Source: Crocinitomicaceae bacterium
GTDB lineage: Bacteria; Bacteroidota; Bacteroidia; Flavobacteriales_D; Crocinitomicaceae
Length of the DNA stretch: 55,440 nucleotides
NCBI GenBank assembly: GCA_029254025.1
Contig: JAQWYK010000042.1
Span: forward strand, 1 to 55,440
Reading direction: 5' to 3'
How positions within the stretch are numbered: the stretch's first letter is position 1; every line of letters starts with the position of its first letter. This document shows positions 1 to 55,440 of the stretch, one piece after another. Made by a program: the position numbers and the translations under genes. The notes beneath the pieces were generated by a model that saw only the letters and a list, made by a program, of their open reading frames with translations, was not told where the DNA came from and ran no database searches.

Positions 1-1359
<1,359 letters not shown>

Positions 1360-1381
1360 CTATTTGTGAAATAAATTCTCG

Positions 1382-1389
1382 CAAAAGTA
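1382..1389 (-). promoter_or_regulatory. Candidate -7 box for guaB
   Basis: On the minus strand this reads TACTTTTG, a full match to the Bacteroidota sigma-A -7 element TAnnTTTG, 31 bp before the guaB start. No TTG is visible at the expected -33 distance, so this is a half-supported promoter. Confidence 0.4.
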
Positions 1390-1471
1390 GTGATTTTTTT
1401 TCGGAAAGTTATTCTATTGTAAGTTAGTTTTGAACTCTCTTGATCTTTCAGTTTTTTTCTGAACGATTAGA

Positions 1472-2740
1472 TTAAATCTTCCCATACTCCTCAAAAAATC
1501 CAGGAAACGATTTCTTCACGGCTTGCGGGTTTTTGATGGTAAAAGGCACTTGTGCATTTATAGCTAATAAGGCCACAGCCATGGCGATGCGATGATCGTT
1601 GTGAGAATCAAACGATATTTCTTTATCTATCTTCAGCTGTGGATTCCCTTGAATAATCATGGTGTCATTGGCATAATCTAAATCTACAGAGATATTGATT
1701 TTGTTGAACTCTGTTTTTAATGTTACGCCGCGATTACTTTCTTTGTTGGCTAAACGATTTAATCCTTTTATTCTGGTTTCCCCTTTACTATGTGCGGCGA
1801 GCGCTACTAGCGGAGGAAATAAATCAGGACAATCTGTAGCATCAAAATCAAAGGCATTCAATTCATTTTTTTGAATAAAAACCTGTTCATTGGATATCCA
1901 TTTTATCGAAGCCCCCGCTTTTTCTATTGCCAGCAGTATGTCTTTGTCGGCCTGAGAGGAGTTTTTGTTTAGGTTTGAAAGCGTTAATTCTCCTCCAATA
2001 GCAGCAGCAACCGCAAAAAAGGATGCTCCACTCCAATCTCCATCTATGTTGTAGCTTTCTGCTATCGGAAATTGATTCCCAGGAATTTTAAATATAGAAT
2101 AGTTCGTATGCTCAATAGTAATTCCGAAGTCATTTAGAATCTCTAAGGTCATATCAATGTATGGAATCGATTTAAGATTTTTGACATGAATAACTGTATC
2201 CTGATCGATTAAGGGTAAAGCAATTAATAATCCGGTAAGTAGTTGTGAACTTTCTGAGCCATCAACTTCAATCGTTTTGGGTATAGTTTTACCTGAAATG
2301 GTTAGTGGTAAAAATCCATTCTTAGACTCCACCTTCTTGTTGAGCTGTTCTAGTACATCAATCACCATGTCCATTGGTCGCTGAAGGATAGAACCATGTC
2401 CGGTAATCACGATTTCTGTTTCAAATAGCAAGGAAAAGGCACTAAAGAGACGTGCACTCAACCCCGCTTCACCAACATCCAATGTATAGTTCTTTCCTGA
2501 AGAACGTTCAATTCCTTTCTTAATGTGGAGTTCGTTGTTTTCGAGTTGATAGGCACCGCCAAACGCTGTTAAAATCCGCAGAGCTGCAAGAGTATCGTCG
2601 CTCTCTCCATAGTTTTCCAAACGAACGGGTTTTCGACGCAAGCTTGCAATAGCTATGGCGCGTTGGGCATAACTTTTTGAGCAAGGTGCTGTAAAGCTTC
2701 CCTGTACTTGTTTTTTAGGAGACAGTGTTAGTTCACTCAT
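1472..2740 (-). CDS. aroA: 3-phosphoshikimate 1-carboxyvinyltransferase (EPSP synthase)
   Basis: Joins phosphoenolpyruvate to shikimate-3-phosphate in the aromatic amino acid pathway. At 422 residues it has normal length. Visible signatures are the N-terminal substrate loop CSKSYAQRA (residues 20-28), the DVGEAGLSARLFSAF segment in place of the classical NAGTAMRP motif, ESSQLLTGLLIALP, DGDWSGASFF, and the C-terminal SHNDHRIAMA. The first glycine-rich motif differs from the Escherichia coli form (no N-A-G-T-A-M-R). In other groups that divergence goes with low glyphosate sensitivity, but this is inference. It is not evidently in an operon with guaB; a strong terminator lies just upstream of it. 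Confidence 0.95.
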   Translation of the reverse strand: MSELTLSPKKQVQGSFTAPCSKSYAQRAIAIASLRRKPVRLENYGESDDTLAALRILTAFGGAYQLENNELHIKKGIERSSGKNYTLDVGEAGLSARLFSAFSLLFETEIVITGHGSILQRPMDMVIDVLEQLNKKVESKNGFLPLTISGKTIPKTIEVDGSESSQLLTGLLIALPLIDQDTVIHVKNLKSIPYIDMTLEILNDFGITIEHTNYSIFKIPGNQFPIAESYNIDGDWSGASFFAVAAAIGGELTLSNLNKNSSQADKDILLAIEKAGASIKWISNEQVFIQKNELNAFDFDATDCPDLFPPLVALAAHSKGETRIKGLNRLANKESNRGVTLKTEFNKINISVDLDYANDTMIIQGNPQLKIDKEISFDSHNDHRIAMAVALLAINAQVPFTIKNPQAVKKSFPGFFEEYGKI

Positions 2741-2783
2741 ACGGCGAAGTTACGGAAGAATTTTAGGATGAAGGAAGAAAAAT

Positions 2784-2814
2784 AAAAAAGCGTCACTTAG
2801 CTAAAGGTGACGCT
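2784..2814 (-). terminator. Rho-independent terminator after the phosphatase operon
   Basis: On the minus strand AGCGTCAC pairs perfectly with GTGACGCT (2789-2796 with 2807-2814) around a 10-nt loop, followed by six T. It lies 23 bp past the PhoD-like stop and before the aroA start, so it ends the operon coming from 6678. Confidence 0.85.
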
Positions 2815-2836
2815 CTCTCATATTTTTCTTTAGAAA

Positions 2837-4651
2837 TTAAAACTTCACGATTTTATGCACTGTTTGAGATGTTGGCGTTGAAAGGATCAGTGAATAAAGT
2901 CCTGAAGCCAATCCTTCGGTTTGAATTTTTAAATATTCGCTACCTCCAGCAACAGGAACTTCTTTTAAGTGAAAAACGACCTTTCCGCTCAAGTCTAGAA
3001 TGGAGACTTCTACCTCTTGTGCTTTCGTAGCCCCCATATGGAGAATGAAGTAACTGTTGAACGGATTTGGATAAACGCCAAATATTTCCAACGCCTCAGG
3101 CTGGTTCCCCTCAAGGTTTAGAACAGGTGCCGGAATACAAAAGTTGGAAGCAAAGCTAGGTATACTTTCTTCGCGCAAAAACCGTTCTTGATCATTGACA
3201 TAGTAAGCCTTAGCAAAAGATTGGCTATTTCCAGGTGTGTTTACATCATCCATAAAATACCATTCAGATTGCGCTCGATCTTTGGTTACATCCAAAATAA
3301 TGTATCCTTTTTCCGTTAAGTCGGCCCATTTGATATGACTGTTCATCGATTGAATCAGACTTACTCCAAAACCAATTGGAAACCCAGGTGACGTAACGCT
3401 TGTTGCCACAAATTCAACACCCCCAGAATTAGTTCCCGTGGAGCTAATATATCCAGCCATAGGGATATCATTGGCCCAAGAGGTATGGATGTCTCCTGTT
3501 AGAACAACCACATTCGGAATGTCATTAGAAATAATATAGTTGAGTAAATGATTCCGTTCATAGTTGTACCCGTCCCATTGATCGGGGTTCAAAGGAGTTC
3601 CAAATGCTTCCAACGGAGCCATCATAACCTGTTGACCAAGTATGTTCCATTGCGCTGTACTCGCCAGTAATTCTGATTTTAACCACGTAAGTTGCGTTTC
3701 ACCGAGCAATGAACGTGTTGGACTGTCTATATCGGAGGATGTCGCACCGACTTGTTCGTCACGTCCTTCTAATCGAGTATCCAGCATATATAGATTGATG
3801 AGGTCGCCATATTCTATTTTGCGGTAAATTGATGAGTCATTGCTTTCGCGAATAGGCAACCATTCAAAATATGCTTTTTTAGCGTTATTTTTACGATCAA
3901 TCCACGCGCCTTGAGCTGCCGCGTCATGATTTTCAGCGCCGTCATACCAAGCATCATTCGCCGATTCATGATCGTCCCATACACAGATAAACGGATATTG
4001 TTGATGTATGCGCTGTAAGTCGGTATCCAATCGGTAATGGCTGTAACGCAAGCGATAATCGTCAAGAGTTACAATTTCATGTAATGGTTCATGGGTGCGA
4101 TCTGCAATATTTGCACTATATCCTCCTGCTGCATATTCATAAATATAGTCTCCTAAGTGTAGCACTGCATTCACATCGTTTCGCTCTGCAATAGCGCGAT
4201 AGGCATTAAAGTATCCATATTCGTAATTGGAGCACGACACAACAGCAAAACGGACATTTTCATTGTCTCCTAAGTCGGCAGTAATAGCTCTTCCAGGTAC
4301 GGAATATTTTCCGTCTACTTCAAAGCCGTAGTAATAACAGGTCGAAGGATTGAGCCCGGAAACGTCCACTTTTACTGTGTAATCACGGCTCTGACTAGTG
4401 TAGAAATAACCACTATTTACGAGATTATTGAGTAGCGTATCGGTAGCAATACGCCAATTTACACGAATAGAGTCGCTGTTGATTTCCTCGGGTGTAACGC
4501 GTGTCCAAATAATCACACGATCATGCAAGGGGTCACCTGAAGCCACTCCGTGATAAAATGGAGCATGTACAGTTTTAAGTACGTTTCGCTCCTTTTGTGC
4601 GACAGCAAAGATCGAAATGAGCAATAGAAGAAGTGAGGGTAGGATTTTCAT
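2837..4651 (-). CDS. Secreted PhoD-like alkaline phosphatase with T9SS sorting domain
   Basis: Predicted exported phosphomonoesterase or diesterase that releases phosphate from organic esters. Residues 1-18 form a signal peptide ending AVA-Q. The PhoD N-terminal part (HGVASGDPLHDRVIIWTRV) is followed by the metallophosphoesterase core: VSCSNYEYGYFNAY, LHLGDYIYEY, WDDHESANDAW and LTGDIHTSW supply the metal ligands expected for the Fe/Ca PhoD fold. The last 80 or so residues (from about VYPNPFNSYF to HKIVKF) are a type A T9SS C-terminal sorting domain, so the enzyme should be secreted or surface-bound. It is last in an operon, 9 bp after a second phosphatase. Substrate cannot be read from the sequence. 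Confidence 0.9.
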   Translation of the reverse strand: MKILPSLLLLLISIFAVAQKERNVLKTVHAPFYHGVASGDPLHDRVIIWTRVTPEEINSDSIRVNWRIATDTLLNNLVNSGYFYTSQSRDYTVKVDVSGLNPSTCYYYGFEVDGKYSVPGRAITADLGDNENVRFAVVSCSNYEYGYFNAYRAIAERNDVNAVLHLGDYIYEYAAGGYSANIADRTHEPLHEIVTLDDYRLRYSHYRLDTDLQRIHQQYPFICVWDDHESANDAWYDGAENHDAAAQGAWIDRKNNAKKAYFEWLPIRESNDSSIYRKIEYGDLINLYMLDTRLEGRDEQVGATSSDIDSPTRSLLGETQLTWLKSELLASTAQWNILGQQVMMAPLEAFGTPLNPDQWDGYNYERNHLLNYIISNDIPNVVVLTGDIHTSWANDIPMAGYISSTGTNSGGVEFVATSVTSPGFPIGFGVSLIQSMNSHIKWADLTEKGYIILDVTKDRAQSEWYFMDDVNTPGNSQSFAKAYYVNDQERFLREESIPSFASNFCIPAPVLNLEGNQPEALEIFGVYPNPFNSYFILHMGATKAQEVEVSILDLSGKVVFHLKEVPVAGGSEYLKIQTEGLASGLYSLILSTPTSQTVHKIVKF

Positions 4652-4660
4652 GTTGTCTTA

Positions 4661-6262
4661 TTATTCTTTGATTATTTTAATAGATTGAACGGAGCCATCC
4701 TCCTCTGTGATATAAATATAGTTTACTCCTGAACAAGACGCCGTGAGATCGACAGTATGACTTTTTGTCGAGACTATCTCGGAACTACATAATTTTCCGA
4801 GGCTGCTGTAGAGTTCTACTTTGACATTAGAGACTTCTTGAGGGAATTCGAGAACAACTTCATCTATTGCTGGATTAGGGAAAACATGGATTTTATTCAG
4901 GTCATTCTCGTCAGGGGTTGATAAGGTTGTGTTTTTGATAATAATCATTTCTCCTGTTGCAGGAGACCAAACACTGGCATTATTGGGAAGGTTTCCTCCT
5001 AAATTGTCACTCGTGTTTTCGGTTACGGCATTCACATTTTCAAACTTTACGCACTGAATTGTAGTGCTGTCTTGGTTCACTTTAACAAAGAAGAAACTAT
5101 CAAATACCCCCTGGTCGCGTACGTAAGGTTTTTTATTAGCGCCAGGAAAGTCAAGCTCCCGATGAGGGGCGCCCCATTGACCTTCCCCTATGTAAACAAT
5201 ACCATCGGGGTCTGGAACGAAGTCAGTTTTTATTGCATTTGCTTTGCAGGGGTATGTCCATTTTGTGACATGTGAGTGAGATTCGGAAACCATTCGGATG
5301 TTATGTTGTTCGAAGAGGTTCACCCAACAATCCATTTGCTCCTGCACTAACCCATAACCATTCCCCATGGAGAAAGTAGAAATGTGGTACTGCGCAAATT
5401 TCCAAAAGGGTTCTGTTGCCCCACCAGTGGAGTGCATGTTAAGGTCGTTTTGAAACCAAAGGAGTTGATTGGTCCCTGTGCATGCATTCATTTCTGAATT
5501 CAAAAAGTACAAACGCAACAATCCGCCGTTTATGTTAAGAGCATAATATTCCTCTTCTGGAACATCGAACATGTGAAAGTTGTCTTGATTATTTTCGTGG
5601 TTTCCTTGAGTGTGCATGGTAGGATACATTCTCCCATCAGAAGAAATGGTCAGTTGCCAATCGTTCAACCATTGGTCCCATTCGTTGAATGTATTAGATG
5701 TAATTTGATTCATGACAAAATCACCATTAAACGCTACAAAGTCAGGACGGATTTTAGACACAAGGATATTGCCTTCTCTGCGTTTGTCGAGGCAATTTCC
5801 ACTTGGGCAATCTTCGACATATAATCCGAATACCTTAAATCCATCGCGCGAATCACCTCCGGTGATATACGAAACTGGGTCATTAGGATTGTCTGAAAGG
5901 GTTCTAAATTTGTAACGTGCACTGACCTGACCAGCAATATCGTAGATAACGAAGTAATACATGGTATTCGGTGTTAACCCTGTTAAACGCGCGAATTTTC
6001 TGTTGTGTCCGTGAGCATTCCCTATGCGATCTACACCCTTTGTAAGCGGATACGCGGTGTGATTTGTACCTTCATCAACTGTTCCGTAATGCACAGTTCC
6101 ATCATCCCCTGACCATCCTATAACAATGGTAGATGCGGGGTCATCTCGAAAAGTGAGGGTGTATTGCCCTGTGTTGGCATAAAGTGTTATGTGAACAAAG
6201 CACAACAAAAAAGTAGTGATTCGAAGTATGGTTGTTCTGATCAAGTAGTGTTTCTTATTCAT
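4661..6262 (-). CDS. Secreted purple-acid-phosphatase-like metallophosphoesterase, T9SS sorting domain
   Basis: Predicted secreted phosphohydrolase. After a signal peptide (hydrophobic stretch about residues 8-28) comes a fibronectin-like PAP N-terminal domain (ASTIVIGWSGDDG through LTPNTMYYFVIYD). The calcineurin-like core then shows GGDSRDG, FNGDFV, TQGNHENNQDN and SESHSHVTKW, the GD/GNH/H ligand pattern of metallophosphoesterases. The C-terminus (VFPNPAIDEVVLEF to SIKIIKE) is a type A T9SS sorting domain. Start set at MNKKHYLIR: it has AAAGGA six bases upstream and begins 2 bp after the preceding stop. A longer in-frame start at 6298 would overlap the upstream gene and lengthen the N-terminus before the signal peptide. 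It shares only the broad phosphatase role with its PhoD neighbour, not the fold. Confidence 0.85.
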   Translation of the reverse strand: MNKKHYLIRTTILRITTFLLCFVHITLYANTGQYTLTFRDDPASTIVIGWSGDDGTVHYGTVDEGTNHTAYPLTKGVDRIGNAHGHNRKFARLTGLTPNTMYYFVIYDIAGQVSARYKFRTLSDNPNDPVSYITGGDSRDGFKVFGLYVEDCPSGNCLDKRREGNILVSKIRPDFVAFNGDFVMNQITSNTFNEWDQWLNDWQLTISSDGRMYPTMHTQGNHENNQDNFHMFDVPEEEYYALNINGGLLRLYFLNSEMNACTGTNQLLWFQNDLNMHSTGGATEPFWKFAQYHISTFSMGNGYGLVQEQMDCWVNLFEQHNIRMVSESHSHVTKWTYPCKANAIKTDFVPDPDGIVYIGEGQWGAPHRELDFPGANKKPYVRDQGVFDSFFFVKVNQDSTTIQCVKFENVNAVTENTSDNLGGNLPNNASVWSPATGEMIIIKNTTLSTPDENDLNKIHVFPNPAIDEVVLEFPQEVSNVKVELYSSLGKLCSSEIVSTKSHTVDLTASCSGVNYIYITEEDGSVQSIKIIKE

Positions 6263-6264
6263 GT

Positions 6265-6678
6265 TTAGTCCTTTATTATGTCTCGAATGGTGAACCAACC
6301 CTTAAAAGAGTTAGGCCATCCTTGTAATAATAATAATGCTAGTGGGGTTGTCCAATTCGCTCCTCGTTCTATGAAATCCCAGATAGGATAACCTGTTAAG
6401 GGACGTATAAGTGCTGCAGAAAAAGCCCAAAGTGCTGCCCAAAAAAGTAGTATTCGAATGGGGTAAAACAATACGGCGGCCGCAACAACAAAATCGAGTA
6501 TTCCAATCAACGGCATGACTATGATAGCTGAGGTTTCTGAAAATCCTACATAAGTAAGAAATGGGATCCAGTCAGTTTTTACGCTCAGCGCAAAAACACC
6601 ATGACCAACAAAAGTGAGTGCAACTCCGATTCGTAGAATGTAGCTGATTTCATTTTTTTGTTGTTGTAATTTAGTCAT
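6265..6678 (-). CDS. Small DoxX-like integral membrane protein
   Basis: A 137-residue protein with about four hydrophobic helices (near 15-32, 46-68, 71-90 and 105-120). The start RIGVALTFVGHGVFAL and the spacing of helices resemble the DoxX/DoxD superfamily. The match is by eye only, and members of that superfamily have no uniform function. It is first in the operon ahead of the two secreted phosphatases, with 2 bp to the next gene, so it is almost certainly co-transcribed with them. A role in the membrane linked to phosphate scavenging is possible but not shown. Confidence 0.6.
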   Translation of the reverse strand: MTKLQQQKNEISYILRIGVALTFVGHGVFALSVKTDWIPFLTYVGFSETSAIIVMPLIGILDFVVAAAVLFYPIRILLFWAALWAFSAALIRPLTGYPIWDFIERGANWTTPLALLLLQGWPNSFKGWFTIRDIIKD

Positions 6679-6751
6679 TAATGTCGTACTAGCTTTCCTG
6701 CAAAATTAGTGTACTCGTTTTAGATTTAAATGAAGAAATTATTAATTTTCT

Positions 6752-6778
6752 CAAAAAGAGGGAGTCATTCTCTTTGAA
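6752..6778 (-). terminator. Weak hairpin after ssb
   Basis: On the minus strand AAAGAG pairs with CTCTTT across a short loop, with a short T stretch after it. It sits 18 bp past the ssb stop. The stem is short, so this is a tentative terminator. Confidence 0.3.
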
Positions 6779-6795
6779 TAAGTCATTTTTGCTAA

Positions 6796-7227
6796 TTAAA
6801 AGTCTTCTTCACTCATAGTGAAGTCGTCTAGTTCATCGGCGAAGTCATCTAAGTCTGTGTAGTCATCATTTTCTGTGCCTGGACTTTTGCTTGGTCGTAG
6901 AATATTAGTTTTGGAAATATTTAAACGAATTTCTGTTTTAATCGTTCCGTCATCTTGCGGATAAGCTTTTGCAAAAGGAGTTCCTGTTAATTCTACTAAT
7001 GCACCACTCTTTAGGAAGTCCAAAATCCGCATATTTGCGCCTTCTTTTTTCCAAATTGTGCAATTGACCCAAGTTGTTTTTGTTCGGGATTCTCCTGATC
7101 GTTTGTCTCTCCAGTTTTTGTTGTGAGCGACTGGAAAATTAATAGCAATCACCCCTCTTTCCATGGTGCGAACCGAAGCATTTCTTCCAATGTTTCCAAT
7201 CAAGCGTGTTTCAAATACAGTAGCCAT
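6796..7227 (-). CDS. ssb: Single-stranded DNA-binding protein
   Basis: Binds single-stranded DNA in replication, recombination and repair. The 143 residues hold one OB-fold (residues about 4-110): LIGNIGRNASVRT, AINFPVAHNKNW, TTWVNCTIWKKEGANMRILDFLKSG and VELTGTPFAKAY. A short acidic tail follows, ending SEEDF. The usual C-terminal tip that recruits partner proteins is DDDIPF-like; here the acidic run and final Phe remain but the Ile-Pro is missing. The gene is alone on its strand interval, with an O-antigen ligase upstream in the same direction but 114 bp away. Confidence 0.93.
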   Translation of the reverse strand: MATVFETRLIGNIGRNASVRTMERGVIAINFPVAHNKNWRDKRSGESRTKTTWVNCTIWKKEGANMRILDFLKSGALVELTGTPFAKAYPQDDGTIKTEIRLNISKTNILRPSKSPGTENDDYTDLDDFADELDDFTMSEEDF

Positions 7228-7341
7228 TGTAATTTTGATTAAGTCAATAAATATGAAATCATCAAACTAATATAGCGAATTCATAGTAGGTTCTACTCAT
7301 AACGCATAAAATAAATGAAGGTCCTTTGTAAAAATGAATGG

Positions 7342-8898
7342 TTAAATTTCTCTCTTGGAACCAAACGCGGGCAATAATCCAATGAAAAAAGCAACGAAAG
7401 TAACACCTTGCTGAGTTTCTAATGTGTCTTCGGGGAGAAATGAGGCAATGGTGATTATGCCAAAGCATAATGCAATTAACGACTTGTTCGAAATTGCCTG
7501 AAATACTAATTGCCAAGAAAAAAGTAGGAGAAGTATGAGGCCAAGTATTCCAAAGCTCACCCAAAATGTCATATATTGGTTATGTGCTCTATTGCGATGG
7601 TTTTCTGCTAAATCTGTGTCAATAGCTCGGTATGCTTGGTTGAATTGCTGTTGCACATCCCCAGTTCCGACACCAATCAACCAGTTTTTTTTGAGAATAT
7701 AAATGCTAGCTTTCCAGTGTTCGAATCGCTGCAGGAGAGAATGGCCGGAAGAATGGCCTCCTGCCAAGTAGTATTGGATTTGATGCTTGATGCCGTCTAG
7801 GCGCGCTGTTAGCGGACTCTCAACATAACGATATGAGGGTATTCCTTGTTCAATATTTCGAATATCTTTCTTGCTTAGTCGTTCAAATCCCTCTGCGTCT
7901 TTTCGGAGTCCTTTTGAGGTCATATACCGTATGAGGGTACCCATCAGTTCTTGTCCCTTCAGATCCAATGAATCATGTGGTATGTTAGATTTTTTGTTCC
8001 ATTCGTACGCCAGTTCTTCTTCTTGAATATATAGCATCACATAATGTCCATTTTCTTGAATGTGCAATGTAGTATCGTGATAATAATTATTGCCTAAGGA
8101 AGTTCTGGTCTCCAAATGTTCAAAGGATTCGGCAGTTTGACTTGGCTTTAATTCTAAATAAATGAAAAAGACAAACCCAGCTAAACTGGTGGCGAATGTT
8201 AAAAGTAAAAGTGTTTTTAAACGTTTTGAATTCAGTTTAAATATGTAATAAATAGATAAAGCGAATACCAAGAAAAATGCTGCGAAATACACGCTCATGA
8301 CTTGAGCAACAAAAGTGTAGAAAAGCAACCAAAGACCAATTAAAGCCCAGATCCATGTTAGGATGTTTCGGATATTGACCTTCGAAAATGCAATGATAAC
8401 ACCGAATAATACAAGTAATCCGTATCGTATATGCGATCCGAACAACGAAAGAAATCGTATATCAGTTCCATCTGTAAAGTGGTTACGGAAATAAAAAGTA
8501 CTTAAATTAAGTGTGGAAGTAATCAGTAATGAAACGAGGAGCCCATTGAGAACTATCGGTAAAAACTCTTTTTCAAGCGGTCGTGCAAGTAGTGCCAAAG
8601 GTATGATAAGTAATGGAAGTTTAGATCGAATATCTCCAAACGCATAGGAATAATCTTCACTCCACAAGATACCGATAAAATGCAAAATAAATATACCTGC
8701 TATTGATAAGAAAAGTGTGTTTCGTTTCAGCCTGCCCAGATAACTTCGATAGTCCGCCTCGAAGACAATATTACTGATGACCCAAATTGTTCCAATTGAC
8801 ATAACGACTTTGTTCAATGGTAGTCCTACACCAATCAACAAGCATCCTACAAAATGCAGGTATTTGTGTGCTGATGGATGGAACCACTTATTGAACAT
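7342..8898 (-). CDS. O-antigen ligase/polymerase family membrane protein
   Basis: Predicted Wzy/WaaL-type enzyme that polymerises or ligates surface polysaccharide at the periplasmic face. It has 518 residues, about ten hydrophobic helices, and one large soluble loop (about residues 255-400) late in the protein. The loop ends in the family pattern RFEHWKASIYILKKNWLIGVGTG and is followed by HNQYMTFWVSFG. Ligases and polymerases of this clan cannot be separated by sequence reading. No other glycan genes are nearby, so its polysaccharide is unknown. The gene starts 22 bp after the S41 protease stop and may be co-transcribed with it and rnpA. Confidence 0.85.
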   Translation of the reverse strand: MFNKWFHPSAHKYLHFVGCLLIGVGLPLNKVVMSIGTIWVISNIVFEADYRSYLGRLKRNTLFLSIAGIFILHFIGILWSEDYSYAFGDIRSKLPLLIIPLALLARPLEKEFLPIVLNGLLVSLLITSTLNLSTFYFRNHFTDGTDIRFLSLFGSHIRYGLLVLFGVIIAFSKVNIRNILTWIWALIGLWLLFYTFVAQVMSVYFAAFFLVFALSIYYIFKLNSKRLKTLLLLTFATSLAGFVFFIYLELKPSQTAESFEHLETRTSLGNNYYHDTTLHIQENGHYVMLYIQEEELAYEWNKKSNIPHDSLDLKGQELMGTLIRYMTSKGLRKDAEGFERLSKKDIRNIEQGIPSYRYVESPLTARLDGIKHQIQYYLAGGHSSGHSLLQRFEHWKASIYILKKNWLIGVGTGDVQQQFNQAYRAIDTDLAENHRNRAHNQYMTFWVSFGILGLILLLLFSWQLVFQAISNKSLIALCFGIITIASFLPEDTLETQQGVTFVAFFIGLLPAFGSKREI

Positions 8899-8920
8899 GT
8901 CTTTATAGCTTCAGCGAGAG

Positions 8921-10546
8921 TTAAAGGTGAAGAATTTTCTTATACTTTGTTTCATTATTTAGGATGTCGATGGCCTTTTTCAGTGAGTTGTCATCTTTAA
9001 AAGAATGTAAGATTCGCCCATTTTGATAATAGTAGCGCGAAATAATTTCATTTTCCAAAATATCGATGAGTTGATCCTTGAAAAGTTCTAAATCTTTTTC
9101 TTTCGATGCCCTCACTTTCTTCATTAATGCATCGTATTCGCCTTGGATAGCGGCATCATATCCTTCTTTCTTCGCCATCTCCAACATTTTTTTAAGCATT
9201 TCTTCTGAAGCTGTAGAATATTCTACTTCGCTTTCCATTACGTACTTCTTGAATGCATTATAGTCTGCTTCGGAAAGTTTGAATTCTTCCGGTGATGCGA
9301 TTGATTCATGCTTGTTTTGGTACTGCGTTGAGAAGTCAAAAATGATATTATTGATCATCAATACTGCTGTTAGTCTTCCCAAATCTTCTCCTTCAACTTT
9401 AATGTCGGGCTCGATTCCTCTTCCATCAATAACGTCACGACCATTTTTCGTTGTGAAGATTGTAATGAGCGAATCAGGAACTTCTTCTACTTTCCCTTCG
9501 TTTTTAGCATAGTAATCCAGTTTCTGCACACAGCGACCAGATGGTGTGTAGTATTTAGCGATGGTCAACTTCATTTTTGAACCATATTTAAGGTCGATGG
9601 TGCGCTGAACGAGCCCTTTACCAAATGATGTTCGTCCTACGATTACAGCCCGATCGAGATCTTGCAGAGAACCTGCCACAATTTCGGAGGCGGAAGCCGA
9701 GTTCTCATCAATCAACACAACAACTGGGATGTCTTGATTTATTGGTTCATTGCGCGTTGCATAAACCCTGTTTTCTTCAACTATCCGCGATTTGGTACTT
9801 ACAATAGGTTCGTTTTTTGGAACGAACATGTTCACGATATCGACGGACTCGATCAGCAATCCACCTCCATTTCCGCGGAGGTCTAGGATGAGTTTTTCCA
9901 TGCCTTCACTTTGCAATAAGGCATAAGCATCTATGACGCTTTTGGATGCCGTTTGCGTAAATGAACTGAGGTTGATGTAGCCAATCTTGTCATCAACCAT
10001 TCCGGAGTATGGAATATCTGGTAGTTTAATTTCGTCGCGTTTCACTTCCACTTTCCCTACTCCAACAAAGGGTCGTTCGTATTCCACTTCAATACTTGTT
10101 CCCTTTGTGCCTTTTAATGCTTGAGAAACTTCGTCGGTTGGCTTATCTTTCATCGAGCGCCCGTCAATTGAAAGAATTTTATCTCCGGCCTTTAATCCGG
10201 CAACTTGTGCAGGGTTTCCTTCATAAGGTTCGCTAATGATTACATATTCGTCGACTTTACGAATCAAAGCACCAATTCCACCATATTGACCAGTGGTCAT
10301 CATCCGGTAGTCTTCCATGTTGGCTTCATGATAGTAAACCGTGTAAGGATCTAATTCATTCAGCATGGCATCAATTCCTGCTTTCGAAATTGCCCCGATT
10401 TCAGGCGTCTCGACATAGTATTTTTCTAAGTTGAGGTAAATTAAATTGTATAAATCAAGATTCTTTACAACTTCAAAGCCGTTGGATTGAGCAATAGATT
10501 GAAATGTGAAAAGAATGGAGAAAAATGTAATTTTTAACGCCTTCAT
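8921..10546 (-). CDS. C-terminal processing peptidase, S41 family
   Basis: Exported serine protease that trims the C-termini of envelope proteins. Signal peptide in residues 1-19. An N-terminal helical region (LDPYTVYYHEANMEDY) is followed by a PDZ domain (about 85-165: GLKAGDKILSIDGRSM) and the S41 catalytic core. That core shows LDLRGNGGG, the serine-bearing ENSASASEIVAGSLQD, and the catalytic lysine in GRTSFGKGLVQ. The region after about 400 is a charged helical extension common in Bacteroidota members. It begins 3 bp after the rnpA stop, a tight operon that also recurs in related genomes as far as I know. Confidence 0.93.
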   Translation of the reverse strand: MKALKITFFSILFTFQSIAQSNGFEVVKNLDLYNLIYLNLEKYYVETPEIGAISKAGIDAMLNELDPYTVYYHEANMEDYRMMTTGQYGGIGALIRKVDEYVIISEPYEGNPAQVAGLKAGDKILSIDGRSMKDKPTDEVSQALKGTKGTSIEVEYERPFVGVGKVEVKRDEIKLPDIPYSGMVDDKIGYINLSSFTQTASKSVIDAYALLQSEGMEKLILDLRGNGGGLLIESVDIVNMFVPKNEPIVSTKSRIVEENRVYATRNEPINQDIPVVVLIDENSASASEIVAGSLQDLDRAVIVGRTSFGKGLVQRTIDLKYGSKMKLTIAKYYTPSGRCVQKLDYYAKNEGKVEEVPDSLITIFTTKNGRDVIDGRGIEPDIKVEGEDLGRLTAVLMINNIIFDFSTQYQNKHESIASPEEFKLSEADYNAFKKYVMESEVEYSTASEEMLKKMLEMAKKEGYDAAIQGEYDALMKKVRASKEKDLELFKDQLIDILENEIISRYYYQNGRILHSFKDDNSLKKAIDILNNETKYKKILHL

Positions 10547-10549
10547 AGA

Positions 10550-10948
10550 TTATGCTTTTATTTCGTTGGATGATAGCTGAGAAATTAAACGCTCGAAAAG
10601 TAGAACTATTTTACGATTCATTTCTTCACAGCTCATAATTTCTGTGTTGGTGTAAATCAAAAATAACGCCAACTGTTGATTATTTTGTTGTAAAAGTGCT
10701 TCTAAAGAATGTTTGTTTTTTCGAATAACCTCCCTCATGAGACGCTTAATTCGATTTCGGTCCGGTGCTTTTTTAAATCTGCGTTTAGAAACTGAAAAAA
10801 CGATTTGAAAAGCTTCTTTTGAGGGTAATTCTTGTTTATTGAATTTAAGAAGAAAAGGAAATTGCTTCACCGTCTCACCATCGTTAAATAATGATTCAAT
10901 GATTTTTTTACTTTTTAACTTGTAAGATTTCCCTAATCTTTCATTCAT
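10550..10948 (-). CDS. rnpA: Ribonuclease P protein component
   Basis: Protein subunit of RNase P, which cuts the 5' leader from tRNA precursors. The 132 residues begin with the classic LGKSYKLKSKKIIESLFNDG and contain the RNA-binding signature KAPDRNRIKRLMREVIRKNK, equivalent to the RNR box. Length is normal for Bacteroidota. It is not next to rpmH, unlike the arrangement in many other phyla; instead it leads an operon with the S41 protease, 3 bp away. A TATCTTTG box ends 4 bp before the start codon, so the message may have almost no leader. Confidence 0.95.
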   Translation of the reverse strand: MNERLGKSYKLKSKKIIESLFNDGETVKQFPFLLKFNKQELPSKEAFQIVFSVSKRRFKKAPDRNRIKRLMREVIRKNKHSLEALLQQNNQQLALFLIYTNTEIMSCEEMNRKIVLLFERLISQLSSNEIKA

Positions 10949-10952
10949 TAAA

Positions 10953-10960
10953 CAAAGATA
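10953..10960 (-). promoter_or_regulatory. Candidate -7 box for rnpA
   Basis: The minus strand reads TATCTTTG, a full TAnnTTTG match, only 4 bp upstream of the rnpA ATG. A transcript starting from it would be nearly leaderless. No good -33 TTG is visible. Confidence 0.4.
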
Positions 10961-11043
10961 ATAGGAAATGTTAAAGGTTGGCGCAGTTCGTTATTCCTGT
11001 TCAGAGCGCTGCATTGAAGCAACGATTAAAATTTTGAATACTA

Positions 11044-11340
11044 TTAGAGTGCGTTCTCAATAATTTTCGTCAAATCCGCTCTGGAATGAACTCCCGAACC
11101 TTTCCAAACGATTTCTCCGTTTTTGAATAAAATGAATGTTGGTACTCCACGTACTTTAAATTTTTGTGAAGCCGCTGGGTTTTTATCTACATCTACTTTC
11201 AATACACGAAGTCCTCGACCAAATTGATTTTTCACGTCATCGATAATTGGCATCATGGTTTGACAAGGTCCACACCAAGTAGCGTAAAAATCCACAAGTA
11301 CAGGCTCTGCACCTCTAATTATTTCATTAAACTTTCCCAT
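11044..11340 (-). CDS. trxA: Thioredoxin
   Basis: Small cytoplasmic disulfide reductase. With the start at MGKFNEIIRG it is 98 residues, with the active site WCGPC at residues 22-26. Other thioredoxin hallmarks are the buried Asp17 in VDFYATW, the cis-Pro loop VRGVPTFILF, and GSGVHSRADL. A longer frame opens upstream (MVTNQMQSQ, 11385), but that part adds a non-thioredoxin tail and lies entirely inside the DUF983 gene, so the internal start is preferred. The gene overlaps the end of the DUF983 gene by 14 bp and is probably translationally coupled to it. Confidence 0.92.
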   Translation of the reverse strand: MGKFNEIIRGAEPVLVDFYATWCGPCQTMMPIIDDVKNQFGRGLRVLKVDVDKNPAASQKFKVRGVPTFILFKNGEIVWKGSGVHSRADLTKIIENAL

Positions 11341-11737
11341 CTGTTTTTGCTTTATAGTTTGCGATTGCATCTGGTTTGTGACCATGAAAGAAATTCATCC
11401 AAATTAAACGACCTACTCGAAAAGTAACAGGAGCTAATCCGATCAATGCTCCTAAGATTAGTAATATGTATACCCAATAAACAGTTTCACTGTAAATTAG
11501 GTACGTGGAAACAAATACAGCTACAGAAATGGCAACAGTGAGTGCGTAACTCACATACATTGCGCCATAGAAAAATCCTGTTTCAATTTCGTATTTGTGT
11601 CCGCATTCTGAACATTTTTCCTCCATTTTATCGAATTTTGAAGGATGAAAGACTTGTTTATGAGAGAACACTTTTCCCTCATGACAAACGGGGCACTTTC
11701 CATTGAAAATGCTATATAATCTATTTTCTTTCCAACT
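11327..11737 (-). CDS. DUF983 zinc-ribbon membrane protein
   Basis: Unknown function. The 136 residues begin with a four-cysteine ribbon (KCPVCHEG and KCSECGHKYE, two CxxC knuckles about 25 residues apart). Two transmembrane helices follow (about 57-78 and 82-103), then a short basic tail. This layout is typical of DUF983. Start set at MSWKENRLYSIF; the upstream in-frame extension to 11851 has no family resemblance and overlaps a -7 box. It is first in a two-gene unit with thioredoxin, overlapping it by 14 bp, which fits a redox or metal-linked membrane role, but that is inference. Confidence 0.8.
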   Translation of the reverse strand, partial: SWKENRLYSIFNGKCPVCHEGKVFSHKQVFHPSKFDKMEEKCSECGHKYEIETGFFYGAMYVSYALTVAISVAVFVSTYLIYSETVYWVYILLILGALIGLAPVTFRVGRLIWMNFFHGHKPDAIANYKAKTDGKV

Positions 11738-11744
11738 CATGTTG

Positions 11745-11752
11745 CAAAGATA
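11745..11752 (-). promoter_or_regulatory. Candidate -7 box for the DUF983-trxA unit
   Basis: The minus strand reads TATCTTTG, a full match to TAnnTTTG, 7 bp before the chosen DUF983 start. The position supports the shorter start and suggests a very short leader. No clear -33 TTG is present. Confidence 0.4.
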
Positions 11753-11908
11753 ACAACTGCATATGTCTAGTTGTGTGATTTTTGTAACAATATTGGACTC
11801 AAGTTGGAAATTTGACGTTCGCCCTATTAGCACTTCCAATATCGAATCCATTAAACTCGTTCATTTTACAAAGAATCCATAAAATTTACCGAAATTTGCA
11901 ACTGTTTT

Positions 11909-12979
11909 ATGGAGAAGAAAAAAGATATTCGAGGGTTGGACTTGGAACAACTCAAATTGGAGTTGTCGGAAATTGGTGAAAAAGGATTTCGTGCAAAGCA
12001 GCTGTACGATTGGTTATGGAAGAAGAACGCACATACCTTTGATGAAATGACCAATCTAAGTACTGGATTAAGAGAGCGGCTGAAAGAAATGTATTGCATC
12101 GAACACATTCATCTCGAAGATCAACAAATTAGTTCAGATAAAACGATAAAATGTGCCTTTAATGTTGGGGAGGGAAAAGTGATGGAAGGGGTGTTGATTC
12201 CAACCAAGTCGCGGATGACCGCTTGTATTTCTTCGCAAGTTGGTTGCAGTTTGGCCTGTAAGTTTTGTGCGACAGGAAGACTGAAGCTCCTGAAAAATTT
12301 GAGCGCTGGGGAAATTGTGGATCAAGTGGTGTATTTAAATAAACAAGCCGAGGAGCGTTACGGTCAACATCTTTCAAACATTGTTTACATGGGGATGGGT
12401 GAGCCGCTCTTGAATTATGCCAATGTGTTGCGGAGTACTGAACTATTGACTTCGGAAGAAGGACTTGGAATGTCACCAAAACGAATTACAATTTCGACGG
12501 CAGGAATTGCAAAAATGATTAAGCGGCTAGGGGATGATGAGGTGAAGTTTAATTTAGCACTCTCTCTTCACGCGGCAAATGATGTGAAGCGCAATCAGAT
12601 TATGGAGATTAATGAAACCAATAATCTATCGGCTCTTGCTGAATCTCTAAAATACTTTTATGAAAAAACAGGTAGTAGGGTAACGTTTGAGTATATCATA
12701 TTCAATGACTTTAATGACGAATTAAAGGACGCTCAGGAGTTAGCTGAGTTTTGTAAAAATGTACCCTGCAAAGTGAATATAATTGAGTACAATCCGATTG
12801 ATGACGGAGAGTTTAAGCAAGCCGATGTTAGAAAAGTTGATGCCTTTGCTCACTTCTTGGAAGAACGGAATATTATCGTGAACATACGCCGGAGCAGGGG
12901 GAAAGATATTGATGCCGCTTGCGGGCAATTGGCAAATAAGAACAAAATTGCGACCCCAGATGTTCGTATTTTTAAGTAA
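11909..12979 (+). CDS. rlmN: Dual-specificity 23S rRNA/tRNA adenine-C2 methyltransferase
   Basis: Radical-SAM enzyme that methylates C2 of A2503 in 23S rRNA and of A37 in some tRNAs. It has 356 residues. The cluster motif CxxxCxxC is Cys113, Cys117 and Cys120 in GCSLACKFCATG. Other family marks are YMGMGEPLLNY, the SAM-binding ITISTAGIAKMI, SLHAAND, EYIIFNDFND, and the C-terminal resolving cysteine region DIDAACGQLA. The gene is divergent from the DUF983-trxA unit and stands alone, with 132 bp before etfB. Confidence 0.97.
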   Translation: MEKKKDIRGLDLEQLKLELSEIGEKGFRAKQLYDWLWKKNAHTFDEMTNLSTGLRERLKEMYCIEHIHLEDQQISSDKTIKCAFNVGEGKVMEGVLIPTKSRMTACISSQVGCSLACKFCATGRLKLLKNLSAGEIVDQVVYLNKQAEERYGQHLSNIVYMGMGEPLLNYANVLRSTELLTSEEGLGMSPKRITISTAGIAKMIKRLGDDEVKFNLALSLHAANDVKRNQIMEINETNNLSALAESLKYFYEKTGSRVTFEYIIFNDFNDELKDAQELAEFCKNVPCKVNIIEYNPIDDGEFKQADVRKVDAFAHFLEERNIIVNIRRSRGKDIDAACGQLANKNKIATPDVRIFK

Positions 12980-13111
12980 TAATACACGTGCTTAAAAATA
13001 TGTACGCATAAGACTTTTTTTGCTTTTTTGTGGCATTTTCATCCCATTAATTGGATAAAATGAATATTTTTGAAACCAATTATTTAAATGTAAAAATCAA
13101 ATAATAAATAT

Positions 13112-13852
13112 ATGAAAATACTTGTGTGTATCAGTAAAGCTCCGGATACGACTTCCAAAATCGCGTTTACTGACGGAAATACAAAGTTTAGTGAAGATGG
13201 CGTTCAGTATATCGTCAACCCATACGATGAGTGGTATGCTTTGGTGCGAGGGTTGGAGCTTAAAGAATCGGTAGGCGGTTCAGTAACCATTGTTACCGTA
13301 GGAACAGCAGAAGACGAGCCAACGATTCGTAAGGCATTGGCAATAGGAGCTGATGAAGCGGTTCGCATTGATGCCGAAGCGAAGGATGCGTTCCAAGTAG
13401 CAACAGAAATTGCAAATTACGCAAAAGGTCAAGGTTTTGATTTGATTTTAACAGGTAAGGAAACGATCAACTACAATGGTTCTCAGGTGGCAGGGATGAT
13501 TGCAGAGCACTTAGATCTGCCATTGGTTTCACTGGCCTCCAAGTTGGATGTGAACGGTGCTACAGCGACCTGCGACAAGGAAATTGTAGGTGGTTTGGAA
13601 ATAGTAGAGGTTCAATTGCCAGCTGTAATTAGTTGTGCTAAAGGAATGGCAGAGCAGCGAATTCCAAACATGCGGGGCATTATGGCGGCAAGAACGAAAC
13701 CATTAAATGTAGTTGCGGCTAGTGCCTCTGTGTTGAATACAGAATTTGTAGCCTATGATTTACCAGCACCAAAATCGGCAGTGAAATTGATTGATCCAGA
13801 GAATATGGATGCTTTGGTTGAATTACTTCACAATGAAGCAAAAGTTATTTAA
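13112..13852 (+). CDS. etfB: Electron transfer flavoprotein, beta subunit
   Basis: Forms with EtfA the soluble FAD/AMP flavoprotein that collects electrons from acyl-CoA and other dehydrogenases for the quinone pool. The 246 residues show the beta-subunit start KILVCISKAPDTTSKIAF and the nucleotide-binding VTVGTAEDEPTIRKALAIGADEAVRI. FDLILTGKETINYNGSQVAGMIAEHL and the PNMRGIMAARTKPL loop that contacts the dehydrogenase are also present. It is followed 25 bp later by etfA, a standard operon. Confidence 0.96.
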   Translation: MKILVCISKAPDTTSKIAFTDGNTKFSEDGVQYIVNPYDEWYALVRGLELKESVGGSVTIVTVGTAEDEPTIRKALAIGADEAVRIDAEAKDAFQVATEIANYAKGQGFDLILTGKETINYNGSQVAGMIAEHLDLPLVSLASKLDVNGATATCDKEIVGGLEIVEVQLPAVISCAKGMAEQRIPNMRGIMAARTKPLNVVAASASVLNTEFVAYDLPAPKSAVKLIDPENMDALVELLHNEAKVI

Positions 13853-13877
13853 TTATTGAATTTTAAAAAAGCATTAC

Positions 13878-14819
13878 ATGTCAGTTTTAGTGTATATAAA
13901 TAGTAACGGTGGTAAGCTTATGAAAAGCGCCTTAGAAGCAGTTACTTATGGAAAAATGATTGGCGACGTAACCGTTGTAACAAATGGAAGCACTGGTGAC
14001 GATATTCTTTCTTCGCTTGGAGCCTACGGAGCCCAAAAAGTATTGGTTGATCGCTCTTTTGATGGTACTGATGCACAACAATTGACACGACTAGTTGGAT
14101 CTGCAGCAGAGGCGACAGGTGCTACATCAATTGTTTTCTCAAATGATTTAGTGGGAAAGGCGGTCGCACCTCGATTGTCGGTTCGGTTGTCAGCAGGATT
14201 GGTTTCCGGGGCAACTGGAGCTCCTGATGCAGATGGAAAAATCAAAGTGAATGTGTTTTCTGGAAAGGCGTTTGGGCACGTTAAAGTAAATACAACTAAG
14301 CGGATTATTTCGTTGTTGCCGAATTCATTCCAGCCACAAGAGGTTGGTGGCTCTGCATCGATTGAAGAATTTGACGGGAACGCAGGTGCTGCAGGACTTG
14401 TTGTAAAAGCAACCAAAAAACCAGAAGGTGGCGTTCCGTTGCCGGAGGCGGAATTGGTTGTTTCTGCAGGGCGTGGATTGAAAGGTCCAGAGAATTGGGG
14501 AATGGTAGAAGATTTAGCGAATGAATTAGGGGCGGCAACGGCATGCTCTCGTCCTGTTGCCGACATTGGTTGGAGGCCACACCACGAGCACGTAGGTCAG
14601 ACCGGTGTTGCTATTCGTCCAAACTTATACATTGCAGCCGGAATTTCTGGTGCGATACAGCATTTAGCGGGTGTGAACGGTTCTAAGGTGATAGTTGTCA
14701 TCAATACAGATGCGGAAGCTCCTTTCTTTAAAGCTGCGGACTACGGAATTGTAGGGGATGCTTTTGAAGTATTGCCGCGTTTAACGGAGGCAGTTAAAAA
14801 ATTCAAGGCAGCCAATTAA
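13878..14819 (+). CDS. etfA: Electron transfer flavoprotein, alpha subunit
   Basis: Partner of EtfB that holds the redox FAD. The 313 residues have a variable N-terminal domain and a highly conserved C-terminal FAD domain. The latter shows AELVVSAGRGLKGPENW, ATACSRPVADIGWRPHHEHVGQTGV, YIAAGISGAIQHLAGV, and INTDAEAPFFKAADYGIVGD. The length is normal for the short alpha subunit of Bacteroidota. A strong hairpin terminator follows 41 bp after the stop and ends the two-gene operon. Confidence 0.96.
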   Translation: MSVLVYINSNGGKLMKSALEAVTYGKMIGDVTVVTNGSTGDDILSSLGAYGAQKVLVDRSFDGTDAQQLTRLVGSAAEATGATSIVFSNDLVGKAVAPRLSVRLSAGLVSGATGAPDADGKIKVNVFSGKAFGHVKVNTTKRIISLLPNSFQPQEVGGSASIEEFDGNAGAAGLVVKATKKPEGGVPLPEAELVVSAGRGLKGPENWGMVEDLANELGAATACSRPVADIGWRPHHEHVGQTGVAIRPNLYIAAGISGAIQHLAGVNGSKVIVVINTDAEAPFFKAADYGIVGDAFEVLPRLTEAVKKFKAAN

Positions 14820-14860
14820 GGTTTAGATAATTATAGTTACTTTTACGCAACAAAATAAAA

Positions 14861-14888
14861 ATTAGGGAAGCATATATGCTTCCCTAAT
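14861..14888 (+). terminator. Perfect palindromic terminator after etfBA
   Basis: A 28-bp perfect inverted repeat (arms ATTAGGGAAGCATA and its complement) follows an A-rich run and precedes a T-rich stretch. It ends the etfBA operon and, being symmetric, could act on both strands. Confidence 0.8.
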
Positions 14889-14924
14889 TGTTTAATAATT
14901 TTTAAAGCGTACACAAGTCGATTC

Positions 14925-15506
14925 ATGGAAAAGGTTAAGCTTGAAATCGTTGGACTTTCCTATAGTCAAACTCAGTCTGGAGCATACGCATTAGTGCTGG
15001 CCGAAGAAAATGGAACGAGGAGACTACCGATTATTATAGGAGGTTTCGAAGCCCAGGCAATTGCTATCGAGTTAGAGAAAATGACACCAACACGACCCCT
15101 AACACACGACTTGTTTAAGAATTTTGCATTAGCCTATGATATTCTTGTCAAGGAGATTTTAATCTACAATTTAGTTGAAGGAATCTTTTATGCTAAATTG
15201 GTATGTGACCGTCAGGGTGTAGTCATTGAAATTGATGCCCGCACCTCGGATGCCATTGCAATAGGCGTACGTTTTAGTTGTCCTGTATTCACTTATGAAT
15301 CAATTTTGAGCTCTGCGGGAATTCAATTGGATGACACAGATGAATTTGCTTCCGTTCCGGAATTAGAGGAGGCAGAGGCTCAGCCAAAAGGTCCGTCATC
15401 GATGTCTTTAGAAGAATTAGAGGTAAAATTAGAAGAGGCATTAGCGAATGAAAACTACGAATTAGCTTCAAAAATCAGAGATGAAATTAATAGAAGGTCT
15501 TCCTAG
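14925..15506 (+). CDS. Bifunctional nuclease family protein with UvrB/UvrC motif
   Basis: The N-terminal domain (about residues 1-135) matches the BFN/DUF151 family: LGLSYSQTQSGAYALVL-like start, LPIIIGGFEAQAIAIELE, PLTHDLF, and the closing IDARTSDAIAIGVRFSCPVF. Some members have been reported to cut DNA and RNA. The C-terminal 35 residues (SLEELEVKLEEALANENYELA and on to the stop) form a UvrB/UvrC coiled-coil motif used for protein contact. The last 26 bp overlap the start of the nucleoside transporter gene in another frame. Function in the cell is unknown; the domain pairing recurs in Bacteroidota. Confidence 0.88.
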   Translation: MEKVKLEIVGLSYSQTQSGAYALVLAEENGTRRLPIIIGGFEAQAIAIELEKMTPTRPLTHDLFKNFALAYDILVKEILIYNLVEGIFYAKLVCDRQGVVIEIDARTSDAIAIGVRFSCPVFTYESILSSAGIQLDDTDEFASVPELEEAEAQPKGPSSMSLEELEVKLEEALANENYELASKIRDEINRRSS

Positions 15507-17106
15507 AATAGCCGTTTTAGTTGGACTTTTGCTCCTTTCTTTCGGTAGCGTTGCCCTTCAGGAGCTGCGGGATGAAACGTGGTACAGAAGAAAATTCAGT
15601 TTAGAACTCAATAAAGATCAGTCGTTCAAATGTTCTGATACATCACTAACACTGCTCCAATATGGTAGTTGGAAAAAAGAAGATGGGGCATTGATTTTAT
15701 CTGCTGAATCGGCTGCTCTTAGCGACACCTTAAAAATTGTTCCAACGGCTGCCCACAAATTTTCAGTTGAAAAAAATGGTAGAAAATTCACCTATTTAAG
15801 TGAAAATAAATCTATTAAATCAGGTTTTACGTGGACAGGTATTTTTAGAGGTCTACTCGGTATGTTGGCGCTCGTCGCTATTGCTTTTTTAATTAGCAAG
15901 AATAAGCGATACGTAAACTGGGGGTTGGTAATAAAGGGAATACTTTTACAATTAGTTCTTGCGATCTTAATCTTGAAGGTTCCGTTTATTGAATATGGTT
16001 TTGATTTTCTTTCGAAAGGATTTGTGCGCGTTGTGGATATGGCGCATGAAGGAGCCATGTTCGTTTTTGGAAGCGTGGTAAATGGCGAGATGTCTCCATT
16101 GGTTAAGAATTTTGTGACATGGATACTCCCTTCTGTTATTTTCTTTTCTGCGCTAACAAGTTTACTTTATTATTGGGGGTTTTTACAGAAAATAGTATAT
16201 GTGATGGCTTGGGTTATGAAGCGAGCCATGGGGTTGTCTGGTGCTGAAAGTGTTTCTGCGGCAGGGAATGTATTCTTGGGTCAGACAGAAGCACCTTTAT
16301 TAGTCAAGCCCTATTTAGGGAAGATGACTGATAGTGAAATCCTTTGTTTGATGGCAGGAGGAATGGCTACAATTGCAGGAGGTGTTTTAGCTTCTTACAT
16401 AGGTTTTTTGGGGGGAGAAGATCCTGAACAAAAGGTCTTTTTTGCGAAGCATTTATTAACAGCATCCTTGATGAGTGCGCCAGCAGCAATTGTTTTTGCG
16501 AAAATCGTACTTCCAGAGACAGAGAAAATCAACGAGGATTTATCAGTTTCTAAGAACAAATTGGGAACCAATGCGCTCGAAGCTATTTCTAACGGCACAG
16601 TGGATGGTGTTAAACTGGCGGTTAATGTTGCAGCTATGCTGATTGTATTTGTTTCGTTAATTGCACTAGCCAATTATTTGTTGGGTAAAGTAGGACATGT
16701 TACAGGTTTGAATGAGTACATTGCAAGTTTTGGTCAATATCAGGAGCTTTCTTTTCAATTTATTTTGGGTTATTTGTTAGCTCCAGTTGCTTGGTTGATG
16801 GGGGTCCCTGTCGCTGATATAACGATTATAGGACAGCTTATAGGTGAGAAAACTATAATTAACGAATTTGTGGCATATCCACATTTAGGTGAGCTGCAAG
16901 ATGAAATTTCGGGAAAAGCGCTGATCATGGGAACCTATGTCTTGTGCGGTTTTGCTAATTTTGCCTCTATTGGAATTCAAGTTGGAGGAATCGGAGCGCT
17001 AGCACCTGAAAAGAAACCTACATTAGCCAAATATGGGTTTTATGCGCTGATTGTGGGTACTCTGGCATGTATGATGACGGCAACGATGGTGGGAATGTTA
17101 TACTAG
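15481..17106 (+). CDS. Concentrative nucleoside transporter with extracytoplasmic N-terminal domain
   Basis: Predicted sodium- or proton-coupled nucleoside importer (CNT/NupC family). From about residue 118 the protein is a typical CNT. It shows the gate region FLGQTEAPLLVKPYLGKMTDSEILCLMAGGMATIAGGVLASYIGF, then AAIVFAKIVLPETE, and the C-terminal LCGFANFASIGIQVGGIGALAPEKK. It differs from NupC in having about 110 extra residues in front. These are one transmembrane helix (about 8-27) and a soluble beta-rich stretch (28-115) with alternating short strands, before the first CNT helix. The ATG lies inside the end of the preceding gene (26-bp overlap), so the two are likely coupled. Confidence 0.9.
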   Translation: MKLIEGLPRIAVLVGLLLLSFGSVALQELRDETWYRRKFSLELNKDQSFKCSDTSLTLLQYGSWKKEDGALILSAESAALSDTLKIVPTAAHKFSVEKNGRKFTYLSENKSIKSGFTWTGIFRGLLGMLALVAIAFLISKNKRYVNWGLVIKGILLQLVLAILILKVPFIEYGFDFLSKGFVRVVDMAHEGAMFVFGSVVNGEMSPLVKNFVTWILPSVIFFSALTSLLYYWGFLQKIVYVMAWVMKRAMGLSGAESVSAAGNVFLGQTEAPLLVKPYLGKMTDSEILCLMAGGMATIAGGVLASYIGFLGGEDPEQKVFFAKHLLTASLMSAPAAIVFAKIVLPETEKINEDLSVSKNKLGTNALEAISNGTVDGVKLAVNVAAMLIVFVSLIALANYLLGKVGHVTGLNEYIASFGQYQELSFQFILGYLLAPVAWLMGVPVADITIIGQLIGEKTIINEFVAYPHLGELQDEISGKALIMGTYVLCGFANFASIGIQVGGIGALAPEKKPTLAKYGFYALIVGTLACMMTATMVGMLY

Positions 17107-17108
17107 TT

Positions 17109-17145
17109 GAGAACTCAGAATCTAGAATTCAGAATTCTAAACTCT
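17109..17145. repeat. Short intergenic word repeat, GAATTC type
   Basis: The gap between the transporter and the DUF2797 gene is built of reiterated 'agaattc/gaactcagaatc' words, with a palindrome at 17124-17138 (AGAATTC A GAATTCT). No gene fits here. The same style of word-like spacer occurs at 27097-27150, 29070-29146 and 38226-38252, with different words. Confidence 0.5.
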
Positions 17146-17156
17146 AATTTAAAAGG

Positions 17157-17978
17157 ATGGCTTCAACTGGAAATTTGCGCAAAATGAGTGCCTTCATTGA
17201 AGGGGGGAAGGTAAATTATATCTTGCGATTATTTAGTCCTGAAAAGGAGGTATTAGCGGAAATCGACATGAATACGGCCATTGGTAAGACCATCACGCTT
17301 ACATTTTCGGGAAAAATTAATTGTGTTAATTGTGGAGTGCTTACAAAGAAGTCGTTCGGACAGGGTTTCTGTTACCCTTGCTTCATCAATGCACCAGAAG
17401 CATCTCCATGTGTATTAAAACCAGAACTATGTCGCGCACACCTGGGGGAGGGAAGAGATGTTACCTGGGAGGAAGCAAATCACAATCAATCGCACTTCGT
17501 GTACCTGGCCGTTTCGGATGTCGTGAAAGTTGGTATTACACGCGCTACTCAGATACCAACGCGTTGGATTGATCAAGGGGCTGCTTATGCTATTCGATTA
17601 GCTGAAGTTCCGAATCGCTATACTGCTGGATTATTGGAGTTAGCCTTAAAAGATCAGGTTACTGATCGAACAAATTGGCGAAAAATGCTTCAAAATGAGG
17701 TAGATTTAGAAATTAACTTAGTTGACACGAAGTGGGAGCTGGAAGAGTTGTTGCCTAACGATATGTCGGATTATTTCTCTGAGGATGACGAAATAGTTTA
17801 CCTTAATTACCCAGTGCTTTCATTTCCTACCAAAGTGAAGAGCTTAAGTTTTGATAAAGTGTCCATTATTTCCGGCAAGTTGTTAGGGATTAAAGGACAA
17901 TATTTGCTTTTAGATGGTGATCGCGTCTTGAATCTACGCAAGCATAATGGCTACGGAGTGACTGTAGAAGTAGAATGA
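17157..17978 (+). CDS. DUF2797 protein, zinc knuckles plus GIY-YIG-like segment
   Basis: Function unknown. The 273 residues contain two CxxC knuckles (CVNC and CYPC, about residues 59-80), likely a zinc site, then SPCVLKPELCRAH. The segment FVYLAVSDVVKVGITRATQIPTRWIDQGA looks like the start of a GIY-YIG-type fold (YLAV...KVGITR...R). I recognise the whole as DUF2797, a conserved uncharacterised family of Bacteroidota and others. The C-terminal third (about 195-273) is beta-rich, without known motif. It stands after the transporter with 50 bp of repeat-rich spacer, so co-transcription is possible. Confidence 0.75.
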   Translation: MASTGNLRKMSAFIEGGKVNYILRLFSPEKEVLAEIDMNTAIGKTITLTFSGKINCVNCGVLTKKSFGQGFCYPCFINAPEASPCVLKPELCRAHLGEGRDVTWEEANHNQSHFVYLAVSDVVKVGITRATQIPTRWIDQGAAYAIRLAEVPNRYTAGLLELALKDQVTDRTNWRKMLQNEVDLEINLVDTKWELEELLPNDMSDYFSEDDEIVYLNYPVLSFPTKVKSLSFDKVSIISGKLLGIKGQYLLLDGDRVLNLRKHNGYGVTVEVE

Positions 17979-18002
17979 GGTGAAGAGAGAATGATGTAAA
18001 GT

Positions 18003-18290
18003 TTCCTTGAGGTCATTTCCGTGTAGTTAGGAATGAGGATGCAGCGTTAGATTCACTCCAAGATGTTTTTGTTAAAATCTGGAAGAATATTTAAAAATAC
18101 GATGCAACAACAAAAGGCAGCATTTATACTTGGATACTGAACATTGCGCGTAACACAGCCATCGATAAATTAGACCAATAGCATCGTTAGATCATAGAAT
18201 ATTTGTATTTTGGTGTGTATACGCAACAAGAAGTCTCCGAGGAGTTGAACATTCCATTCGGTACTGTTAAGACTCGCGAAAGAATTGTAT
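18003..18290 (+). pseudogene. Decayed ECF (SigK-like) RNA polymerase sigma factor
   Basis: Reading from 18020 in one frame gives clear sigma-70 pieces. Region 2 is VVRNEDAALDSLQDVFVKIW then stop, and KYDATTKGSIYTWILNIARN plus TAIDKL. Then come two stops, and region 4 as IIEYLYFGVYTQQEVSEEL plus NIPFGTVKTRER. The order matches ECF sigma factors, but there are in-frame stops after KNI, DQ and HR. About 50-60 residues between regions 2 and 4 are missing, and one base is lost near 18019 (upstream EVIS reads in the next frame). No intact start is present. It is therefore a fossil gene. It reads straight into remains of an anti-sigma gene. Confidence 0.85.
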
Positions 18291-18398
18291 ACCCTGGAGG
18301 CTGTCGTGAATCCGCAGGCCTTTGCTATCACATTAGAAGAATTAGGAGGGAAGCTAGCTCCTAACTTCGATCAATTATATGTTATTGGTAATGTGTAG
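18291..18398 (+). pseudogene. C-terminal remnant of an anti-sigma factor (RskA-like)
   Basis: From 18291 the frame TLEAVVNPQAFAITLEELGG, continuing KLAPNFDQLYVIGNV to a stop at 18396, matches the C-terminal end of membrane anti-sigma-K (RskA-like) proteins. In Bacteroidota those often end in 'xAFAITLExxGGSPxPTxxxLYVxGxV'. Only about 35 residues remain; the sigma-binding domain, membrane helix and most of the periplasmic domain are deleted. Sitting directly after the sigma remnant and in the same direction, it shows that a whole sigma/anti-sigma operon collapsed here. Confidence 0.7.
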
Positions 18399-18481
18399 AG
18401 GCAATTTAACATGATGAAAGTGCGCGCAAAACTTTTTTTAAAAAAGTAGTGTTGAAAATATAGTATTTCATAAAACTTTAT

Positions 18482-18489
18482 TAAATTTG
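18482..18489 (+). promoter_or_regulatory. Candidate -7 box and leader of rpmE
   Basis: TAAATTTG matches TAnnTTTG, 42 bp before the L31 start. The nearest TTG (18452-18454) is 27 bp upstream, slightly far. Just after the box, CCGTC-CCATT-GACGG (18491-18505) can form a small hairpin in the leader, a possible site for autoregulation by L31; that is speculation. Confidence 0.4.
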
Positions 18490-18531
18490 CCGTCCCATTG
18501 ACGGGTTATTGGTTGAAGAAAAATTAAAAAA

Positions 18532-18789
18532 ATGAGAAAAGACATACATCCAGAAGAATACAGAGTAGTTGTTTTCAAAGACATGACGAATGACCACATG
18601 TTTTTAAGCCGCTCATGTGCTGCAACAACGGAAACAATTACTTATGACGACGGAAATGAGTATCCTTTAGTGAAATTAGATATCTCTTACACGTCGCACC
18701 CTTTCTTTACTGGAAAAGCACAATTCGTAGATACTGCGGGTCGTATTGATAAATTCAAAAATCGTTACGCACGTCACGAAAAGAAATAA
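18532..18789 (+). CDS. rpmE: 50S ribosomal protein L31, type B
   Basis: Large-subunit ribosomal protein. The 85 residues start [18 protein letters not shown] and contain [19 protein letters not shown] and [13 protein letters not shown], which are diagnostic. It is the type B (zinc-free) form: the two CxxC pairs of type A L31 are absent and only one Cys remains. In many bacteria the zinc-free form is induced by zinc starvation, but Bacteroidota commonly carry it as the only L31. A monocistronic unit with its own terminator. Confidence 0.96.
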
Positions 18790-18809
18790 TTTGCACCGAT
18801 TGGTGATAG

Positions 18810-18838
18810 AAGGGAGGACAAAGGTTCTCCCTTTTTTT
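18810..18838 (+). terminator. Rho-independent terminator after rpmE
   Basis: AAGGGAG (18810-18816) pairs with CTCCCTT (18827-18833) around a 10-nt loop, followed by more T. It lies 20 bp after the L31 stop. Confidence 0.85.
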
Positions 18839-18858
18839 GTTTCTTATTGAATGTGTAA

Positions 18859-20241
18859 TTAAAAAATTTTGTCAGGATTCAAGATGCCCTTTGGGTCAAA
18901 AACCTTTTTGATGTTACGCATGAGTTCAAGGTGAACTTCACTGAATGCTATTGGCATGAACTGCTTTTGAACGTATCCAATACCGTGTTCACCTGAGAGG
19001 GTTCCTCCCAAGGAGACGGTTAATTCAAAAATCTCAGTAATTGCTTTCGGTAGATCTTCGTTCCATTGTTGATCGGTTAAATCCCCTTTAATGATATTCA
19101 CGTGAAGATTTCCATCGCCAGCATGTCCGTAACAAACGGATTGAATTCCATATTTCTTGCCAATTTCTTTTACACCAACCAGGAGTTGTGGTAGTCTATA
19201 TCGTGGAACAACAGTATCTTCTTCCTTATAGATAGAATACGCTTTAACAGCCTCTCCGACTTTTCTGCGAATGGTCCATAGTTGGTCTTTTTGAGCATGT
19301 GACTCTGCGAAGAGAATTTCGTCTGTTTCAAAGTTTTCGAGTACCGTCGTTATTTTTTCACATTCTTCAAAGAGTTGATCTAAGTCGAACCCGTCCACCT
19401 CAATTAACAAGTGGGCAGCATGGTTTTCTTTCACATCTATCGTTATATCAGCAAAATGCTTTAGCGTCCATGTTAATGCATCGCGTTCCATGAATTCTAG
19501 CCCACTTGGAGTAATTCCGGCATTAAATATTTGTGCAACAGCCTCGCATGCCTGAGCTGCGTCGTAAAATGGAACGAGCATCAATAAGTCTGCAGTTGGA
19601 TGTGGGATGAGCCTAAGCACAATTTTTGTAATTACGCCGAGGGTTCCTTCACTTCCTACGAGGAGTTGCGTAAGGTTATAACCAGTAGCATTTTTTAGAA
19701 CATTTGCCCCTGTCCAGATTATTTCTCCAGAAGGAAGAACCACCTCTAGATTCAATACGTAATCCGCAGTCACTCCGTATTTTACAGCTTTTGGACCTCC
19801 ACTATTCTCAGAAACATTTCCACCAATAAAACAACTCCCTTTGCTTGCCGGATCGGGAGGATAAAACAATCCTTTTTCACGCACCGCATCTTGAAGTACT
19901 TGAGTGATAACTCCTGGTTCAGTAATAACTTGAAGGTTATCTTCGTCGATTGATAAAATTCGGTTGAATTTTTCCATACTGAGTAGAACTCCACCACGGA
20001 CGGGTAACGCTCCACCACTTAGTCCAGTTCTTGCTCCTGCCGGAGTAACATAGATTTCATGAGAATTACAAAAGCGCATGATAGCACTTATCTCCTCTAC
20101 GGTTGAAGGTTTAACTACCACATGGGGGAGAAACCGCAAGTCTTCCGTTTCGTCATGGCTATAATTCTCTAAAGACCCTTTGTCTATATAGGAAATATCA
20201 TCAAATGTATCTAAGAAGAGTTTTAAATGTTCCGTATTCAT
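18859..20241 (-). CDS. FAD-linked oxidase, GlcD/D-lactate dehydrogenase type
   Basis: Oxidises a 2-hydroxy acid such as glycolate or D-lactate. The 460 residues have a PCMH-type FAD domain (about 38-215: VVVKPSTVEEISAIMRFCN, PAGARTGLSGGALP, DPASKGSCFIGGNVSENSGG, GSEGTLGVITKI). The C-terminal oxidase domain shows CYGHAGDGNLHVNI and GTLSGEHGIGYVQK, whose histidines belong to the metal and substrate site. No iron-sulfur GlcF gene is nearby, so it may act with a distant partner or alone. Electron acceptor and substrate are not set by the sequence. It starts 3 bp after a small secreted protein gene. Confidence 0.9.
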   Translation of the reverse strand: MNTEHLKLFLDTFDDISYIDKGSLENYSHDETEDLRFLPHVVVKPSTVEEISAIMRFCNSHEIYVTPAGARTGLSGGALPVRGGVLLSMEKFNRILSIDEDNLQVITEPGVITQVLQDAVREKGLFYPPDPASKGSCFIGGNVSENSGGPKAVKYGVTADYVLNLEVVLPSGEIIWTGANVLKNATGYNLTQLLVGSEGTLGVITKIVLRLIPHPTADLLMLVPFYDAAQACEAVAQIFNAGITPSGLEFMERDALTWTLKHFADITIDVKENHAAHLLIEVDGFDLDQLFEECEKITTVLENFETDEILFAESHAQKDQLWTIRRKVGEAVKAYSIYKEEDTVVPRYRLPQLLVGVKEIGKKYGIQSVCYGHAGDGNLHVNIIKGDLTDQQWNEDLPKAITEIFELTVSLGGTLSGEHGIGYVQKQFMPIAFSEVHLELMRNIKKVFDPKGILNPDKIF

Positions 20242-20244
20242 TGG

Positions 20245-20487
20245 TTACCATTCTTGTTTTCGTACGACTACTCGACCAAAGGAATCAATGTCTTTGTAAT
20301 TGGCCATTTCTATAGGTTCAATGACTTCTTCATTAGTCCAGTTGACAAATCTCCATCTGCGATCGACGATTTTAGCAACACAGATGCCATCTCCGTTAAC
20401 TGCATCTGCTCTAATTATTTCATGGCTTTTCTGACAGAAGAGTTGATTCGTTGACACAATTAAAAGTAATAGGAGTAGTTTTTTCAC
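20245..20487 (-). CDS. Small secreted protein of unknown function
   Basis: An 80-residue protein with a clear signal peptide (KKLLLLLLIVSTNQLFCQ, residues 2-19) and a mature part of about 60 residues containing VNGDGICVAKIVDRRWRFVNW. I do not recognise the family. It lies between ileS (37 bp upstream) and the FAD oxidase (3 bp downstream), all on the minus strand, so it is likely transcribed with them. The signal and tight spacing argue that it is a real gene. Confidence 0.65.
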   Translation of the reverse strand: MKKLLLLLLIVSTNQLFCQKSHEIIRADAVNGDGICVAKIVDRRWRFVNWTNEEVIEPIEMANYKDIDSFGRVVVRKQEW

Positions 20488-20524
20488 ACTAACTTATTTT
20501 TATCTACACAATTCTAACGGAACA

Positions 20525-23500
20525 TTATGCTTTTGCAATTCCTATCTTGGTATCGTTCACTGCCTCGATATCCGCAGAAAATTCAATACCTTCAAATTGA
20601 CCGATACGAATAGCAGTGGCAAGCACTTCATCCGCAATATATCTTTTATTTGATTGAACGGCTTCTGCAATTTCATCGGTTGAAGATATTGTTACATTAA
20701 TCTTGTCAGTTACTTCAAGACCCGCCTCTTTGCGGAAGTTTTGAATTCGGTTTACCAATTCTCGGGCAATGCCTTCTTGCTTCAGGGCAGGAGTAATGGT
20801 GATGTCCATTGCTACAGTTATTCCCTGTTCAGAGGTGACTAACCATCCTGGAATGTCATCCGTAAGGATTTCGAAATCTTGAAAATCAAGTTGAATGATT
20901 TCTCCATTTACTTCTCCTTGCCAGCCTTGGTTTTTTTCTACTGCGGCAATTTCATTGTCTCCCCAGGAATTTACAAGGCCTGCAATTGCCTTCATTTGTT
21001 TACCGTATTTTGGCCCGATAGTTTTGAAGTTTGGCTTGATTTTTTTAACCAATACGCCTGCTGTGTCTTCAAGAAGTTCAAGCTCTTTCACATTGATTTC
21101 AGAAAGAATTAAATCTTTTACATGCTCAATTCGTCCTTTGAAATTCGGGTCTAAAATGGGAACCATAATTTTTTGGAGAGGTTGTCGCACCTTGATCTTT
21201 TCTTTTTTACGCAAGCTCAATGCCATTGACGATACTTGTTGCGCGATTTCCATTTGTGCTTCTAATTCTAAGTTGATATCAGTGGCACTTGCAGAAGGGA
21301 AATCAGCTAAATGAACAGAATGAGCATCGTGACGACCCGCGATGTTATTTAAATCAGAAAATAATTCATCTGAGTAAAATGGTGCGATTGGGGCCGATAT
21401 GATCGCAATAGATTCTAAGCATTCAAACAGAGTTTGATATGCAGCAATCTTGTCCGAAGAGTAATCCCCTTTCCAAAAACGTCTTCTGCACAATCGAACA
21501 TACCAATTTGAAAGTTGGTCATTTACGAAAGATTGAATTAATCGACCTGCTTTAGTTGGTTCGTAAGTGTTGAAGGCTTCGTCTACGTCTTGAATCAAGC
21601 TATTCAGTTTAGAAATAATCCATCGGTCAATTTCTGGTCGTGCTGCTGTCGGTATTCGTTCTTCTTGATATGCAAAACCATCAATGTTAGCATACAATGT
21701 GAAGAATGAATAGGTATTGTATAGAGTCCCGAAAAATTTACGTTGGGTTTCAACAATTCCTTCTTCGTCAAACTTTAAGTTATCCCATGGTTGAGCATTG
21801 GTAATCATGTACCAACGTGTCGCATCTGGACCGTATTTTTTTAAGGTTACGAATGGGTCAACAGCATTTCCGAGGCGTTTAGACATTTTTTGACCATTCT
21901 TATCTAATACTAATCCATTGGAAATAACATTTTTATAGGCTACCTTGTCAAAAACCATAGTGCTGATAGCGTGAAGGGTATAGAACCAGCCACGCGTTTG
22001 ATCAACACCTTCTGCAATAAAGTCTGCTGGATAGCCCAATTGTTCTTCCACCATTTCTCTATTTTCAAAAGGATAATGCCATTGAGCATAAGGCATAGAT
22101 CCAGAGTCGAACCAAACATCAATCAAGTCAGATTCACGTTTCATAGGCTTTCCTGATGCAGAAACCAAGGTGATTTTATCAACATAGTTTTTATGCAAAT
22201 CGACTTTGGAGTAATTTTGAGAAGACATATCTGATGGGTCAAAACTATCCAATGGATTAATGGCCATTACACCTGCTTTAACTGCTTTTTGACATTCTTC
22301 CTTCAGTTGTTTAATGGACGAAATACAAATTTGCTCATCGCCTTCTTCAGTTCTCCAAATTGGAATTGGAATCCCCCAATATCGGGAACGCGAAAGATTC
22401 CAGTCGTTAACATTTTCCAACCACTTCCCAAAACGACCTGTTCCGGTCGATTCAGGTTGCCAGTTAATGGTTTTATTAAGTTCGATAAGTCGATCTTTTT
22501 TGTCTGATACCTTGATGAACCAAGAATCTAGGGGATAGTAAAGGACTGGCTTATCCGTTCTCCAGCAATGTGGGTAGCTGTGTTCGTATTTTTCCACCTT
22601 GAAAGCTTTGTTCTCTTCTTTTAGTTTGATGGAAATTAATACGTCTACTGATTTTTCAGGTCGTTCATCATCTTTGTAGTATTCATTTTTTACATACATA
22701 CCTGCAAATTCTCCAACCTCAAGTCTGAATTTCCCTTGAAGATCTACGAGTGGAACCGGATTTCCTCTTTCGTCGGGAATCAATAATCCTGGAATTCCAG
22801 CTTGCTTGGCAACGAGTGCATCATCGGCTCCAAAAGTAGGAGCAGTATGCACGATTCCTGTTCCGTCCTCAGTGGTAACGAATTCACCTGGAATTACCTG
22901 GAATGCGTTCTCAGGGCTTTCCATCGGAAGGGCATACGGCAGTAATTGTTCATATCGAAGTCCTATAAGATCAGAACCCTTGAAGGTGTTGCCGACCAAA
23001 AAAGGAATAGATTTAGCTCCTTTTTCGTATGAGCTTAATGCTTCTGCGTCTTCAACAGCGACATAATTTTTTGAAAACTGTTTTCCGACAAGTGCTTTAG
23101 CAAGAATGACATGGATGGGTTCAAACGTATACTGGTTGTACGAATGTATCATGACATAATCAATGTTATTACCTACGGTAAGTGCCGTGTTGGAGGGAAG
23201 TGTCCAAGGAGTAGTTGTCCAAGCTAACAAATGCACGGTTTCAATTTCCTCGCCATTCATGTCGGTCCAAAGTGGAAGTGTACTTGTGCCTTTGATTGCC
23301 TTGAATTGTGCCACACAAGATGTGTCTTTTACGTCTTGATAACACCCCGGTTGGTTTAATTCATGCGAAGAAAGTCCCGTTCCGGCTGCTGGTGAATATG
23401 GCTGTATGGTGTATCCTTTGTAAATCAACCCTTTTTCGTACAATTGACCCAATAACCACCACACACTTTCCATATACTTAGATTCATAGGTGATATAAGG

Positions 23501-23944
23501 ATGCTCTATATCTACCCAATACCCCATTTCCTTGGTGAGGTTATTCCAAATGTCGGTATAGCGCATTACTGCTTCTTTACACGCATTGTTGTAGTCGTCT
23601 ACAGATATTTTTTTGCCAATATCTTCTTTGGTGATACCTAATTCTTTTTCGACGCCAAGTTCTACAGGTAATCCATGCGTATCCCACCCAGCTTTCCGCT
23701 TCACTTGAAAACCTTTTAGTGTTTTGTACCTACAAAAAATATCTTTTATCGATCTCGCCATCACGTGGTGAATACCTGGGAGTCCGTTAGCAGATGGAGG
23801 CCCTTCGAAAAACACGAATGTTTTTTTTTGGTCTTTTGAGTTAATAGAGGCTTGGAAAATGTTTTCCGAATCCCATTTTTTCATAACACGTTCCGCCGTT
23901 TGTGGCAGATTCAATCCGCTGTATTCCTTGTATTTTTTGCTCAT
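20525..23944 (-). CDS. ileS: Isoleucyl-tRNA synthetase, type 2, with GIHH signature
   Basis: Charges tRNA-Ile with isoleucine. Start chosen at MSKKYKEYSGLNL (1139 residues); the in-frame extension to 24022 lacks family resemblance. The adenylation core carries FFEGPPSANGLPGIHHVMAR, the editing domain is in the middle (about 180-400; WTTTPWTLPSNTALTVG), and the second signature KMSKR is at residues 686-690. The C-terminus is of the long, eukaryote-like type 2 kind. The first signature, normally HIGH (HxGH), reads GIHH at residues 57-60 (23765-23776), so the first His and third Gly have traded places. The rest of the site looks intact. This is the only ileS in the window, with no sign of decay. 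Confidence 0.96.
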   Translation of the reverse strand: MSKKYKEYSGLNLPQTAERVMKKWDSENIFQASINSKDQKKTFVFFEGPPSANGLPGIHHVMARSIKDIFCRYKTLKGFQVKRKAGWDTHGLPVELGVEKELGITKEDIGKKISVDDYNNACKEAVMRYTDIWNNLTKEMGYWVDIEHPYITYESKYMESVWWLLGQLYEKGLIYKGYTIQPYSPAAGTGLSSHELNQPGCYQDVKDTSCVAQFKAIKGTSTLPLWTDMNGEEIETVHLLAWTTTPWTLPSNTALTVGNNIDYVMIHSYNQYTFEPIHVILAKALVGKQFSKNYVAVEDAEALSSYEKGAKSIPFLVGNTFKGSDLIGLRYEQLLPYALPMESPENAFQVIPGEFVTTEDGTGIVHTAPTFGADDALVAKQAGIPGLLIPDERGNPVPLVDLQGKFRLEVGEFAGMYVKNEYYKDDERPEKSVDVLISIKLKEENKAFKVEKYEHSYPHCWRTDKPVLYYPLDSWFIKVSDKKDRLIELNKTINWQPESTGTGRFGKWLENVNDWNLSRSRYWGIPIPIWRTEEGDEQICISSIKQLKEECQKAVKAGVMAINPLDSFDPSDMSSQNYSKVDLHKNYVDKITLVSASGKPMKRESDLIDVWFDSGSMPYAQWHYPFENREMVEEQLGYPADFIAEGVDQTRGWFYTLHAISTMVFDKVAYKNVISNGLVLDKNGQKMSKRLGNAVDPFVTLKKYGPDATRWYMITNAQPWDNLKFDEEGIVETQRKFFGTLYNTYSFFTLYANIDGFAYQEERIPTAARPEIDRWIISKLNSLIQDVDEAFNTYEPTKAGRLIQSFVNDQLSNWYVRLCRRRFWKGDYSSDKIAAYQTLFECLESIAIISAPIAPFYSDELFSDLNNIAGRHDAHSVHLADFPSASATDINLELEAQMEIAQQVSSMALSLRKKEKIKVRQPLQKIMVPILDPNFKGRIEHVKDLILSEINVKELELLEDTAGVLVKKIKPNFKTIGPKYGKQMKAIAGLVNSWGDNEIAAVEKNQGWQGEVNGEIIQLDFQDFEILTDDIPGWLVTSEQGITVAMDITITPALKQEGIARELVNRIQNFRKEAGLEVTDKINVTISSTDEIAEAVQSNKRYIADEVLATAIRIGQFEGIEFSADIEAVNDTKIGIAKA

Positions 23945-24086
23945 TGGAGGTAGTATCTTAACTAAGGCGCGAAAATAAGGATTTTTGTTGGAAGAATGAA
24001 TCTGAAACAGTGAGAAGAGCATGTGTTTTTTGGTGTCTCAATAATCAATTTTTCTAGTAACTTCGTTCAAGAGATAAAATAGCAGT

Positions 24087-27077
24087 ATGAAATTAATCGT
24101 AGTCTTCGTATTTTTAGGTTTAGTAGCGCGTTCTATTGCTCAGGATTACTGGCAACAAGAGGTGAATTATCGAATTCAGGTGAGTTTGGACGACGAGCGC
24201 CACATGTTGAATGGGTATGTCGAGATAGAATACACCAATAACTCCCCGGAGTCATTGCCGTTTATTTACTTTCATTTATGGCCAAATGCTTATTCAAATG
24301 GGGAAACCGCTTTGGCAAAGCAGCAATACCAGGATGGTGAAGATATTTTACAGAATATTTCAGAAGTGGATAGAGGGTTTATTGATTCGTTGGATTTCAC
24401 AATTTCTGGGACGAAATTGTCTTGGGAATTTGATCCGGAGCATACCGATATTGCTCGGGTAAAATTACTTAAGCCACTTATGCCTGGTCAAAAAACAATG
24501 ATTTCAACCCCTTTTCGAGTAAAACTCCCTTCAGGTGAGATTTCGCGACTTGGACATATTGGTCAATCGTATCAAATTACCCAATGGTATCCTAAACCCG
24601 CGGTTTTCGACCAGGAAGGTTGGCACCCAATGCCCTATTTGAATCAAGGCGAATTTTATTCGGAGTACGGAAGTTTTGATGTGGAGATCACCTTGCCATC
24701 GAATTACGTGGTTGGTGCCACAGGTGATTTGCAGACAGCGAGTGAGTTGTCTTTTTTGGAGAAAAAAGTAGAAATCACAACAGAGCACTTAAAAAAAGTC
24801 CAAGCTCCGAAAAATGGGAGAGGGGCACCAACTCCGTTTCCGGCTTCCTCGGATACGCTGAAGACTATCCGCTATGTTCAGTCAAATGTTCATGATTTCG
24901 CATGGTTTGCGGATAAGCGTTATGAAGTATTGCGAGGCCAAGTTGGGATGCCGCACAGTAAAAAGTTAGTGACGACTTGGGCGATGTTTGTTCCGAATAA
25001 TGCCTATTACTGGAAAGATGCAATTGAATACTTAAACGACGGCACTTATTATTATTCGCTATGGAACGGGGATTATCCGTACAATCAAGTTACAGCGGTA
25101 GACGGAACAATAAGTGCAGGAGGAGGAATGGAGTATCCAAACGTTACTGTTATTGGTAATGCTGGGTCTGCGTTGGAGCTTGAGATTGTAATTATTCACG
25201 AGGTTGGTCATAACTGGTTTTATGGAATTCTGGGAAGTAATGAACGTGTTCATGGATGGATGGACGAGGGTCTGAATACCTTGAATGAAGTGCGATACAT
25301 TCAAACGAAATATCCTGAGAACACCTACTTAGCTAATATGGTCGCCGACGGCATGTTCAATTTCCATGGGTTGTGCTACCATGATTTTAATGATGTGACC
25401 ACACGTTCAGTAGCTGCTCTTGGAATAGATCAGCCTGTTGAAACACATTCAGCAGAATTTCGGAGTATCAATTATGGAGTAATCATGTATCAAAAAACCG
25501 GGTTGATTTTTGACTATTTGAGGTATTATTTAGGAGATGAATTGTTTGATCACTCCATGCGTACCTATTATGATGATTGGAAATTTAAACATCCGCAACC
25601 AAAAGACATTCAAGCTTCGATAGAGAAAGCAAGTGGTAAAGACTTGAGTTGGGTATTTAATGATTTGATACAAACCACGCAACAAGCGGATTACAAAATT
25701 CAACGCGTAAAACGAAAGGATGGTAAAACTTCAGTTAAATTGAAGAACGTCGGCAATGTTGATGGGCCTATTCCAGTATCAGCAATGAAAGATTCGTCCA
25801 TAGTGGAAACATTGTGGTTAGATCCAGACGTGACCTCCGGTTGGGTTCATTTTTCTAATGAATACCAACGTTTCCAAATTGATCCACTTCGTCAAATTCC
25901 AGAATCTAACCGAAGCAACAATACGTGGGATAAATCGTGGTTATTGAATAAAACAGAACCATTCAAACCACGGATGCTATTTGGTTATGATCGTGCAGAA
26001 GAATCGAATCATTTTATCCTACCAGCACTCGGAGGAAATGCCTACGATAAATTTATGATTGGTGCCGCATTTCACAATTATGGGTTGGCTTTCCAACCCT
26101 TTCGATATTTCATTGCTCCAATGTATTCTTTCGGTCGCAATAACGTTTCTGGAGTGGGGGAATTTTCCTACGTATTTTACCCAAAAGGGAAAATAAAACA
26201 AACTCAATTGGGGCTATCAGTAAAATCATTTAAGGATGATCAAACGTTCATCCGCAACGAGTCTTATTTTGCAGTGGCTTCTCCCTTTATCTCAATTCTT
26301 TGGAGCAATGAACAGAAGAGAAATCCCATTGAACATAAGCTGACTATTCAGAGTTTAAATAAGCGAACGGTTAGGGGGACGACCCGTATTGATGAGCTTG
26401 GTGGGTTCGTATTGTACGCTGTTACTTATAAAGAAAGAGATCATGAGTATGCCATGAATTTTAGAAATGATTACATCGATTATGCACTAAATAATGATAA
26501 AATGGGACGAGTAACGTTCGATGGAACATATAAATGGCGCTATCTGAAAAAGAACTATTCGAGATGGATTGAGACAAGGGTCTTTGCGGGGTATAATTAC
26601 ATTTTCGAGGCGTCAACATTTGGTAATGCTTATCGCTACGGGATGTCGCTTGGTGGAGCAGATGGTTTTCAAGATGTTTTTGTAGAGGACTACTTTTTTG
26701 ATCGAAGTGCATCTAGCGGATTGTTTGAAAATCAGCGCCGCGAGAATATGGGAGGGTTTAAAACTACTTCCGGTTTTGGAACCACAGATGCTTGGTTGTT
26801 AACGGCTAATCTTTACTGGGAATTACCAATTAAAGTAAAAGGTTTAGGCGCCTTTGTTGACTGTGGAGGGTTTCCGCAAAATGGCGTAGCTTATGGTGTG
26901 TATAATGCTGGTCTTGGTTGGAGACTAGGTGATACGTTTGGCGTATATTTCCCGCTGATTCAGTCGGAGAATTTAGTCAATGCTTACACTTCGTTAAATT
27001 ACCTGGAACGCGTTCGATTTACGTTGAATATAAATGTTGTGAACACAGGTAAGTTGAGAGACGTGTTGATGAGATAG
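24087..27077 (+). CDS. Secreted M1-family zinc metallopeptidase
   Basis: Predicted exported aminopeptidase. Residues 1-18 are a signal peptide. The M1 N-terminal beta domain (DDERHMLNGYVEIEYTNNSP, WYPKPAVFDQEGWH) precedes the catalytic domain. That has the exopeptidase motif GGGMEYPN and the zinc site HEVGH (His371, His375) with Glu394 18 residues on (VHGWMDEGLNT), the exact HEXXH-X18-E pattern. From about 640 the protein has a long extra C-terminal part rich in aromatic beta strands, which could be an outer-membrane barrel-like or adhesion domain. At 996 residues it is longer than classic aminopeptidase N. It is divergent from ileS. No T9SS tail is visible. Confidence 0.88.
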   Translation: MKLIVVFVFLGLVARSIAQDYWQQEVNYRIQVSLDDERHMLNGYVEIEYTNNSPESLPFIYFHLWPNAYSNGETALAKQQYQDGEDILQNISEVDRGFIDSLDFTISGTKLSWEFDPEHTDIARVKLLKPLMPGQKTMISTPFRVKLPSGEISRLGHIGQSYQITQWYPKPAVFDQEGWHPMPYLNQGEFYSEYGSFDVEITLPSNYVVGATGDLQTASELSFLEKKVEITTEHLKKVQAPKNGRGAPTPFPASSDTLKTIRYVQSNVHDFAWFADKRYEVLRGQVGMPHSKKLVTTWAMFVPNNAYYWKDAIEYLNDGTYYYSLWNGDYPYNQVTAVDGTISAGGGMEYPNVTVIGNAGSALELEIVIIHEVGHNWFYGILGSNERVHGWMDEGLNTLNEVRYIQTKYPENTYLANMVADGMFNFHGLCYHDFNDVTTRSVAALGIDQPVETHSAEFRSINYGVIMYQKTGLIFDYLRYYLGDELFDHSMRTYYDDWKFKHPQPKDIQASIEKASGKDLSWVFNDLIQTTQQADYKIQRVKRKDGKTSVKLKNVGNVDGPIPVSAMKDSSIVETLWLDPDVTSGWVHFSNEYQRFQIDPLRQIPESNRSNNTWDKSWLLNKTEPFKPRMLFGYDRAEESNHFILPALGGNAYDKFMIGAAFHNYGLAFQPFRYFIAPMYSFGRNNVSGVGEFSYVFYPKGKIKQTQLGLSVKSFKDDQTFIRNESYFAVASPFISILWSNEQKRNPIEHKLTIQSLNKRTVRGTTRIDELGGFVLYAVTYKERDHEYAMNFRNDYIDYALNNDKMGRVTFDGTYKWRYLKKNYSRWIETRVFAGYNYIFEASTFGNAYRYGMSLGGADGFQDVFVEDYFFDRSASSGLFENQRRENMGGFKTTSGFGTTDAWLLTANLYWELPIKVKGLGAFVDCGGFPQNGVAYGVYNAGLGWRLGDTFGVYFPLIQSENLVNAYTSLNYLERVRFTLNINVVNTGKLRDVLMR

Positions 27078-27096
27078 GGGGGGGCTAAAGTCAAAA

Positions 27097-27150
27097 AGTC
27101 GAAAGTCGCGAGCAAAGTACTTTATGACTTTCAACTTGCGACTTTCGACT
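27097..27150. repeat. Long hairpin of AAGTCG words between convergent genes
   Basis: AGTCGAAAGTCGCGAG (27097-27112) pairs with CTTGCGACTTTCGACT (27135-27150) with a single G-T step, spaced by 22 bases. It lies between the convergent M1 peptidase and sodB and may act as a two-way terminator. The words AAAGTCGAAAGTCGC are reiterated also outside the arms, as in mobile or amplified intergenic repeats. Confidence 0.6.
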
Positions 27151-27156
27151 ACTATT

Positions 27157-27756
27157 CTACTTCGCAGCAGCAAATCTTCTCGCTACTTCTTCCCAGTTAA
27201 TTACATTAAAGAATGCATTAATATAGTCTGGACGTCTGTTTTGGTAGTTCAGGTAGTACGCATGTTCCCATACGTCAAGACCTAAAATTGGAGTTCCTTC
27301 ACATCCTTCGCCCATTAAAGGGTTGTCTTGATTCGCAGTAGAACAAACTTCTAATTTCCCATTAGAAACGCATAACCATGCCCAACCAGATCCAAATCGA
27401 GTCGCAGCAGCTTTCGCGAATTCATCTTTGAACGCTTCAAAAGAGCCAAATGCGCTATTGATAGCATCCGCAACTTCTCCTGATGGTTGTCCACCACCGT
27501 TTGGTGACATTACCAACCAGAATAAATCATGGTTGTAAAATCCACCTCCGTTATTACGAACAGCTGGTTTGTCCTTACAATTTTTTAAAATTTCTTCAAT
27601 TGATTTCCCTTCTAAATCAGTTCCTGCAATTGCGTTATTCAAGTTTGTTGTATATCCCGCATGATGTTTTCCATGGTGTATTTCCATTGTGCGTGCATCG
27701 ATGTGCGGCTCTAATGCGTCATACGCATAAGGTAAATTTGGTAATTCGAAAGCCAT
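27157..27756 (-). CDS. sodB: Superoxide dismutase, Fe/Mn family
   Basis: Converts superoxide to oxygen and peroxide. The 199 residues show ligands His27 ([11 protein letters not shown]), the second His in [13 protein letters not shown], and the Asp and His of [22 protein letters not shown]. The start [18 protein letters not shown] is canonical. The motif TANQDNPL and the general sequence resemble the iron/cambialistic type, but metal choice cannot be fixed by eye. It has its own promoter (27791-27821). Confidence 0.95.
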
Positions 27757-27790
27757 ATTTTTGATTTTTTAATTAATATTTACTTGCCCT

Positions 27791-27821
27791 CAAAGGTAAT
27801 GATTTAATCGAATTCAGTCAA
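27791..27821 (-). promoter_or_regulatory. Promoter of sodB
   Basis: On the minus strand TTG, 20 bp spacer, then TACCTTTG, a full match to the Bacteroidota consensus TTG-N(about 20)-TAnnTTTG, 34 bp upstream of the sodB start. Confidence 0.6.
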
Positions 27822-27999
27822 GTCAGCAAAGGGATAAATTCCACACTTCTCACGAATAAAACTATTAAGTAAATGATAATTAATGATTTAGTTACTAATA
27901 TTATTTAGAATAGATATAAATAAACTCCAGCCTACATATGGTGCTTAGCCTTATTTTTATGCAAATAGAAAAAAATAATGTGTTCTCGATTCTATGTAT

Positions 28000-28030
28000 T
28001 TGGTAATAAATAATAATTATTATATCTTCG
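28000..28030 (+). promoter_or_regulatory. Promoter of the acidic lipoprotein gene
   Basis: TTG at 28000-28002, a 20-bp spacer, then TATCTTCG at 28023-28030 (one base off TAnnTTTG), 33 bp before the start codon. The surrounding DNA, 27850-28022, is very AT-rich and shows nothing else. Confidence 0.5.
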
Positions 28031-28063
28031 CAGCGTATTTGTAAACTAATAAACAAAAAAATC

Positions 28064-28285
28064 ATGAAAAAAGTATTTTCTTTTGTAGCAGTAGCTGCAA
28101 TGACAGTGGCTTTGTACTCTTGCGGAGAAGCAACAGAGGAGGCAGTAACAGAAGGTGAAGCAACAGTTGAAGAGACTGTAGAAACAGTTGAAGAAGAAGT
28201 TGTTGAAGAAGAAGTTGTTCAAGAAGTTGTTGAGGCAGACTCAACTGCTGAGACGACTGAAGAGCACCCAGCTGAAGAAATGTAA
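28064..28285 (+). CDS. Small, highly acidic lipoprotein
   Basis: A 73-residue protein with a lipoprotein signal peptide: KKVFSFVAVAAMTVALYSCGE, Cys20 being the lipidation site. The mature part is almost only Glu, Val, Thr and Ala, with repeated E(E)VVEEE and TVEETVE units, and no Lys or Arg. It is probably surface or periplasm anchored and disordered or helical. I do not know the family or its role. It has its own promoter and a strong terminator, so it is a single-gene unit. The antisense frame is open too, but only because of the GAA/GTT repeat composition. Confidence 0.75.
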   Translation: MKKVFSFVAVAAMTVALYSCGEATEEAVTEGEATVEETVETVEEEVVEEEVVQEVVEADSTAETTEEHPAEEM

Positions 28286-28324
28286 TATTACGCGGCATTA
28301 GCCGTCCTGTAATATAAAATTCTG

Positions 28325-28355
28325 AAAACCGATTCTATGTGAGTCGGTTTTTTTT
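28325..28355 (+). terminator. Rho-independent terminator after the acidic lipoprotein
   Basis: AAAACCGATTC (28325-28335) pairs with GAGTCGGTTTT (28341-28351), one G-T pair, five-base loop, then T. It lies 40 bp after the stop. Confidence 0.85.
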
Positions 28356-28668
28356 ATGCCTCTGAAATTGATGTAATATATTGTTTTCGCTTTATTTCCA
28401 TGAATGAGGTATTCTTGAGTTTAGCGAGAAGCCAACTTTTAAAGTCAAAATACTCAGAAGTAATAATATAAATAAATCCATACTAGTAGCTTACGCCTAT
28501 TATTTTGTTATTTCTATCAATTCAATTATTTTAAAGTAGTCACCGTCCTTCTTGATGGAATTTTTTTAACTAAGGATGAAAATGCTTACGGATATTTTAA
28601 GTAGACTTGATATTTTAACAAAACCTGTAGTTGCTTGATTTGATTGCGAAAGTTACGGCTAATAATTC
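28356..28668. other. Gene-free AT-rich spacer
   Basis: About 310 bp with no open frame longer than some 25 codons, no tRNA and no repeat that I can see. It separates the lipoprotein unit from a minus-strand gene ending at 28669. Confidence 0.5.
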
Positions 28669-29010
28669 TCACAATTTAAATTTTTCCTTCCAATACACTT
28701 TTTCAGCACAGCGAAGAAGAATGGCATAGGCTAAATCGGCTGAGCTATTCTCAGATGATTCAATCAGCTTTCTTACCTTGATTTCAGAGAGGTCAATAAT
28801 GTATAAAATATGAGGTAAACTTTCTGGATGTTCATGAATAATTCCGTCCAAAATAGTCTGTACTTTTTCTTTTGCTGCTTCAAACGTGGTCACCTCGATC
28901 AGGTTCCGGAATTCAATACCAATGCGCGAAAAATCACGTTGAAGTTGGTGCACTGCTTTTTGAAGAAAATCTTCTTTACGCAACGCTTGTAAAACTAGGA
29001 GATGATCCAT
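28669..29010 (-). CDS. Conserved-looking small protein of unknown function
   Basis: With the start at MDHLLVLQALRKED it has 113 residues, mostly helical, cytoplasmic and without signal peptide or membrane segment. I do not recognise a family. An upstream in-frame start at 29106 would add 32 residues, but that stretch lies in repeat-like spacer DNA (29070-29146) and gives basic, unconserved-looking sequence, so the shorter start is preferred. Balanced composition supports coding. It is divergent from aspartate kinase; no functional hint from neighbours. Confidence 0.6.
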   Translation of the reverse strand: MDHLLVLQALRKEDFLQKAVHQLQRDFSRIGIEFRNLIEVTTFEAAKEKVQTILDGIIHEHPESLPHILYIIDLSEIKVRKLIESSENSSADLAYAILLRCAEKVYWKEKFKL

Positions 29011-29069
29011 GCAGGTAAAAATAAGGAATTTTTTTAGCGCTGCACGCGTTTCAAGTTGGAAGGACTTCG

Positions 29070-29146
29070 ACCTGTTGTAAGTTTCTCGGTTGTACACAAC
29101 TTTCAACCTTTAACGTGCTCAGTGCATATAACCTACAACCTGTAAG
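29070..29146. repeat. Degenerate word-repeat spacer, ACCTACAACCTGTAAG type
   Basis: Words such as 'caactttcaacctttaac' and 'acctacaacctgtaagct' recur here along with inverted forms (ttgtaagttt, ggttgtac). This is spacer DNA upstream of the 113-residue gene, similar in style to 17109-17145 and 27097-27150. Confidence 0.4.
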
Positions 29147-29256
29147 CTAAAACCCACCAACATTTCGCTAACCCTTAAAATGATTTATGTTAGATTTTCT
29201 AAAAAATGTATCCTGCTTAGTGATTAACACTTATTTTCGCTATTCAATAGTTCATT

Positions 29257-30525
29257 ATGCGCGTATTTAAGTTTGGAGGAGCCTCTGTAAAGAATGCAGA
29301 AGCAGTAAAGAATGTAAGTTACATCATTAATAACTTTTCCGATGATCAGGTGATTGTTGTAGTTTCCGCCATGGGGAAAACGACGAATGCCATGGAGTTA
29401 ATTACGGAAGCACTTTATCACAAAAAATACGATGAATTTCGGGCCCTAGTTCAGGAGCGTAAGGCTTTCCATATTGACATCATCAATGGGTTGTTTGAAC
29501 AGAAGAACCACCCCATTTTTGATGAGGTTAAGAATATGTTTAGTCAATTGGGTAACCGCGTGCATTTGCCAATTGCCGAAAATTATGATTTCGAGTACGA
29601 TCAAATCGTCTCGCTTGGGGAAGTGGTTTCCACAAAAATAATTCAAGCCTATATTGGTTTGTCGCGAAAAGATAGTGTTTGGACGGACGCTCGGCATTTA
29701 GTGCGCACCAATAATAATTACCGCTATGCGGACGTAAAATTCGGAAAAACAGAACAACTGATTCGTCGTTTCATCGCAGACCATGCTGAAAAAAACATTT
29801 TCGTCACTCAAGGTTTTTTAGGACATACGGATGAAAGTTTTACAACAACTTTAGGACGAGAAGGGTCTGACTTTACAGCAGGTATTTTTGCCTATTGTCT
29901 TGATGCGAAAGACGTAACCATATGGAAAGATGTACCGGGAATGTTGAATGCCGATCCTAAATGGTTTGATAACACGGTGAAATTAGATATGATTTCTTTC
30001 AAAGAAGCGATCGAGTTATCGTATTACGGGGCGTCTGTGATTCATCCAAAGACCTTAAAGCCGCTACAAAATAAAGGGATTCCCTTGTACATTAAATCAT
30101 TCGTTTCGCCAGATGATGCTGGTACGGTAATTCAGCCTTCGACGCAGTATGATGCTCTGATTCCCTCGTTTATATTTAAGATGAATCAAGTATTGATGTC
30201 GATTACGCCTAAAGATTTCTCATTTATCGCGGAGGACAATATGAGCGATATATTTAAGCGATTGGCCGCAGTTGGGGCACGTATCAATGTTATGCAAAAT
30301 TCTGCGTTGAGTTTTACGGTTTGTATGGATATTCGACCTGAATCCTTGCCAAAGTTGGTGGATGAATTAAGTACTGATTACACCATTAAATACAACAACG
30401 ATTTAGAGCTCGTAACACTTCGTCATTATGATCAAGCAACAATTGATCGGTTGACTAAAGGGAAAGAAATTTTCATGGAGCAGAAAACGCGTCAAACAGT
30501 CCGAATTGTAATGAAAAATTTGTAA
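29257..30525 (+). CDS. lysC: Aspartate kinase
   Basis: Phosphorylates aspartate, first step toward lysine, threonine and methionine. The 422 residues start VFKFGGASVKN (ATP site), with VVVSAMGKTTNAME, TQGFLGHTDESFTTTLGREGSDFTAG (aspartate and ATP site), and KDVPGMLNADPKW. A C-terminal regulatory region (about 300-422) shows ACT-like strands (VLMSITPKDFSFI, INVMQNSALSFTVCMD). It is not fused to homoserine dehydrogenase. It stands alone, so which amino acid inhibits it cannot be inferred from context. Confidence 0.93.
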   Translation: MRVFKFGGASVKNAEAVKNVSYIINNFSDDQVIVVVSAMGKTTNAMELITEALYHKKYDEFRALVQERKAFHIDIINGLFEQKNHPIFDEVKNMFSQLGNRVHLPIAENYDFEYDQIVSLGEVVSTKIIQAYIGLSRKDSVWTDARHLVRTNNNYRYADVKFGKTEQLIRRFIADHAEKNIFVTQGFLGHTDESFTTTLGREGSDFTAGIFAYCLDAKDVTIWKDVPGMLNADPKWFDNTVKLDMISFKEAIELSYYGASVIHPKTLKPLQNKGIPLYIKSFVSPDDAGTVIQPSTQYDALIPSFIFKMNQVLMSITPKDFSFIAEDNMSDIFKRLAAVGARINVMQNSALSFTVCMDIRPESLPKLVDELSTDYTIKYNNDLELVTLRHYDQATIDRLTKGKEIFMEQKTRQTVRIVMKNL

Positions 30526-30581
30526 AACGAGTCGGAAAGTCGAGCTAGACCGTGCTTACATTGAAGTTTGACCGGCAAAAA

Positions 30582-31022
30582 TTAGCGTTTACTTCGAAAA
30601 AATTCTTGAATCAATTGTTTGCATTCATCTTCGAGTATTCCACCAATTACCTCTGTCTTTGGATGGTAAATTTTATCATAGCGTCCAGCGCCACGTCGTT
30701 CATCAGTTGCTCCATAGACTATTTTAGAGATTTGGGACCAATTTAACGCTCCTGCGCACATCACGCATGGTTCCAAGGTAACGTAAAGGGTGCATTTGAC
30801 GAGGTACTTTCCACCCAAACTTTCTGCTGCAGCTGTAATAGCTTGCATTTCTGCATGTGCTGTTACATCATTAAGAAGCTCAGTTAGATTGTGTGCTCGA
30901 GCGATAATTTGGTTTTTAGCAACAATAACCGCCCCTACTGGAACTTCTTCTGATTTTATACCTTTTCCGGCTTCCTTAAGGGCTTGCTGCATGAAGAATT
31001 CATCTGAATATGGTTCAATCAT
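30582..31022 (-). CDS. tadA: tRNA-specific adenosine deaminase
   Basis: Converts the wobble adenosine of tRNA-Arg(ACG) to inosine. The 146 residues have the zinc deaminase motifs THAEMQA-type (TAHAEMQAITAA, with proton-relay Glu) and EPCVMCAGAL. EEVPVGAVIV and VYGATDERRGAGRYDKIYHP complete the family pattern. It is convergent with aspartate kinase (56 bp) and 32 bp after the SulP stop in the same direction, so read-through from there is possible. Confidence 0.94.
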   Translation of the reverse strand: MIEPYSDEFFMQQALKEAGKGIKSEEVPVGAVIVAKNQIIARAHNLTELLNDVTAHAEMQAITAAAESLGGKYLVKCTLYVTLEPCVMCAGALNWSQISKIVYGATDERRGAGRYDKIYHPKTEVIGGILEDECKQLIQEFFRSKR

Positions 31023-31054
31023 ACTCTAACAATCTGTTTAAATAAAATTCCTTC

Positions 31055-32620
31055 TTAGATATTTACATTAACAACCGATAGATGGATGTTTTTTTCAACG
31101 GCTCCAAATTTTTTGAATTCTTGAATAACTTCCAAAACATCGTAATTGATTTTTGCACATTTTTTTCCATCTATGGTTACCTCACTGTCTTCCGGAATGT
31201 TGTTTAATGTTTCTCTTATACTACCTTTATTCAAAAAAGTAACTTCCTCTGAGAGAACAATTTTGTAGATCGATTTCCCTTCTTTTTCGGAAATATTTTT
31301 TGTATAGTTATTTCTGTAATTGGAACGGAGAATGTAAAATATAGCGATAGCCATTCCAAAAGCTATTCCTTTTAAAAGGTCTGTTAATAAAACCATCACG
31401 ATTGTAGTTATAAAAGGCACGAACTGTTCCCAGCCTAATCTATACATAGATTTGTATAATTGAATTTTGGAGAGTTTGTAACCAACTAAGAGTAATATTG
31501 CCGCAAGTGAGGTAAGTGGTATTTTATTTAACAAATCGGGAACTAAAACAACCGTAACAATCAAAATTAATCCATGTGAAATTGCAGAAACTTTTGAAGT
31601 GCCTCCTGCATTAATATTGGCTGAACTGCGCACAATCACTTGAGTAATTGGAAGGCCACCAATTAATCCAGAAATAATATTCCCCACTCCTTGGGCCTTT
31701 AGTTCGCGATTGGTTGGTGTGCTATGGCGTTCCGGGTCTAGTTTGTCAGTTGCTTCCACACACAATAATGTTTCCAAACTACCCACAATTGCAAGGGTAA
31801 AAGCAATTATGTACACATCTGGATTATTTAATAATCCAAAGTCGGGTGTTTTAAAAAAACTAATAAATTCGGTAAATGACTCAGCAACAGGAAGTATTAC
31901 GAGATGGTCTCCTGACAATGTCCATTCAGGAATAAATAATTCGAAACAAAGATTCATTACTACCCCAAAAACAACAACAAATAAAGCCCCAGGTAAGAAT
32001 TTAAAGAGCGCTATTTTTTTAAAAAATGATTGTTCGAACAAGATCAGAATTCCAATCGAAACGACTCCAATAATTATTGCACCGATACTAAAATGTTCAT
32101 AGGCGTAAAGGATTTCAGTAAATGTATTCTCTCCGTCATGCTGATTGAATGCTAATTCACCGAATGGTTCTCTGTCGTAGCCCAATAAATGAGGAATCTC
32201 TTTCAAGATTAAAGTGAGTCCTATAGCTGCTAACATACCTTTAATTACAGCTGAGGGAAAATAATTACCAATTACACCTGCCTTGAGAAAACCGGCTATT
32301 AATTGAATAATTCCTGATAAGAATACAGCAAGAAGAAGTCCTTCAAAACTTCCCAGCGTTACTAAGGCTCCGGCCACAATAGTAATGAGTCCTGCCGCTG
32401 GCCCTGAAACCCCTAATCTAGAGCCACTGAGAGCTCCAACTACAACTCCACCTACAACACCTGCAATAATTCCTGAAAATATATTAGGTAAACTTTCAAT
32501 ACCTTGTACATCAGTTGAAGCAAAAGCAATTCCTAAACAAAGTGGAAGGGCAACGAGATAAACTACTACACTTGAGGGTAAATCATTTTTCCAACTTATT
32601 TTTTTTGGTGCTTGTGACAT
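31055..32620 (-). CDS. SulP family anion transporter with STAS domain
   Basis: Inner-membrane transporter for sulfate, bicarbonate or a similar anion. The 521 residues include about 10-12 helices. It shows SulP marks such as PLCLGIAFASTDVQGIESLP near the start, GVSGPAAGLITIVAG, and QGVGNIISGLIGGLPITQVIVRSSANINAGGTSKVSAISHG. The C-terminal 75 residues form a short STAS domain (IYKIVLSEEVTFLNKGSIRETL...DVLEVIQEF). The missing acidic or Ser residues of regulatory STAS loops cannot be judged here. No carbonic anhydrase is attached or adjacent. Substrate unresolved. Confidence 0.9.
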   Translation of the reverse strand: MSQAPKKISWKNDLPSSVVVYLVALPLCLGIAFASTDVQGIESLPNIFSGIIAGVVGGVVVGALSGSRLGVSGPAAGLITIVAGALVTLGSFEGLLLAVFLSGIIQLIAGFLKAGVIGNYFPSAVIKGMLAAIGLTLILKEIPHLLGYDREPFGELAFNQHDGENTFTEILYAYEHFSIGAIIIGVVSIGILILFEQSFFKKIALFKFLPGALFVVVFGVVMNLCFELFIPEWTLSGDHLVILPVAESFTEFISFFKTPDFGLLNNPDVYIIAFTLAIVGSLETLLCVEATDKLDPERHSTPTNRELKAQGVGNIISGLIGGLPITQVIVRSSANINAGGTSKVSAISHGLILIVTVVLVPDLLNKIPLTSLAAILLLVGYKLSKIQLYKSMYRLGWEQFVPFITTIVMVLLTDLLKGIAFGMAIAIFYILRSNYRNNYTKNISEKEGKSIYKIVLSEEVTFLNKGSIRETLNNIPEDSEVTIDGKKCAKINYDVLEVIQEFKKFGAVEKNIHLSVVNVNI

Positions 32621-32778
32621 TTCTAGGGAATTTATGGTTTGTCCAACAAATGTAAGAAAATCAAAGGTTTTATTAAACAGAAGTATTAAAGAAGTGAATA
32701 AATGTTAGATTGGTATGTAATTAATATTCGGTAATTGATTCATGCAAGTAAAAACGATTTTTATTTTAATTTCGTGAA

Positions 32779-33108
32779 ATGATGACAATCAAAGAACTCC
32801 AAGAAAAGGTTGATAATTGGATAAATGAAGTTGGTGTGCGTTACTTTGACGAACTCACGAATACGGCCATTTTGATGGAAGAAGTAGGAGAGGTGGCGCG
32901 GATAATTGCAAGACGCTATGGCGAACAAAGTGAGAAAGAATCAGATAAAAATAAAGACCTCGGAGATGAGCTAGCCGATGTCTTATTTGTGGTAACCTGC
33001 CTCGCCAATCAAACCGGAATTAACCTAGAAGAAGCCATTCAGCGTAATTTTGAAAAAAAGAATTTACGGGATAAAGATAGGCACTTGAGGAATAAGAAGT
33101 TGACGTAG
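32779..33108 (+). CDS. MazG-like nucleotide pyrophosphohydrolase
   Basis: Predicted all-alpha NTP pyrophosphatase that removes abnormal nucleotides. The 109 residues hold the metal motif EExxE in LMEEVGEVARIIARRYGEQ and the second acidic pair in LGDELADVLFVVTCLANQTG, as in single-domain MazG/iMazG proteins. Start could be the first or second of two adjacent ATG codons. It is convergent with the next gene (10 bp) and monocistronic. Confidence 0.85.
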   Translation: MMTIKELQEKVDNWINEVGVRYFDELTNTAILMEEVGEVARIIARRYGEQSEKESDKNKDLGDELADVLFVVTCLANQTGINLEEAIQRNFEKKNLRDKDRHLRNKKLT

Positions 33109-33118
33109 GTTAATGGGA

Positions 33119-34069
33119 TTAAAAATTAAACCCAATTCTAATATTTACTCCATTCGGTTGAAAATCGTAGCCTACTCCAGCAAAAAAGAAATCGAGGTGG
33201 TACATCAAGCTAAAGGAAGCATTCCATCCCGGCTTATTTTCATCGGTAAGGTCCGTTACATACCAGAAGTTTTCTCCTGTTTGTGGTTGCACTTCGGCAT
33301 AGGAAATGGTCGTCTCCTTAAAGTTATTGTATCCGATTCCCGCATGCAGGTATACTTTGGATTCCCAGCGCGACAAGATGCGATAGGCATAGCCCAATTG
33401 AAAACGCTGTCCTTCGGTTAGGATCATTTGATCGGTTGTTCCTGTTGAGCTACTCCCATTCTGACCTTCGGTGTAATTTCCTTGCGTATTGAGGAGTGCA
33501 CGTTCTACCCCATCTCTGTTTCCAAAAAAGTCCACACTTCCAGTAATGGCGTGTTTAGGATGGACATGGTACATGAAAAATGGTCCCCACATTTGGTGTT
33601 GAAGATTCTTTTGAAGTCCAATGCTGATCTTCTTGAAACGGTAATGCTCGGTATACGTTTCTCGAATAAATTTGCCGGCCTGATAATCAATGGTTTTTGT
33701 CTGGTTCCCATTGAGGTCATAAAAATACCATGTACCATCCATGGCATTATTGCTATAAACTCCGCGATGGTCGACCAGGTTGTTGGCATAAAATGTTTTC
33801 CATTCCCCTTCCTTCTTTCCAAGGTTGTAATTTTCTATACTTGCGGTGTCCCCTGCTTCAAACACGATCCACGTTTTATGTTTTAAACCATCTTGGATGT
33901 ATCCCGAAAAAACGACCGAACCGTTTTCGTCTTTATTGATAACGGGCCCAGTGTATTTTGCACTGTCCATAAAGAAAATGTCTTTCTTTTTATACAGGTC
34001 GAGGCTAGAAACTTGTCCGTAAGAAACACCAGCGATAGTCAAAAGGAGAGTAAATAGGAGGAAGCGCAT
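33119..34069 (-). CDS. Exported protein, MORN-type repeats plus outer-membrane barrel-like part
   Basis: Unknown function. It has a signal peptide (residues 1-18, GVSYG-Q). Residues about 40-140 contain MORN/YwqK-like repeats: GSVVFSGYIQDGLKHKTWIVFE, YNLGKKEGEWKTFYANN and YSNNAMDGTWYFYDLNGNQ. The second half (150-316) is strand-rich, with alternating aromatic segments ending VNIRIGFNF, a typical C-terminal Phe of outer-membrane beta barrels. It is in the same direction as the upstream 229-residue gene (67 bp). The combination suggests a surface-exposed or periplasm-facing anchor, but partner and role are unknown. Confidence 0.7.
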   Translation of the reverse strand: MRFLLFTLLLTIAGVSYGQVSSLDLYKKKDIFFMDSAKYTGPVINKDENGSVVFSGYIQDGLKHKTWIVFEAGDTASIENYNLGKKEGEWKTFYANNLVDHRGVYSNNAMDGTWYFYDLNGNQTKTIDYQAGKFIRETYTEHYRFKKISIGLQKNLQHQMWGPFFMYHVHPKHAITGSVDFFGNRDGVERALLNTQGNYTEGQNGSSSTGTTDQMILTEGQRFQLGYAYRILSRWESKVYLHAGIGYNNFKETTISYAEVQPQTGENFWYVTDLTDENKPGWNASFSLMYHLDFFFAGVGYDFQPNGVNIRIGFNF

Positions 34070-34136
34070 GTCACAAATTTAGTAGCGGTGAAAATACATT
34101 TTTTTATCCTAGCATCGAGTGGATTCAGCTATTTTA

Positions 34137-34826
34137 TTAACAAATAAGCAGCAACCGTGGAGTTCCTGAACGTTCGAATGGAGCTCGGTGTATACATGGT
34201 AAGACTGGACTTTGCGGATGGTCAACAGCCAATTTCCATAAATTTCCTTGACCGAGGGGTAGGAGTGGTTCGTCGTTTTTTGGATTATAATGCAGGTCAA
34301 AGAAATAGTCTGAAAGAAAGGTATCAAACTCCTCCTCGGGACCATCGTAGATTTTCTTGAGCGCTTCACGTATTTCGGGAACGTATATTTTTTGTTCCGC
34401 ATACTCATTGGGTAGAATTTCACTCGCATCTCCGTAATACGTGCATAAAAAAGTAGCCGATGGAATAGGGGCCCGATCTACATGAAACGAATACACGTCG
34501 GTGGGGAAAAACGGGAAACTATCATCGCGCTCGTAGGAGGTGATTATATTTATCGTTGGTGCTGCTCCATAGGCCGTAAGGGCTTCGAAATCATTCAGCA
34601 CTATGTCGCGTGCGAGTTGACCTTTCTCACTCAAGTCGAGTGCAAGAAGCACTGCTGGATCAACAACTATCACCTTATCGGTTAACGATATTTTTGAAAT
34701 GATTTCAGAAAAATCTCCGTTCAATTCGCGCGCGAGACAAACGGCATTTACTGTTCCTTCAAAGGGAGTAGCAAGAAGTGTTTCAATAGAAGAAACGGTT
34801 TGGAAGGATGATTTTGGAGCCAGCAC
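34137..34826 (-). CDS. Uncharacterised protein, perhaps DUF1826-like
   Basis: A 229-residue cytoplasmic protein. A conserved-looking middle part (YSFHVDRAPIPSATFLCTYYGD) and an end (LWKLAVDHPQSPVLPCIHRAP, then RLLLIC) give an HxD...H arrangement. It may be a metal site of a dioxygenase-like double-stranded beta-helix. This pattern reminds me of DUF1826, but I am not sure. No neighbours suggest a substrate. The gene is upstream of the MORN/barrel gene on the same strand, 67 bp apart. Confidence 0.6.
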   Translation of the reverse strand: MLAPKSSFQTVSSIETLLATPFEGTVNAVCLARELNGDFSEIISKISLTDKVIVVDPAVLLALDLSEKGQLARDIVLNDFEALTAYGAAPTINIITSYERDDSFPFFPTDVYSFHVDRAPIPSATFLCTYYGDASEILPNEYAEQKIYVPEIREALKKIYDGPEEEFDTFLSDYFFDLHYNPKNDEPLLPLGQGNLWKLAVDHPQSPVLPCIHRAPFERSGTPRLLLIC

Positions 34827-35329
34827 AAACTATAAAAATAATCCCTGCGAAAATAAGTGTTCTCAGCGAATTGGAGTTGTGATATTTAACAGCTTAAGAA
34901 ATGGAAGAAGTTTTTGAGACGGTTGTTTTTTTTAAGCATAGAATCTAGGTTAGATTATTTTTTTGAAGAGAGGATTAGTCTTTTCATAAAATGAACTTCC
35001 TTTAAGAATTAAAGGATAGAAGCGTTCGGTGGTCGCTGCGGTAGAAAGTAGTTAAAACTTTTAGGAGGAAATTTTCGCATGAACTCTTGAGCATTCTTTT
35101 TATTTTTTCAAACACCCATCAAGTATAAAAAGGTAGGAGTGCAACTCTTCTAAAAGAGATGGTTTGTTATCTTTCTCTTAGTGTTCATGAAAAAATAATC
35201 ATTCCTAAGACAATAATAAACAAATAAGAAGAACGGACAAGCAAGATAGTAATTTAATGAATTTTGATCTCTTTAGGAAGTACAACTATCTCTAAATTTT
35301 AATATCTTTAGAAATCTTAAAAGACAATT
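34827..35329. other. AT-rich gene-free region before the acylase
   Basis: About 500 bp with no credible open frame. It is rich in A/T with runs of T, lacks a clear consensus promoter for the acylase, and shows no tRNA or hairpin that I can support. It may hold remains of lost genes, but nothing is recognisable. Confidence 0.5.
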
Positions 35330-37417
35330 ATGGTATTTAAAAGTCTTCTTGCCTCGATGATTTCTGTCATCATTTTCCCAATTTCGTTGTTCGCGCAGAT
35401 TAACCCAAAAAGTATAAGCATAATTCGTGACCAGTTCGGTGTGCCTCATATATATGCAAAAACAGATAAAGAAGCTTCATACGGTTTGGCTTGGGCCCAT
35501 TCAGAAGATAACTTCAAAACAATACAGGAAACATTCTTACCGGCTGTTGGCAAACTTGGTTTGTACTCAGGCAAAGATGGTGCTTCATTGGATTATGTCG
35601 TCCAATTGTTGAAATGTAGAAAAACAGCAGAAAACAATATCAAGAACTTATCCAATGAGGTAATTGCTGTAATAGAAGGTTATATTGAAGGAATTAATGA
35701 ATATGCGAAGAAGCATCCTGAGGAAGTATTAGTGAAAGGTTCATTTCCAATGACGGTTATGGACTATCTTACTGGATATAATCTAGTTATCCATTTTTTC
35801 TCCGATACAGGGCAAACTTTACAGACCCTCTTGTCTGATAAAATTGAACCATTGAAAGAGCTTGGAGACGAAAAAGAAAAGGTAAAGTCCATTGGATCCA
35901 ATGCTTTCGCAATAAGTCGTAAAAAGACTACTGATGGAAAAACATATCTGAATATAAATACTCATCAGCCATTAGAGGGACCTTTTTCTTGGTATGAGGC
36001 ACATATAAACAGTGAAGAAGGTTGGAATATGCTAGGATCACTTTTCCCTGGATCACCCTTTCCAATGATTGGGTCAAATGAATATCTAGGGTGGACACAT
36101 ACGTTTAATTACCCTGACTTAGTAGATATTTATCAATTGGAAATGCACCCCAGAAAAAAGAATACTTACAAATTGGATAATGAATGGTTAGATCTTGAGG
36201 TATTCAAAGCAAAACTAAATTTAAAGGTATTAGGCATTAAAGTAGTATTGAAAAAGAAGGCTTATTGGAGCGTTCATGGCCCAGTTGTAAAGAACAAAAG
36301 TGGCTATTTTTCCTTCCGTTCAAATGCCCTGGAAAACATCAGTTCAATTGACCAATGGTATCAAATGAATAAAGCAAATAACTGGGAAGAGTTCAAAACT
36401 GCAATCGAAATTGAAGGATTACCGAGATTCAATATTATGTATGCAGATCGTGAGGATAATATTTACTATTTGAGCAGTGGTAAAATCCCCAAAAGAATTG
36501 ACGGTTATGACTGGGAAAATGTTCTGCCAGGTAATAAATCAGATTTAATTACAACAGGATATATGTCTTTGGATGAATTACCTCAGTTACTTAATCCAAA
36601 ACATGGTTATTTATTCAATACAAACAATTCACCCTACAACGCTGCTCATCCAGAAGACAATCTTGATGACAAAGATTTTGATGAGAACATTGGCTATACG
36701 GAACGAGAAAACAATAGAAGTATACGTTTTATGGAACTCATAAAGCTATACCCTAAATTATGTTATGAAGATTTTAAGCGAATCAAATACGATACACAAT
36801 ACCCTGATTCTTTGATAGGTCTATTTCAGTTAAATGATGTATTTAATTTAATTCCTAGTGACTATCCTGAATTGGAAGAATTAATCAACTTAATTCAACA
36901 ATGGGACCGCAAAGCAAATATTGATAATGTTGGCGCTGCACAATGGAGCATTTATTATAAAGAGCTTTCAAAAAAGATAGATGAAAAAGACTTGTATGGA
37001 TGTGATAAAATACCCGATTCGATTTTGATTGAATGTTTAATCAGTACGAAGAGTCATTTATTAAAATACTTCAATAAGTTAGCTATAAATTTGGGAGAAC
37101 AACAAGTTCATGTTAGAGGGAACAAAGAGATACCCATTCCAGGGCTTGTTGATATGATTGCGGCCATGTCCACTGAGCCTTATAAAGATGAAATGGTCAG
37201 GGCCGTGTCAGGCGAATCTTACATTATGCTTGCAAGATATAGTGAACATGGTGTAGAATTGGAAACCATATTACCCTATGGTGAATCTTGCAACCCAAAT
37301 TCCATCTACTTCACAGACCAGATGCAGTGTTATGCAAATCAGCAATTGAAACCAATGTCGTTGAGTAAAGAAATAGTACTGAATAATGCTTTGCGTATTT
37401 ATAATCCGGGGCAATAG
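35330..37417 (+). CDS. Exported penicillin-acylase family (S45, Ntn) amidohydrolase
   Basis: Predicted N-terminal-nucleophile amidase that cleaves an amide bond; relatives act on beta-lactam side chains, acyl-homoserine lactones or lipid amides. Signal peptide in residues 1-22. The alpha part starts ISIIRDQFGVPHIYAKTDKEASYGLAWAHSEDNF. The autocleavage site is KSIGSNAFAISRKKT, with Gly189-Ser190 expected to be cut and Ser190 becoming the nucleophile. YWSVHGPVVKN and RFNIMYADREDNIYYLSSGKIPKR are beta-chain family motifs. At 695 residues the length is normal. Substrate class is not readable. The gene is AT-rich to the eye, isolated between gene-poor stretches and a tRNA, which fits acquisition by transfer. 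Confidence 0.87.
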   Translation: MVFKSLLASMISVIIFPISLFAQINPKSISIIRDQFGVPHIYAKTDKEASYGLAWAHSEDNFKTIQETFLPAVGKLGLYSGKDGASLDYVVQLLKCRKTAENNIKNLSNEVIAVIEGYIEGINEYAKKHPEEVLVKGSFPMTVMDYLTGYNLVIHFFSDTGQTLQTLLSDKIEPLKELGDEKEKVKSIGSNAFAISRKKTTDGKTYLNINTHQPLEGPFSWYEAHINSEEGWNMLGSLFPGSPFPMIGSNEYLGWTHTFNYPDLVDIYQLEMHPRKKNTYKLDNEWLDLEVFKAKLNLKVLGIKVVLKKKAYWSVHGPVVKNKSGYFSFRSNALENISSIDQWYQMNKANNWEEFKTAIEIEGLPRFNIMYADREDNIYYLSSGKIPKRIDGYDWENVLPGNKSDLITTGYMSLDELPQLLNPKHGYLFNTNNSPYNAAHPEDNLDDKDFDENIGYTERENNRSIRFMELIKLYPKLCYEDFKRIKYDTQYPDSLIGLFQLNDVFNLIPSDYPELEELINLIQQWDRKANIDNVGAAQWSIYYKELSKKIDEKDLYGCDKIPDSILIECLISTKSHLLKYFNKLAINLGEQQVHVRGNKEIPIPGLVDMIAAMSTEPYKDEMVRAVSGESYIMLARYSEHGVELETILPYGESCNPNSIYFTDQMQCYANQQLKPMSLSKEIVLNNALRIYNPGQ

Positions 37418-37626
37418 CGTTTAGTTGCATGATTTTTTTGATCTTTTTTATCAAATTTGTTGAATAATTATAAAGTTGACCTGTATTAATTCAAGTATTT
37501 TCGATTTATAGTTTTGTGTAAATTAGGCCTGCAGTCCTTTCACAAAAAATAACCGACCATTTTCGGAAATCCGGTAGAAGTGTAAAAAAATCATGTTTTT
37601 CTGAATTATGGGGAAAATATGGGGAG

Positions 37627-37669
37627 AAAAAAGCCCAATCAACTGTAAAACAATTAATTGGACTTTTTT
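37627..37669 (-). terminator. Terminator of the tRNA-Arg gene
   Basis: On the minus strand AAAAAAGTCCAAT pairs with ATTGGGCTTTTTT (one G-T pair) and ends in T. It begins directly after the tRNA CCA end. Confidence 0.75.
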
Positions 37670-37746
37670 TGGTGACCCCGGAGGGATTCAAACCCCCAAC
37701 CCTCAGAGCCGAAATCTGATGCGCTATTCAATTGCGCCACGGAGCC
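37670..37746 (-). tRNA. tRNA-Arg (anticodon UCG)
   Basis: The minus strand folds as a full cloverleaf. The acceptor GGCTCCG pairs with CGGGGTC (two G-U), D-stem GCGC/GCGC, anticodon stem TCAGA/TCTGA around the loop TTTCGGC (anticodon TCG), variable GGGTT, and T-stem GGGGG/CCCTC with loop TTTGAAT. Discriminator A and an encoded CCA follow (TGG at 37670-37672). The anticodon reads CGA and, with modification, other CGN arginine codons. The 22-nt 5' part of this gene is repeated in tandem three more times just upstream. Confidence 0.92.
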
Positions 37747-37925
37747 TTTTTTTAGCGAGTGGTGTAATTAAATATCCAACAAGTATTCAATTGCGCCACG
37801 AAGCCTTTTTTTTAGCGAGTGGTGTAATTAAATACTCAACAAGTATTCAATTGCGCCACGGAGCCTTTTTTTTAGCGAGTGGTATAATTAAATACTCAAC
37901 AAGTATTCAATTGCACCACGGAGCC
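37725..37925 (-). repeat. Tandem copies of the tRNA-Arg 5' segment, period 59-60 bp
   Basis: The first 22 nt of the tRNA (GGCTCCGTGGCGCAATTGAATA on the minus strand, 37725-37746) recur at 37784-37805, 37844-37865 and 37904-37925, each with at most one change. Between them is a conserved spacer CTTGTTGAGTATTTAATTAC, then ACCACTCGCT and 7-8 A. Each extra unit runs from GGCTCCG to ACACCA (46 nt), so it looks like a tRNA whose middle was deleted but whose CCA end may remain. All copies are on the tRNA's 5' side and would be in its precursor if transcribed from upstream. Confidence 0.9.
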
Positions 37926-38286
37926 TGTAACACGTGCAAAACTACTATTTTTTGAAGGATTCTTTCGAAGTGTTGATAAACTTTTTCTTTTTTTACCTAA
38001 AAAATTAAAATTTTGAAGTTATTTGACTCAATATCAATGTATATTTTAGTTTATTCATCATTCTTCAAGCGACAACTATTCAGAGTAAATAATTGAATAC
38101 GGTTTCCGAAAAAGTGCAATGGTACTCTTCAAGAATTGGTGTTTTAAAAGTTCAATTCTATTATAGAAAAGGCTCAGAATCAGGTTAGATGGAAATAAAG
38201 GACGAGCGTTAGGAGGATAATTTCAATGAGCCAACGTGATAATGTGCCAATGGATCTATAATGTGGGCTTTAGTTTTAAGCATTCA
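37926..38286. other. Gene-free spacer with word repeats
   Basis: About 360 bp with no credible open frame. At 38226-38252 there are reiterated words (aatgagcca, acgtgat, aatgtgcca) like those in other spacers of this window. The upstream promoter of the tRNA should lie here on the minus strand, but I see no clear TAnnTTTG at a useful distance. Confidence 0.4.
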
Positions 38287-39741
38287 TCAATGCTGCTTAA
38301 ACGAAGTAATACGAATCTCTTGTTTTAGGTTGTTTTGAGCATCGCTTAACCGGCAGATAGGAACATAGCGTCCATTTCCAAGTGTTGCAGCTTCGCGCAT
38401 GCTTTTTTCGGCTTTTTCGTTGTTTTTAATCCCGACTACACTCATAGTGATTCCCTTTTTGAGGTATTTTGAAATGAATTTTTCATAGTCGCCAGAGGTA
38501 CGATTAAATCCTCCATCGGTGATGATGATGATATGATTATTTCCATTCTTAATGAAGTTGCGCTTGGCTTGTTTGTATCCCAGCTTGATTCCGGCTCCAC
38601 CTGCTGTGAGACCTTGAGCACGCATGCCGCGAACGGCCTCTTTAATTTCTTCCTTTTTGCTACCTTTTATGGATGGGAGTATCACTTTTGCATTGCTAGC
38701 ATAGGACACTAGTGCGATGCGGTCCTCTGGACGAAGCATATCCGATAATTCAAATAAAGAGTATTTCATGAGTTCTAAACGATCCGCTTGACTCATAGAA
38801 GAAGAGACGTCAATGACAAATACAATGTTGATGGGGTTGAAGTATTTTGCATCGAAATTGTCCGAAGGTAATTCTGCAAGAGCGGGGGGGATGATTTCAT
38901 CGAAACTGGGAACAGAATCAACTACCGGCTCTTCTTTTTCAAGGATGTCTTTTAGTTTATCAAGGAGGGCACTTTCATTTTCTTCAACAGGCTGATCAAT
39001 CATTTCGATTTCATTTTCTTGTGCTGGAATTTCAGTGATAAAGGGTTCGTCTTCAATGACTTCTTTTTTAGTCAGCTCTAGAACAATAAAGTTACGCTTG
39101 AAATTCACGTAAGCTCCTAACTCTGCTGGGTAGTAATCTGAATTTGATGCATAGAAATACATGAGCCCAAGTGGAATTTGGTCGGTATATTTCCCATCAC
39201 GTTTGGTTGTCCATTTGGCGATGGGACGACCATTTTGAAGGATAGTAACAGAAGATTTTTCCAATGGCTTCTTCGTTTCTTCATCAATGGTAAGAACGGT
39301 CAGTGAAAAATCGAGGGGATTACCATCGCCGGGCTGTTGGTTGAAGTTAGGGCAGGATGTAAAACTATTATTGCCTCTTTCTGGAACATCTTTCATTTCC
39401 CCTTTCAAACGAATGATGGTAGGTTCATTTCGGTCACTAGTGTAAACGGGTATTTCATAATCGAATCGACCTTTTTTAGTAGGATTTACTTGAAAACGAA
39501 GAACGGTAGAACTGTCTTTCAACATCATAGCTCCACGTTGAATGTATACAACCTCTGCGGGTTTTTTAACACTCAAAACATACGCAACATCTCCGGTATT
39601 ATTCTTTAAGTAGATATCAACAAAACGGTCGGAATAGGAATAGATTTCGCCAAAGTCATGCTGCGTTTTGTCAAAAACAGTTTGACTACCTCCGAAGATC
39701 GAAATACAAGTGAAATTTACGAAAAGTATTAGGTTATGCAT
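38287..39741 (-). CDS. Exported von Willebrand factor A protein with DUF1573-like N-terminus
   Basis: Unknown cell role, with binding-type architecture. Residues 1-19 act as signal peptide. Residues about 22-115 form an Ig-like DUF1573-type domain (FDKTQHDFGEIYSYSDRFVDIYLKN). A linker with a carboxypeptidase-like beta sandwich follows (SSVTILQNGRPIAKW...YTDQIPLGLMYFYASNSDYYPAE), then an acidic low-complexity stretch (about 225-290). The VWA domain begins about 300, with the MIDAS motif DVSSSMS (DxSxS) and IITDGGFNRT, so it can bind metal and ligand. No T9SS tail. It stands alone on the minus strand after the tRNA region. Confidence 0.8.
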   Translation of the reverse strand: MHNLILFVNFTCISIFGGSQTVFDKTQHDFGEIYSYSDRFVDIYLKNNTGDVAYVLSVKKPAEVVYIQRGAMMLKDSSTVLRFQVNPTKKGRFDYEIPVYTSDRNEPTIIRLKGEMKDVPERGNNSFTSCPNFNQQPGDGNPLDFSLTVLTIDEETKKPLEKSSVTILQNGRPIAKWTTKRDGKYTDQIPLGLMYFYASNSDYYPAELGAYVNFKRNFIVLELTKKEVIEDEPFITEIPAQENEIEMIDQPVEENESALLDKLKDILEKEEPVVDSVPSFDEIIPPALAELPSDNFDAKYFNPINIVFVIDVSSSMSQADRLELMKYSLFELSDMLRPEDRIALVSYASNAKVILPSIKGSKKEEIKEAVRGMRAQGLTAGGAGIKLGYKQAKRNFIKNGNNHIIIITDGGFNRTSGDYEKFISKYLKKGITMSVVGIKNNEKAEKSMREAATLGNGRYVPICRLSDAQNNLKQEIRITSFKQH

Positions 39742-39785
39742 AATACCGTATAACTGGATGTGGTAATTTTAGTTACGAAACTAAC

Positions 39786-39816
39786 AAAAAAAGAGCCGAA
39801 CAATGTCCGACTCTTT
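39786..39816 (-). terminator. Rho-independent terminator after ppa
   Basis: On the minus strand AAAGAGTCGGA pairs with TTCGGCTCTTT (two G-T pairs), followed by four more T. It starts 25 bp after the ppa stop. Confidence 0.8.
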
Positions 39817-39841
39817 AATAATGAGTGTTTATCACGCTCAG

Positions 39842-40534
39842 TTATGCTTTTACGCCTAACGCTTGCATCAATGCTTCTGCTAATGCTTGGTCTGCATTTC
39901 CGAACTTAGCAGTATAGTCGTCAAAACTTCTATTGATGACTTCTTTTGCTTCGTCAGCACCATATACGTGAGTGATTTCCACATTTTTACTGTTTCCTTC
40001 CAAATCTTTGTAAGTGAGGAAAAAGTGCTTTACTCTGTCGATGACCATTTTCGGCATGTCTGAGATATCCTTAATATCACCGTAAGCTTGATCTCCTTTT
40101 AAAACTGCAATAATTTTATCGTCTGCTTCACCACCATCAATCATTCGGAAACCACCTATAGGAATTGCTTCCATAAAGATGTTTCCACGATTCACCTGAC
40201 GCTCCGTTAAAACACAAATATCCAAAGGGTCTTGGTCACCAACAATACCTGTTTTGCCGGTTTTCTCTTTACAAAATTCTGCAATGCGTGTGTCGCAATA
40301 TGTTTGTGGAACGAAACCGTACATACACGGCATGTGGTTCGAAAATTTTTGTGGGCGATCGATCATGATGAATCCTGAATCTTTGTCGACCTCGTATTTG
40401 ATAGCGTCTGAAGGGACAATTTCAATGAATGCATTGACAATATCTGGTGTTTTCTCTCCTATGGAAACTCCGTGCCATGGGTGCGCTACAAATTTGTTAT
40501 TAAATGCCTTCAATAGGTTTTGAATTTCTTTCAT
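39842..40534 (-). CDS. ppa: Inorganic pyrophosphatase, family I
   Basis: Hydrolyses pyrophosphate made by biosynthetic reactions. The 230 residues carry YEVDKDSGFIMIDRP, the metal cluster GDQDPLDICVLTE (two Asp plus further Asp), and GGEADDKIIAVLKGD, the standard family I active site. HVYGADEAKEVINRSFDDY closes the protein. Slightly longer than E. coli Ppa (about 175), as usual in Bacteroidota. It has its own terminator; an M23 peptidase lies 75 bp upstream in the same direction. Confidence 0.95.
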   Translation of the reverse strand: MKEIQNLLKAFNNKFVAHPWHGVSIGEKTPDIVNAFIEIVPSDAIKYEVDKDSGFIMIDRPQKFSNHMPCMYGFVPQTYCDTRIAEFCKEKTGKTGIVGDQDPLDICVLTERQVNRGNIFMEAIPIGGFRMIDGGEADDKIIAVLKGDQAYGDIKDISDMPKMVIDRVKHFFLTYKDLEGNSKNVEITHVYGADEAKEVINRSFDDYTAKFGNADQALAEALMQALGVKA

Positions 40535-40609
40535 AAGTAATATTTAAGATTGAATTTTTTAAATTCGGGGTGCGAAAATACAACAAATTTCCAAACAAAA
40601 AAATCACCA

Positions 40610-41467
40610 TTAACGTCCGAAAGAAAAGTAATCCATTGGATTTAAGACCCCAGAAGAACTCCAGAGTTCAAAATGTAAGTGCGGACCGGTAGAACGTTCT
40701 CCTGTGTTTCCCACAATACCAATAGGGTCTCCAGCATTTACATTTTCTCCAGCATCTTTCAATAGTTTTTCGCAATGTTTATAAATGGAGGTCAACCCAT
40801 TTGGGTGATTAATGACGAGCGTATATCCATCTTTTTCGTCGTATCCAGCGTGCACCACATTTCCTTTGTAGATAGCTAGAATTGGGGTGTTTTTAGGAGC
40901 GACGATGTCAACACCGTGATGCGTTTGCTCTTTAAAATTTTGACTGATTTCACCGGTGACTGGATCCAAAAGGAATAAGTCTTTTCGATAGTTAGAATTA
41001 CTTGATTCACTTTGAAGCTGAGCGCGTGCCAGAACATCTTCTTCCAAGGCCTGCTCATCAATAGATCGACTTGTATCAATTTCTGCGGGAGATGATTCGC
41101 GCTGTAGGTTCGTGGCATAATAAACAGAATCAATATCTAATTTCCCAAGAAGAATATTTTGTAAGTTCTCAATATAGTTTGTTTGTTGGAGCACTATATT
41201 ATCCAGCTGCTCCATTTTCTCATAAGCTTCTGCAATTTTGGCGCGACTTCCATCAGATGAACCGGTGGGAAGAAGTGTTCCTAGTGAGGTGTAAGAGAAA
41301 AGTAAATAGAACAACCCAAAGAGAAGTAGCAGCAACAATATGAGTGAACTGATGATTTGAATTCTCGATATGCGTATCACCCACGATTGTTCAAAAGTTT
41401 TTGGATCCATACCTACGATTCGTGTAGCTTTTTTGAGCCAATTTCCCAAACGATTTTCTTTCGGCAT
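40610..41467 (-). CDS. Membrane-anchored M23 (LytM-type) peptidase
   Basis: Predicted cell-wall endopeptidase or activator in the periplasm. One transmembrane helix near residues 35-57 is followed by a coiled region (EAYEKMEQLDNIVLQQTNYIENL). The M23 domain covers about 170-285, with zinc ligands in HHGVDIVAP (His, Asp) and GPHLHFELWSS (HxH). VGNTGERSTGPHLHF is typical of active enzymes. All ligands are present, so it is probably catalytic rather than a degenerate scaffold. It is upstream of ppa but not clearly co-transcribed. Confidence 0.88.
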   Translation of the reverse strand: MPKENRLGNWLKKATRIVGMDPKTFEQSWVIRISRIQIISSLILLLLLLFGLFYLLFSYTSLGTLLPTGSSDGSRAKIAEAYEKMEQLDNIVLQQTNYIENLQNILLGKLDIDSVYYATNLQRESSPAEIDTSRSIDEQALEEDVLARAQLQSESSNSNYRKDLFLLDPVTGEISQNFKEQTHHGVDIVAPKNTPILAIYKGNVVHAGYDEKDGYTLVINHPNGLTSIYKHCEKLLKDAGENVNAGDPIGIVGNTGERSTGPHLHFELWSSSGVLNPMDYFSFGR

Positions 41468-41631
41468 AGTGAGCGATTAATCTGATGTTTACCACAAATT
41501 TATGGTTTAGGTCGAACAACGTGCACCTAATTTCGTTAAATAATTAAAATAGCTCAAATTATTCACGTTTTTTGGCTTGTTCTTTGTACTTTGTAGGCAA
41601 CTTCTCAAGAATTAAATCGTTTACATTAAAT

Positions 41632-44004
41632 ATGCGAATTCTAACCCTCATATTAACCCTCGTTTTGACCTCTATATTAGGTCATGCGCAGCTGGTTACG
41701 TCGGGTGGATTTTCTCCAAATGCATTAGTTCAGAATGTGTTAATAGGTCCGGGAGTACAAGTTTCAAATGTTTTTTATTCTGGTTCAGCTGGTGCCATTG
41801 GAACGTTCAACAGTACTAATGCAAACGTTGGTATTGATGAAGGAATCATCATCACAACAGGAACTATTAATCCTGGAACCGATGGTCCACACGGTCCGAA
41901 CAACCAAAGTAATGCTGGAATGGACAATGGTGCTGGAGGTTACCCACCGCTAACAAATTTGGGGGGAGCACAAACCTTTAACGCATCCATTTTGGAATTC
42001 GATTTTATCCCGTTTTCTGATACAGTTCGTTTTGAGTATGTGTTCGGTTCTGAAGAATATCCCGAGTATGTCGGAAGTCAATTCAATGATGTCTTTGCAT
42101 TTTTCATAACGGGTCCAGGATTGAATCCGGCTGGAGAAAACATGGCAATTATTCCCGGAACGACTTTGCCTGTTGCCATCAATAACGTAAATGCGGGACA
42201 GAATAGTCAGTATTTTACCAACAATGGAAATGGAAGTGAGGCGCCTTTTGATGGTAGTCCATTTTACATTCAATACGATGGGTTTACGAAGCCATTACAA
42301 GCTGTTTCTCGCGTTGAATGTGGGGAAACTTATCACTTGATTATTGCACTTGCAGATGTGGGAGATGCTATTTTTGATTCTGGAATATTTTTAAAGGCCA
42401 ATAGTTTCTCAAGTGAGCAGCCCGTTTCAGTAGACTATACATTGTCGAGCGACCCATATTTGGACGGACAGACAATGGCAGCTGGATGTACAAGCGCAAC
42501 ATTTACGATTACACGATCTGGTTCAGGATTGAATCAACCGTTGACCATTCCGATTAATGTTTCGGGTTCAGCGGTGGAGGGTGTTGATTATACAAATGTG
42601 CCAAATTCCATTACGTTTGCCGCTAATCAAACAATCGTGTCATTCACGATCGAAGCTTTTGCAGGTGGAACCATTTCTGGAATAGGAAATATTATTTTGG
42701 AGTTTGAAATATTAGATCCTTGTGGTGACCAAAATTTTCAGACTTTTGAGTTGTTCATACAAGAAGTACAAGATGTAGAAGTGACGTTTGAGGTTTCAGA
42801 AGTTTTATGTCCTGGTGACCCCGTGCAATTGGTAGCTCAAGCTACTGGCGGGGGAGGTGGTTATACTTACTTATGGAATACAGGTGAAACGACATCCAGT
42901 ATTTCAATTAATCCAACGAGTACAGATACCTACACGGTTCAAGTTACAGACGATTGTTTGAATCAAACTGCTGAATTTTCAGGTACCGTTACTGTTCCGG
43001 TATACAATGAACTTATTATTGATGTGACGGATGATATCGTAGAGCAATGTCCTTATATACCCTTTGATTTATTTGTTGAAGTAGCTGGTGGAGCTGGAAA
43101 TTATACGTATCAATGGACTGATGAAAACGGAGTTGAATTAAGCAATGGTAATGGAGTGAATGTTGATCCAGAGTCAACATCCACTTACTTTATCACAGTT
43201 TCTGATAAGTGTGGAGAAAATGTTACAGATGAGGTAACGATCACAATTTTAAGTCCACCGTTGGTACTTTCAATCACTCCTCCTCAAGAAATTTGTCCCT
43301 TTGACTCGGTATTTTTAGAGGTTGAAGCAACGGGTGGTTTTGGCAATTATTATTACTATTGGCCGCACAGCGGTGAAACTACTTCAGGAGTTTGGGTCAG
43401 ACCTTTTGCGATAACTTCTTACGACGTAATTGTGATGGACGATTGTCAAACCTTCCAAGTAGAAGCTCGGACAGAAGTGGTTGTGGTGAAGCCAGATGCC
43501 AATTTCTTGGCAATTACGCGTCCCTTGTTCATCAATTTACCAATTACATTTGAAAATTTGAGTACGAATGCGACCAACTATCAATGGGATTTCGGAGATG
43601 GGAACTTTTCATCGATGGTTCATCCGAATAACACGTATGACGTTCCTGGTTTTTATGATATTATGCTCGTTGCGATTGATGACAAAGGTTGTTTAGATAC
43701 CATCATCAAAACCATTGAAATTAAAGAAGAGTTCTACCTGTATGTTCCAAATGCCTTTACGCCTGACGGGAATAGGTTCAATAATACGTTTAAAGTAAGT
43801 TCGATTGGAATTGTAGATTTTGAAATCTTCATTTTTAACCGTTGGGGAGAACTATTGTTTACTTCTGATGATGTGAATTTTGAATGGGATGGGGTTTACG
43901 AAGGCAATCTTGTGAAAGATGGAACCTATGTATGGAAAATTAAGTACCGCTCCATTAATGACGACGAAGACACCATTTCAGGGCATATTACGGTGGTGCG
44001 TTAA
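41632..44004 (+). CDS. Secreted anchor-L/PKD protein with T9SS type B sorting domain
   Basis: Large surface or secreted protein of adhesin-like build, 790 residues from MRILTLILTLVLT. Signal peptide to about residue 20. Residues 25-220 form a choice-of-anchor L domain (GIITTGT-like, VFGSEEYPEYVGSQFNDVFAF). A Calx-beta-like segment follows (FTITRSGSGLNQPLTIPINV to about 360), then three SprB/Ig-like repeats with YLWNTGETTSSI, YQWTDENG and YYWPHSGETTSG. A PKD domain is next (YQWDFGDGNFSSMVHP). The last 90 residues (FYLYVPNAFTPDGNRFNNTFK to the end) are the gliding-motility-associated C-terminal type B sorting domain. It should be exported by the T9SS whose parts lie 8-11 kb away. A longer frame opens at 41572 but starts before the signal peptide. 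Confidence 0.9.
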   Translation: MRILTLILTLVLTSILGHAQLVTSGGFSPNALVQNVLIGPGVQVSNVFYSGSAGAIGTFNSTNANVGIDEGIIITTGTINPGTDGPHGPNNQSNAGMDNGAGGYPPLTNLGGAQTFNASILEFDFIPFSDTVRFEYVFGSEEYPEYVGSQFNDVFAFFITGPGLNPAGENMAIIPGTTLPVAINNVNAGQNSQYFTNNGNGSEAPFDGSPFYIQYDGFTKPLQAVSRVECGETYHLIIALADVGDAIFDSGIFLKANSFSSEQPVSVDYTLSSDPYLDGQTMAAGCTSATFTITRSGSGLNQPLTIPINVSGSAVEGVDYTNVPNSITFAANQTIVSFTIEAFAGGTISGIGNIILEFEILDPCGDQNFQTFELFIQEVQDVEVTFEVSEVLCPGDPVQLVAQATGGGGGYTYLWNTGETTSSISINPTSTDTYTVQVTDDCLNQTAEFSGTVTVPVYNELIIDVTDDIVEQCPYIPFDLFVEVAGGAGNYTYQWTDENGVELSNGNGVNVDPESTSTYFITVSDKCGENVTDEVTITILSPPLVLSITPPQEICPFDSVFLEVEATGGFGNYYYYWPHSGETTSGVWVRPFAITSYDVIVMDDCQTFQVEARTEVVVVKPDANFLAITRPLFINLPITFENLSTNATNYQWDFGDGNFSSMVHPNNTYDVPGFYDIMLVAIDDKGCLDTIIKTIEIKEEFYLYVPNAFTPDGNRFNNTFKVSSIGIVDFEIFIFNRWGELLFTSDDVNFEWDGVYEGNLVKDGTYVWKIKYRSINDDEDTISGHITVVR

Positions 44005-44076
44005 TCCCTTAATCTTGAACGACGTTTCGTTAAATTATTCTCTTCATTCCTGTTTCAAAGCTTATATTTGCGGTAA

Positions 44077-45702
44077 ATGTTTTTACTCATGGAGATAACT
44101 CGTTCCAAAAGATACTTGTTGAGCGTTCTTAGCGGTTTGTTAATGGTCATTTCATTCCCACACACTGGAAGCTTGTTTCCACTTGTTTTCGTTGCGTGGA
44201 TTCCGCTTTTATTGGTAGAGCACAACGTCTTCAAGCAAAACTATCGTCCTACGAAAGTGTTATTTCATGCCTACATTACATTTTTCATCTACAACATTGG
44301 AGCGACGTATTGGATTTTGTATTCTGAAGGAGGAGAAATAGGAGCCATCTTGGCTTATTTTCTGAATGGTTTTATCATGGCGCTAGTATTTTTTAGTTTC
44401 CACCTAACCAAACGTTATATCGGTCAGAAGGAAGGATATATTGGGATATTGTTTTATTGGATTGGCTTTGAATATTTTCATTACGTTTGGGAGCTGAGTT
44501 GGCCTTGGTTGAGCATTGGAAATACGTTTGCACGCATACCTGAAATTGTACAATGGTATTCGTATACAGGAGTCCTTGGTGGTGGGTTATGGATTTTAAT
44601 TGTTAACTTGATTGGTTTCAAAATCGCCGATAATCTCATCTATAAAAAAGAAACGTGGCGCATTCAAACGCCACTTATTTATTTGTTCACTGGTGTTATC
44701 CTTGTTCCAGTGGGCATTTCGTTGATAACGTATTACACGTACACCGAAGGACCTGGAGATAAAGTAGAGGTGGTTATTACACAACCTAATGTGGATCCCT
44801 ATAATGAAAAGTTTTCAGGGGATTTATATACTCAGCTCAATAAATTCTTAACCGTTGCCGATAGTTTAGTAACTCCCGAAACACAGGTGATTTTGGCTCC
44901 TGAAACGGCCATTTCAACGCAGTTTTATGAAGAATCGTTTGAAGCGACAAAGATTTATACCTATTTACAAAGTGCACTTATGCATTGGAATGGACCTTCG
45001 TTGTTTTTAGGAGCTTCCACCTCGCGTTCTTTTGAAACGAAGAATTCACGTGCATCACGCCCGTATAAAGGAGGTCCTGGATTTTATGAAAATTACAATA
45101 GCTCGCTACTGTTGGATCAATACAATCCACCACTGTTTGTCCACAAAACGCAATTGGTGCTCGGGGTGGAAAAGCTTCCTTTCTCCGATATTTTTCCATT
45201 TTTAGAGGAATTATCCATTGATAACGGCGGTACTACTGGAACATTGGGTGTTGAAGAGTCTCCTAAAGTGTTGCGCACGAAAGGATTTACCTTTGCTCCG
45301 ATAGTTTGTTATGAATCTGTTTATGGTGGATTCATTGCGGAGCAATGCCGTATGGGTGCTGAAATTATTTTTATTATCACCAATGACGGTTGGTGGGAGC
45401 GTTCAGCAGGTCATTTGCAACACAATGAGTTCGCGCGATTGCGCGCCCTAGAAACACGACGCTATGTGGCTCGTTCAGCAAATACAGGGATTTCATCCGT
45501 GATTAATCAGCGTGGAGATGTAGTGGCCTCCACGAATTATTGGGAGCATTCAGGATTGCGTGAAACAGTGCGCTTAAATGATCGACCCACATTTTATGTG
45601 ATGTATGGAGATGTCTTGGGAAGGTCGTTCGCATTCGTTTTTGTCCTCATGCTCATTTACACAAGTGTTAAGTATTTAAGACGATTTGGTAAGTCGTTCT
45701 AA
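44077..45702 (+). CDS. lnt: Apolipoprotein N-acyltransferase
   Basis: Adds the third acyl chain to lipoproteins in the inner membrane. The 541 residues have about six N-terminal helices and one C-terminal helix around a periplasmic nitrilase domain. The catalytic triad can be seen as Glu in ILAPETAIST, Lys in VEKLPFSD, and Cys in PIVCYESVYGGF. ITNDGWWERSAGHLQHNEFARLRALETRRYVARSANTGIS is the conserved closing part. It starts 72 bp after the anchor-L gene and ends in a 4-bp overlap with the convergent kinase-like gene. The alternative start MEITRSK would remove four residues. Confidence 0.94.
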   Translation: MFLLMEITRSKRYLLSVLSGLLMVISFPHTGSLFPLVFVAWIPLLLVEHNVFKQNYRPTKVLFHAYITFFIYNIGATYWILYSEGGEIGAILAYFLNGFIMALVFFSFHLTKRYIGQKEGYIGILFYWIGFEYFHYVWELSWPWLSIGNTFARIPEIVQWYSYTGVLGGGLWILIVNLIGFKIADNLIYKKETWRIQTPLIYLFTGVILVPVGISLITYYTYTEGPGDKVEVVITQPNVDPYNEKFSGDLYTQLNKFLTVADSLVTPETQVILAPETAISTQFYEESFEATKIYTYLQSALMHWNGPSLFLGASTSRSFETKNSRASRPYKGGPGFYENYNSSLLLDQYNPPLFVHKTQLVLGVEKLPFSDIFPFLEELSIDNGGTTGTLGVEESPKVLRTKGFTFAPIVCYESVYGGFIAEQCRMGAEIIFIITNDGWWERSAGHLQHNEFARLRALETRRYVARSANTGISSVINQRGDVVASTNYWEHSGLRETVRLNDRPTFYVMYGDVLGRSFAFVFVLMLIYTSVKYLRRFGKSF

Positions 45703-47033
45703 GATTCTAACGCTGGAAGTTGGGCAGGGTACAACGGATAATTTAATTGAACGTTTGCCTTCAAGTGATTCAGTAAATTGTAGAGTCCAAAGAATGTCCG
45801 CATTACGTAAATAGCATGGCGCGATCCGCGTGCATTATTTAATCCTCGTAAGGTTTTATCCTTTGAAAATCTTTCTCCAACCTCAAATATTTCTTTAAAG
45901 TAGGTATCGTCACCGAAATCAAACGAGTCTGAATGGAATGGCCGAGCCAAGAGAGAGATGAGTGATTGATAGACTGTTTTTAGAAGTTCTCGGTCTTTTG
46001 GTTTATCTTCTGGACGGAAGAAGTCCATTTTCATATAGATGTGATTCAATTGCGTTTCGTTCTGTAATATATCCGGGTGGAGGAGTTGAAAATAGTAATA
46101 CGCAAAATCGTCAGGGATTTCCTTCACACATCCGAAATCAAGTACACCGATTTGGTAATCTGGAGTAATCAAAAAGTTGCCGGGATGCGGGTCTGCGTGA
46201 ACCTTATGCAGGTCCCGCATTTGAAATAGAAAGAAATCCCACAAAGCTTGACCTATTTTATTCCGAACTTCTTGTGTATGGGTTTCTTTGGTAAATGTTG
46301 AAAAAGGGATGCCTTCTAACCAATCCATCGTAAGTATTTGTCCGGAGGAGAATTCAGGATAAAAGCGCGGGAAAATTAACCCGGGAAGATGAGCGCAGGA
46401 AGCTGCAATTTCTTCAGATCGAGTTAATTCAAGGGCATAGTCTGTTTCTTCAATGAGTTTAGACTCTACTTCGTCCATGTAGAGGTTAATGTCAGCGCTT
46501 TTCATATTGAACAAGCGACTTGCTAACGGCTTCACCAATTTTAAATCCGACGAAATAGCATTGGCAACTCCTGGATATTGAATTTTAACAGCAAGTTCCT
46601 TTCCGTCAAGGCTAGCTTTATGCACTTGGCCAATACTTGCGGCATTCAAAGCTTCCCTTGAAAAGGTGTCAAATATTTTGTCAGGTGATTGATTAAAGTG
46701 TTTTTTAAACGTTTTAAAAATCAATGGATATGATAACGGAGGAGCATTGAATTGTGCCATTGAGAATTTATCCTGATAAGCCTGCGGCAATACTTGATTG
46801 TCCATACTCATCATCTGTGCAACCTTCAATGCACTTCCTTTTAGTTCGCTCAAGGATGCATAAATATCTTCAGCATTGTCTTGATGCAACGTATCTTTAG
46901 ACAATTGCGGATTCACCGTTTTCTTGGCGTAATATTTTAAATAATTACCACCGACTTTTGCACTCGTTCCTATAATTTTTGCTGCCCGTTGTACTTTTGA
47001 AGTGGGAATTTTATCCTGACCTTTATCTCCCAT
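45699..47033 (-). CDS. ABC1/UbiB-type atypical kinase family protein
   Basis: Predicted ATP-binding protein of the ABC1/ADCK/UbiB family; members support quinone or lipid metabolism. The 444 residues show the family start KGSALKVAQMMSMD (KxGQ-like helix), the Ala-rich loop AASIGQVHKA, AVKIQYPGV (Lys of the N lobe), ETDYALELTRSEE, and the catalytic region HADPHPGNFLI plus VLDFGCV. It lacks the long transmembrane tail of UbiB proper. The upstream TetR gene ends 2 bp before this start, so the pair is an operon, and the regulator probably controls it. Three prime end overlaps lnt by 4 bp. Confidence 0.88.
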   Translation of the reverse strand: MGDKGQDKIPTSKVQRAAKIIGTSAKVGGNYLKYYAKKTVNPQLSKDTLHQDNAEDIYASLSELKGSALKVAQMMSMDNQVLPQAYQDKFSMAQFNAPPLSYPLIFKTFKKHFNQSPDKIFDTFSREALNAASIGQVHKASLDGKELAVKIQYPGVANAISSDLKLVKPLASRLFNMKSADINLYMDEVESKLIEETDYALELTRSEEIAASCAHLPGLIFPRFYPEFSSGQILTMDWLEGIPFSTFTKETHTQEVRNKIGQALWDFFLFQMRDLHKVHADPHPGNFLITPDYQIGVLDFGCVKEIPDDFAYYYFQLLHPDILQNETQLNHIYMKMDFFRPEDKPKDRELLKTVYQSLISLLARPFHSDSFDFGDDTYFKEIFEVGERFSKDKTLRGLNNARGSRHAIYVMRTFFGLYNLLNHLKANVQLNYPLYPAQLPALES

Positions 47034-47035
47034 CG

Positions 47036-47674
47036 TTAAAATACTTTGGTCTTAATGGCAAACCTTCCAAAATCAAGCAATGAATCTAGTGGACTCACAC
47101 CTAACATGTCAAATGCAAGGTTGATGGTTTTTTCTATCGCTGCGTCTGTAGTTTCGAAAGCATGACTTTCATCTTTGAGCCATACTCGAAAAACGTAGGT
47201 AAACACCAATTTGAATCCTTTCGCATAATGTTCACCGATGTATGGTCGATCTTGGACTTCTTCGTTCTGTTTTGCTTCAACCAAAATTCCTTCAATCCGG
47301 GCCTGAAGTTGATTGAAGAAGTCGTCCCAATCTTTCGCATTATCGATTACCCCTTTTTTATCTTGATACTTTTCAATCAGGTAGGATCGGATTGACTTGA
47401 ATTGCTCAAATTGGGTGAAAAACAAGGCAAGGACTTTTTCTCGCGCAGAATAATTCTTATAGTCCTCAGAATCATCCAAGAGCACCAATGTACCATCAAT
47501 TTGATCCTTGAGTATTGCCTTTTTTAGCTGCTGGAGACTATTGAAATGCTCATAAAATGAAGCTTCATCTGTTTTGTTTTCTTTGCAGAATTCGAATACT
47601 GAATTTGGAGATCTTCCGTGAATCAGTTCAAATTCAATGTACTTCTTAAGAAAAGTGTTCCGCTTTTTTACCAT
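47036..47674 (-). CDS. TetR-like transcriptional regulator
   Basis: The 212 residues have a TetR-type N-terminal helix-turn-helix (about 5-55: SVFEFCKENKTDEASFYEHFNSLQQLKKAILKDQ) and an all-helical ligand-binding C-terminus. The first helices are less canonical than in TetR proper. A divergent stop-start distance of 2 bp links it to the ABC1-like kinase gene, which is the likely target or partner. The inducer is unknown. The 86 bp upstream contain a good place for an autoregulatory site, but no palindrome could be fixed. Confidence 0.8.
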   Translation of the reverse strand: MVKKRNTFLKKYIEFELIHGRSPNSVFEFCKENKTDEASFYEHFNSLQQLKKAILKDQIDGTLVLLDDSEDYKNYSAREKVLALFFTQFEQFKSIRSYLIEKYQDKKGVIDNAKDWDDFFNQLQARIEGILVEAKQNEEVQDRPYIGEHYAKGFKLVFTYVFRVWLKDESHAFETTDAAIEKTINLAFDMLGVSPLDSLLDFGRFAIKTKVF

Positions 47675-47760
47675 GGTAATGTCGTTTTATAGTACAACAA
47701 ACGACAAGCCCGAAAGTTTTATTTTGTGGGCCTTAGCAGTTAACAAATTTTGTCACGTTG

Positions 47761-48108
47761 TTATTCGGGCATGATTTTCATTTTTTCCGCGAAATGATAA
47801 CAATAATCGCGTAAATCCTCGGTGATTAATGTTTCCCCTGTGGATTTTTCAAATGTGTCGGCCATTGTTAAAAGCGTTTGATGAAAAAACTGCTTCATTT
47901 CCTCAATCGATAGATCTTTGGTCCACAAATCAATCTTCATCGTGTTTTTTTCACGAGGATCCCATAGCGAAAGAAACATGGCACCCGCTTCATGATTATT
48001 TATATTTCCATCTTCTGCACTCCATTTCATGCGCACGGGTACATTGTTGCTGTTGGTTCCAACGTTTATTTCGATTTTTGATGTTTTTGCAATTTTATCT
48101 TCTTCCAT
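47761..48108 (-). CDS. gldC: Gliding motility protein GldC
   Basis: A 115-residue cytoplasmic or peripheral protein linked to gliding motility in flavobacteria; loss in Flavobacterium reduces but does not abolish gliding, as known from genetics. The family pattern is visible: VPVRMKWSAEDGNINNHEAGA, SLWDPREKNTMKIDLWTKDL, EEMKQFFHQTLLTMADTFE and CYHFAEKMKI. It begins 2 bp after gldB, so both are one operon. The end is followed by 86 bp and the TetR-kinase operon. Confidence 0.88.
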   Translation of the reverse strand: MEEDKIAKTSKIEINVGTNSNNVPVRMKWSAEDGNINNHEAGAMFLSLWDPREKNTMKIDLWTKDLSIEEMKQFFHQTLLTMADTFEKSTGETLITEDLRDYCYHFAEKMKIMPE

Positions 48109-48110
48109 GA

Positions 48111-49157
48111 CTAGTCAATTTCGTATGCTTGTAATATCGTGTTATAATCTAATGCGATTAATTCTTGCAAAGATAAATCTTTATTACTGGCCATGTAATT
48201 GGAGACCATTTTAAATCCTAAATACTGTCCTAATCGATCAGGCCCCTCTTCTGGAAGCCCCACGCTGTATGGTCCCTCATTGAGGATGTTCGCTTTGTCT
48301 CTTAAGTTGTTCTTGAAAAGTAACTCCTCTTTTACTAAGTACTCCCAGAATGCCAATTCATTCTCTTCGGCCCAAGAATATTCGTCGTTTGAATAGCGCA
48401 ATGCGTAAGCGACTGACTCTTTAGGAAAGGAGGCATGAAGCACGTAAATAACCTTTCCGGCTTGTATGATGTGATTAACCAAATTTTCATCCATGTCCTT
48501 AAACAGCTTAGCTTGAATCCAAAATTGGAGTACATCACGCGGTAAGAATTCAACGTTCATTGCGTCTTTCTGCCATTGGTACAGTTGGTCTCCAGGTAAG
48601 TTTTTAATTACGGGTAATGAAGGGTCGAGGTAGTTTTCACCAGCAATTGTTAAGACGCTATCATTCGCTTTAATCCCACTAAAAAGTTTGTTCATGAGTA
48701 CCAGTTTTTTGGGATATTGAGCGCTTGGAAAATGATAATTCAAATGACGAAAGGCCGTATTTACTTGTGCATGTTTTTCTTCAAAGATTGTAAAAAGAAG
48801 CTCTTTTTCCTTTTCTAGTTCTTGAATGTATTCGCTGCTATAGAATTGGTTAGTTTTAGTATAGACGTTAGAATCTAAAGGAGATTGTAAATTCATCTCC
48901 AATTCATAGGAATATAAAAAACCAAGTTCTTCAACCAGTTTATCGTGGTTATTACGCAGAGCAAGAGAGTCATTAGTTCGTAATAATGTATCCACCTGAA
49001 TTAATTCTGTTTGCACTTTAATGTTGTCAATATTAACGTCCAATTGATTACTATTGCAGCTGAAAAGTAACATAAAGGTGGTCACCAGAAAAAGGAGGTT
49101 TATTCTAGTAATGTAGTGAGAATATTTATTTTTAGTCTGTAAATCAATTGTGAACAT
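48111..49157 (-). CDS. gldB: Gliding motility lipoprotein GldB
   Basis: Lipoprotein needed for gliding and T9SS function. The 348 residues begin with a short basic N-terminus and a lipobox LLFSC (Cys at about residue 34), followed by a helical domain with MDENLVNHIIQAGKVIYVLHASFP, EENELAFWEYLVKEELLF, and LGQYLGFKMVSNYMA. This matches GldB by gene order (gldB-gldC) and by pattern. The first 18 or so residues could be dispensable, since a later Met may start the signal peptide. Transcribed ahead of gldC. Confidence 0.85.
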   Translation of the reverse strand: MFTIDLQTKNKYSHYITRINLLFLVTTFMLLFSCNSNQLDVNIDNIKVQTELIQVDTLLRTNDSLALRNNHDKLVEELGFLYSYELEMNLQSPLDSNVYTKTNQFYSSEYIQELEKEKELLFTIFEEKHAQVNTAFRHLNYHFPSAQYPKKLVLMNKLFSGIKANDSVLTIAGENYLDPSLPVIKNLPGDQLYQWQKDAMNVEFLPRDVLQFWIQAKLFKDMDENLVNHIIQAGKVIYVLHASFPKESVAYALRYSNDEYSWAEENELAFWEYLVKEELLFKNNLRDKANILNEGPYSVGLPEEGPDRLGQYLGFKMVSNYMASNKDLSLQELIALDYNTILQAYEID

Positions 49158-49248
49158 CTGTCAAATAATAGTGTTAAGGACAATAAACTTCTTTCTTTCT
49201 TCAGCAATAATGTTTAATATTGCGTCACAAATTTGAGAACTCAAAAGT

Positions 49249-50055
49249 ATGAAAAAGTTACTTATTGCCATTACGGTATCCATTTTCTTTGGAGGTTTAA
49301 ACGCACAAGAAGCTGCTGACAAAAAAGTTCAAGCAGGTTTAGTCGTAGGAGCGGGGTTAAATTTCACACAACCTGAAACTAATTTAATCTCAAAAGCGGG
49401 AACTGGAAGCGATTTATTGGTAGGAATGAGTGTTGACTGGCATTTCTTGGATAACATAGCGTTATCTACAGGGCTTGAATTTGAATTTGATCGTTTTCGT
49501 CATTCGTTCAATGATTCTGTTTACATGGAATACTTTGATCGCGAGATTTTAACGAAGTCTTCAGAACAAACTACAGATGGAGCAATGTTATTGGATGAGC
49601 GTGGTTATCGTTCGATTTACGCTGTATTGCCAATTATGATTAAGTTTCAAACGAACTACCTAGGGTACTTAAGATATTTTGGGAAATTTGGAATGCGTAA
49701 TTCATTCTTGTTGCAATCGAGAGGCGATAATTATGGTTCCAAAATCGATCCGTCCACTTTTACAATTACAGCGGGGGAAGAATTGTTGGATATGCGTATT
49801 CCTGGCGACATGTCTTTTTATAAAGGCTCTATCGGTTTGTCAGGTGGAGCAGAGTGGAACTTTTCTGGAGGAACTTGTTTAGTAGGAGAGTTGGGTTATT
49901 ATTATGGGTTCACTAACTTGCACAATGGAGACGCATTGACTGGTGATGAGGATAAAAATAAGTCTCTTTATGAAATCACTGGAACTACTAGAGAGTACGT
50001 TGTTCCGAATGCACGTCAAGGTCAATTGCTATTACGTGTTTCTCTGTTATTCTAA
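49249..50055 (+). CDS. Outer-membrane beta-barrel protein
   Basis: The 268 residues have a signal peptide (residues 1-19, GGLNA-Q) and strands alternating aromatic and polar residues from GLVVGAGLNFTQPE to the end LLLRVSLLF, whose final Phe fits insertion by the Bam machinery. It resembles the small 'outer membrane beta-barrel' family of Bacteroidota (PorT-like). It is divergent from gldB and 12 bp upstream of nadE, so shares an operon with nadE rather than a functional pathway. Whether it is a T9SS part (PorT/SprT) is unproven. Confidence 0.75.
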   Translation: MKKLLIAITVSIFFGGLNAQEAADKKVQAGLVVGAGLNFTQPETNLISKAGTGSDLLVGMSVDWHFLDNIALSTGLEFEFDRFRHSFNDSVYMEYFDREILTKSSEQTTDGAMLLDERGYRSIYAVLPIMIKFQTNYLGYLRYFGKFGMRNSFLLQSRGDNYGSKIDPSTFTITAGEELLDMRIPGDMSFYKGSIGLSGGAEWNFSGGTCLVGELGYYYGFTNLHNGDALTGDEDKNKSLYEITGTTREYVVPNARQGQLLLRVSLLF

Positions 50056-50067
50056 ATATTAATTTGG

Positions 50068-50847
50068 TTGAATAAATCAGCGATAAGTGAGTTTATAGTG
50101 ACATGGTTGAAGGATTATGTCACGTCTTCTGGCCTTCAAGGTTTTGTGGTTGGAGTTTCTGGTGGCGTAGATTCTGCGTTGACGGCAACGCTTTGTTCGA
50201 TGACGGGAAAGCCGGTTGCCTTGGTGAATATGCCAATTCGCCAAAAGGAAGATCAATTCGATCGGTCGGCACAACAGATTGGTGCATTGGAAAAACGATA
50301 TCGGAATGTAACCGAGTATACGGTTGATTTAACGCCATCATTTACACAGTTTTCTAGGGATTTACCAGATTTCGCTGCAAATCACGCGTTGTCTATGGCA
50401 AATACTCGCGCTCGTTTGCGCATGACCACGTTATATGCTATTGGGCAATCGAAAGGTCTTCTAGTGGCCGGTACTGGAAATAAAGTGGAAGATTTCGGAG
50501 TTGGTTTTTTCACCAAATACGGTGATGGGGGAGTGGATATAAGCCCTATCGCTGACTTGATGAAAACTGAAGTGTTTGAATTGGCAGCTTTTCTTGGTGT
50601 AAATCAAGCGATTTTAGATGCTCCACCAACTGATGGCCTCTGGGAAGATGATCGCAGCGATGAACAACAATTGGGTGCGACCTATGCTGAATTGGAGTGG
50701 GCAATGACGTTTGAAGGGGATGAGACGACACTAAACGATCAAGAGAAGCATTTATTACTTACATATCGTCGTTTTAACGCTATGAATAAGCATAAAATGA
50801 TACCAATTCCGGTCTGTACAATTCCGAAGGAATATAAGTTAATCTAA
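50068..50847 (+). CDS. nadE: NAD synthetase, ammonia-dependent
   Basis: Makes NAD from deamido-NAD. The 259 residues have the PP-loop SGGVDSALTATLCS, ARLRMTTLYAIGQ, AGTGNKVEDFGVGFFTKYGDGGVDISPIADL and PPTDGLWEDDRSDE. There is no glutaminase domain, so it should use ammonia. The start is TTG (50068-50070), chosen because residues NKSAISEFIVTWLKDY before the PP-loop belong to the family; the next GTG at 50098 would cut this helix. It shares a 4-bp stop overlap with the convergent ferredoxin gene. Confidence 0.93.
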   Translation: MNKSAISEFIVTWLKDYVTSSGLQGFVVGVSGGVDSALTATLCSMTGKPVALVNMPIRQKEDQFDRSAQQIGALEKRYRNVTEYTVDLTPSFTQFSRDLPDFAANHALSMANTRARLRMTTLYAIGQSKGLLVAGTGNKVEDFGVGFFTKYGDGGVDISPIADLMKTEVFELAAFLGVNQAILDAPPTDGLWEDDRSDEQQLGATYAELEWAMTFEGDETTLNDQEKHLLLTYRRFNAMNKHKMIPIPVCTIPKEYKLI

Positions 50848-51170
50848 GCTTCTGGAGCCAATCTTAGTATGATACCATCGATTTCATCTGTGATATGTAT
50901 TTGGCAACCTAAACGACTATTGTCTTTCACGAAAAAGGCTTGATCCAGCATGTCTAATTCATCGTCACCTTGTTCAGGCAGTTCATGATCGGATTCTAAG
51001 TAGCATTGGCAAGTTGCGCACATCGCCATACCCCCACATGCTCCTTCTACCGGAAGTTCATAGGATTTACACAATTCCATGATGTTCATACTCATATCGG
51101 TAGGCGCTTCTAATGCGTGCGAATTCCCTTCTCTGTCGATAATATTTACAATGATGGTATTGTCTGCCAT
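50844..51170 (-). CDS. fdx: Adrenodoxin-type [2Fe-2S] ferredoxin
   Basis: Small electron carrier, often serving iron-sulfur cluster assembly or cytochrome P450-type enzymes. The 108 residues have cluster ligands Cys45, Cys51, Cys54 and Cys89 (CGGMAMCATC and RLGCQI), the adrenodoxin spacing. DELDMLDQAFFVKDNSRLGCQI and EIDGIILRLAPE are typical. It has its own promoter and ends in a 4-bp overlap with nadE. Confidence 0.93.
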   Translation of the reverse strand: MADNTIIVNIIDREGNSHALEAPTDMSMNIMELCKSYELPVEGACGGMAMCATCQCYLESDHELPEQGDDELDMLDQAFFVKDNSRLGCQIHITDEIDGIILRLAPEA

Positions 51171-51187
51171 GATATAATTTATTTCTG

Positions 51188-51219
51188 CAAAAGTAGTATT
51201 TTCTTTTCTTCAAATACAA
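51188..51219 (-). promoter_or_regulatory. Promoter of the ferredoxin gene
   Basis: On the minus strand TTG, a 21-bp spacer, then TACTTTTG, a full match to the Bacteroidota consensus, 17 bp before the start codon. Confidence 0.6.
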
Positions 51220-51257
51220 AATTCTAATGAAGAGAGTGAATACAATGTATAACTGAA

Positions 51258-51291
51258 AAAAAAAGCCTTATCCATGGATAAGGCTTTTTTT
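51258..51291 (-). terminator. Perfect palindrome terminator after gldKLMN
   Basis: A 34-bp perfect palindrome (AAAAAAAGCCTTATCCA and its complement), with A and T runs at both ends. It lies 15 bp past the gldN stop and ends the gld operon on the minus strand. It could also work on the plus strand. Confidence 0.85.
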
Positions 51292-51306
51292 ATATTGTCG
51301 GAACGT

Positions 51307-52302
51307 TTAGAAATTCCAAACATCATGTTCAATCAATCGAATCTCTTCTGTAATTCTTTTTGATTCCATTAAGGCATCAACTCCAATTCTATATTTGTCA
51401 ATATGTCGGTCGAATACGTTAGATTCTTTGTGAATAAATGATGAGAATCTTCGTTTCCAAAAGAAGTCGTCAAAGCTCATCCATTGTGAATCGTTTTTAT
51501 CATTAAAAACAAAGTAGTTATTGAAAACATAACGACAATCCGTAGGAAAATAAAGCCAGAACAATTCATCAGCACCGAGAATATTACCGTCGTCATCCGT
51601 TTTGTAGGTTACAGGAGCTAAACCAATTATTCTAACATCTAGTACTGAACGTTCTTTATCAAAAAACCAATCCTCTTTAAGCCTATACTGCACAATATCT
51701 TCGGATTTAAACCAAAGTGTGTCACGTGGCGGGTATACGTAATTTCCTGACACATCAATTGAATCGTCACCGTAAATATTTACTAATGGAACATCTGAAT
51801 CAGCCCCCAATTTACCTAGATAAAACAACAGCTCATCGCGGTACACTGAATCGGTGTAATAATCTAGGCCTGGTTCTGGTAATAATGGATATTTGAATTC
51901 GTCACCATCTCTCAACGTAAATTGAGCTGGATTGTATGGAGAATATACCGTTAAATCACCTGTGAAAATGTGATGACGTATAACGGTCCATAAGCTCCAC
52001 CGAGAGGAATTTCTTACCCAATTACCTTCTGAATCATAAGTGTCCAGTGGGAAATAAATTGGATGATTGATTTTTTCCCTTAAATCGAGGGTTCTCCAAA
52101 CTCGTTTACTCCATATAACATCTGCTTCTCTTACATGTTCATATGGAATGAGTCGTTTCGTAGGAACATGAGTGGATAGATATACTCCATCGATGATACC
52201 TGTTTCTGTTCTACTATTTATGGGACCCCCATTAATGTCACTTCTCTGGGCAAATAGAGGAGATGAACATAGCAATATCGAAAAAACAATTAATTTATTC
52301 AT
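51307..52302 (-). CDS. gldN: T9SS core protein GldN/PorN
   Basis: Periplasmic ring protein of the type IX secretion system. The 331 residues start with a signal peptide (KLIVFSILLCSSPLFA-Q). The mature part has the GldN pattern: VREADVIWSKRVWRTLDLREKINHPIYFPL, SLWTVIRHHIFTGDLTVYSPYN, then FDDFFWKRRFSSFIHKESN near the end. It is last of gldKLMN, 11 bp after gldM. With GldK it forms the periplasmic ring under the outer membrane in related systems. Confidence 0.93.
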   Translation of the reverse strand: MNKLIVFSILLCSSPLFAQRSDINGGPINSRTETGIIDGVYLSTHVPTKRLIPYEHVREADVIWSKRVWRTLDLREKINHPIYFPLDTYDSEGNWVRNSSRWSLWTVIRHHIFTGDLTVYSPYNPAQFTLRDGDEFKYPLLPEPGLDYYTDSVYRDELLFYLGKLGADSDVPLVNIYGDDSIDVSGNYVYPPRDTLWFKSEDIVQYRLKEDWFFDKERSVLDVRIIGLAPVTYKTDDDGNILGADELFWLYFPTDCRYVFNNYFVFNDKNDSQWMSFDDFFWKRRFSSFIHKESNVFDRHIDKYRIGVDALMESKRITEEIRLIEHDVWNF

Positions 52303-52313
52303 AACATTCAGTT

Positions 52314-54017
52314 TTATTTTACTTTGAACGCTGCACTCTTTTTTCTATTCTTACCGTCTGGACCACGAACAATAGTCATAAATGTAATCGTAGCACCTCT
52401 TTGTGCTTGTTTGATAAGAGAGAGGGCTTTGGATGATAGGTTTTGACCTGTACCTTTCTCTGGTCTTGGCGCTCCAGCTACAGAAACCTCCCAAGAAACT
52501 AGGCTGAACGTAGCGTTCAGAGGAATTTCAGGCGGGTATTTAGCAAAAAGTCTAGTTTGAGCTCGAATTGTTCCCGCAGGAGCCTCCTCACCATCTTCCA
52601 ACGCACCCAAATAAACTGAGGGAGCTGGCAGGTTTTGAACTCTGAACTTGAATTGGCCTACATTGGCAGAAGAACCATCTTCAGCAACACCTGAAATACT
52701 TATTGTTGCTTCTCTGCCTGACGATGGCTTTGCAATCCAGAATTCACTGCCTTTAGAAATACTTCCATTCGACATACTCAGATTATAACCTGCATAGCCC
52801 GAAACAGCTCCTACTACTTTGTTTTCATACCCTCTGTAAAGTACATTCATCTCTGGTAAAGAAACTGCTCCCGAAGGTTTACCTACAGTGTATCGGAAAT
52901 TCCAGTTTTTCCATTCTAAACCACTTCGACCTTTAACTCCGATTTGACCTTTTACGTTGTATTCTCCAGGAGAATCGCCTGGTAAATTAATTTTTCCAGT
53001 TACTTCCTTCCAGTTTTCAGGTAATGTATCAGCGTTGATTCCATATTTTATTTTCGGTGTTTCTGTTGAGTCATAAGCTGCAATCATTACGCTTAGATCA
53101 AGCGAATCACCCGCATTAATGTATCCTGCTCTGGCAAAAGCTAATGGTTCTATTTTATTAAAATTAAACGGTGGTGCATTAACTTTGGAAGACATGAAGT
53201 CTGCCGCTAATGATTCACCATTTAAAACATCAACTTTTAATGAAGTCATCATTGCACATGCAGCTACAATTGGCGCATGGTCAAACATCACTGAAGGCCA
53301 AGGCATAGACTTAACCTGACCTGCTTCTTTAACCTCTATATTAACAGGCAATGTCAATGCTTCGTACAATTGTTTTAAAACAGATGTATCTTTTGGATTT
53401 GCAGTGGCCAAACTTGCATCCAAGTCCTCATCTTTGTCGGGTGCTGTAAAAGTCCATTCCTTAGTACCTTCTTTATAAGACGCCATTAATTCAATCACAT
53501 AATTTCGGTATGTATGAATTGAATCCCTAATAGCTAGTCCTGCAGCTATTGGTTGTTCTGAATTCCCACCAATGAAGCGGTTCGTAGGTATGTCATAGTT
53601 ATCCATTGCGCTTATATCCAGTAACGGTTTAAGTTCTGTTATAAAACCATTTTCATCTTTTGTTTCTACCCAATCCTTTCCGCCTTCAGCTTCTTTGATC
53701 ATTTCATTTGATTCATTTAAAATGTAATGAACAATTTGACTTGTGCGTTTAGATAATTGATCTGTTTTAGAAATCCAAAAATCTACATTTTTAGTATCTC
53801 CTTTTGTACTTACCAAAGCGAGTCTTTTGGACTGAAGTTCTAAATATTTCGCGGTAGACGATTTTTCAATTACATTACCACTAGATTCTAGCTTATCATT
53901 GATTGTAACGAATGCACGAATAATTTCTTTAGATACATTTAACGCCAGAAGTGCAGTGAGAACGAGATACATCATCCCGATCATCTTTTGTCTAGGGGTT
54001 TCTTTTCCTCCTCCCAT
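52314..54017 (-). CDS. gldM: T9SS/gliding motor protein GldM/PorM
   Basis: Forms with GldL the proton-driven motor that powers T9SS export and gliding. The 567 residues have one transmembrane helix near the N-terminus (about 12-32, MIGMMYLVLTALLALNVSKEI) and a long periplasmic part of successive beta domains (about 220-567). The part ends KKSAAFKVK. The N-terminal GGGKETPRQKMIGMMYLVLTA is the family signature. Compared with the about 515 residues known in Flavobacterium it is slightly longer. It is third in gldKLMN, with 56 bp after gldL. Confidence 0.94.
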   Translation of the reverse strand: MGGGKETPRQKMIGMMYLVLTALLALNVSKEIIRAFVTINDKLESSGNVIEKSSTAKYLELQSKRLALVSTKGDTKNVDFWISKTDQLSKRTSQIVHYILNESNEMIKEAEGGKDWVETKDENGFITELKPLLDISAMDNYDIPTNRFIGGNSEQPIAAGLAIRDSIHTYRNYVIELMASYKEGTKEWTFTAPDKDEDLDASLATANPKDTSVLKQLYEALTLPVNIEVKEAGQVKSMPWPSVMFDHAPIVAACAMMTSLKVDVLNGESLAADFMSSKVNAPPFNFNKIEPLAFARAGYINAGDSLDLSVMIAAYDSTETPKIKYGINADTLPENWKEVTGKINLPGDSPGEYNVKGQIGVKGRSGLEWKNWNFRYTVGKPSGAVSLPEMNVLYRGYENKVVGAVSGYAGYNLSMSNGSISKGSEFWIAKPSSGREATISISGVAEDGSSANVGQFKFRVQNLPAPSVYLGALEDGEEAPAGTIRAQTRLFAKYPPEIPLNATFSLVSWEVSVAGAPRPEKGTGQNLSSKALSLIKQAQRGATITFMTIVRGPDGKNRKKSAAFKVK

Positions 54018-54073
54018 GATTAATTAATTTTTATTGGTATTAATTTGATTAATTAAAGTTCTTTGGTTTACAA

Positions 54074-54874
54074 TTAACCTTTCGTAATAGTCATGGCTTT
54101 TAACATGTTACCGTAAACTGCATTTAAGTCAGTTAAGTTTTTGGATAACATCGACATATTTTCTTTATACAATTTAGTATCTTCCACGGAGTCAGATAAG
54201 TTCTTCATCATATCGGTAACTTGGCTTTGGAATTTCTCCGTTGCCTCAAGGTGCGCGGAAGAACCTTTGAGCTGAAGCTCATAAACGTTATTCAGTGCAG
54301 CTAGGTTAGTCGATACTTTTTCCATTTGATCACCAAATGATTGACCTTGTTCAGCAGAAGATGTCATACCTGAAATCGCCAGGGAGGCTTGTTCATAAGA
54401 CTGACTTAGTGATGAAACTTTGTCAGAAGCTTCTTGTAAACTGTTGACATATGAATCTGTAGCGGCTGCAGCGGACGTTACTCCTTTCAACTGAGAAGCA
54501 TTTTCTCCTAAGGCTTTCATTCCCTCTCCAAGTCGTTCCAATAGAGCGCTATCAATTTGTGCTTCGGAAAGCATTTTGTCTAATTCTTCTGTTATAGTCT
54601 CGCTTTTCTTTTCTGGAAGGTTGTGTGGATCAAAATCTTCATCGTGACCTAAAGCTAATTCTGGATATACAAGCTCCCAGTTTGGATCTTCATGGATTGG
54701 TTCGAATGCAGAAAATATGAATATAATTGCTTCGGTTGTAAGTCCAATAACTAACATCGGCCCAGCACCTGGCCAGTGCATAATTTTGAACATTGCCCCG
54801 AAAATTACGATTGCCGCTCCGAATCCATATAATTTTGCCATGAAGGCTTTCCATTTTTTACTTCCTGGTTTCAT
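54074..54874 (-). CDS. gldL: T9SS/gliding motor protein GldL/PorL
   Basis: Inner-membrane partner of GldM. The 266 residues have two transmembrane helices (about 15-30 and 38-55) around FKIMHWPGAGPMLVIGLTTE, the conserved region that carries the proton-path residues. A long cytoplasmic coiled part follows (LDKMLSEAQIDSALLERLGEG and ASDKVSSLSQSYEQASLAI). It is second in gldKLMN, 61 bp after gldK. Confidence 0.95.
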   Translation of the reverse strand: MKPGSKKWKAFMAKLYGFGAAIVIFGAMFKIMHWPGAGPMLVIGLTTEAIIFIFSAFEPIHEDPNWELVYPELALGHDEDFDPHNLPEKKSETITEELDKMLSEAQIDSALLERLGEGMKALGENASQLKGVTSAAAATDSYVNSLQEASDKVSSLSQSYEQASLAISGMTSSAEQGQSFGDQMEKVSTNLAALNNVYELQLKGSSAHLEATEKFQSQVTDMMKNLSDSVEDTKLYKENMSMLSKNLTDLNAVYGNMLKAMTITKG

Positions 54875-54935
54875 AGTTTATTACTTTTTACAGTTTAAAA
54901 ATTAACGATTTATTTGTTTGTTTTGATTTACTCGA

Positions 54936-55440
54936 TTAACGGAGCTGGATATCTTGTCTCAACTCCTCGCCACCTTCATTACCGAAGTCACGTCCACCGC
55001 GACCTAAGTGAGTGGCAACGCTTCTTGTTCCAATATACGACTTAGCAGTATCTTGGTATTCGTACGTGCGTGAAGCATTCTGGAGGTAATATCCGATATC
55101 TTTCCAAGAACCACCGCGGATTACTTTACGCTTCATGGCGGGTGGATCCCAGTCCATCGCATTATAGCGGTATTCAGGATTCAAATCATGGCTAAATTCG
55201 TACATCGATTCATCATAAGCCGACTCGCACCATTCAGAAACGTTTCCAGCCATACAGTACAACCCCCAACCATTCGGGTTGTATGAGAAAGCTTTTACTG
55301 TATGGAAACCACCATCTTCAAAATATCTACCTCGCATTGGCTTGAAGTTGGCTAAGAAACAACCACTTGCATTTCTAATGTAAGGACCACCCCATGGAAA
55401 TTGAGATTGTTCAAGGTCTCCCCTTGCAGCTCTTTCCCAT
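54936..55440 (-). CDS. gldK: Gliding/T9SS lipoprotein GldK/PorK, 5' end outside window
   Basis: Outer-membrane lipoprotein of the T9SS periplasmic ring. The 167 visible C-terminal residues belong to a formylglycine-generating-enzyme-like (sulfatase-modifying) domain. They include WERAARGDLEQSQFPWGGPY, YNPNGWGLYCMAGNVSEWC, and KRKVIRGGSWKDIGYYLQN. The fold is used as a structural part here, not as an enzyme. The coding frame runs off the window, so the signal peptide and lipobox are not visible. It is first of gldKLMN, all on the minus strand. Confidence 0.93.
   Translation of the reverse strand, partial: WERAARGDLEQSQFPWGGPYIRNASGCFLANFKPMRGRYFEDGGFHTVKAFSYNPNGWGLYCMAGNVSEWCESAYDESMYEFSHDLNPEYRYNAMDWDPPAMKRKVIRGGSWKDIGYYLQNASRTYEYQDTAKSYIGTRSVATHLGRGGRDFGNEGGEELRQDIQLR

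Follow-up and report, generated by a model that had tools for sequence, protein, structure and literature searches.

The isoleucyl-tRNA synthetase gene (ileS) of a Crocinitomicaceae bacterium raises the question of whether an enzyme whose first class I signature reads GIHH in place of HxGH is functional, whether it would resist mupirocin, and whether such a motif is peculiar to its genome. The gene lies on contig JAQWYK010000042.1 of assembly GCA_029254025.1, and the window is the whole stretch of 55,440 nucleotides that was analysed. With high confidence, the enzyme is read here as a housekeeping Bacteroidota type 2 isoleucyl-tRNA synthetase (IleRS2) from near Crocinitomicaceae, bearing the published GXHH signature and predicted to catalyse through His59 and to be hyper-resistant to mupirocin.

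The ileS gene occupies positions 20525-23944 of the minus strand and encodes 1139 residues, with a score of 992.8 bits against TIGR00392, whose equivalog cut-off is 621.4 bits. The mechanical list of open reading frames places its start at 24022 (1165 residues), but the start at 23944 is favoured, since numerous orthologue matches set in at the first residue of the shorter protein. Minus-strand translation of 23753-23800 gives PPSANGLPGIHHVMAR, in which the altered signature G57-I58-H59-H60 (numbered from 23944) occupies 23765-23776 with the codons GGT ATT CAC CAC. The segment PPSANGLP-GIHH-VMARS lines up with the part of E. coli IleRS1 that holds HIGH (residues 65-68, counting the initial Met as 1), and also with the HVGH of Priestia megaterium IleRS2 and the GVHH of its engineered form (8c8w_A). 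The second signature, KMSKR, is intact at residues 686-690 (21875-21889, minus strand); among the loci read, KMSKR accounts for 107 of 162 occurrences and KMSKS for 49 of 162. The first-pass annotation had named these same four residues and had argued from the ileS-like flanks and the second signature that the motif was no misreading, and both statements hold. The motif letters are unchanged in the two closest orthologues, which share 82% and 78% identity with the enzyme, and in a 25-sequence alignment G57, H59 and H60 are invariant and I58 nearly so.

On sequence grounds the enzyme is of type 2. Its C-terminal domain (PF19302/DUF5915, 171.8 bits) spans residues 943-1117 (20594-21118, minus strand), and the IleRS zinc finger (zf-FPG_IleRS, PF06827) was not found in it at E 0.001, in keeping with the long type 2 C-terminus proposed earlier. 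The single type 1 control scanned, E. coli IleRS1, has the zinc finger and lacks DUF5915, and a C-terminal domain of IleRS2 without the type 1 zinc-binding motif is a difference described in PMC10485003. Among solved structures, those of P. megaterium IleRS2 (8c8u, 8c8v, 8c8w and 8c9d) match best, at E 3.2e-235, with 786.6 bits for 8c8w, and their matches span residues 16-1111 or 16-1112 of the 1139. Next come T. thermophilus IleRS2 (677 bits) and a group of enzymes, some of whose chains are named as cytoplasmic, with type 1 enzymes far lower (S. aureus IleRS1, 307.3 bits, E 1.8e-90; P. megaterium IleRS1, 293.3 to 301.5 bits), closeness being judged by match scores without a tree.

The motif itself is already known. 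A literature search on GXHH in IleRS gave PMC10485003 (Brkic et al., 2023) as its sole match, and this is the study of active, extremely mupirocin-resistant type 2 enzymes to which the first-pass annotation had referred. It reports that HXGH is replaced by G/AXHH in many IleRS2, counting 86 such enzymes against 77 with HXGH and finding them in each of the two clades of IleRS2. GIHH belongs to this kind, since its first residue is G and its third is His. The G/AXHH enzymes, natural and engineered, are active, and the motif raises the Ki for mupirocin up to about 1000-fold, reaching the millimolar range (PMC10485003). The natural ALHH enzyme of D. radiodurans has a Ki of 6600 uM (6.6 mM), which falls to 8.1 uM once the motif is HVGH. 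In the other direction, engineered GVHH raises the Ki from 0.20 to 35 uM in T. thermophilus IleRS2 and from 1.08 to 460 uM in P. megaterium IleRS2, with some catalytic cost (PMC10485003). The G/AXHH enzymes of S. griseus and D. radiodurans are, like that of the window, housekeeping type 2 synthetases with HXGH positions 1 and 3 swapped; they are the non-canonical natural enzymes with measured Ki named in that paper, and neither is from Bacteroidota, whereas the window enzyme is a Bacteroidota GIHH protein read from its sequence alone. The natural P. megaterium enzyme differs from it in having HVGH and a Ki of 1.08 uM, and the engineered mutant in 8c8w (mut-GVHH-PmIleRS2) has a motif of the window kind. 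The finding of GIHH is thus real and correctly read, but as the variant was published in 2023 it is a correct rediscovery.

By analogy with these enzymes, the role of the usual first His most likely passes to His59, the third residue of the motif, which would stabilise the transition state when isoleucine is activated. Within the ATP/isoleucine pocket this residue would also collide with mupirocin, as modelled in PMC10485003 for the corresponding His, and the enzyme should therefore be hyper-resistant. Two type 1 contacts that hold mupirocin, an Asn and a Phe, the latter by stacking, are also described there. According to the E. coli alignment, their sites would be taken in the window enzyme by Ala63 (23756-23758, minus strand) and Leu678 (21911-21913, minus strand), respectively, and these residues thus appear to replace the type 1 Asn and Phe. 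Precisely how high the resistance is depends on the remainder of the enzyme, since the engineered GVHH forms reach only 35 and 460 uM and catalyse more slowly. An AlphaFold model built from the 25-sequence alignment has a mean pLDDT of 68.6 and a pTM of 0.48, with pLDDT below 50 at residues 41-67 and 607-698, active site included, and because of this low confidence no structural support is drawn from it. Activity in isoleucine activation is suggested by the single copy and the conservation of the gene, and resistance can soundly be predicted for the enzyme and the organism. At the whole-cell level, resistance could also stem from mupirocin entering Gram-negative cells poorly.

A search of the literature on natural mupirocin resistance in Flavobacterium found no paper, and no mupirocin MIC for any Bacteroidota species was found in the papers and passages on mupirocin that were covered. 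In an infant-gut culture study (PMC13085705), mupirocin in the medium is predicted to raise the diversity of Bacteroidaceae, which is weakly consistent with resistance in Bacteroidota and is itself no resistance test.

The enzyme is the sole ileS found in its assembly (2.70 Mb, 50 contigs, 99.91% complete), where one match exceeds the ileS cut-off, and the earlier description of it as the only visible ileS therefore survives a genome search for a second copy. The weaker matches are frames named by NCBIfam as valine, leucine, methionine and cysteine tRNA ligases. Their first motifs are LHMGH in ValRS, LHVGH in LeuRS, LHLGH in MetRS and HLGN in CysRS, and the first His and the Gly are thus in their usual places in the four other class I enzymes examined; HxGN is usual for CysRS. 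By ileS identity, among the best 80 of 591 loci, the window falls near Crocinitomicaceae, the closest named loci being Flavobacteriales UBA2104 (81%) and then a Lishizhenia MAG (78%).

Among relatives, GXHH was found in all 161 readable ileS genes, drawn from 80 named loci (those ranking best among 591 confirmed) and from 81 of the 395 Bacteroidota genomes sampled, the latter picked by best score, family or odd match and not at random. The motif was GIHH in 138, GVHH in 21, GMHH in one and GLHH in one, and the window together with three plasmid records, all GIHH, raises the total to 165. By part, the survey read 80 of 80 loci, 30 of 30 genome loci (the best-scoring 30 of the 395 genomes searched), 28 of 30 genomes and 23 of 23 genomes. 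In the two unreadable genomes the search yielded a locus other than an N-terminally complete ileS, and in one further genome (G280) the motif was taken from an N-terminal fragment on a separate contig. By hand count, each of the 55 family labels in the phylum sample has at least one of the 81 genomes read. The expression used for reading fixed the preceding letters (GPP, then S or T, then N) and left the four motif letters free, and HXGH in a type 2 context would therefore have been caught; neither HXGH nor AXHH was read in this context among the 161 relatives. The survey covers type 2 genes, leaving out type 1 ileS (GPPYANG in E. coli) and second ileS copies in relatives. GXHH is the rule among the Bacteroidota relatives read and unremarkable for this genome, so the first-pass view of the motif as striking here is not borne out, and the enzyme is an ordinary Bacteroidota housekeeping synthetase with a published active-site variant. 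In five of the genomes (G380, G057, G103, G255 and G190) the ileS match is split in two inside one open frame, the frames being 1105 to 1269 codons long against 1170 for the window frame; the longest, G103 (1241) and G190 (1269), may carry an insertion, and the others may reflect a split of the alignment only.

This conservation points to a functional motif under constraint. Against an error of sequencing or assembly, and against a decayed and inactive synthetase, stand the recurrence of this kind of motif in every readable relative, the invariance of its G and two His in the alignment, and a frame open without a stop in an assembly with no other ileS over the cut-off; nothing was found in favour of such an origin, which is scarcely conceivable. 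It is also very improbable that a second ileS of the HxGH type elsewhere in the genome is the main enzyme. The division of the assembly over 50 contigs leaves some room for one, against which stand its completeness, the single match over the cut-off and the assignment of all other matches to the ValRS, LeuRS, MetRS and CysRS frames. Sequencing error, pseudogene and second ileS were accordingly rejected on motif conservation, the open frame and the lone match.

The cause of fixation is a more evenly balanced matter. GXHH may have become fixed for a reason other than mupirocin, either by chance once the type 2 enzyme tolerated the motif or under another IleRS inhibitor, with resistance as a by-product, and this is given a chance somewhat short of even. 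The motif spans all 55 family labels, a breadth that one antibiotic need not explain, and PMC10485003 itself calls the selective pressure behind the motif presumed; on the other side stands the very large effect on mupirocin binding measured there with the motif exchanged in both directions. It is likely, in addition, that GXHH is effectively fixed across Bacteroidota without natural reversion to HXGH, in which case target-level hyper-resistance to mupirocin would characterise the phylum instead of scattered lineages.

The motif swap is a case of a catalytic signature that was rearranged with its function kept and with resistance as a consequence, as published in 2023. What is added here is the survey, with GXHH in every ileS read and with each of the 55 family labels in the phylum sample represented. 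No word beginning with "bacteroid" or "flavobacter" occurs in the main text of PMC10485003, and its figures or source data may show the phylum. If GXHH holds phylum-wide, target-level resistance to mupirocin is predicted across Bacteroidota, which bears on the scoring of housekeeping ileS as resistance genes, as in a Bacteroidota draft genome in which IleRS is listed among mupirocin resistance genes (PMC10835994).

The acquired resistance enzymes MupA and MupB are homologous to the window IleRS (753.4 and 755.1 bits, respectively), but these scores are far under the NCBIfam cut-off of 1900 bits and it belongs to neither family. MupA and MupB are an acquired second copy, whereas the window gene is the only ileS in its assembly. 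Of 255 records matched in a search of plasmids, 143 come from Staphylococcus, and those of the latter among the matches listed are annotated mupA. Nine records among the matches listed are Bacteroidota by organism name, and the three of these that were examined (NZ_CP072187.1, NZ_OY725767.1 and NZ_OY725923.1) carry a GIHH ileS. In all three, a DksA-type gene and lspA adjoin ileS, with lepA in one, and all three are typed "non-mobilizable". With such housekeeping neighbours and typing, they look like chromosome pieces and are probably such pieces deposited as circular plasmids; they were not counted in favour of a mobile GXHH gene. In these records the DksA-type gene and lspA follow ileS, whereas in the window a FAD-linked oxidase (18859-20241) follows it.

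Elsewhere in the window, 35330-37417 encodes a penicillin-amidase family protein (PF01804, 361.6 bits), a family assignment that carries no substrate information. Two adjacent genes, at 2837-4651 and 4661-6298, have products that both end in a Por secretion tail, namely a PhoD-like phosphatase and a protein whose N-terminal domain is of the purple-acid-phosphatase type. The gene at 41572-44004 encodes a PKD protein with a CHU_C signal. These last three proteins are likely cargo of type IX secretion.
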